32,312 bases of DNA from Bacteroidaceae bacterium. Lineage in GTDB: Bacteria > Bacteroidota > Bacteroidia > Bacteroidales > Bacteroidaceae. The first letter of the stretch is position 1, and each line of letters begins with the position of its first letter. The notes under the pieces were generated by a model. The model was not told the origin of the DNA. It was given only the letters and a program-made list of their open reading frames with translations, and did not search any database. Below, piece after piece: positions 1 through 32,312 of this stretch. The position numbers and the translations under genes are program-made. Where the stretch lies: positions 1-32,312 of the forward strand of contig JAFZPZ010000080.1 of the NCBI GenBank assembly GCA_017552435.1, in the 5' to 3' direction.

Positions 1-154
1 ACCCAGATAAAAGCTCACAGCCACACCATCAATTCTTTTCAGAATTCAACCTAACCAGAAGAAAAACCGAGAAAACATGTTCGTTTACTATTTACGATTT
101 ATCTCTCATTTATCATTTAGAGCTTTGCTTGCAAGGTGGTTTTTAATGTTCTTC

Positions 155-277
155 TTTTTCTGGTGTTTTAGCCGTAAGACTGTTTTTCGATATGTCTGGC
201 AGAGAAGGGAAGTTTACTTGGATTCTCTGACGGACAGATTGAAAAAGTGTGAGTGTAACTCATAAACGCCAGAAAAA
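155..277 (+). ncRNA. candidate structured RNA, copy 1
   Basis: No coding potential is evident, but the segment folds into a closed multi-stem structure. P1 pairs 155-168 with 264-277 (14 pairs, one G-U). P2 pairs 183-198 with 231-246 (one A-G mismatch, two G-U). P3 pairs 200-206 with 223-229 (7 pairs), with an inner AAGT-tt-ACTT hairpin at 210-219. P4 pairs 249-253 with 259-263. A second copy at 521-642 keeps the same stems with different bases. Sequence similarity to copy 2 continues past P1, ending in a shared block at 307-329. All non-Watson-Crick pairs, apart from true mismatches, are G-U when read on the plus strand, which is why plus is chosen. I do not recognise the RNA family. It could instead be a mobile single-stranded DNA element. 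Confidence 0.45.
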
Positions 278-520
278 GGGTTTTCTCTTGTTTTTGTTTA
301 AATCAGACACAGAGTTTTGCAAGTGAGCCGAAAAATTGTTTCTAAAAGGCTGTGATAGTTTTGGTATTCACATCGTAATAGTATTTTTCACACTGATCTT
401 TCACCGGTGCAAAATTAAACAATATACCTATCGGGGTGTTAGCATTCATCCTAACCTTTTTTGAGATAACGATGTAATCAAACCAATTATTGTGCTATAA
501 TAATTGTTTTCTTGGTTTTT
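278..520. other. gene-free spacer between the two RNA-like copies
   Basis: No open frame here looks like a real gene. The spacer holds a minus-strand promoter-like box at 410-417 and a perfect 7-bp inverted repeat (AATTATT / AATAATT, 485-491 with 499-505). On the plus strand that repeat is followed by a T-rich run leading into the second RNA-like copy. The first part (278-329) still resembles the sequence downstream of copy 2. Positions 1-154 likewise show no gene, only a short hairpin at 31-46 (AATTCT-tttc-AGAATT). Confidence 0.5.
410..417 (-). promoter_or_regulatory. possible Bacteroidetes -7 box (TAATTTTG)
   Basis: On the minus strand the sequence reads TAATTTTGC, which fits the Bacteroidetes sigma-factor -7 consensus TAnnTTTG. 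Transcription would start near 404 and run leftward through RNA-like copy 1 and out of the window. No convincing TTTG -33 element was found, so this is a weak call. Confidence 0.3.
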
Positions 521-642
521 CTTTTCTGGTGTTGTAGCCGTAGGCTGTTTTCTATTCGTGCGGCAGCGAAGACAAGTGAACTTGGATTCGATAATGCATG
601 AATGGAAAACGTATGGGGTGTAACCCATCAACAACAGAAAAG
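521..642 (+). ncRNA. candidate structured RNA, copy 2
   Basis: This is the second copy of the element at 155-277, about 365 bp away. P1 pairs 521-534 with 629-642 (13 of 14). P2 pairs 547-561 with 596-610, 15 consecutive pairs including two G-U. P3 is shortened to CGAA/TTCG (567-570 with 587-590). The inner AAGT-ga-ACTT hairpin is kept at 574-583, and P4 is ATGGG/CCCAT (613-617 with 624-628). Against copy 1, several pairs change on both sides: A-T to C-G in P3, A-T to G-C in P4, T-A to G-C in P1. Downstream similarity runs to 669-691, overlapping the stop codon and last codons of gtrA. The family is not recognised. Confidence 0.45.
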
Positions 643-681
643 GGTTATTGAGGTTTTGGTTTTAAGTAACACAGATTTTTA

Positions 682-1098
682 CTAGTGAGCCTTTTTCTTG
701 GAGTACTTCACTACAGTTCGGATGACGAGGTAGTTTGTGATGGCACTAATGACTGCCATCGGGAGATAGGCGATGGAATCCTTCAGACCGAGTATCTCGA
801 CAAATAGCATCATGAGTCCCATTCGCACAACGAATAGATTGAACATGTGCGCTCCGACGATGCCAACAAGGTTTAGTACGGATGACTCTGTACGGAAGGT
901 CCAATAGACGGTCAGCAGATAGTTGACGCAGAGGGAAATGAGATAGCCCGAAACAAGTGCTACCTGATAGGGGGCAAAAAGACGCACAACATAGAATATC
1001 GCAGCGTCTATCAGCGCACAGGTCCCGCCTACAATGCAAAAGCGGATGAACTGTTGCATCTCTTTCTGGCTCAAAAGCGCTTTAATCTTACCTATCAT
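682..1098 (-). CDS. GtrA-like membrane protein
   Basis: A 138-residue protein with four hydrophobic helices and a short basic C-terminus, the normal size and layout of the GtrA/DPMS flippase-like family. Members act with polyprenyl-phosphate glycosyltransferases and are thought to move the lipid-linked sugar across the inner membrane or to anchor the synthase. It begins 20 bp after the DPM1-like glycosyltransferase stop, so the two are probably co-transcribed and work together. The early RFCIVGG motif is typical of the family. It is the last gene of the minus-strand envelope operon. Its stop codon lies inside the region of similarity shared with the RNA-like repeat copies. Confidence 0.85.
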   Translation of the reverse strand: MIGKIKALLSQKEMQQFIRFCIVGGTCALIDAAIFYVVRLFAPYQVALVSGYLISLCVNYLLTVYWTFRTESSVLNLVGIVGAHMFNLFVVRMGLMMLFVEILGLKDSIAYLPMAVISAITNYLVIRTVVKYSKKKAH

Positions 1099-1118
1099 TG
1101 TCTATTCCCAATTGTATA

Positions 1119-1853
1119 TTAGTTGGCTCTCCTCTTGAATTTCATGAAGCGTAGGCGTATGACGCCGAACAGGGCTTCACCGAAGATGCCTCCAGACATC
1201 TTGCTTGTTCCCAACTCGCGATTGACAAAAACGACAGGCACCTCTTTGATTTTGAAGCCAAGACGCAGAGCCGTGTATTTCATCTCAATCTGGAAGGCAT
1301 AACCTTTGAAGTGAATGTTGTCCAAACAGATGGTTTCCAATACTTTGCGCGACCAGCATACGAAACCTGCCGTTGTGTCGCGCAGGGAAATGCCGAGCAC
1401 GGTACGGACGTATGCAGAAGCGTAGTACGACATGAGGACACGGCCAATAGGCCAGTTCACAACATTTACACCTGTGATATACCGGCTGCCGACAGAAACA
1501 TCGTATCCCTCATCGTGACAGGCGGCATAAAGGCGCGGCAAGTCGTTCGGAGAGTGGCTGAAATCGGCATCCATCTCGATGATATAATCGTAACCCTGTT
1601 CGATAGCCCAATTGAAACCGCAGATATAGGCTTTGCCAAGCCCTTGTTTGCCCGAGCGCTCTATGATATTGACGCGTCCGGACAACTCGTCCTTCATGAG
1701 TCTCTTTACAATATCTGCTGTACCATCTGGACTGCCATCATCAATGACGAGGATATCGAAGGGCTTTTCCAACGATGTGACTGCACGTATGATAGCCTCG
1801 ATATTCTCCTTCTCGTTGTATGTCGGGATGATAACTATGGTATCGCTTTTCAT
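1119..1853 (-). CDS. GT2 glycosyltransferase, polyprenol-phosphate mannose synthase-like
   Basis: A 244-residue GT-A fold enzyme resembling the catalytic domain of dolichol/polyprenol-phosphate mannose synthase (DPM1/Ppm1). Visible motifs are the N-terminal IPTYNEKENI, the nucleotide-binding DDGSPDGT, the metal-binding EMDADFSHSP and a VGSRYI segment. There are no C-terminal membrane helices, as in soluble DPM1. The predicted reaction moves a hexose from a nucleotide sugar to undecaprenyl phosphate at the cytoplasmic face. The adjacent GtrA protein supplies the likely membrane partner. It lies 28 bp after murI in the same orientation. The sugar and final acceptor cannot be read from sequence. 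Confidence 0.85.
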   Translation of the reverse strand: MKSDTIVIIPTYNEKENIEAIIRAVTSLEKPFDILVIDDGSPDGTADIVKRLMKDELSGRVNIIERSGKQGLGKAYICGFNWAIEQGYDYIIEMDADFSHSPNDLPRLYAACHDEGYDVSVGSRYITGVNVVNWPIGRVLMSYYASAYVRTVLGISLRDTTAGFVCWSRKVLETICLDNIHFKGYAFQIEMKYTALRLGFKIKEVPVVFVNRELGTSKMSGGIFGEALFGVIRLRFMKFKRRAN

Positions 1854-1881
1854 GAATTATAAATTGTCAATTATCAATTAC

Positions 1882-2748
1882 TCACAGTTGCACTCTTTCT
1901 GCTTCGAGTGGGCTGCCCATGAAAATGGCGGCTTTCGACTGGAATGCTTCTGCCTGTTCTGTGGTCAGATAACGTGCTGTTCCTCCTGTGGTAATACGTT
2001 CCTTTATCTCCTGATGACGCCCGAGATAGTTCTCCAGGCTCTGTGCTACATAACTGCCCTGCTCAATGATGTTCACACCCTCGGGCATATATTTTCGTAT
2101 TTTTCCAATCAGCAGCGGGTAATGTGTGCAGCCGAGTATAACGCTGTCGATGAGCGGATCGCGATGAAGCAGGCTCTCTATGCGTTCGCGGACAAAGTAG
2201 TCTGCACCTGGGCTGTCGTATTCCTCGTTTTCCACCAGCGGCACCCACATGGGACAAGCTTCTCCTGTAACCTGGATATCCGGGCTTAGTTTTGCAATCT
2301 CCAGCTCATAGGTCCTGCTGTATATGGTGCCCGGTGTGGCCATGATACCAACATGACGGGTCTTCGAGATACTGCCGACGACCTCGACAGTGGGGCGTAT
2401 CACACCGAGAACACGGCGCTTCGGGTCAAGCTTTGGAAGGTCTTCTTGCTGAATACTGCGAAGCGCCTTTGCTGATGCTGTATTGCAGGCCAAGATTACA
2501 AGATGGCATCCTTGCTCGAACAGATAACGGACAGCCTGAAGTGTGAACTCATAGACAATGTCGAAGGAACGTGTTCCATAGGGAGTCCTGGCATTGTCGC
2601 CCAGATAAAGGTAGTCGTACTGCGGCATTATCTTGCGAATCTGTCGCAGAATGGTCAGTCCGCCATAGCCAGAATCGAATACTCCTATAGGACCCTTTGC
2701 TGTTTGACAATTTACCATTTGACAATTTACCATTTGACAATTTACCAT
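1882..2748 (-). CDS. murI: glutamate racemase
   Basis: Glutamate racemase interconverts L- and D-glutamate for peptidoglycan synthesis in the cytoplasm. The protein shows GVFDSGYGGLT near the N-terminus, the first catalytic cysteine in ACNTAS (about residue 88) and the second in LGCTHYPL (about residue 207). The frame stays open up to 2853, but that would overlap the preceding ompH-like gene. I chose the ATG at 2748, which follows a GGGAGG five bases upstream and lies 34 bp after that gene. Three in-frame ATGs exist (2748, 2733, 2718) because the start region is three exact copies of a 15-bp repeat, giving MVNCQ three times before the conserved domain. It is co-oriented with the uppS-bamA-ompH genes. 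Confidence 0.93.
   Translation of the reverse strand: MVNCQMVNCQMVNCQTAKGPIGVFDSGYGGLTILRQIRKIMPQYDYLYLGDNARTPYGTRSFDIVYEFTLQAVRYLFEQGCHLVILACNTASAKALRSIQQEDLPKLDPKRRVLGVIRPTVEVVGSISKTRHVGIMATPGTIYSRTYELEIAKLSPDIQVTGEACPMWVPLVENEEYDSPGADYFVRERIESLLHRDPLIDSVILGCTHYPLLIGKIRKYMPEGVNIIEQGSYVAQSLENYLGRHQEIKERITTGGTARYLTTEQAEAFQSKAAIFMGSPLEAERVQL
2704..2748 (-). repeat. 15-bp tandem repeat x3 at the murI start
   Basis: Three exact copies of TTGACAATTTACCAT (plus strand) lie at 2704-2718, 2719-2733 and 2734-2748. Each unit ends in CAT, an ATG on the minus strand, and 15 bp is a whole number of codons. Any of the three ATGs can therefore start murI in frame, and unit gain or loss would not disturb the frame. 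Confidence 0.9.
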
Positions 2749-2782
2749 TTTGACCTCCCGAAGGGAACGGCAGGGAATTCGT

Positions 2783-3346
2783 TTACTCCTCCCCAGAAGC
2801 AGGAGCTGGAGTCTGGGCGGGCTCTTCTTCCTGTGTGGCAACGGACAGACCAAGCTTTTGGCGAACGAGTTCTGTCACATCGACACCTACAACAGGGTTG
2901 ATGTAGGGACAGTTGTTGTTGTCGGTGTTGATGATGTAGCCATAGCCGTATTCCACACCCACCTCGAGTAATGCACGGTTCAGACGTTTGTGGGCTTCCT
3001 GCATCAGGTCTTTCTCAGCCTGATTAATCAGTTCCTGAGATTTCATGCGGAAAGCGATGCCATTGTCCATGAGCGTCTGCAGCTCTGCCTGGCGTTTTTG
3101 CATGATAGCCTGCGGAAAGTCTTTCTGTCCTTGCAGGAAATCAACGAACTTGCGTTGAAACTCCTCTTCGCCTTTTTGTGCCTCTTCTTCGTAGGTGGCT
3201 TTTAGAGCAGCCAGATCCTGTGTCGCCTGAGCATACTCCGGTAACTCCTTAAGAATTTGTTCGTAGCTGATGTACCCGAACTGTATCTGCGCCCGACTTA
3301 TGGCACAGAATAGCAGGAACGGGAGAATGAATAACAAGCGTCTCAT
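2783..3346 (-). CDS. OmpH/Skp-family periplasmic chaperone (third copy)
   Basis: A 187-residue protein with a signal peptide (MRRLLFILPFLLFCAISRAQ), then FGYISYEQILKELPEY, a charged helical coiled-coil middle and the terminal Skp segment with YGYIINTDNN and VDVTELVRQKLG. The layout is that of Skp/OmpH, a trimeric jellyfish-shaped chaperone that holds unfolded outer-membrane proteins in the periplasm on their way to BamA. It differs from its two neighbours by a Pro/Glu-rich C-terminal extension. It begins 24 bp after the second ompH-like gene. Being one of three adjacent paralogues suggests specialised or heteromeric forms. Confidence 0.87.
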   Translation of the reverse strand: MRRLLFILPFLLFCAISRAQIQFGYISYEQILKELPEYAQATQDLAALKATYEEEAQKGEEEFQRKFVDFLQGQKDFPQAIMQKRQAELQTLMDNGIAFRMKSQELINQAEKDLMQEAHKRLNRALLEVGVEYGYGYIINTDNNNCPYINPVVGVDVTELVRQKLGLSVATQEEEPAQTPAPASGEE

Positions 3347-3370
3347 AGGCTTGGAGATAAGGGAATGTTT

Positions 3371-3874
3371 TTACTGAATACCTAATTCTTTCTTCACCTG
3401 GTCGGTGATATCTGTGCTGAGTGTCGTATTAACGAAAGGAATAACACCAGCACTGGTGTCGACGATATAGACGTAACCACCTTCTTCACCTATTTTCTTG
3501 ACCACAGCCAGAACTTTCTCGCTGATGGCAGACAACTTCTCTGCTTGTGCTTTCTGCAAAGCAGTCTGGTTGTCCTGGTAGGACTGCTGCAAGCGGTTAT
3601 AGAGGTCGGTCAGTTCCTGTTCGCGACGTTGGCGGACGTTCTCCAACAGGTTAGCCTGTTCTTTCTGGTATTCTTCGCTCTTCTTCTGCAGTTCGTCCTG
3701 CATCAGTTTCATGTCGTCTTCGTACTGCTTCTGCATGTTCTGTATCTCCTCCATGGCGGTTGTGTATTCCTTCATGTTGGGGATTACGTCTGCAGTGTTG
3801 AAATGTGCGAATTTTTGTTGAGCACAGAGGCTCAGAGGAGCCATCATGAGAATGGCAATCAGAATCTTTTTCAT
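3371..3874 (-). CDS. OmpH/Skp-family periplasmic chaperone (second copy)
   Basis: A 167-residue secreted protein: signal peptide to about residue 19 (MKKILIAILMMAPLSLCAQ), then FAHFNTADVIPNMKEY, a long Gln/Glu/Lys-rich coiled coil (about residues 40-110), and the conserved end GGYVYIVDTSAGVIPFVN followed by DITDQVKKELG. The expected role is chaperoning of outer-membrane proteins for the Bam machinery encoded two genes upstream. It is separated from the first ompH-like gene by about 56 bp containing an 8-bp tandem repeat, and from the third by 24 bp. Confidence 0.9.
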   Translation of the reverse strand: MKKILIAILMMAPLSLCAQQKFAHFNTADVIPNMKEYTTAMEEIQNMQKQYEDDMKLMQDELQKKSEEYQKEQANLLENVRQRREQELTDLYNRLQQSYQDNQTALQKAQAEKLSAISEKVLAVVKKIGEEGGYVYIVDTSAGVIPFVNTTLSTDITDQVKKELGIQ

Positions 3875-3894
3875 AATTTTCTTCTTATTTTTTT

Positions 3895-3926
3895 CGTTAT
3901 TACGTTATTTCGTTATATCGTTATTA
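3895..3926. repeat. 8-bp tandem repeat x4
   Basis: Four consecutive 8-bp units read CGTTATTA, CGTTATTT, CGTTATAT and CGTTATTA in the gap between the first and second ompH-like genes. The last units touch the C-terminal end of the first gene without crossing its stop codon. No hairpin or promoter consensus is obvious. Confidence 0.85.
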
Positions 3927-3930
3927 TCCT

Positions 3931-4440
3931 TTAATTGTATCCAAGTTTAGTTAGCACTTCGTTGGAAATGTCAATCTTCGGACTTGCGAAAATGATGCCG
4001 GCATCGCTGGCGCGATCCAGAATGAGACTGTAACCCTTCTGGTCGCAGATATCCTTGACGGCATTGTAAATCTCCTCCTGGATGGGGGCCATTAGGCTCT
4101 CGCGCTTTTTGAAAAGTTCGCCTTCGGGACCAAAGTATTTCTTCTTCAGCTCTGCAGCCTCCTTTTCTTTTGCCACGATGGCATCTTCGCGTTTTGTCTT
4201 TTGTTCTTCACTCAGAAATACTGCTTCCGACTGATAGTTCTTGTATAGCGTTTGTGCTTCGGTGGTCAGAACTTCTACTTCTGCCTGCCATTTTTTGCTT
4301 ACCTGATTGAGTTGCTCATTGGCACGCTCATAGGCAGGAATGTTTTTCAGAATGTAGTCCATATCGACCAAGGCAAACTTCTGAGCCCAAACTGACGAGC
4401 TGCCCAGCAGCATCAGCATTGCAATCAAAAACTTCTTCAT
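3931..4440 (-). CDS. OmpH/Skp-family periplasmic chaperone (first copy)
   Basis: A 169-residue protein with a signal peptide (MKKFLIAMLMLLGSSSVWAQ), the conserved FALVDMDYILKNIPAY start of the mature domain, a charged coiled-coil hairpin and the end segment GYSLILDRASDAGIIFAS. This is the standard Skp/OmpH length and order. It sits 39 bp downstream of bamA, the classical bamA-skp linkage seen in many Gram-negative bacteria. The likely job is to keep BamA substrates soluble in the periplasm. Confidence 0.92.
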   Translation of the reverse strand: MKKFLIAMLMLLGSSSVWAQKFALVDMDYILKNIPAYERANEQLNQVSKKWQAEVEVLTTEAQTLYKNYQSEAVFLSEEQKTKREDAIVAKEKEAAELKKKYFGPEGELFKKRESLMAPIQEEIYNAVKDICDQKGYSLILDRASDAGIIFASPKIDISNEVLTKLGYN

Positions 4441-4479
4441 AATAAAACTTCTATTATATAATAATGTATAAGATTAAGA

Positions 4480-7107
4480 TTAGAATTCCTGTCCGAGAAT
4501 GAAGTGGAAATGACTTCCTGAGTAAGTTTTGCTACCGAATACTTTGTCGAATCCGTATGCCCAGTCAACACCAATCAGGCCAACCATAGGCAAGAATATA
4601 CGTACGCCGACTCCGAGTGAGCGTTTCATGTCCAGTGGATTGAAGTCCCCGATTTTGTTCCATGCGTTTCCGCCCTCTGCGAAGGCAAGACCGTAGATAT
4701 TGGTGCTAGTACTCAGCATGAAGGGGTATCGCAGTTCCACGGTGAAGCGGTCGTATGCATAGCCGGATTCACCTCTTGGCGTGAGCGCACCATTGTCATA
4801 GCCTCGCATACCAATCGTCTCGGTAGCGTAGGTCGAGCTATAGCCGCTGGTTCCATCTCCGCCAACGTAGAATGTCTCGAAGGGCGAAGGCTTGTTCTTG
4901 TTATAGTGTCCCAGTATGCCGAATTCCGCACGGGTCATCAAAACAAAGCATTTCTCTTTTCCACTCAGAGCAGTATAGGTACGGGCCTTGAACTTCCATT
5001 TGTGATATTCAATCCAATTGTACTTTTCCTGCATTTCTTTATTGTATGTCGGACTGTTGACGTTCGTTGCAAGGTTAGCATAGTCTTTGTTGACAAAGAG
5101 ACTATATGGGGGCGTCAGGGTGACATTCATCATGACCTCAGAACCCTTTCTGGGATAAATCTGATTGTCGGTACTGTTACGGCTCAGAGTAAAACCGAGG
5201 TTGATGTTGTTACAGTTGCCATTGGACATGAGGAAGTACTGCCAATTCTTTAGCATGTAGCGTGTATAGCTCAGTTCTGCATAGAGTGTGAACCAGTCAT
5301 CGGGCCAGCGCAGACGCTTACCCCATCCAAGCGATACGCCGAAGAGCATCACATACTTGTCGGGATCATAATAATTCTCGTAGTAATTGTATGTGCTGTT
5401 GCCATAGCCGTATAGATAACTGCTATAGTAATTGTTGTAGTAGGCAGAGTTGTAGTAATTGTCGCTTACGTCTGTTTGCTTCGAGAAGAAAGCGCCTAAG
5501 GAGAATGTGTTCGGACGCTTGCCACCAAACCAAGGATTGGTGTAGTTGATGCTGTATGACTGATAGTAACGTCCGTTCGTTTGTCCGCTAATACTGAATG
5601 TCTCGCTGTTGCCCATGGGCATTACGCCACGACGAAGTCCCTTCTTGCTGAAAAGATTGGCCATGCAGAAGTTGCTGAACTTTAGTCCTATGCGTCCGAT
5701 GACACCCGTCTGTCCGTAACCCAGAGAGAATTCAACCTGGTCATTGTTCTTGCTGATGAGCCCCCAATTGATGTCCACAGTGCCATTCACACGGTCGGGT
5801 TCCACTTTGGGGTCAATGTTTTCGTCGAAGTGCCCCAGCGAAGCAATTTCACGATATGAACGCATGAGGGCCTCTTTCGAGAAGAGGTCACCTGGTTTGT
5901 TGCGGAGCTCTCGGCGTATTACGTTTTCATAGACGCGATCGTTGCCACTGATGCGAACATGGCTTATGTGTGCTTGAGGTCCCTCGAAAATGCGAATCTC
6001 CAAATCAACGGAGTCGCCGACGATATTTGTCTCAACGGGATCGAGACGAGAAAAGACATAGCCGTTATTGTAATAAAGGTTGCCTACGGCATCATCATCG
6101 GTTGTCAGGCGTTCTTCAAGAAGCTTTTGGTTGTAAACATCACCCTTCTTCAATCGTAACAGTTGATTCAGACCGTCTGTCGGGTATAGTGTGTTACCGA
6201 CCCATTCTATGTTACGCACATAGTATTTTTGCCCTTCATCAACACAGATGTAGATGTTTACATCCTGGTCGTTGTAAGGCACAACGCTGTCTGAAACGAT
6301 GATAGCATCGCGATAACCCAATTCGCCGTACTTCGTGATCAAGTTCTCTTTTGCTTCATTGTATTTCGTGTCAATGAACTTCTTGCTTCTGAACCAACCG
6401 GACATAGAGTGCTTGTCGTGTATTTTCTTCAACACGCCAGGTTTAATGAGGTTGCCTTTAATCTTAGCTGTGCTCAGGTGTTTGTTGCCAGATATGTAGA
6501 TACGGTTAATTTTCACCTTGTCTTTCCTCTCGACATTAACATCCACGATAACCTTGTCGGGTGCTCCTGCATCCTCACGCTGCACAATATTAATCTCTGC
6601 ATTCTTGTATCCCTTTTCCGAGAAGTACCTCTTTCCAAGAATGATGGCGCGGTCAATCATATTGGGGGTCAACTGATTGTCCTTTATCAGCCCCATCTTT
6701 TCCTTTAAATCGTCCCGTTCATTCTTTTTCTTTACGCCATTGATGTTGATTTGTGAAATACGTGGACGTTGAGTGAGTTGTATGTGCAGGTATGCGGAAT
6801 CGCCCACGAGACTGTCAACGCTAATGGCTACATTGCTGAAGAGCCCGTTGCGCCAATAGCGTTTCACAGCGTTTGTTATTTCCTCGCTGGGAATCTCTAT
6901 CTTCTGTCCCTCACTTAGCCCGCTCAATCCGATGAGTAGATAATCGTCATAGTTCTTTACACCATCGACGGTAATTTTACCAATGTAATATTCCCGCGGC
7001 GTGCGACTATAGTCGATTTCGGGAGCCACTTCGCGTTGCCGTACTTGTGCATGCGCAGGGAGGAACAGCCCCCAGAGGGTAAATAATATAAGGAATGCTT
7101 TTTTCAA
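4480..7107 (-). CDS. bamA: outer-membrane protein assembly factor BamA
   Basis: An 875-residue BamA: signal peptide to about residue 21 (ends PAHAQ), tandem POTRA domains to roughly residue 440, then a 16-strand Omp85 barrel ending in a C-terminal Phe (FILGQEF). The barrel contains the conserved loop-6 motif as MRGYDNGA near residue 766. It inserts beta-barrel proteins into the outer membrane. At about residues 548-577 a surface loop is extremely rich in Tyr and Asn, which is unusual for the family. The stop of uppS is 11 bp upstream, and the ompH-like genes follow. Confidence 0.96.
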   Translation of the reverse strand: MKKAFLILFTLWGLFLPAHAQVRQREVAPEIDYSRTPREYYIGKITVDGVKNYDDYLLIGLSGLSEGQKIEIPSEEITNAVKRYWRNGLFSNVAISVDSLVGDSAYLHIQLTQRPRISQININGVKKKNERDDLKEKMGLIKDNQLTPNMIDRAIILGKRYFSEKGYKNAEINIVQREDAGAPDKVIVDVNVERKDKVKINRIYISGNKHLSTAKIKGNLIKPGVLKKIHDKHSMSGWFRSKKFIDTKYNEAKENLITKYGELGYRDAIIVSDSVVPYNDQDVNIYICVDEGQKYYVRNIEWVGNTLYPTDGLNQLLRLKKGDVYNQKLLEERLTTDDDAVGNLYYNNGYVFSRLDPVETNIVGDSVDLEIRIFEGPQAHISHVRISGNDRVYENVIRRELRNKPGDLFSKEALMRSYREIASLGHFDENIDPKVEPDRVNGTVDINWGLISKNNDQVEFSLGYGQTGVIGRIGLKFSNFCMANLFSKKGLRRGVMPMGNSETFSISGQTNGRYYQSYSINYTNPWFGGKRPNTFSLGAFFSKQTDVSDNYYNSAYYNNYYSSYLYGYGNSTYNYYENYYDPDKYVMLFGVSLGWGKRLRWPDDWFTLYAELSYTRYMLKNWQYFLMSNGNCNNINLGFTLSRNSTDNQIYPRKGSEVMMNVTLTPPYSLFVNKDYANLATNVNSPTYNKEMQEKYNWIEYHKWKFKARTYTALSGKEKCFVLMTRAEFGILGHYNKNKPSPFETFYVGGDGTSGYSSTYATETIGMRGYDNGALTPRGESGYAYDRFTVELRYPFMLSTSTNIYGLAFAEGGNAWNKIGDFNPLDMKRSLGVGVRIFLPMVGLIGVDWAYGFDKVFGSKTYSGSHFHFILGQEF

Positions 7108-7118
7108 CTTTTCTACTC

Positions 7119-7862
7119 TTAACTCTTAACTTCCTCTTTAACTTGTTCCCCTGTTTTTCCGAAGCGTCTTTGTCTCTGCTGGTATGCCGCGATGGCCTTG
7201 TACAGATCTTCCTCATGGAAGTCGGGCCAGAAGGTGTCGCAGAAATAGAATTCGCTATAGGCACACTGCCAAAGCAGATAGTTGCTGATGCGCAGTTCGC
7301 CGCCGGTTCGTATGAGCAGATCGGGATCGGGCATGAAGTTTGTTGTCAGATGGCTTGCGACATATTCCTCGTTGATGTCTTCCGGTTTGACAAGTCCGTT
7401 TTGCGCTTCGCGGACGGCATCGCGTACCACCTTGGTCAGTTCCCATCGACTGCTATAGTTGAGGGCAGTGATGACAGTCATGCGTTTGTTGTTCTTCGTA
7501 TTTTCTTCGCATTCTAATACGCGGCGACGTGCCGGGGTAGGCAGTGACTCAATGTCGCCGATGTAGCGGAAGCGTATATCGTTCTTCATGAATATCTCAT
7601 CCTCGATTTTGTCTGCCACCAACTGCATCAGTACTGCCACTTCTGCTTCTGGACGGCTCCAGTTCTCTGTCGAGAAAGTGTACATTGTCAGATACTTGAC
7701 ACCAAGCCTGGCACATTCTGAGGTAATGCGTGTTACGTTTTCTACCCCCTGAATATGTCCGCTGGAACGGGGAAGGCCCCTCTCCTGTGCCCAGCGTCCG
7801 TTTCCATCCATGATGATAGCGATGGATTGCGGAATATTGTTTCTGTCTAATTCGAAGTCCAT
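7119..7862 (-). CDS. uppS: isoprenyl transferase (undecaprenyl diphosphate synthase)
   Basis: A 247-residue cis-prenyltransferase that extends farnesyl diphosphate with isopentenyl diphosphate to the C55 carrier used for peptidoglycan, LPS and O-antigen-type glycans. Visible signatures are [12 protein letters not shown] with the catalytic Asp at residue 19, the [11 protein letters not shown] substrate-binding segment, and [15 protein letters not shown] with the downstream SEFYF. Length is normal. It lies 16 bp after the PorG-like gene and 11 bp before bamA. The last codons and stop fall in a small GTTAAGA duplication. Four other glycan-lipid genes in the window would use its product. Confidence 0.96.
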
Positions 7863-7878
7863 ATTTTCAATTTTTCAA

Positions 7879-8613
7879 TCAGTTATTGCATTTGCGATAT
7901 TTCGGGAACATGTCGTAAGTGATGAAAAACATGGCAAAGCTGTAGCTGTCCTTGTTCTTGAACATAGCACTTTTTACGCCGTAGGGGTCATTTAACTGTG
8001 TCCCATACGGGGTGGCATCAAGCTTGTCTGTTGTACTGAAACGCATGGTCCATTCGAAACCAATGTTAACACGCGGCTTGAGTTTGTATTTTACGCCGAT
8101 GCCGACGGGGATATTCATTCCTCCGCATGCATCTGCTCCGCCGCCCATGCCGACAGTAACACCAGCTCCTGCGAGAATGTAGGGTGTTATGCGGCTATTA
8201 CCTTTATAACCAACTCCGGTGCCAAATCCCCAGAAATTCAGCTCGAACTGAAGCCCCAGATCCATCACGTTGCGCGAAAAGTTTATTGCGGTAGGCGTTC
8301 CGCCTTCCGGAGTCTGACTATATGCGTTTACAGGTATAAAGCCACTGCTTTGTCCGTGGATATGCCCGAAAGCTATATTCGCCTTGACTGCCATACGCGC
8401 ATTGAGGATACGGCGTGCCGTGATAGCTCCCATCACACTGAGGTCGCCAAACGGTGTGCTGTTGGCATCGCCCATGTAGAAACAGCCACCAAGTCCCGCA
8501 CCCATGTCCATCTTGTATTCTATCTCTTCTTCCGCATGTATGGCAAGCCCGAAGAGTAGACAGCAGATGATTATTGCTGGGCGAATCCTAATCTGTTCAG
8601 TCTTCCTCGCCAT
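7879..8613 (-). CDS. DUF6089/PorG-like outer-membrane beta-barrel protein
   Basis: A 244-residue protein with a signal peptide (RPAIIICCLLFGLAIHAEE) followed by glycine-rich alternating strands such as GAGLGGCFYMGDANSTPFG, YILAGAGVTVGMGGG and VNIGFEWTMRFSTTDKLD. This resembles the DUF6089/PorG family of small outer-membrane barrels in Bacteroidetes. PorG is a type IX secretion component in Porphyromonas, but no other type IX gene is visible here, so a direct role in that system is only an inference. The start overlaps the end of the DUF6242 gene by 43 bp, and uppS follows after 16 bp. Confidence 0.75.
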   Translation of the reverse strand: MARKTEQIRIRPAIIICCLLFGLAIHAEEEIEYKMDMGAGLGGCFYMGDANSTPFGDLSVMGAITARRILNARMAVKANIAFGHIHGQSSGFIPVNAYSQTPEGGTPTAINFSRNVMDLGLQFELNFWGFGTGVGYKGNSRITPYILAGAGVTVGMGGGADACGGMNIPVGIGVKYKLKPRVNIGFEWTMRFSTTDKLDATPYGTQLNDPYGVKSAMFKNKDSYSFAMFFITYDMFPKYRKCNN

Positions 8614-9956
8614 ACTTGTGCGTTTGTTATAATCCAGATATAGTTGTTCTTGTCAACAGTACTTGCGATGCAGCCTTCGATGCCTTCCAATTCAATTGGT
8701 AGGTGAAGATCGCTGCTGGGTCGCCATGTGATACCGTAGTCTTCACTGATGTACATCAAATCAAGTGCTTTATGTTTATTGTCGGCAGAGGCTCCGCCGA
8801 AAGCGATGCATTTGCCGTCATAAGGCAGTAGATTCAGGAACCCGAGACGGGGACAAGGTATTTTGTTGTCGAAACTGAAGGGGAAATAATACCATTCTGC
8901 ATCCATTTCAAGTTCGCATTGATTCCACATCTTGTTCCAGACGACGTTATTTGGGTAGTCGTTATTTTGTCCGACCATTACTATGCGGGAGTTGCCATTG
9001 GCCTGTTGCATAGTGAGTGCTCTTATCCCGTATGCAGGCAGCGAGTCTGCCTTTGTGTCGAGTTTCTCTTCGTGACTCCAATCTATAGCGTCAGCAGAAC
9101 GTAACAGTTTGTTTTCTGAGATAGCATAGAAATAGTCCGCGGTTTTTTCGACAAGGGTAAGTGCGGCAGTGTGTGGTGATCCTACCTGCTGCCATGTCCT
9201 CGCGTCGGTGGAGGAAAGAATATTGCCCTCACTTGTGCTAAGGTACAGCGTGCCAGCATGCTGATGGAGCGTTTGCAAGTCGGCAGTAAGAGGCAAACCA
9301 GTCGTTGCGCTCTCTTCCCACGAACCTTGTGCCTCTACACCAGATCTCTCGGCAAGAATGATACCAGAAGTCTTTTCCCCAAGCACCATCAGTTTGTTGT
9401 CCAAGATAAAAGCTTTCATGTCAATCATGTCTGAGAGGGGGGCAACTTCGTTTTCGCACATGTCCCAATATAAAGAATCACCCTCTTGCTTATGCACATT
9501 GACTTTAAAGGTATAGATGCGGTGGCTTTGATTGTCATTGCTGACTGTGTATAGCTCCAAGGGCTTTGTGAGGTTGAGACTGTCAGTGGAGTTGTAGGCC
9601 GTCCACCCAGATTCTGAACCCTTTTCACGGTAGGAAACCATGGAACCGTCGAAATTGATTGTTGCGAGAACGGCTGAGAGTTGACTGCCGTAGGGCAGAG
9701 AATCGCGGTTCTCGATAATATTGTTGCGCTGGTCGATGGTCATGGCAAAAGCACTGCCGGAGAAGGTCGTGGAAATCGTGTTGATGATTATTGTCCTGTC
9801 TTTGCGGTCCCGTTTCTCAATGGTGCGCTTTACAGTTCCTAAAGTCACAGACTTAATGTAGCAATAGTCATTGTATGCAGTAGCACCGTCATCTTTGGAA
9901 CATGACAATATCAGAAAAGAAAGTGTCAATAGCAGTAGATGCCAGCGATTTCTCAT
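8571..9956 (-). CDS. DUF6242-type lipoprotein with beta-propeller-like repeats
   Basis: A predicted 461-residue exported lipoprotein. The start chosen gives MRNRWHLLLLTLSFLILSCSKDD, with a lipobox ending in the Cys of LSCS. A longer frame starts at 10010, but its first codon lies upstream of the promoter box at 10000-10007 and can be excluded; an ATG at 9974 remains possible. The N-terminal ~140 residues match what I know as the DUF6242 Bacteroidales domain. The rest has repeated strand and Trp/Ser patterns (STSEGNILSSTDARTWQQ, MYISEDYGITWRP) typical of sialidase/Kelch-like propellers. No function is established. It opens the PorG-like/uppS/bamA operon. Confidence 0.78.
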   Translation of the reverse strand: MRNRWHLLLLTLSFLILSCSKDDGATAYNDYCYIKSVTLGTVKRTIEKRDRKDRTIIINTISTTFSGSAFAMTIDQRNNIIENRDSLPYGSQLSAVLATINFDGSMVSYREKGSESGWTAYNSTDSLNLTKPLELYTVSNDNQSHRIYTFKVNVHKQEGDSLYWDMCENEVAPLSDMIDMKAFILDNKLMVLGEKTSGIILAERSGVEAQGSWEESATTGLPLTADLQTLHQHAGTLYLSTSEGNILSSTDARTWQQVGSPHTAALTLVEKTADYFYAISENKLLRSADAIDWSHEEKLDTKADSLPAYGIRALTMQQANGNSRIVMVGQNNDYPNNVVWNKMWNQCELEMDAEWYYFPFSFDNKIPCPRLGFLNLLPYDGKCIAFGGASADNKHKALDLMYISEDYGITWRPSSDLHLPIELEGIEGCIASTVDKNNYIWIITNAQVWRGRLNRLGFAQQ

Positions 9957-9999
9957 ATTTTTTCGTGCGCGCATAGCGTGTGTATGTGATTTCAATGTG

Positions 10000-10007
10000 C
10001 AAAGATA
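10000..10007 (-). promoter_or_regulatory. promoter -7 box TATCTTTG for the DUF6242/uppS/bamA operon
   Basis: The minus strand reads TATCTTTGC, an exact TAnnTTTG match 44 bases upstream of the chosen DUF6242 start. No clear TTTG -33 element is present. Its position argues against the upstream ATG at 10010. Between here and ribD (10011-10120) there are only degenerate AT-rich repeats. Confidence 0.65.
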
Positions 10008-10120
10008 CAATAAAATTGAGAATTAAGAGTGAAGAATTAAGATTTTAATGGGGAAGCAGTGCATGTTTTAAGTTTAATTAGGGAATTAAGTGTCTCTTAT
10101 AACACTTTATGTCATGTTTT

Positions 10121-11110
10121 TTATAATATATGTCGGTAGTGTTGTATAAATTGTCCGCCATAGTTTTCCTGACTTTTTAGCATCTCGTTTGTAAGCGAAG
10201 GTGCTACGATACCTTGTTTCAGACAGACAGCAGCTATTTCGATATGAGCTTCGTCCCAAAGGTCCTTATCAATAAAGTTTTGGAGTAATTTGGCACCGCC
10301 TTCTATGAGAAGGCTTTGTATGCCGCGTTTGTAGAGGTCGTCTAGAATCTCATCAATGTTTTCCTGGGTATAGATGACAGTCGGCGTGCTACCATCTTTC
10401 AGATGAAGGTGTTTGGGCAGACTATTGTGGCGGTCAATGGTCAGACGTAGTGGATTCGGTCCTTTCCAATATCTGGTTGTAAGGGTAGGATTGTCCATGA
10501 GAGCTGTTGTCGTACCAACAAGAATGGCTTGGTGCTGTGCACGAAGGCGGTGAACAAGTGTCTGTGTCAGAGCGTTCGAAAAATGCATCGGCTCTTCTTC
10601 CGCTCTGCGGAGTCGGTCGATAAAGCCATCCTTGCTTTGCGCCCACTTAAGTGTAATCCATGGTCTGTGCTTTTGGTGGAAGGTGAAGAACCGACGGTTC
10701 AGTTCCCTGCATTCTTGTTCCAGGACACCGACAATGACTTCACAACCAGCGTCTTTTAGCTTTTTGATACCAAGTCCGTTGACCTTGGTAAAGGGGTCTG
10801 TGCAACCCACTACAACACGTGGAATGCCACTTTGAATGATGAGGTCGGTGCAGGGCGGTGTTTTGCCATAATGAGCGCAAGGTTCCAAACTGACATAGAT
10901 AGTACTGCGACTGAGGAGATGTTTCTGCTGTACGCTTGCTATGGCGTTTACTTCGGCATGAGGCCCACCGCAACGGCGGTGATAGCCTTCTCCGATAATG
11001 TGTCCGTCGCATACTACCACAGCTCCTACCATAGGATTGGGTGCTGCGCCGGCTTCTCCGTTTTGTGCAAGCTGGATGCAGCGCTGCATGTATTTTATAT
11101 CATTGACCAT
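10121..11110 (-). CDS. ribD: bifunctional riboflavin deaminase/reductase
   Basis: A 329-residue RibD with an N-terminal cytidine-deaminase-type domain and a C-terminal reductase domain. It deaminates and then reduces the pyrimidine intermediate of riboflavin synthesis. Zinc ligands and catalytic Glu are visible as HAEVNAI (His51, Glu53) and PCAHYGKTPPC (Cys78, Cys87). The reductase half begins at about residue 148 (RPWITLKWAQSKDGFI) and contains LLIEGGAKL. Start codon choice is complicated by a 7-bp repeat that places several ATGs in different frames. The assigned ATG is the last of these, and ATG at codon 8 is an alternative. It diverges from prmC. Confidence 0.94.
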   Translation of the reverse strand: MVNDIKYMQRCIQLAQNGEAGAAPNPMVGAVVVCDGHIIGEGYHRRCGGPHAEVNAIASVQQKHLLSRSTIYVSLEPCAHYGKTPPCTDLIIQSGIPRVVVGCTDPFTKVNGLGIKKLKDAGCEVIVGVLEQECRELNRRFFTFHQKHRPWITLKWAQSKDGFIDRLRRAEEEPMHFSNALTQTLVHRLRAQHQAILVGTTTALMDNPTLTTRYWKGPNPLRLTIDRHNSLPKHLHLKDGSTPTVIYTQENIDEILDDLYKRGIQSLLIEGGAKLLQNFIDKDLWDEAHIEIAAVCLKQGIVAPSLTNEMLKSQENYGGQFIQHYRHIL

Positions 11111-11128
11111 TGAACATTGAGCATTGAA
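11101..11128 (-). repeat. 7-bp tandem repeat x4 at the ribD start
   Basis: Plus-strand units are CATTGAC, CATTGAA, CATTGAG and CATTGAA. On the minus strand this becomes TCAATG-type units 7 bp apart, each with an ATG. Because 7 is not divisible by three, the ATGs fall in successive frames and only one is in frame with ribD. Confidence 0.85.
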
Positions 11129-11174
11129 TCGTAAAAAACTTTAATCTCTAATCCCTATTCTCTAATCTTTTTCG

Positions 11175-11182
11175 TAACTTTG
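11175..11182 (+). promoter_or_regulatory. promoter -7 box TAACTTTG for prmC-recX
   Basis: An exact TAnnTTTG match ends only 8 bases before the prmC ATG at 11191. With the usual 5-8 base distance from box to start site, the mRNA would be leaderless or nearly so. No good -33 TTTG was found. Confidence 0.6.
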
Positions 11183-11190
11183 CCTCGCAA

Positions 11191-12030
11191 ATGGTATACG
11201 AAAGACTTCATCAGTTACAGCAGCGATATGATTATGGCGAAGCGCGAGCACTCTATGAACTCGTCATGCAACGCCGGTTTGGCTTGTCGCGCGCCGATAT
11301 TCTTCTCGGCAAAGATACGATTTTATCGGCAGACGACAAAGCAGAACTACAAATAATTATCGATAGGATTGCGAAAGGAGAACCAGTGCAGTATGTTTTG
11401 GGCAGTGAGGAGTTTTGTGGGCGATTGTTTCTTGTCGGTCCTGGTGTACTTATCCCAAGGCCGGAGACACAACAGTTGGTGCAGTTGGTTCAACAGCATA
11501 TTGCTTCGGGCAGCAACGTGCTTGACGTGGGGACAGGCAGTGGATGCATTGCCATTACGCTAGCCCTTGCAGGCTATCGGTTAACGGCTTCCGACGTTTC
11601 TGAAAAAGCTCTTGACTATGCCCGCAGAAATGCTAGACGACTTGGTGCTGAAGTGGACTTCGTTCAGGAAGACATAACAGCATGCGCCCAGCTTCCCGGT
11701 TCCTGCCCCTCTCAATTTGATGCTATTGTAAGCAATCCTCCCTACGTATGTAGGAAAGAAACTGCGGCGATGGATGAAAATGTTCTCCATTATGAGCCAC
11801 ATCTTGCTCTATTTGTTCCAGATGATGATCCTCTGCTATTCTATCGGGCGATTGCTGACTATGGCCAGTTGCATCTTGTGGACAATGGCTGGCTCTTTTT
11901 TGAAACGAATAGGGCCTTCACCGGGCAGGTAGGAGAACTTCTTCGGCAAAAGGGCTATATGAACATTGTAATAGTAAAGGACCAATATGACAACGAACGG
12001 TTTGTATGCGCTTTAAAAAGTGAAAAGTGA
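11191..12030 (+). CDS. prmC: peptide chain release factor glutamine methyltransferase
   Basis: A 279-residue class I SAM-dependent methyltransferase that methylates the Gln of the GGQ motif in release factors. It has the N-terminal helical domain (1-80), the SAM-binding loop LDVGTGSGCIAI (111-122) and the catalytic SNPPYV motif (Asn182-Pro-Pro-Tyr185). The upstream PGVLIPRPETQQLV segment is also diagnostic of PrmC/HemK. Its last 11 bp overlap recX, so the two are translationally linked. Confidence 0.95.
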   Translation: MVYERLHQLQQRYDYGEARALYELVMQRRFGLSRADILLGKDTILSADDKAELQIIIDRIAKGEPVQYVLGSEEFCGRLFLVGPGVLIPRPETQQLVQLVQQHIASGSNVLDVGTGSGCIAITLALAGYRLTASDVSEKALDYARRNARRLGAEVDFVQEDITACAQLPGSCPSQFDAIVSNPPYVCRKETAAMDENVLHYEPHLALFVPDDDPLLFYRAIADYGQLHLVDNGWLFFETNRAFTGQVGELLRQKGYMNIVIVKDQYDNERFVCALKSEK

Positions 12031-12496
12031 AGAAATAAATAAAGAACAGGCACTTGCACGGGCGGCAAGGCTCTGTAGCGGCAGTGAACACTGCTCCTCT
12101 CAGATAAGAGAAAAACTATTGAATTGGGGTGTGTCTTTAGAGGAATCAGAAGACATCATCAGTTATCTTATTAAGGAGAAATACATCGACGATGTACGTT
12201 TCTGTAGAGCCTATTGTCATGATAAGTTCTACTACAGCCACTGGGGCCGTGTGAAGATAAGGCAGATGCTTCGTCACCTGCATCTGACAGATGCGGAAAT
12301 AGCGGAAGGACTAGAGGTAATACCGGAAGAGGCCTATATGCAGATGATTGCGGATGTCCTCCGCCAGAAAAACCGCACTTTGCGCGACTCTGACTCTTAT
12401 CAACGCAAAGGAAAACTTGTGCGCCATCTCCTCTCCCGCGGCTTTGAGATGGAACTTGCGATTGATGCTGTCGATGATCAGCTTCGGGCAAACTGA
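12020..12496 (+). CDS. recX: regulatory protein RecX
   Basis: A 158-residue all-helical RecX, which binds RecA filaments and modulates recombinase activity. Three tandem three-helix repeats are recognisable from CSGSEHCSSQIREKLLNWG, YIDDVRFCRAYCHDKFYYSHWGRVKIRQ and the terminal LVRHLLSRGFEMELAIDAV. It starts inside the end of prmC (11-bp overlap, different frame). It converges with the GT-C gene, leaving a 22-bp gap without an obvious terminator. Confidence 0.92.
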   Translation: MKSEEINKEQALARAARLCSGSEHCSSQIREKLLNWGVSLEESEDIISYLIKEKYIDDVRFCRAYCHDKFYYSHWGRVKIRQMLRHLHLTDAEIAEGLEVIPEEAYMQMIADVLRQKNRTLRDSDSYQRKGKLVRHLLSRGFEMELAIDAVDDQLRAN

Positions 12497-12518
12497 GTCC
12501 CTGAATATCTGGAGGAAT

Positions 12519-13898
12519 TTAATCTATATTAGAGAAAACTATCGTCACGAACCTTTTATCCCGACAGTCTATACGAACCTGCTTGCGACCTTCTTGAATA
12601 TGTCGGAACAGTTCAGGCTCTTCTCGCTTTATGTATTCCAGTTTAGCGGGATCAATGACATAACAATCGGCATCCATAATAATCTCCCGTAACGGCTCAC
12701 CTTCTTCCATGAAGCCATTGCTCATACCATATCTTTCAAGCATTGGTGCACCGTATCTGTTGATATTTCCAACACAAAGCAATCTTGTTGAGACATACAC
12801 CTTCTTTGTGCCTTCAGGAATGAGGCGTGCTACCTCTGCAGCGACCTCATTGACTACCTTGCGCTCGTTGTGGAAGATGAAATAATAGTCGATGACTGCC
12901 ATGATACACAGCGGAACGATGACTGAGACTTTGAACCACTTCACAAGACGTTCATTTTCTGCCTGCCTACCATATCTGTCAACGAGTATTGTTATCAAAA
13001 GTAAGGCAAACGGCAAAGGCAGTTGGATGTAGTGCAGATAAGGCCTGACGTATGTGGCCAGCATGAAGCCGAGGATGCCGCATGTGCATACAATCAGAAA
13101 CGTATCCTTCAGAAGGCTCTTGAAATGTTTAACAATAAGGAAAACAGCAACAGGCAGAAAAGGTGCCACGAGCAACAGATACCCAGAACCCTCGACTATT
13201 CCCATCATGCCGAACTTCTCGTAGGATGAGCCCGAGAACTTTGCCATATTGGAAAGTGTGACCCCCTGCAGCAATAGTGAACCAACCATGCAGCATGCTG
13301 TGAGGGCAAATCCTGCCAAGAGCACGAACATATGTTTTGCGAGGGCTAACCAGTCCGACCGGAAAGAGAGCACAATCCAGAGCATATTTAGCACAAGGAA
13401 TCCTAGCCCATACTGCTTTGTCCAGAAAGCCAGGAAACTGCAAATGCCCGCTGCCAACACCCCCCAAAGGCTTTTTCTTTGTACGGCAATTAGGCTCAGA
13501 AGTCCCCAGAACATGATGAAAGGCTCGAGCACATAGCACATGCCGTCGAGGAAGAACAAGGATGCCAGATAGAATGCAGTGGAGAAAAGGCACAAGACCT
13601 TGTCCTGCACATTCCTTTGAAGCAGGTAGTAGATGAGTCCTGCGTTGATGAAGCTCATAAAAGTCTCGAAAGCCAGGACTGCTGTGTTGCCAGTTCCAAA
13701 AATGTATCCTGGCAGACAAGCCATATAGAATGATAAGGGAGTGTAGCCGATATGGAAATCCACAAATGGGACCTTCCCCTCCAAAAGCAGGCGCACACAA
13801 CCCATGTAGTAATACACGTCGGGGTTCTCTGCCGAGCAGAATATGGCAAGGGCAAAGGACAGACAGCAAACAAGGAAAAGGAGTTTAACGAGCCGCAT
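12519..13898 (-). CDS. GT-C membrane glycosyltransferase (ArnT/PMT-like)
   Basis: A 459-residue polytopic protein with about ten hydrophobic helices and a soluble C-terminal tail of about 90 residues. The first periplasmic loop has ENPDVYYYMGCVRLLLEG and VDFHIGYTPLSFY, the acidic-residue arrangement of GT-C enzymes that use polyprenyl-phosphate sugars (GT39/GT83-like). The frame is open to 14087, but the ATG at 13898 gives MRLVKLLFLVC, a proper first helix, and overlaps the aminotransferase stop by 14 bp. It is the last gene of the sugar-modification cassette. The predicted role is transfer of the flipped lipid-linked aminosugar to a periplasmic acceptor, by analogy to ArnT. The acceptor is unknown. 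Confidence 0.78.
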   Translation of the reverse strand: MRLVKLLFLVCCLSFALAIFCSAENPDVYYYMGCVRLLLEGKVPFVDFHIGYTPLSFYMACLPGYIFGTGNTAVLAFETFMSFINAGLIYYLLQRNVQDKVLCLFSTAFYLASLFFLDGMCYVLEPFIMFWGLLSLIAVQRKSLWGVLAAGICSFLAFWTKQYGLGFLVLNMLWIVLSFRSDWLALAKHMFVLLAGFALTACCMVGSLLLQGVTLSNMAKFSGSSYEKFGMMGIVEGSGYLLLVAPFLPVAVFLIVKHFKSLLKDTFLIVCTCGILGFMLATYVRPYLHYIQLPLPFALLLITILVDRYGRQAENERLVKWFKVSVIVPLCIMAVIDYYFIFHNERKVVNEVAAEVARLIPEGTKKVYVSTRLLCVGNINRYGAPMLERYGMSNGFMEEGEPLREIIMDADCYVIDPAKLEYIKREEPELFRHIQEGRKQVRIDCRDKRFVTIVFSNID

Positions 13899-15024
13899 AG
13901 TATTCGTCAATGAGGGAAATAATGAGAGCTGTCTGTTCCTCGGTGAGTTCGTAGAACAATGGTAGGCGAACCAGACAATCGGCATACATGTCACAAAGCG
14001 GCAGCTCGCGGACATATTCCCCATAATTCTTGGTATAGTAGTCGCTCTTATGGAGTGATAAGTAGTGGAACGGTGCAACAATGTCATGTTCCTTCAAGAA
14101 GGCAATCAGACCAGACCGCTCCTCTAGATTGCGACAAACGAGGTAAAACAAATGTCCGTTGTTGGTGGCATAGTCGGGAATCTGTGGCAAACGGACTTTA
14201 CCTTCTGCAGCAATGTGTTGCAATCCCTTGTGATACTGCTCCCATATTCTTCTGCGTTTACTCTGGATTATTTCCAAGTTTTCCAGTTGCGCCCATAGAA
14301 AAGCAGCGTTGATTTCGGAGGGGAGGAAACTAGAACCCATGTCCACCCAACCATATTTGTTGACAGCACCCCGGAAAAACTCGGCACGGTTTGTTCCCTT
14401 CTCCCACAGGATTTCGGAGCGTCGGATGAAGCGCTTGTCATTAATGGTAAGCAAACCGCCTTCGCCACCGGCTGTGATGTTCTTCGTCTCATGGAAGGAG
14501 AAAGCAGCGAGATGGCCGATGGACCCAAGCGGGCGCCCCTTGTAGTAACTGTCGATAGCCTGTGCCGCATCCTCGACTACAAGGAGGTTGTGCCTTTCCG
14601 CCACAGCCATGATAGCATCCATGTCGCACGCCACACCGGCATAGTGGACGGGAACAATGACACGGGTACGGGGCGTGATGAGGCTCTCCAGTTTTTCCGC
14701 GTCAATGTTCGGATTGCTTTCCATGGAGTCGGCAAAGATGACCGTAGCACCTTCACGGAGGAATGCCAGAGCGGTTGACACAAAGGTGTAGGACGGTACA
14801 ATGACCTCGTCGCCGGGCTTCAGGTCGCAAAGCATGGCGCACATCTCAAGCGCATCCGTGCCGGAAGTGACAAGCAAGCACTTTTTGAAGCCATATTTTT
14901 CTTCGAAAGCCTGCTGGCACTTCTTCGTAAAGAAGCCATTGCCAGACAGCTTGCCTGTATAGACAGCCTGATACATATAGTGAGCTTCTTTGCCCGTGAG
15001 AAATGGTTTGTTGAAAGGGATTCT
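13885..15024 (-). CDS. rffA: dTDP-4-amino-4,6-dideoxygalactose transaminase family enzyme
   Basis: A PLP-dependent DegT/DnrJ/EryC1 sugar aminotransferase, closest in my reading to WecE/RffA of the enterobacterial common antigen pathway. That enzyme converts dTDP-4-keto-6-deoxyglucose to dTDP-Fuc4N using glutamate. Shared segments are GDEVIVPSYTFVSTA, RVIVPVHYAGVACDMD, VVEDAAQ and FSFHETKNITAGGEGG, with the PLP lysine at about residue 182. The start used gives MRIPFNKPFLTG, matching the family N-terminus; an in-frame ATG at 15048 is an alternative. Length is 379 residues. It is packed between the SMR-type pair and the GT-C gene. Confidence 0.87.
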   Translation of the reverse strand, partial: RIPFNKPFLTGKEAHYMYQAVYTGKLSGNGFFTKKCQQAFEEKYGFKKCLLVTSGTDALEMCAMLCDLKPGDEVIVPSYTFVSTALAFLREGATVIFADSMESNPNIDAEKLESLITPRTRVIVPVHYAGVACDMDAIMAVAERHNLLVVEDAAQAIDSYYKGRPLGSIGHLAAFSFHETKNITAGGEGGLLTINDKRFIRRSEILWEKGTNRAEFFRGAVNKYGWVDMGSSFLPSEINAAFLWAQLENLEIIQSKRRRIWEQYHKGLQHIAAEGKVRLPQIPDYATNNGHLFYLVCRNLEERSGLIAFLKEHDIVAPFHYLSLHKSDYYTKNYGEYVRELPLCDMYADCLVRLPLFYELTEEQTALIISLIDEYYAAR

Positions 15025-15051
15025 CATATTTGGAAATACATTAGCCAAAAT

Positions 15052-15387
15052 TTATGTAAAGAAGATGGTTATTCCCATAAGGATGGTTGCTATCGCACAG
15101 ACTTTCATCCATGTGATTTTTTCATGAAAACAGATATAAGAGAGAAAGGGAACAAATAGGTAGGCTAGAGCTTCGATTATACCGACCGCTTTGATCTGTA
15201 CGCCATGACTCATGCAGAAAATGTTCAGCATCATCGTTAACCCGAGTACCACATAACCTGTGACAACCCAGGGATTGAGATATTGTCTCCACCAGGGCGT
15301 ATAGCTCTTTCTCGCTCCCTGCTTGAGCATCATCTGGCAGCACGAGGCAACAAAGACACTGAAAGCGACAAGAAGATAGTAGTTCAT
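15052..15387 (-). CDS. SMR/EamA-type half-transporter (ArnE-like)
   Basis: A 111-residue protein with four membrane helices, the size of a small-multidrug-resistance family subunit. An early SCCQMMLKQGARK segment and a late GIIEALAYLFVPFLSY-EKIT segment fit the SMR/EamA pattern. It overlaps the preceding 118-residue partner by 4 bp (ATGA), so they are likely translated together as a heterodimer. Given the ArnC-like and GT-C genes around it, the pair probably flips an undecaprenyl-phosphate-linked aminosugar, as ArnE/ArnF do. Confidence 0.78.
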   Translation of the reverse strand: MNYYLLVAFSVFVASCCQMMLKQGARKSYTPWWRQYLNPWVVTGYVVLGLTMMLNIFCMSHGVQIKAVGIIEALAYLFVPFLSYICFHEKITWMKVCAIATILMGITIFFT

Positions 15388-15740
15388 GTTGCAGCCTCCT
15401 TTTTGTCACTCCAGGCATATAGGGTAATGCCGGCAATAATAATGACAGAACCAATAATGTTATGAATTGTGATAGGCTCCCCGAAAATGGAATAGGCAAG
15501 CAGCATTGTCCATACGATGGTCGTTCCTTTCCACATGAAGGCATCCGAGACAGGCATTCTCCGAATAATCTGCTGCCAAAGGATGGCGTAAATACCTATT
15601 ACAAATATAGCTCCGCCCAATAGCAGGATATACTGCCAAGAAAGGAACTCCTGCATGGATGCAAACTTCGTGAATACGCCCGTCAGGGAATAAATTAGGA
15701 AGGATACGAGCAGAAAAATGTAATCAGAGAATCTTTTCAT
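15384..15740 (-). CDS. SMR/EamA-type half-transporter (ArnF-like)
   Basis: A 118-residue four-helix membrane protein, the partner of the next gene. Features include an N-terminal LIYSLTGVFTKFAS segment and the conserved late motif SIFGEPITIHNIIGSVIIIAGI, typical of SMR/EamA transporters. Its start overlaps the epimerase stop by 4 bp, and its stop overlaps the next start by 4 bp. The substrate is inferred only from neighbours: a lipid-linked amino-dideoxy sugar. Confidence 0.78.
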   Translation of the reverse strand: MKRFSDYIFLLVSFLIYSLTGVFTKFASMQEFLSWQYILLLGGAIFVIGIYAILWQQIIRRMPVSDAFMWKGTTIVWTMLLAYSIFGEPITIHNIIGSVIIIAGITLYAWSDKKEAAT

Positions 15741-16735
15741 ATATCAAGATTAGTCCCCCATAATTTGGAGAAAGTCTCTGCTTCAAGTTCTTTTTTGAAG
15801 TCTTCAAGGTAGTCAATATAACTGTATTTAGGTATATAGCCTAAGTTTTTGCGTGTTTTGCTGATGTCAAATATGTACTCAACCGCGTCGGGCCTCGAAA
15901 GATCATAGGATATAGGCGATGGCTTGTCTTTGGGCGAAAACACCTTCACGATTCCCTCGACTTGCTCACGCATGGTTGTACCGATACCTGTACCCACATT
16001 GTATGTCCCGCTTTCTGCACCGCTCGCAATACATCTTTCGATAATCTGACAACAGTCTTTTACATACACGATGTCGCGCACCTTGTCAGGATTACCCCAA
16101 ACGGAAAGTGGTTCACCTCTTTGCGCCAGATGTATCATCAGTCTGTAGCTCTGCCACCTCAACTCTCCATCAACATAATATTTGGGATTTGGATGATAGA
16201 GATAGATGTTTGGTAAACGAAGGATATAGTACTGAAAGCCACACTTGGCGGCATAGTGCTTGATGAGATTTACCGCCGCAGTTTTTGTGATTGAGTATAT
16301 CGTATGGTCGTTGTTTATCGGGAATTTTGGGGCTGCATCAGATGGAATTGGTGTCTTGTTCCCACAAAGATAAGCAACATCTGCTATTGATTGTGAATAA
16401 ACCAATGATTTTACACCAATTCTCTCTGCAAACAGAAGAATGTTAAGGCTACCTGTCATATTGACATCAATGTATCTCTGAGGGAAATATCCTTTCATGC
16501 GGGCAGGCAAGAGACCTGCAAGGTGAACTATACTATCTACATCCGTCGGAAGGATATCAAAATCAGAAGGATTACTTATGTTTACAGAATAATATGACAT
16601 GCCGTGCTCCGCAAAGAAACCATTGTCGGATTTCCTGTGTCCTACTGCTATGACTTCATAACCTCGCTCGACAAGATACATGCAAGTGTAAGCCCCAACG
16701 GTACCTGTGGCACCAAAAACCATAACTTTTGTCAT
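15737..16735 (-). CDS. NAD-dependent epimerase/dehydratase
   Basis: A 332-residue extended short-chain dehydrogenase. The Rossmann motif is VFGATGTVGAYT at the N-terminus, and the catalytic pair appears as YSITK (YxxxK). An IVHLAGLLPA segment and the late NVGTGIGTTMREQVEGI are typical of nucleotide-sugar epimerases. The frame extends to 16807, but the ATG at 16735 starts directly before the Rossmann fold and one base after the ATP-grasp stop. It probably makes or reshapes the nucleotide sugar handled by the WecE-like transaminase. Whether it is an epimerase, reductase or dehydratase cannot be read from sequence. Confidence 0.85.
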   Translation of the reverse strand: MTKVMVFGATGTVGAYTCMYLVERGYEVIAVGHRKSDNGFFAEHGMSYYSVNISNPSDFDILPTDVDSIVHLAGLLPARMKGYFPQRYIDVNMTGSLNILLFAERIGVKSLVYSQSIADVAYLCGNKTPIPSDAAPKFPINNDHTIYSITKTAAVNLIKHYAAKCGFQYYILRLPNIYLYHPNPKYYVDGELRWQSYRLMIHLAQRGEPLSVWGNPDKVRDIVYVKDCCQIIERCIASGAESGTYNVGTGIGTTMREQVEGIVKVFSPKDKPSPISYDLSRPDAVEYIFDISKTRKNLGYIPKYSYIDYLEDFKKELEAETFSKLWGTNLDI

Positions 16736-16736
16736 A

Positions 16737-17858
16737 CTAACTAATGGTATACCTTTTGTCTTTTGTTTTGTATATGACATATCCACTGCGATCAGCAGAC
16801 TTTTCAACTTTGCGAAGCGTGGTATCTGTTATTTCACCTGTTACGAAAGCTGGATTATGTCTCCATTCCCGAATCACAGGCAGGAGATGTTTGGTCTCTT
16901 CGCAAAGGAAGTAAACACCGGAATAACTATGCTCGGAAATGACAGGCTCTTCGAAAATCCCGAGCGCTACGTCTATGACACCCTTGACAAAATCATATCC
17001 TGTGGAAAGGCGAACTAAATCGGAGCCAATAAAGTCACCGCCCATACGGGCACCAATCTCCATCACGAAGACACGACCATCCGTTGTTATCTTGTATTCA
17101 GAATGGCTGGCACCATTGGTAATGCCGAGGGCATTGAGGGCACTGCGGGTAATGTCGTAAATCGTATTGAACATCTCAGATGAGAGTGAAGAAGGCTGAT
17201 GATGTGCTAGCTCTACAAAGTGGGGGGCACCTGTCGTCTCCTTGTCGGTAATCTGAAGCGGGAAGTGCGTACCTTGGCAGGAAATAAACTCCACGCTGAT
17301 TTCACGTCCTTCGATAAACTCTTCTACCATAGCTTCATGCTTGAAGGAAAGGGACAATGCCTGCTCTATGGCAGAAGACAAGTTCTCCGGCTGGGTGACT
17401 TTCGCTACACCCATAGAGCCAGAACGGTCCGTTGGCTTGACAATTACCGGAAACCGAAGCTCTGTCCCATTCAATGAGTCCGTTGAAGTCACCATGCGAT
17501 ACTGCGGACATGGAACGCCTGCCTTTGTTAAAGTATTCCGCATCAAGAACTTGTTATTGGCTCGGACAGCAGCATCATAGTCATTACCAGACAATCCCAG
17601 GGCGTTTGCAATATAAGCCACGGTTGGAGCCGCAACATCCGAAGCAATGGTGCATACGCCATCTATCTGTTCTTCTTTGCAAACCTTTAGGATTCCTTCC
17701 TTCTCTGTGACGGAAATGTCATAGAACTTGTCGCAGATGTTGGCACATGTTGCACCGTCTTTCCATGCAAAGCAGATAGAATACAAACCCATTTCTTTTG
17801 CTTTGCGCACAAGAGGTTCTTGTAAATAGCTGGCTCCAATGATAGCAAGTTTCTTCAT
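16737..17858 (-). CDS. ATP-grasp domain ligase
   Basis: A 373-residue ATP-grasp enzyme. It has an N-terminal Rossmann-like preATP domain (MKKLAIIGASYLQEPLVRKA), the ATP-binding loop FPVIVKPTDRSGSMGV, the FIEGREISVEF strand and the metal-binding EIGARMGGDFIGSDLV segment. The last is typical of the carbamoyl-phosphate-synthase-like and amino acid ligase branch. Such enzymes join a carboxylate to an amine through an acyl phosphate. Here it sits 13 bp after a GT2 gene and directly before a sugar epimerase, so I infer that it acylates or aminoacylates the aminosugar. There is no direct evidence for the substrate. Confidence 0.82.
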   Translation of the reverse strand: MKKLAIIGASYLQEPLVRKAKEMGLYSICFAWKDGATCANICDKFYDISVTEKEGILKVCKEEQIDGVCTIASDVAAPTVAYIANALGLSGNDYDAAVRANNKFLMRNTLTKAGVPCPQYRMVTSTDSLNGTELRFPVIVKPTDRSGSMGVAKVTQPENLSSAIEQALSLSFKHEAMVEEFIEGREISVEFISCQGTHFPLQITDKETTGAPHFVELAHHQPSSLSSEMFNTIYDITRSALNALGITNGASHSEYKITTDGRVFVMEIGARMGGDFIGSDLVRLSTGYDFVKGVIDVALGIFEEPVISEHSYSGVYFLCEETKHLLPVIREWRHNPAFVTGEITDTTLRKVEKSADRSGYVIYKTKDKRYTIS

Positions 17859-17871
17859 GCGTCCCCTGCTA

Positions 17872-18816
17872 TTAGTTCTTGTGTGAATTGATAATATCGC
17901 GAATGATATATGATGGACGGCCCTTCACTTGGTCAAATATCTTGCCAATATATAAACCGAGCATTCCCATCACAATCAACTGGATTCCACAGGCAAACCA
18001 TATTGAGAAGACAGTAAGCGTATAGCCTGGCACGTCAATGAAGCCAAAATATCTCGCTATGACGTTGTACAGAGCAAAGGCAAAAGCTACGACAGACATG
18101 AAGAATCCGAGAGATACTGCCATACGAAGAGGCTTGTTGCTATTGGAGATCATGACGTTGTAGGTCAACTTCAGCAACTTGGATAAGGAATAACTGCTTT
18201 GTCCTTCTTCTCGCTCGGCATGTTCTACGTCAAGGGTTGTGGTCTTGAATCCTAGGGTGCTGATCAATACGCTGAAGGTTCGCACATACTCGGGGATTCT
18301 GACATATTCCCGGATTATCTTATTGCAATATATCCCGAAGTTGCCGATAGCAGGGTCTGATTCTGTGCCAGCCAGCCAGTCGTAAACAGTATGGAAGACC
18401 ACGGAACTGAGTTTCTTGAGGAAGCCAGTTTGCTTGTTGACGCGTCTGGCTAAAACGACATCCCAGCCTTCCATCGCTTTTGCAAACAAATGTGGAATTT
18501 CTTCCGGACGGTCCTGGAGGTCACAGTCCATAATTACTACATAATCACCACAAGCCTGTGAACATCCTGCTGTTACGGCATAGGGCTGGCCGAAGTTGCG
18601 CGACAGATTGATACCTACGACATGTGTGTCCTTTTCACAGATTTCCTTCATCTTTTCCCATGAATTGTCGGGAGAAGCATCGTTGACGAGGATAATTTCA
18701 TAGTTGTTGATAAGTCCGTCTGCAATCATTTGTTGCATTACTGCCGTGTTGCGACCAACGAGCGAATCAAGCATCTTTTCGCCTTTGTATATGGGGGAAA
18801 CCACAGAAATAGTCAT
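17872..18816 (-). CDS. ArnC/GtrB-like polyprenyl-phosphate glycosyltransferase
   Basis: A 314-residue GT2 enzyme: a catalytic domain (1-230) with VSPIYKGEKML, VNDASPDNSWE, LSRNFGQPYAVTAG and VIMDCDLQDRPEEIP, followed by two membrane helices (about 235-255 and 270-292). This is the organisation of ArnC, GtrB and related enzymes that load a sugar onto undecaprenyl phosphate at the inner membrane. It is the first gene of the cassette. The only upstream signal is the terminator of the GGGtGRT gene, and I see no clear promoter, so read-through or a non-consensus promoter must drive it. Confidence 0.87.
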   Translation of the reverse strand: MTISVVSPIYKGEKMLDSLVGRNTAVMQQMIADGLINNYEIILVNDASPDNSWEKMKEICEKDTHVVGINLSRNFGQPYAVTAGCSQACGDYVVIMDCDLQDRPEEIPHLFAKAMEGWDVVLARRVNKQTGFLKKLSSVVFHTVYDWLAGTESDPAIGNFGIYCNKIIREYVRIPEYVRTFSVLISTLGFKTTTLDVEHAEREEGQSSYSLSKLLKLTYNVMISNSNKPLRMAVSLGFFMSVVAFAFALYNVIARYFGFIDVPGYTLTVFSIWFACGIQLIVMGMLGLYIGKIFDQVKGRPSYIIRDIINSHKN

Positions 18817-18851
18817 TCCGATTGTTCTTTTCTATGTGGTGGTATTGTTTT

Positions 18852-18889
18852 AAAAAACTCCTGCAGTTCCTGATGGAGCTGCAGGAGTT
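18852..18889 (-). terminator. Rho-independent terminator after the GGGtGRT gene
   Basis: On the minus strand AACTCCTGCAG and CTGCAGGAGTT form a perfect 11-bp stem with a 12-base loop, followed by a run of T (A run at 18852-18857 on plus). It lies 24 bp past the GGGtGRT stop and before the ArnC-like gene. Confidence 0.88.
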
Positions 18890-18912
18890 AAATTATGCGG
18901 GAATACCCAGGA

Positions 18913-19932
18913 TTACTTCTTGTTCAGATACAGGTCAGCCTGTACAGCGCAAGCAACAGTACAACCTACCATGGGGTTGTTGCCGATGCCCAGGAAGCCC
19001 ATCATCTCTACGTGAGCGGGAACTGAGCTTGAACCTGCGAACTGAGCATCTGAATGCATACGACCCAATGTGTCGGTCATACCGTAAGAAGCGGGACCTG
19101 CAGCCATGTTATCGGGGTGCAAGGTACGACCTGTACCACCACCACTGGCAACGCTGAAGTATGCCTTACCGGCACGGATACGCTCCTTCTTGTAGGTACC
19201 AGCTACGGGGTGCTGAAAACGTGTGGGGTTGGTAGAGTTACCTGTGATAGATACATCTACATCTTCCTTCCAGAGGATGGCTACACCCTCACGAACATCG
19301 TCGGCACCATAGCAGTTAACGGCAGCACGGGGACCGTTAGAGTAAGCGATACGCTTAACCTCCTTCAGCTCACCTGTGAAGTAGTCGAACTGTGTCTGTA
19401 CGTATGTGAAACCATTGATACGGCTGATGATCATGGCAGCGTCCTTACCCAGACCGTTGAGGATACAACGGAGGGGCTTGTCAGCTGGTCTTGACTTGTT
19501 AGCCATCTGAGCAATCTTGATAGCACCCTCGGCAGCAGCGAATGACTCGTGACCAGCCAGGAATGCGAAACACTTGGTGTCGGGACTGAGCAGACGAGCA
19601 CCCAGCTCACCGTGGCCGATACCTACCTTACGGTCGTCAGCAACAGAACCGGGGATACAGAAACTCTGCAGACCCTCACCGATATAGTTAGCTGCTTCAA
19701 CAGCATCCTTAGCCTCCTCCTTCAGAGCGATGGCAGTACCTACTACGTAAGCCCACTTGGCGTTCTCGAAGCAGATCATCTGTGTCTCCTCACAGGTCTT
19801 GTAAGGATCAAGGCCAGCAGCCTCACAAATCTGATTGGCTTCCTCGATAGAAGCGATACCGTGCTTATTCAGACAAGCAAGAATCTGCTTGATGCGACGG
19901 TCCTGTGACTCGAATTTTACTTCTCTAATCAT
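18913..19932 (-). CDS. GGGtGRT protein
   Basis: A 339-residue member of the GGGtGRT family, named for the signature seen here as SGGGTGRTLHPDNMA near residue 270. Other well-kept stretches are FAFLAGHESFAAAEGA and MVGCTVACAVQ near the C-terminus, with two cysteines. There is no signal peptide, so it is cytoplasmic. The family is repeatedly found next to a NifU-like scaffold, as here (12-bp gap), and its biochemical role is not established. The operon has a TATCTTTG promoter upstream and a strong terminator downstream. Codon choice favours forms such as CTG, AAC and AAG, suggesting good expression. Confidence 0.88.
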   Translation of the reverse strand: MIREVKFESQDRRIKQILACLNKHGIASIEEANQICEAAGLDPYKTCEETQMICFENAKWAYVVGTAIALKEEAKDAVEAANYIGEGLQSFCIPGSVADDRKVGIGHGELGARLLSPDTKCFAFLAGHESFAAAEGAIKIAQMANKSRPADKPLRCILNGLGKDAAMIISRINGFTYVQTQFDYFTGELKEVKRIAYSNGPRAAVNCYGADDVREGVAILWKEDVDVSITGNSTNPTRFQHPVAGTYKKERIRAGKAYFSVASGGGTGRTLHPDNMAAGPASYGMTDTLGRMHSDAQFAGSSSVPAHVEMMGFLGIGNNPMVGCTVACAVQADLYLNKK

Positions 19933-19944
19933 AGCAGTTCCTCC

Positions 19945-20646
19945 TTATTCTTTACGTGGGTCAATACTCTTAACAGCACCGTCCTCAGCCTTTGTGCGGC
20001 CGTAGGTACCTGTAACACTCTTCAAAGCCTCTTCTGCAGGAACACCCTTCTTGATAGCGTCCATGAATTTGCCCATGTGAACAAACTCATAACCGCAAAC
20101 CTGGTCGTCCTTGTCGAGATACATCTTGGTGATGTAACCCTCGGTCAGCTGCAGGTAACGAGTACCCTTAACCTTGGTACCGTACAATGTACCTGTCTGA
20201 GAGATAAGTCCCTTACCAAGGTCCTCAAGTCCGGCACCAATCATCAGACCACCCTCAGAGAAAGCACTCTGTGTACGACCGTAAACAATTTGCAGGAAGA
20301 GCTCGCGCATAGCGGTGTTGATGGCATCGCAAACGAGGTCGGTATTCAGCGCTTCGAGAATGGTCTTGCCTGGCAGAATCTCAGATGCCATAGCAGCAGA
20401 GTGAGTCATGCCGGAGCAACCGATAGTCTCTACCAGAGCCTCCTCAATAACACCGTCCTTAACGTTCAGGGTCAACTTGCAAGCGCCCTGCTGGGGTGCA
20501 CACCAGCCGATACCGTGTGTCAGACCGCTGATGTCCTTAATCTCCTTTGCCTGAACCCACTTGCCCTCTTCGGGGATGGGAGCAGGACCATGGTTGGGGC
20601 CTTTAGCCACGCAACACATGTTTTGTACTTCGTGTGAATAAACCAT
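19945..20646 (-). CDS. NifU-like iron-sulfur cluster scaffold protein
   Basis: A 233-residue protein with a NifU/IscU-N-type core and extra sequence at both ends. Candidate cluster ligands are Cys49 (GIGWCAPQQ), Cys56 (GACKLTL) and Cys77 (ETIGCSGMTHSA). An additional Cys-Cys pair lies at 11-12 in the N-terminal extension. The C-terminal half (GTRYLQLTEGYITKMYLD, then GKFMDAIKKGVP) is not part of classical IscU. It is paired with the GGGtGRT gene in one operon, so the two probably act in one iron-sulfur process. No cysteine desulfurase gene is nearby. Confidence 0.8.
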   Translation of the reverse strand: MVYSHEVQNMCCVAKGPNHGPAPIPEEGKWVQAKEIKDISGLTHGIGWCAPQQGACKLTLNVKDGVIEEALVETIGCSGMTHSAAMASEILPGKTILEALNTDLVCDAINTAMRELFLQIVYGRTQSAFSEGGLMIGAGLEDLGKGLISQTGTLYGTKVKGTRYLQLTEGYITKMYLDKDDQVCGYEFVHMGKFMDAIKKGVPAEEALKSVTGTYGRTKAEDGAVKSIDPRKE

Positions 20647-20708
20647 GTTTACTTTAATGTTTACTAAAATTGTATAAATTTATATGTCGTTTTTGCCGTT
20701 TTGCTTTG

Positions 20709-20716
20709 CAAAGATA
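20709..20716 (-). promoter_or_regulatory. promoter -7 box TATCTTTG for the scaffold/GGGtGRT operon
   Basis: The minus strand carries TATCTTTGC, an exact TAnnTTTG match, 62 bases upstream of the scaffold ATG at 20646. The leader between them is AT-rich. No clear -33 TTTG is seen at the expected distance. Confidence 0.65.
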
Positions 20717-20769
20717 CGAAGAAATTTAGAATTTTAAATTATGAATTAAGATTTTTTTCTCTTTTTCTT

Positions 20770-21657
20770 TCAATATCCTAGTTCGCGAACAATCTGACTG
20801 ATTTTTTCCATTGTCGTAAGTCGGGTAGGGACGAGCGGTAAGCGCAAGACATTCTGGATGAGTCCCATCTCGCTAAGCATCGCCTTGACACCAGCGGGGT
20901 TCCCATCGACAAAAAGCAGTTTGAACAGCTCGGTAAACTTATGATGAATGGTTAGGGAGGTACTGTATTCTCCTTTGAGCGCGAGGCGAACCATGCGGCT
21001 AAATTCGGCGGGCAGTGCGTTACCAATGACGCTGATGACGCCCACAGCACCTAAGGTGATGAGTGGGAAAGTGATACCGTCATCACCACTAATAACGTCA
21101 AAGTTCTGCGGCTTGTTCTTGATGATGTCGTCCATCTGAGTGATGTTACCGCTTGCTTCTTTGATGGCGACGATGTTGTCGAAATCGTGCGCAAGGCGGA
21201 GGGTTGTCTCGGCCGTCATGTTGATGCCAGTCCTTCCTGGAACGTTGTATAGGACAACAGGAAGGGAACTGGCCTTCGCAATAGCAGCAAAATGCTGATA
21301 GAGACCTTCCTGCGAGGGTTTGTTGTAATATGGGCAAACGCTTAAGATGCCGTCAATGCCTGTCCAATCTTCTTTCCTTAAATCGCTTACGATAGCTGCC
21401 GTGTTGTTTCCTCCACATCCCATGAGCAAAGGTACTCGACCTGCTACGCGTTCTACCAGATGCTTCTTTAACTGCCTTTTCTCCTCGCAACTCAGCGTTG
21501 GTGTCTCGGCTGTGGTACCCATGATACAAAGGAAATCGACTCCTCCCTTTATCTGGTATTCTACCAATCGGTCGAGGGCTGCAAAGTCGATGCTCCCGTC
21601 TGTACAGAATGGTGTAATGAGAGCAACGCCAAGCCCGTGGAATTTATTTTGTGCCAT
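20770..21657 (-). CDS. dapA: 4-hydroxy-tetrahydrodipicolinate synthase
   Basis: A 295-residue class I aldolase-fold enzyme condensing pyruvate with aspartate semialdehyde in the lysine/diaminopimelate pathway. The Schiff-base lysine is in VAIKEASGN (residue 166), the catalytic Tyr in LYNVPGRTG (138), and the Thr pair in MGTTAETPT (48-49). The frame is open to an ATG at 21681, but that lies right at the expected transcription start. MAQNKFHGLGVALITPF at 21657 matches usual family starts. It diverges from ligA. Confidence 0.95.
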   Translation of the reverse strand: MAQNKFHGLGVALITPFCTDGSIDFAALDRLVEYQIKGGVDFLCIMGTTAETPTLSCEEKRQLKKHLVERVAGRVPLLMGCGGNNTAAIVSDLRKEDWTGIDGILSVCPYYNKPSQEGLYQHFAAIAKASSLPVVLYNVPGRTGINMTAETTLRLAHDFDNIVAIKEASGNITQMDDIIKNKPQNFDVISGDDGITFPLITLGAVGVISVIGNALPAEFSRMVRLALKGEYSTSLTIHHKFTELFKLLFVDGNPAGVKAMLSEMGLIQNVLRLPLVPTRLTTMEKISQIVRELGY

Positions 21658-21689
21658 AAAATGGTGGTATAATCTTTTCAAAAACGCCG

Positions 21690-21721
21690 CAAAGTTACTT
21701 AAATTTTGTCGTTATTCCAAA
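21690..21721 (-). promoter_or_regulatory. full Bacteroidetes promoter for dapA
   Basis: On the minus strand TTTG (21718-21721) is followed after exactly 20 bases by TAACTTTG (21690-21697), matching the Bacteroidetes -33/-7 consensus. Transcription would start near 21683, supporting the dapA start at 21657. Confidence 0.8.
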
Positions 21722-21761
21722 TTGCACGTCTCATTTTCTTGCTTCTTTCTCTTTTTAGTGT

Positions 21762-21769
21762 TATTTTTG
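21762..21769 (+). promoter_or_regulatory. promoter -7 box TATTTTTG for ligA
   Basis: An exact TAnnTTTG match on the plus strand, 29 bases before the ligA ATG. No clear -33 element is seen. It faces away from the dapA promoter about 65 bp to the left. Confidence 0.55.
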
Positions 21770-21780
21770 CAGAAGAATAA

Positions 21781-23865
<2,085 letters not shown>

Positions 23866-23868
23866 ACC

Positions 23869-25161
23869 TTACTGTAAGTAGAAAGTCTTGAATGCTTCGA
23901 TGCAGTAGAGATGGTCGGCTACGGCGGCTGTCTCACGGCAGCTATGCATTGCCAGTAGTGGATTGCCCATATCGACGCCCTTGATGGGTAGTGATGAGGC
24001 AAGAATGTTGCCCAAAGTGCTACCGCCTGCTACATCGCTGTGGTTCACAAAACGCTGACAGGGCACATTGGCTTTCTCACAAATCCCCGCAAAGATGGCA
24101 GCAGAAACGGCATCGCTAGCATATTTCTGTGCGGCATTAAACTTGATGACCGGTCCGCCTCCCAACACCGGATGGTTCGTCGGGTCGTACTTGTCGCTGT
24201 AGTTCGGGTGCCAGGCGTGTGCATTGTCGGCAGAAACCATGAAGGCTTGTTCTATGCTACGGTGGAAGTCCTCAGCGTTACCACCTTGCATCAAAACAAT
24301 TCGCTGCAAAAGGCTGGCAAGGAAGGGACTTCCTGCTCCTTGCTTTGTCTGTGAACCTGTTTCTTCGTTGTCGAAGATGGCGAGTACTTGCGTCACTCTT
24401 GGTGTCTTCCCCCCGCTTTGCAATAATGCCTGCAATCCTGCGTGAACCATGCTGAGGTCATCCAATCGTCCGCTGGAGATGAACTCGTCGTGTATGCCGA
24501 AGGTGCAAGCTGGCGTAGCATCGGCCAGGTAGAGGTCGAAGTCGAGGATGTCTTTCTGGCTGACTTTCAGTTCTTCACAAATCAGGTTGATGAGCAGGTT
24601 GCCGCGTTCCATCTCGTCGTTGATGATGCCCAGGATGGGTAGCATGTCTTTCTGTTTGCTCAGTTTCACACCATCGTTCACTTGGCGGTTGAAGTGTATG
24701 GCGAGGTTGCTGATTTGCAACAGGGGTTGGCGTATGTGCAGGAGTTTGGTTTCGGGGTGCATCACGTCGGTCGAGCGCACAATGACACGACCTGCGATGG
24801 TAAGGGGCCGGTCGAACCAAGTGCTCATGATGGGCCCGCCGTAAACCTCTGTGTTGAGGCGCACGATGCCGCCTTCTCCCGTCATCTCCGCGTTGGGCTT
24901 GATGCGGAAGGTTGGTGAGTCGCAGTGAGCGCAGATGATGTGGAACCCTGCATCGCCAAGTGGCTCCGAGCCGATACGGAAGGCATAGACGGAGGAATCA
25001 TTCTTCGTCAGGAAGAATTGTCTGCCCGGTTTCATGTCGCCAAGTTTGTCGCAGGCGTTCATGCGTTCGAAGCCTGCTTGGGCGAGTTTGTCACTAATGG
25101 TTTTGACAGCCAGAAAGTTTACTGGCGAGTTGTCGAGGAAATTCAGGAGATTCTGTATCAT
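23869..25161 (-). CDS. M18 family aminopeptidase
   Basis: A 430-residue zinc aminopeptidase of family M18 (aspartyl aminopeptidase type), cytoplasmic, removing N-terminal (often acidic) residues. Metal and catalytic motifs are visible: IICAHCDSP (His), SGRLDDLSM (bridging Asp), FDNEETGSQ (Glu pair), VSADNAHAWHP (Asp) and the terminal LLAMHSCRE (His). Length matches the family. It begins 30 bp after the GH28 gene in the same orientation, but there is no functional link to pectin breakdown. Confidence 0.94.
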   Translation of the reverse strand: MIQNLLNFLDNSPVNFLAVKTISDKLAQAGFERMNACDKLGDMKPGRQFFLTKNDSSVYAFRIGSEPLGDAGFHIICAHCDSPTFRIKPNAEMTGEGGIVRLNTEVYGGPIMSTWFDRPLTIAGRVIVRSTDVMHPETKLLHIRQPLLQISNLAIHFNRQVNDGVKLSKQKDMLPILGIINDEMERGNLLINLICEELKVSQKDILDFDLYLADATPACTFGIHDEFISSGRLDDLSMVHAGLQALLQSGGKTPRVTQVLAIFDNEETGSQTKQGAGSPFLASLLQRIVLMQGGNAEDFHRSIEQAFMVSADNAHAWHPNYSDKYDPTNHPVLGGGPVIKFNAAQKYASDAVSAAIFAGICEKANVPCQRFVNHSDVAGGSTLGNILASSLPIKGVDMGNPLLAMHSCRETAAVADHLYCIEAFKTFYLQ

Positions 25162-25191
25162 TATATATATTAATATTAAAAGGTTAAATCG

Positions 25192-26619
25192 TTAAAAAGT
25201 TGAGGCTTTCACGCCATTGATGTATAAATTCTTTGCTGTGCATCCCTCTATCATCGTTGGGTCGAAGGATTGTTTCTTGTCACGGATGGTACAATTCTCG
25301 AAGGTGAAGTCCCGCAGACGGTATTTGTCCGATGTTCCTACGTCGAAGAAGTTCTGCGTGTCAACATCTATGTCGCGAAAGGTAATGTCGTTGCATTGGG
25401 ACAAGGGCATATCAGGACGGTCGCCGGGCTGGAAGAACTGCGTCCAGGGACGAACCACAAGGAAAGAGGTACACGTACCCTTGACCTTCTCCACACGTAT
25501 CTTCTCGTAGTGCTGAGGGGTGTCGGGCCGCATCTTCAACCACAGCACGCGGTTGACATTACTAATCTGTATATTGGAGAGCACAATATTCCAGTCATGA
25601 ATGGACTCTGAGCCCAAGGTGATGCATCCGTGCGCCTTGCCATAGCGGCAACTGCTGACCAGTACGTTGTACACGGGGCCATTGTTGGGGTCTTTGTCTG
25701 CCCAAGTGCCCTTGCCGCCCTTTATCACTACGGCATCGTCGTTCACCTGCATATAACAGCCATGAACCAAAACATCGTGGCAGACATCCAGGTCGATGGC
25801 ATCGCTGCTGGGCGCACCATGTTGCTTCGTGTCGCCGGGAGGCACTACGCCCTTCGTGGGGGCATAGATGAAGTTGTCGAGGTAGCGCACATGCTCGCAT
25901 CGATACAAATGATTGGTCCAGAAGGGCGAATTGATGAGGTTGACATCCTGAACGGTCACGTTCTTGCAGTTGGACAAGTACACAAGCCTGGGGCGCATGG
26001 CCTCCAGATTGGTGCAAGCCTTGTTGTACATACGCCTGTACCAGAACTCCTCCCAATACATAAAGCCGTTGCCGTCGATGCAACTCTGCTGCGTGGTGAA
26101 GCCCAGCTCGTTGGGCGTCTCGTCCCAATCCAGCTTCGCACCATCGCCTATGATACAAAAACCGTCCAATCCATCGGCATTTATGAGTGCGGCAAAGTAT
26201 TGCAAGGTCTGTCCCTCCATACGTGTTTCCAACAGTCGGAAATCCCGTATGCGGTCTGAGCCTTTTATCCGTCCCTTAACGTAGAGATGTGTTCCCTGCT
26301 TGAAGAACAGCGAACCCGTGAGGAACGTACCTTCAGGTATCACCACCACGCCACCGCCTTCGCTGGCACAACGGTCAATCACAGCCTGTATGGCTGCTGT
26401 CTGCATCAGCGTGGAGTCATTCTTCGCGCCATAATCTGTTATAACATATTGTTTACCAAGTGTATTGACATCTACTTTTGAAGTATTACTGAAAAAAGCA
26501 TCCATCGCAGTGCCGTCAGGCCATAACTTGGTTTTTGCGTTGCCAAGCAACGCGAAAAATGCAAATATTAGGAAAAATAGAAAATTATTGATTATACGCT
26601 TGGAATATCTCATTATCAT
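25192..26619 (-). CDS. GH28 polygalacturonase-family glycoside hydrolase
   Basis: A 475-residue secreted right-handed parallel beta-helix enzyme. It has a hydrophobic signal segment (NNFLFFLIFAFFALLGNA), the entry motif VITDYGAKNDST, and the GH28 catalytic triads seen as SSDAIDLD, VNDDAVVIKGG and KAHGCITLGSE. GH28 enzymes cleave galacturonic-acid linkages in homogalacturonan or rhamnogalacturonan. The start could be either of two ATGs two codons apart. It follows the GH105-GH106 gene by 15 bp, so both are probably one transcript for rhamnogalacturonan-type pectin. No SusC/SusD pair or regulator is in the window. Confidence 0.92.
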   Translation of the reverse strand: MIMRYSKRIINNFLFFLIFAFFALLGNAKTKLWPDGTAMDAFFSNTSKVDVNTLGKQYVITDYGAKNDSTLMQTAAIQAVIDRCASEGGGVVVIPEGTFLTGSLFFKQGTHLYVKGRIKGSDRIRDFRLLETRMEGQTLQYFAALINADGLDGFCIIGDGAKLDWDETPNELGFTTQQSCIDGNGFMYWEEFWYRRMYNKACTNLEAMRPRLVYLSNCKNVTVQDVNLINSPFWTNHLYRCEHVRYLDNFIYAPTKGVVPPGDTKQHGAPSSDAIDLDVCHDVLVHGCYMQVNDDAVVIKGGKGTWADKDPNNGPVYNVLVSSCRYGKAHGCITLGSESIHDWNIVLSNIQISNVNRVLWLKMRPDTPQHYEKIRVEKVKGTCTSFLVVRPWTQFFQPGDRPDMPLSQCNDITFRDIDVDTQNFFDVGTSDKYRLRDFTFENCTIRDKKQSFDPTMIEGCTAKNLYINGVKASTF

Positions 26620-26634
26620 AATCTTATAATGTTA

Positions 26635-29600
26635 TCATTTTATAATTTTCATAATCTTCACATGCGAGTTAAGACCTGAGGGGACTGGCTCCCAGCCGTC
26701 GTAAGTGGTGCGTTTGTAGTTGATATCCACCACGTTTATTTCGTTGAACTTGCGCCATTTCACGCCACGACGGTCGTATGCCGCAATGCGGTTGGCAGGC
26801 AGGTTGGTTACTTCTATACGGATGGTATTCTCACCCTCGTGCAGAATGTCGTCAAAGTCCAACGTAAATGGAACGCACCAGGCACAGCCCACGTAGGTAT
26901 CGTTGATATACACACGTGCTGACTCGCGGACATCACCCAAGTCAATCCGATAACGGCCCCCTTTCAACTCCCCCGAGGGGGAGAGATTAAACGTGGTCTC
27001 ATAAACACCAGTACCCATCAATTCATTGAGGCTATCGACAGGAAGACCCTCCCATGTCTTGAGTCCATCGATGGTTATTTCCTGATTTACGGCAGGCTGC
27101 GATTCGATGAATCTGAGCGACCACTTGTTGTTACTTAAATCAACAAGGGGTGATATTGCAACAAAATGCGACCTTTGTTGCGGTTGCAACTCATCAACAG
27201 GATAAGAAACTTTGGTCTCACCATTAGGCAAAGCGTCGATGAAACAACTCTCACCGCTGCGAAGCGAGACTATTTTACTAGCGCCCGTAGAAGCAAGACT
27301 AACTTTTCGATTAACATCGTTAGGGGTTAGATTCGATATAAAGTAACGGTACCCATCGCCTACGCGACGGCGTATCATCTTCATGTGAAGCTGGGTACGC
27401 AGCTCTTCCGGCTTCGCAAATTTGCCCAATTCATCGGCATTTATGTTATATACAATGGGGGCGCCTTGACGCTTCAGATTCTCTATATGCTGCTTTACCT
27501 CTTTGCTGAGTATGCAGTCTGGTGGCAGGATGAGTGCGGCATAGCGCGTACCTGCTGCTGTCTGCAGTTTGCCGTCAACGAAGGACGTGGTGAGCAGGTA
27601 TTTCTCCGAGATGTAATCACAATCGTAGCCCAACGAGTCAATTTTCAGGATGGAAGCGATGAACTCGGGGGCTTTCTTGTCCATCGAATTGATTTCGAAC
27701 AACATCAGACGTTTGTCGAGGTTTGTTCTCCACATGTTTCTTACGGGCAAGAACACGAGGAAATCGTTGTCGGGCTCTCCCTCCTGCAATCGCTGCTGGC
27801 AGAATTCGATGTAACCTGTCAGCATGGATGCGTCGCGCCAGATGGAGTTTGTGGGTGACATATCCACGGAGGCGTAGAATCGCCACCCGGGCCACGGGTC
27901 GTCCTTCGGAGAATAGCAGGCTCCATGGAAGAACATCCGGTTGACACCGGAACAGAACATCAGGTCAAGGTCGGGCTTCATCTGCGACAACGAGGTGCGG
28001 AAATGTTCCGTCAGCCATGTAAAAGTTTCGCTCGAAACAAGCGGTTTACCTGTGATGTGGGCTGCAGAGGAGGCGTATTTCAGCATCGAGAGGTCGGAAT
28101 AGTTCTTCCGAGTCATCCCTGGGTCTGTGCGCAGGCCTTTGATGCCGAACTCAGAAAGTCCGAAGCCTTCTATCTCGGGAATGTCAACTGCGGCATAAAT
28201 ATCAATAAGGTTCGCTGGCGATCCGTGTGCCTGATTCCGCACCTTCACACCGCGTTCGTGGCTCCACCTTACCCATTGCTCCGTAAAATTCTTCAGGAGC
28301 AGGTCGGAAAGCGTCTCGCGATAGTCGCTGATTACCTGGGCATCGCCATCGATGAATTCTTGCAATTTGTCTTCCAATCGGTATCCGCGACGTGCCTCGA
28401 ATTCCTTTGGCAATGTGGGCGTCCAGTCAGCTCCGAACACCTCGTAGGAATCGTTGAAAAAAGTTGCAGGCATCGGTGCACCGGAAGACTGAAAAGCCCG
28501 ATCAAACCGCGATAAATAATGCGCCACAGCTGTAGAATCAAAATGGTCTATCACATAACCCTCACCACCTGGTGCAGCCCGCTTCACCATCTGGCGCGTG
28601 CGACTTTCGTAGAGTGCTATCACACGACGTTTTCCCTTTACATGGCTCTTGAAATCCTTCTGGACTATCAGGCGGGCAAACTTCTGTTCCTTCTGTGGCG
28701 CAGGGAGCGTGATGTTCTTTGCTAGCTTGCTATCGACCAGAGAATCAACAACGACCAACTTGCATGCTGCTTCCGATAGAGGCGTCTCAGGTGAACCAAA
28801 CGGCCAACCCGTCCCTAAATTCATATCTATCTGTATGCCAAGACGATTACCCTCGCTGATGGTATATTCCAGCATCTTCATCCATTTTGGCGAGAGGAAG
28901 GAAATGTTGTTGGCATCGTTGCCTTGAACGCCGTACAGGGGTGTAATCTCTAAGGTTCCGATGCCGTGCGATGCCATCTGTTCCATCTGCCAGCTCAGGC
29001 CCTGTTCGGTAACAGCAGAACCCAACCACCACCAGCGGGCGCCAGCAGACCCTCTCCTGCCCTCCCTCAAAGGGAGGGAGTCATTAAGCTTCCCCTTTAA
29101 GGGGAGGTTTAGTAGGGTCTTATAGTATTCCACTGCCCCCAATAGCACGCAACCTGCTCCGTAGTCTTCAAAATCAGGAACACTGGTGTAGGTCACAGGT
29201 TGTCCATCCTTTGGTTCCTTGCCTGTACCCTGCAAATAACCGATGAAACCGTTAGAATGTACTGCCGAAGCAACAGCTTTCCATGCCTTGTCTGTTGCTG
29301 CACGATACTCGTCGGCAGGAAGCAATCCGTTACGCACGCCCCATGCCATTCCCATCAGGAAGAGAGCCGTCCCTGAAGTCTCGGGACCACCGAATGTGGC
29401 AGGCGACATCAAGCTGACATTCCAGAAGCCATCCTCACGCTGACATTTCAGTAAGGCTTTCATCATTGCTTTGTAATCAGCCTTCAGCTCCTCAAGGAAA
29501 GCGCGAACATCCTTATTCCCCCTAAAGGGGGTTAGGGGGTCCATCGTTCTCACCAGAGCAGCTACTACCCAGCCGTTACCACGGCTCCAATAACAGTTCT

Positions 29601-30276
29601 GCCCGTCGCTCTCCTTGTATGGGGGAACGAAGTCGGCATCACGCCACCATAGGCCTTCTTTGGCGTTCCACAGCCCTCCACCACACTTGTTGCGCGACCA
29701 TTCATAGCAGTCGCGGGCAAAGAGGATGTAACGTGTATCGCCAGTAATCTGGTACATCTTCGCGTATGCCGGCATTGCCATCTGTATGGCATCAATCCAA
29801 GTCCAGTAGTCAACACGTCCCTGCGCCATTTGCTTCTGCGCATTAGCGAAGCAACTGTCTAACATCGTACATTCATTCCCCCTAAAGGGGGTTAGGGGGT
29901 CCTGTCCATTGTCAATTAAATCATAGCGTTCCAGGTAGGTCTGCATGCAGCACTGGTCATCGGCATTCGTCGTCTTGGTGCCATTACGTGGTGTCCACTT
30001 ATGAAAATTAGCCCATTCATCGACATAATTTATATACTCTGGCCGAGGATCTATGCCATAAAGCGCCATCAGTCCCTCGTAATACACCCCACGTGTCCAA
30101 AGGGAGCTGGGACGTCTTCTGCCCACGAAAGTATCCTTGGTAGGGTCGGGCCACTTTTGGACAAAGTAATTATTCACGCGACGAGCTACATCCAGCACGT
30201 CGTCTGCATTCTGAGCCGCAGCAGGCATTACCGCCAGAGCGATAAAAGCAAATATTATGGATAGTTTTTTAATCAT
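26635..30276 (-). CDS. GH105-GH106 fusion, rhamnogalacturonan-degrading enzyme
   Basis: A 1213-residue exported protein (signal peptide ending PAAAQ at residue 22). Residues about 23-390 form a GH105 unsaturated (rhamno)galacturonyl hydrolase with TWIDAIQMAMPA (candidate catalytic Asp162) and WSRGNGWVVAALV. Residues about 413-1213 form a GH106 alpha-L-rhamnosidase beginning WWWLGSAVTEQG and SHGIGTLEITPLYGVQG, ending in a jelly-roll carbohydrate-binding region (GTGVYETTFNL, ARVYINDTYVG). Palindromic repeat DNA is read in frame at about 126-132, 246-252, 391-410 (the fusion junction) and near residue 1100. The two activities would sequentially remove unsaturated uronic acid and rhamnose from rhamnogalacturonan oligomers. 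Confidence 0.9.
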   Translation of the reverse strand: MIKKLSIIFAFIALAVMPAAAQNADDVLDVARRVNNYFVQKWPDPTKDTFVGRRRPSSLWTRGVYYEGLMALYGIDPRPEYINYVDEWANFHKWTPRNGTKTTNADDQCCMQTYLERYDLIDNGQDPLTPFRGNECTMLDSCFANAQKQMAQGRVDYWTWIDAIQMAMPAYAKMYQITGDTRYILFARDCYEWSRNKCGGGLWNAKEGLWWRDADFVPPYKESDGQNCYWSRGNGWVVAALVRTMDPLTPFRGNKDVRAFLEELKADYKAMMKALLKCQREDGFWNVSLMSPATFGGPETSGTALFLMGMAWGVRNGLLPADEYRAATDKAWKAVASAVHSNGFIGYLQGTGKEPKDGQPVTYTSVPDFEDYGAGCVLLGAVEYYKTLLNLPLKGKLNDSLPLREGRRGSAGARWWWLGSAVTEQGLSWQMEQMASHGIGTLEITPLYGVQGNDANNISFLSPKWMKMLEYTISEGNRLGIQIDMNLGTGWPFGSPETPLSEAACKLVVVDSLVDSKLAKNITLPAPQKEQKFARLIVQKDFKSHVKGKRRVIALYESRTRQMVKRAAPGGEGYVIDHFDSTAVAHYLSRFDRAFQSSGAPMPATFFNDSYEVFGADWTPTLPKEFEARRGYRLEDKLQEFIDGDAQVISDYRETLSDLLLKNFTEQWVRWSHERGVKVRNQAHGSPANLIDIYAAVDIPEIEGFGLSEFGIKGLRTDPGMTRKNYSDLSMLKYASSAAHITGKPLVSSETFTWLTEHFRTSLSQMKPDLDLMFCSGVNRMFFHGACYSPKDDPWPGWRFYASVDMSPTNSIWRDASMLTGYIEFCQQRLQEGEPDNDFLVFLPVRNMWRTNLDKRLMLFEINSMDKKAPEFIASILKIDSLGYDCDYISEKYLLTTSFVDGKLQTAAGTRYAALILPPDCILSKEVKQHIENLKRQGAPIVYNINADELGKFAKPEELRTQLHMKMIRRRVGDGYRYFISNLTPNDVNRKVSLASTGASKIVSLRSGESCFIDALPNGETKVSYPVDELQPQQRSHFVAISPLVDLSNNKWSLRFIESQPAVNQEITIDGLKTWEGLPVDSLNELMGTGVYETTFNLSPSGELKGGRYRIDLGDVRESARVYINDTYVGCAWCVPFTLDFDDILHEGENTIRIEVTNLPANRIAAYDRRGVKWRKFNEINVVDINYKRTTYDGWEPVPSGLNSHVKIMKIIK
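26956..26984. repeat. G/C palindromic repeat in the GH106 domain
   Basis: CTCCCCC-GA-GGGGGAG (26968-26983) is preceded by a CCCCCTTTC arm. The coding frame reads it as SPSGELKGG inside the C-terminal jelly-roll. Confidence 0.75.
29051..29110. repeat. two palindromic repeats at the GH105-GH106 junction
   Basis: Two adjacent palindromes, CTCCCT-CAA-AGGGAG around 29061-29081 and CTTCCCC-TTTAA-GGGGAGG around 29091-29109, are read in frame as LPLKGKLNDSLPLREG. They lie exactly between the GH105 and GH106 domains. Confidence 0.85.
29518..29542. repeat. 25-bp palindromic repeat in GH105 (copy A)
   Basis: CCCCC-TAAA-GGGGG followed by TTAGGGGGTCC, identical over 25 bp to the copy at 29878-29902. Read on the minus strand in frame it gives DPLTPFRG, interrupting a helix-connecting region of GH105. 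Confidence 0.9.
29878..29902. repeat. 25-bp palindromic repeat in GH105 (copy B)
   Basis: Identical to the 25-bp repeat at 29518-29542 in the same orientation and reading frame, again giving DPLTPFRG. It is flanked by a TGTCCATTGTCAATTAAATC stretch of the kind used in other tandem repeats here. Confidence 0.9.
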
Positions 30277-30284
30277 TTCGTGTA

Positions 30285-30292
30285 CAAATTTA
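30285..30292 (-). promoter_or_regulatory. promoter -7 box TAAATTTG for the GH105-GH106/GH28 unit
   Basis: A TAnnTTTG match on the minus strand ends 8 bases before the ATG at 30276, implying a nearly leaderless transcript. No good -33 element is seen. Pectin genes of this type are normally switched on by a hybrid two-component or ECF regulator, none of which is in view. Confidence 0.45.
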
Positions 30293-30430
30293 TAACTTAT
30301 CCGTCAATAATCCATATTATTTGCAAGAAAGAAGTCGAAAAAATGCAAAAATCGGACATGGACTTACTTAAATTTCAATACGATGGAAATTTAACGGGAG
30401 CGAAGAGGATATTTTTTATTGTAAAGAAAG

Positions 30431-30461
30431 AACCGGCAACTTTTGAATCAAGCTGCCGGTT
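30431..30461 (-). terminator. terminator hairpin after the smalltalk gene
   Basis: AACCGGCA and TGCCGGTT form the core of a roughly 12-bp stem (one G-U) with a short loop. On the minus strand it is followed by CTTTCTTTACAATAAAAAA, a T-rich but imperfect tract. It closes the transcript of the small gene to its right. Confidence 0.7.
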
Positions 30462-30470
30462 CATGTTTAT

Positions 30471-30493
30471 CCCCCTAAAGGGGGCGGGGGGGG
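30471..30493. repeat. G/C palindromic repeat, intergenic
   Basis: CCCCC-TAAA-GGGGG followed by CGGGGGGGGCT, another copy of the family found inside ligA and the GH105-GH106 gene. It abuts the smalltalk stop codon at 30494-30496. Confidence 0.85.
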
Positions 30494-30595
30494 CTAGAGT
30501 AGCCCCATGCAGGAGGTAACTCCCAGGCTGGTTGCGATAGCCGTCAGAATGGCGATTATCGTCTGAATGATGAATTTCCAGGTTTCTTTCTTCAT
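30494..30595 (-). CDS. smalltalk family small protein
   Basis: A 33-residue protein, start MKKETWKFIIQTI, then AILTAIATSLGVTSCMGLL. It matches the Bacteroidales micro-protein family known as smalltalk: a charged N-terminus, one hydrophobic segment and a Cys near the end that could be a lipobox (VTSC) or simply membrane-proximal. Function is unknown. It lies between the terminator of the DUF6261-like gene and its own hairpin terminator, preceded by a 9-bp tandem repeat of GGAGTTAAC type at about 30619-30645. No TAnnTTTG box was found in front of it. Confidence 0.8.
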   Translation of the reverse strand: MKKETWKFIIQTIIAILTAIATSLGVTSCMGLL

Positions 30596-30616
30596 AGCTT
30601 TTTGAATTTAGAAGTT

Positions 30617-30646
30617 AAAGGAGTTAACGGAGTTAACGGAGTTATC
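30617..30646. repeat. 9-bp tandem repeat x3
   Basis: GGAGTTAAC occurs three times in a row, the last unit altered to GGAGTTATC, just upstream of the smalltalk gene. Confidence 0.7.
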
Positions 30647-30731
30647 GCTACGCTCGAAGTTAACGACGATTGCTTTTGCCCTCGAAAATCCTCAAATAAT
30701 TTTTAATTGTTAATTTTTCATTTTTCATTAA

Positions 30732-30760
30732 TTTAACCCGGGCATTGAGCCCGGATTAAA
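30732..30760 (-). terminator. terminator after the DUF6261-like gene
   Basis: TTTAATCCGGGC and GCCCGGGTTAAA (minus strand) form a 12-bp stem with one G-U and a 5-base loop, 1-2 bp past the stop codon and followed by TTAATG. The symmetrical A/T flanks suggest it may work in both directions. Confidence 0.75.
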
Positions 30761-30761
30761 T

Positions 30762-31661
30762 TCACTCAGCGTCTCCAATCGGGCCATCACCGCCACCGTT
30801 GTCGTCACCACCGTCGCCTCCGGTGTCGCCGCCACCATTGTCGCCTCCGGTGTTGCCACCAGTGTTGCCACCTGTAGATCCGCCGGTGTTGGTTCCGCCA
30901 CCATTCTCCCCTCCTTGGGAGGGGTCGGGGGAGGCTGTGCCGCTGCCGGAGCCGGTGGAACCTTCCTTCAGGTAGTACTGGCGGGCGTAGAGCTCGATAC
31001 CCTTCAGCTGGGTGTAGAGGGTGGTGAGTTCGGCGCTGGGCATGAGGTCCAACATGGCCATGATGGTCTGGTAGATGTCCGCAATGGCCAGGTCGGTGGC
31101 ATGGCGGACTTTCTTCATCTCACCCTTCACGAACTCGCCCTTGGTCATTGCACGCTCGCCCAGGAGTTCACGAACCTGATGGGCTGCGGCCAGGGATTTT
31201 GTGAAGAAGGTCCATGCACCTATCTGCGTGAGGAATGCCTCGTGAGACTGCAGGTTCTGGTGAATCTGGATAATCTTGTCCGCCTCGGCATCATAGCTTT
31301 CGTTCGTGCGGAACTTGGCGTCCTTGATTATCTGCAAGCACACATCTGCCTCGGCCTTTGTCGGCTCATCGTCGGGCAGCTGGGCATGTGCTGCGAGGAT
31401 GTAGCGTCCGGCCAATTCGTAGGAATCCTGCTTCTTGTCAGCGTTCTCCAGATTCTTCACGGCTGGGTCGCGCTGGGACTTGATCCAGACCTCGTCTTCA
31501 TTCTGGCGGCACTGATGGACAGCGGCCTTCTTCTGATTAAAAACTTGGTTATCACTCACAAACGACTGCAGGAAATCGTCGATCTGCTGCGTCGTACCGT
31601 CATGGTGAGGATTGGCCAAATGGACCAACCATGCATGATTCAATTGATTTGTTTCATTCAT
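30762..31661 (-). CDS. DUF6261-like helical protein with Gly/Asp-rich tail
   Basis: A 299-residue protein without signal peptide. Residues 1-232 are mostly helical with many Gln, Glu, Ala and Lys (IDDFLQSFVSDNQVF, TFFTKSLAAAHQVRELLGE, IYQTIMAMLDLMPSAELTTLY). They resemble the DUF6261 group of uncharacterised Bacteroidales proteins. From about residue 234 a low-complexity tail of GGN, GGD and GGS units ends in an acidic stretch (DDNGGGDGPIGDAE). The tail begins with another palindromic repeat read as SPDPSQGGE. The long 42-bp-repeat leader and the promoter at 32130-32161 belong to this gene. Function is unknown. Confidence 0.75.
   Translation of the reverse strand: MNETNQLNHAWLVHLANPHHDGTTQQIDDFLQSFVSDNQVFNQKKAAVHQCRQNEDEVWIKSQRDPAVKNLENADKKQDSYELAGRYILAAHAQLPDDEPTKAEADVCLQIIKDAKFRTNESYDAEADKIIQIHQNLQSHEAFLTQIGAWTFFTKSLAAAHQVRELLGERAMTKGEFVKGEMKKVRHATDLAIADIYQTIMAMLDLMPSAELTTLYTQLKGIELYARQYYLKEGSTGSGSGTASPDPSQGGENGGGTNTGGSTGGNTGGNTGGDNGGGDTGGDGGDDNGGGDGPIGDAE
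30906..30934. repeat. G/C palindromic repeat in the DUF6261-like gene
   Basis: CTCCCCTCC-TT-GGGAGGGG followed by TCGGGGGAGG, related to the other G/C palindromes in the window. It sits where the helical domain passes into the Gly-rich tail and is read in frame. Confidence 0.75.
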
Positions 31662-31697
31662 AGTTTTAAATTTTACTGTTTAATGATGTATTAACTC

Positions 31698-32067
31698 TGT
31701 TTTTCTTCTCGGGAAGGTTGATACATGGTGTATTGCCTCTGTTTTTCATCTCGGGAAGGTTGATACATGATGTACTGAGCTTGTTTTTCTTCTCGGGTTC
31801 CGCGCCTTAGGGGCGCGCCTTGGTGCTAAAGCATCCAAGAAGGTTGGTACATGATGTATTGTCTCTATTTTTCATCTCGGCAAGCTTGTTACATGATGTA
31901 TTGCTCCTGTTTTTCCTCTCGGCAAGGTTGTTACATGATGTATTGCTCCTGTTTTTCATCTCGGGTTCCGCGCCTTAGGGGCGCGCCTTGGTGCTAAAGC
32001 ATCCAAGAAGGTTGATACATGATGTATTGCCCCTGTTTTGGTCTCCGTCGTGGGAACCGATACATAG
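31698..32067 (-). repeat. 42-bp tandem repeats with higher-order structure
   Basis: Units begin (plus strand, TGTTTTTC or close) at 31698, 31740, 31782, 31866, 31908, 31950 and 32034, all in a 42-bp register. The two gaps (near 31796-31838 and 31964-32006) are filled by a different 42-bp unit, identical in both places. The order is therefore A-A-A-B, A-A-A-B, A, a 168-bp higher-order repeat. A units contain the palindrome TACAT-g-ATGTA. B units contain two hairpins (GCGCC-TTAG-GGGCGC and TTGG-TGC-TAAA-GCA-T-CCAA). 42 bp equals 14 codons, and one minus-strand frame repeats QYIMYQPSR-EEKQ but is broken by stops. Confidence 0.92.
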
Positions 32068-32107
32068 TTTTATTATATCTGTGCCTTGCACCTCCTTTCT
32101 TATTCAT
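31994..32107 (-). CDS. possible 37-residue leader peptide
   Basis: A short frame begins at the first ATG after the strong promoter (MNKKGGARHRYNK) and runs into the first 42-bp unit, ending in the first B unit (QYIMYQPSWML then TAG). It is very basic in its first half. A sequence AAAGGAGGTG (32089-32098, minus strand) resembles a perfect Shine-Dalgarno element but lies inside the frame, 23 bases before a second ATG at 32065. There is no homology I can cite. It may be a regulatory leader or chance. Confidence 0.25.
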   Translation of the reverse strand: MNKKGGARHRYNKTMYRFPRRRPKQGQYIMYQPSWML

Positions 32108-32129
32108 TTGCTTTTGATGTTCACGACTG

Positions 32130-32161
32130 CAAAGGTAGGCGTTCCGTGTATTCCCGCCAAA
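32130..32161 (-). promoter_or_regulatory. full Bacteroidetes promoter for the repeat leader and DUF6261-like gene
   Basis: On the minus strand TTTG (32158-32161) is followed after exactly 20 bases by TACCTTTG (32130-32137), a near-ideal -33/-7 pair. Transcription would begin near 32123, giving a leader of about 460 bases made mostly of the 42-bp repeats before the ATG at 31661. Confidence 0.82.
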
Positions 32162-32312
32162 TAAATTAAGCATCCTTAAGAGGCCTTAACTTTTCCTAAG
32201 TTAATATTTTAGTCGTTTTAACATCATTGATTAAAAAGACTTAACCGCTTCTGTCAAATCATTTGCAACCACTCCGTTTCTCCCCACTTCTTTTATATTT
32301 TTCTGCAATACT
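32162..32312. other. gene-free right edge with hairpins
   Basis: No gene is seen. An inverted repeat AGTCGTTTTAA / TTAAAAAGACT (32211-32241, one mismatch) and a smaller TTAAG-aggc-CTTAA hairpin near 32176 could be the terminator region of a gene beyond the window. Confidence 0.4.

Follow-up and report, generated by a model that had tools for sequence, protein, structure and literature searches.

Four-way-junction modules linked to a GxxExxY nuclease-like gene as probable ends of a mobile element in Bacteroidales

Introduction

Integron attC sites are variable in sequence and conserve a single-strand fold, a single imperfect hairpin, that is recognized by its shape, and IscB/TnpB elements carry structured RNAs beside a nuclease gene. 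Among short repeats, the available excerpts of three reports (PMC2817692, PMC3733652, PMC8266576) describe the REP/BIME sequences and their RAYT partners, in which a 20-40-bp palindrome bears a GTAG or CGTC tag, and the accessible part of a further one (PMC4596501) describes BrickBuilt of Porphyromonas gingivalis as a MITE, which is short, multi-copy and non-coding, with inverted termini. In the published material available to us, no element of the kind presented below was found among the matches listed, nor was any account of GxxExxY proteins as part of a mobile element or any paper on their function.

In this study, we focus on a 32,312-nucleotide stretch of a Bacteroidaceae genome (assembly GCA_017552435.1, contig JAFZPZ010000080.1, positions 1 to 32,312), hereafter the window. 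Near its start lie two copies of a module of about 120 nt, here called a head, of a type that is scattered through Bacteroidales genomes and frequently forms divergent pairs with flanking T-rich motifs. By analogy, heads may be set beside attC sites, sharing a variable sequence with a conserved fold and differing in that they form four-way junctions rather than a single hairpin. On balance, we consider it probable that heads are terminal modules of a mobile element, recognized by shape, with a GxxExxY nuclease as the candidate mobilizing enzyme.

Organization of the locus

The element-derived sequence of the window is arranged as follows.

1-77, minus strand: 5' half of another head, truncated at the beginning of the contig, and its T-rich 5' flank
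78-154, no strand: A/T-rich spacer with a divergent head on either side, read from the sequence
155-278, plus strand: head copy 1, a four-way junction (fold z -4.55), with a 96% copy at C35:36012-36193
279-329, plus strand: 3' T-rich flank and outer terminus ending in CACAGAGTTTTGCAAGTGAGCC, from pattern matches
342-440, minus strand: C-terminal remnant of a GxxExxY gene, 32 codons and stop, from tblastn
505-520, plus strand: T-rich 5' flank of copy 2, a motif common to other heads
521-642, plus strand: head copy 2, a four-way junction (fold z -6.30), with 74% identity to copy 1 where the two align
643-691, plus strand: 3' T-rich flank and outer terminus of copy 2, placed by the border of congener alignments

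The half head at the left edge corresponds, over 1-60 on the minus strand, to positions 1-58 of the covariance model R1 with the 3' end missing (24.5 bits, E 0.021 in a 317-kb search); this model was built from heads of other genomes, represents one subfamily and does not detect window copies 1 and 2. Positions 59-77 are an inverted repeat of 505-523, and the spacer resembles that of the head pair on contig C35 of the same genome, since the C35 query aligns straight through it (83% over window 54-329). A further head related to the window copies, on C65, is 84% identical. The outer-terminus pattern has nine matches in the genome and none with a reversed control, and the terminus block of 279-329 also trails heads at a similar distance in other copies. 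The initial annotation had described this region as having no gene, which the remnant at 342-440 contradicts: its translation, NTPIGILFNFAPVKDQCEKYYYDVNTKTITAF followed by a stop, is 87.5% identical over 32 amino acids to a GxxExxY protein (tblastn E 2e-14).

On the right, the convergent gtrA gene (682-1098, minus strand) takes its final codons and stop from the terminus of copy 2. At least 19 congener alignments of the gtrA-GT2 stretch, among the matches listed, start at window 689-700, and beyond the right border no element sequence was found within 70 nt at 11 congener loci. The best reading of the locus is a decayed, nested set of heads with a gene remnant, in which an old unit would have lost most of its gene, leaving the remnant and copy 2, and a gene-less pair (1-329) would have been added beside or into it. 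Far from these features, 26635-30276 on the minus strand encodes a 1213-amino-acid protein matching both Glyco_hydro_88 and Glyco_hydro_106, an apparent fusion of two carbohydrate-active domains.

Conserved fold of the heads

Both window copies are multi-stem structures, as originally proposed, and share a plan composed of a closing stem, a small hairpin, a long arm and a second hairpin that meet in a four-way junction. On the plus strand, none of 200 shuffled sequences matched the stability of either copy; the minus strands also fold well (z -5.10 and -6.81). All eight of the base pairs cited letter by letter in the initial annotation were read correctly. One of them, T168-A264 in copy 1 and G534-C629 in copy 2, covaries well among relatives (UA 5, CG 2, GC 1), and the minimum-energy fold of copy 1 on its own instead pairs A264 with T248. 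Another, A203-T226 and C567-G590, is paired in both window copies and lies outside the family consensus. Two counts required correction: the long-arm helix of copy 2, given as 15 continuous pairs, has 16, and the wobble pairs, given as about six, number five and three in the two folds.

The compensatory changes are borne out by an alignment of eight close relatives, which comprises the two window copies, two more heads of the same genome and four others. Both sides had changed at 14 of the 47 pairs, compared with 5.5 double-sided changes in shuffled alignments, none of which (500) reached this number, and 0-2 in slid controls. Of five covariation measures, the one for further pair types stayed at chance level, its value being reached in 58 of 500 shuffles. 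The fold is both present and under selection. A search of the whole window against Rfam 15 gave no match at gathering score, and a permissive search with ten loci and window 1-720 returned only matches below it. As to the suggested new RNA family, the structure, the covariation and a plus-strand bias hold; a free-standing RNA gene is not supported, because the heads are end modules of a mobile composite element.

Which strand folds was assessed on a wider set of heads. In 37 disjoint nearest-neighbor comparisons, 40 of 51 double changes at Watson-Crick pairs kept pairing, and one-sided changes gave G-U in 46 cases, A-C in 23 and other combinations in 84 (p 0.008 for the G-U bias). When every ordered pair at 70-80% identity was counted, a set whose members are not independent of each other, 1567 of 1947 double changes were kept, with 677 G-U and 359 A-C outcomes; a control slid by two positions kept 924 of 2191, with 2045 G-U and 1739 A-C. 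The sense fold was more stable than the antisense fold in 109 of 117 heads, and this margin exceeded the one seen in shuffled sequences in 95 of 117. For all three of these analyses, heads had been chosen by their sense-strand closing stem, which may slightly favor the sense strand. The T-rich strand is therefore favored for folding as one strand. A cruciform of double-stranded DNA should not prefer G-U over A-C, which makes RNA or single-stranded DNA the likelier form.

Distribution of the heads

Homologs of the heads were found in many other Bacteroidales genomes. A combined 5'-3' pattern applied to 84,980 species genomes returned 71 stretches. Bacteroidales records account for 65 of these, and many come from ruminant samples according to their titles; the six others were judged to be chance matches, five lacking a closing stem and one (L134) having one of only 100 nt. 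Two of three viral pattern stretches carry a head. A divergent pair, at L151:4505-4644 (minus) and 4740-4880 (plus), lies within a 72.8-kb IMG/VR contig that also bears phage-type genes of the PAPS reductase and DNA methyltransferase families.

In all, 143 heads of 112-140 nt were collected, of which 117 remained after removal of near-duplicates. The minimum-energy fold opens three branches above one closing stem in 110 of these 117, and 106 of the 110 lie inside the size limits of the plan. Alignments across subfamilies made with MAFFT (A3, A5) were structurally wrong and were not used. Conserved flanks accompany the heads, GTTTT-N-GGTTTTTC on the 5' side and AAAGGGTTTT-N3-GGTTTTTG on the 3' side, a conservation that is in part by construction, the pattern itself having been used to find heads. 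Divergent pairs with facing 5' ends number 40 as listed, at least two of these entries being one pair seen from two records.

Within the genome of the window, the 3'-flank pattern with one mismatch allowed gave 12 matches, compared with none for a reversed control. Since seven of these 12 markers are no more than 600 bp from the end of a contig, the true copy number is probably higher; the same association bears on assembly, and the window itself begins inside a head. A related exact pattern was positive in 19 of 301 genomes of the family, with 17 matches in a single one (G114). In the genus, the strict 3' motif occurs in 1 of 61 genomes, a misleadingly low figure, and DNA similarity to the C35 head revealed matches in nine further congeners (139 genomes).

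Several loci showed additional features. Two different heads of G114 (L063, about 305-541, and L068:1023-1245, both plus strand) carry similar A/T-rich insertions of about 100 nt, both located at the tip of the long arm, as though another element had the folded tip as its target. Four-helix-bundle genes (TIGR02436) occur on loci with head pairs at L034:3-374 and L074:3173-3733, both on the plus strand, and one of them has a 4helix_suffix domain. In the genome of the window, a cytosine methylase and an NgoBV-type restriction endonuclease (L010:4971-7128, plus strand) lie about 1 kb from a head.

Evidence for mobility

A gene-less pair of 448 bp on contig C113 (L011:3817-4264) sits at the stop codon of a gene and has an 8-bp target duplication, AACTTTTA, on both sides. 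The query for the empty site gave a match of any kind in 37 of 121 genomes, and at each of the four congener loci extending as far as the end of the gene (L254-L257), this end continues downstream without the element. The C113 pair is thus an insertion, and mobility has been demonstrated once. Its inverted terminal repeats, GGATTACCTGCAAAAACCTGTG and AGTTCACTTGCAAGACTCTGTG, are imperfect; similar ones occur in C35, and none was seen in many copies of other genera. The complete unit on C35 showed no target duplication and no empty site, congeners matching only parts of the flanking gene or the head. Among 43 pairs, exact matches of at least 7 nt at the two ends were few (7 seen, 2.9 expected), and no common target duplication emerged. 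The single proven insertion carries no gene, and movement was observed for none of the gene-bearing units. That gene-less divergent pairs of about 450 bp also move, in a MITE-like manner, is the best explanation of these data. An end of a known transposon had been named at the outset as the finding that would count against a new family: the heads do form the ends of a transposon-like element, and this element matched no known one.

The GxxExxY gene of complete units

A complete unit, about 1 kb long, consists of an outer T-rich terminus, a minus-strand head, a GxxExxY gene, a plus-strand head and a second outer terminus. The gene between the outward heads is single (145 codons in L110, L122 and L144), and no second gene was found there in the complete units viewed. 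It passes the cut-offs of both relevant families, with 110.2 bits for TIGR04256 (L035 gene, cut-off 35) and 111.4 bits for PF13366 (PDDEXK_3, cut-off 22).

The gene could be located at 58 GxxExxY loci. Eleven of these share 55% identity or more with gxx1, and 9 of the 11 have T-flanked heads, compared with 2 of the 47 others (Fisher p 3e-7); L220 and L222, at 55-56% identity, are without them. The T-flank filter was added because a bare scan for four-way junctions has a high background (12 of 30 Y1 loci). Of the flagged heads at GxxExxY loci, 16 of 18 point outward, and one of the two inward calls results from reading an outward site on the antisense strand. In a 61-row tree, the 13 genes labeled head-bearing fall in one clade of 14 (support 89/82), and the head label requires two changes, compared with 12.0 in shuffles (none of 500 as low). 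Heads and this gene clade are accordingly inherited together. The labels follow the T-flanked form, so that L106, L195, L131, L196 and L210 are marked "none" despite nearby pairs or model matches; those of L221 (left side), L218 and others were assigned partly by reading the sequence, and L200, L202 and L211-L213 had been excluded at the start.

Inverted T-rich flanks on both sides extend more widely, being found at 9 of 12 and 7 of 19 loci of the larger GxxExxY group around the head-bearing genes and at none of 25 other GxxExxY loci or 26 Y1 loci. Since these flanks are wider in distribution than the heads, T-flanked GxxExxY genes may have come first and heads been added later. Four-way modules that share the plan of the heads and have other flanks were also observed at L106:5820-5944 (minus) and 6593-6725 (plus), L137:1159-1288 (minus), L196:1523-1653 (plus) and L210:1256-1374 (minus), where they adjoin GxxExxY genes of other clades. 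The link between heads and GxxExxY genes may therefore extend beyond the T-flanked form, the same kind of module serving several clades.

The substitution pattern indicates that the gene is under purifying selection: of nine comparisons, three were free of synonymous saturation, and these gave dN/dS values of 0.079, 0.095 and 0.065. In six sequences from more than one GxxExxY clade, E41, D81, E91, K93, Q105 and Y109 (L110 numbering) are invariant; we take these to be putative catalytic residues of the PD-(D/E)XK type in a RecB/Cas4-like pattern, and the Q-x-x-x-Y motif presumably recalls the same nucleases. A GxxExxY gene of any kind (PF13366) was detected in 14 of the 19 pattern-positive genomes and in 16 of the 30 used for comparison, a difference that is not significant (p 0.23), so presence of the wide family says little; in 5 of the 19 genomes with heads, which are drafts, no GxxExxY gene was found. 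Elsewhere, relatives of the gene were found in three plasmid records (31-37% identity) and one viral contig (35%), and none in phages.

Mechanism and alternative explanations

In the reading we favor, with heads as shape-recognized ends and the GxxExxY nuclease as mobilizing enzyme, each head would act as a single T-rich strand folded into a four-way junction. The folded head would be recognized mainly by its shape, which would explain why head sequences diverge, and the nuclease would bind or cut either the folded head or the T-rich flank and so drive mobility, mobilizing gene-less copies in trans. Several points count against this model: a target duplication was seen in one unit only, the proven insertion has no gene, possession of any GxxExxY gene does not separate pattern-positive from comparison genomes, L220 and L222 are without T-flanked heads, both strands of the heads fold well, and, to our knowledge, a nuclease of the GxxExxY type acting as a lone transposase would be unusual. 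Its fullest form is put forward tentatively, namely that the element represents a categorically new mobile class, whose small GxxExxY nuclease recognizes, by shape and not by sequence, a four-way junction of about 120 nt at each end, formed by single-stranded DNA or by its RNA, and moves both itself and many gene-less copies.

The inverted outer termini and the 8-bp duplication are also ordinary transposon marks, and gene-less pairs occur in the five genomes of 19 without a detected GxxExxY gene. Both observations would suit a non-autonomous MITE that depends on a conventional DDE transposase supplied in trans and generating 8-bp duplications, with GxxExxY as cargo or accessory and with heads doing something else, such as insulation, transcript protection or replication stalling. 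We regard this as rather unlikely, given that no such transposase lies beside the loci viewed (the genome-wide search covered Y1 only) and that purifying selection together with clade-wide attachment to heads is not expected of chance cargo. The single-strand bias towards G-U, the constant length and plan, and the position of a structured module next to a nuclease gene could alternatively mean that heads are RNAs working with the nuclease as guide, cofactor or regulator, as in IscB/TnpB elements; however, each unit has two inverted heads, the T-rich flanks resemble DNA sites and no guide-like variable stretch was identified in the heads, and this explanation appears improbable.

Covariation and plus-strand bias are likewise what a free-standing regulatory RNA family with no link to mobility would display, but such a family is highly improbable here, being largely refuted by the empty sites and the target duplication and further opposed by the divergent pairs and by attachment to one gene clade. 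The least credible alternative, to which we assign almost no weight, is that heads are repeats of the REP/BIME type that a RAYT (Y1) transposase mobilizes. It would fit the palindromic folding and inverted pairing of the modules, and the lead came from one truncated RAYT-like frame without a Pfam match beside several heads in Prevotella sp. RUI435 (L082:110-373, plus strand). It was rejected by co-occurrence: Y1 genes are no commoner in pattern-positive genomes (7 of 19) than in those used for comparison (14 of 30; p 0.56), the two genomes richest in heads among those studied, that of the window and G114, have no Y1 genes, and a strict search of 30 Y1 loci detected no head, model R1 giving one weak match (L157, E 0.008).

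Should the nuclease have the role proposed, a function would be provided for the widespread, nuclease-like GxxExxY family, and the transposition of an element from structured single strands by a small PD-(D/E)XK enzyme becomes a testable proposition. The element also adds a case in which the ends retain a four-way-junction fold while their sequence drifts.

Comparison with known systems

While REP/BIME sequences and heads both occur as folded, inverted pairs between genes, and the former are thought, in the excerpts cited above, to move as single strands, heads are three to six times longer (112-140 nt), form a four-way junction rather than a simple hairpin and do not co-occur with Y1 genes. 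With IscB/TnpB elements, the likeness would lie in a structured module adjoining a nuclease gene within a mobile element; unlike in those systems, the nuclease is of an unrelated type, the modules are two and inverted, and no guide-like stretch was identified. The gene product itself belongs with the described GxxExxY proteins (TIGR04256/PF13366). MITEs such as BrickBuilt, as portrayed in the accessible part of that report, are the closest in behavior, being short, multi-copy and non-coding, with inverted termini and a Bacteroidales host, and gene-less pairs behave likewise: the 448-bp C113 pair is a short non-coding mobile insertion, and inverted terminal repeats, although imperfect, are present in C113 and C35. 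Compared with those MITEs, the ends here are four-way junctions of about 120 nt selected for folding, and the candidate autonomous parents are the gene-bearing units, a one-gene form with a nuclease and no transposase, whose enzyme is not a known transposase. In its behavior the element resembles a MITE family that has a one-gene parent, none of the known parents having been identified as its own.
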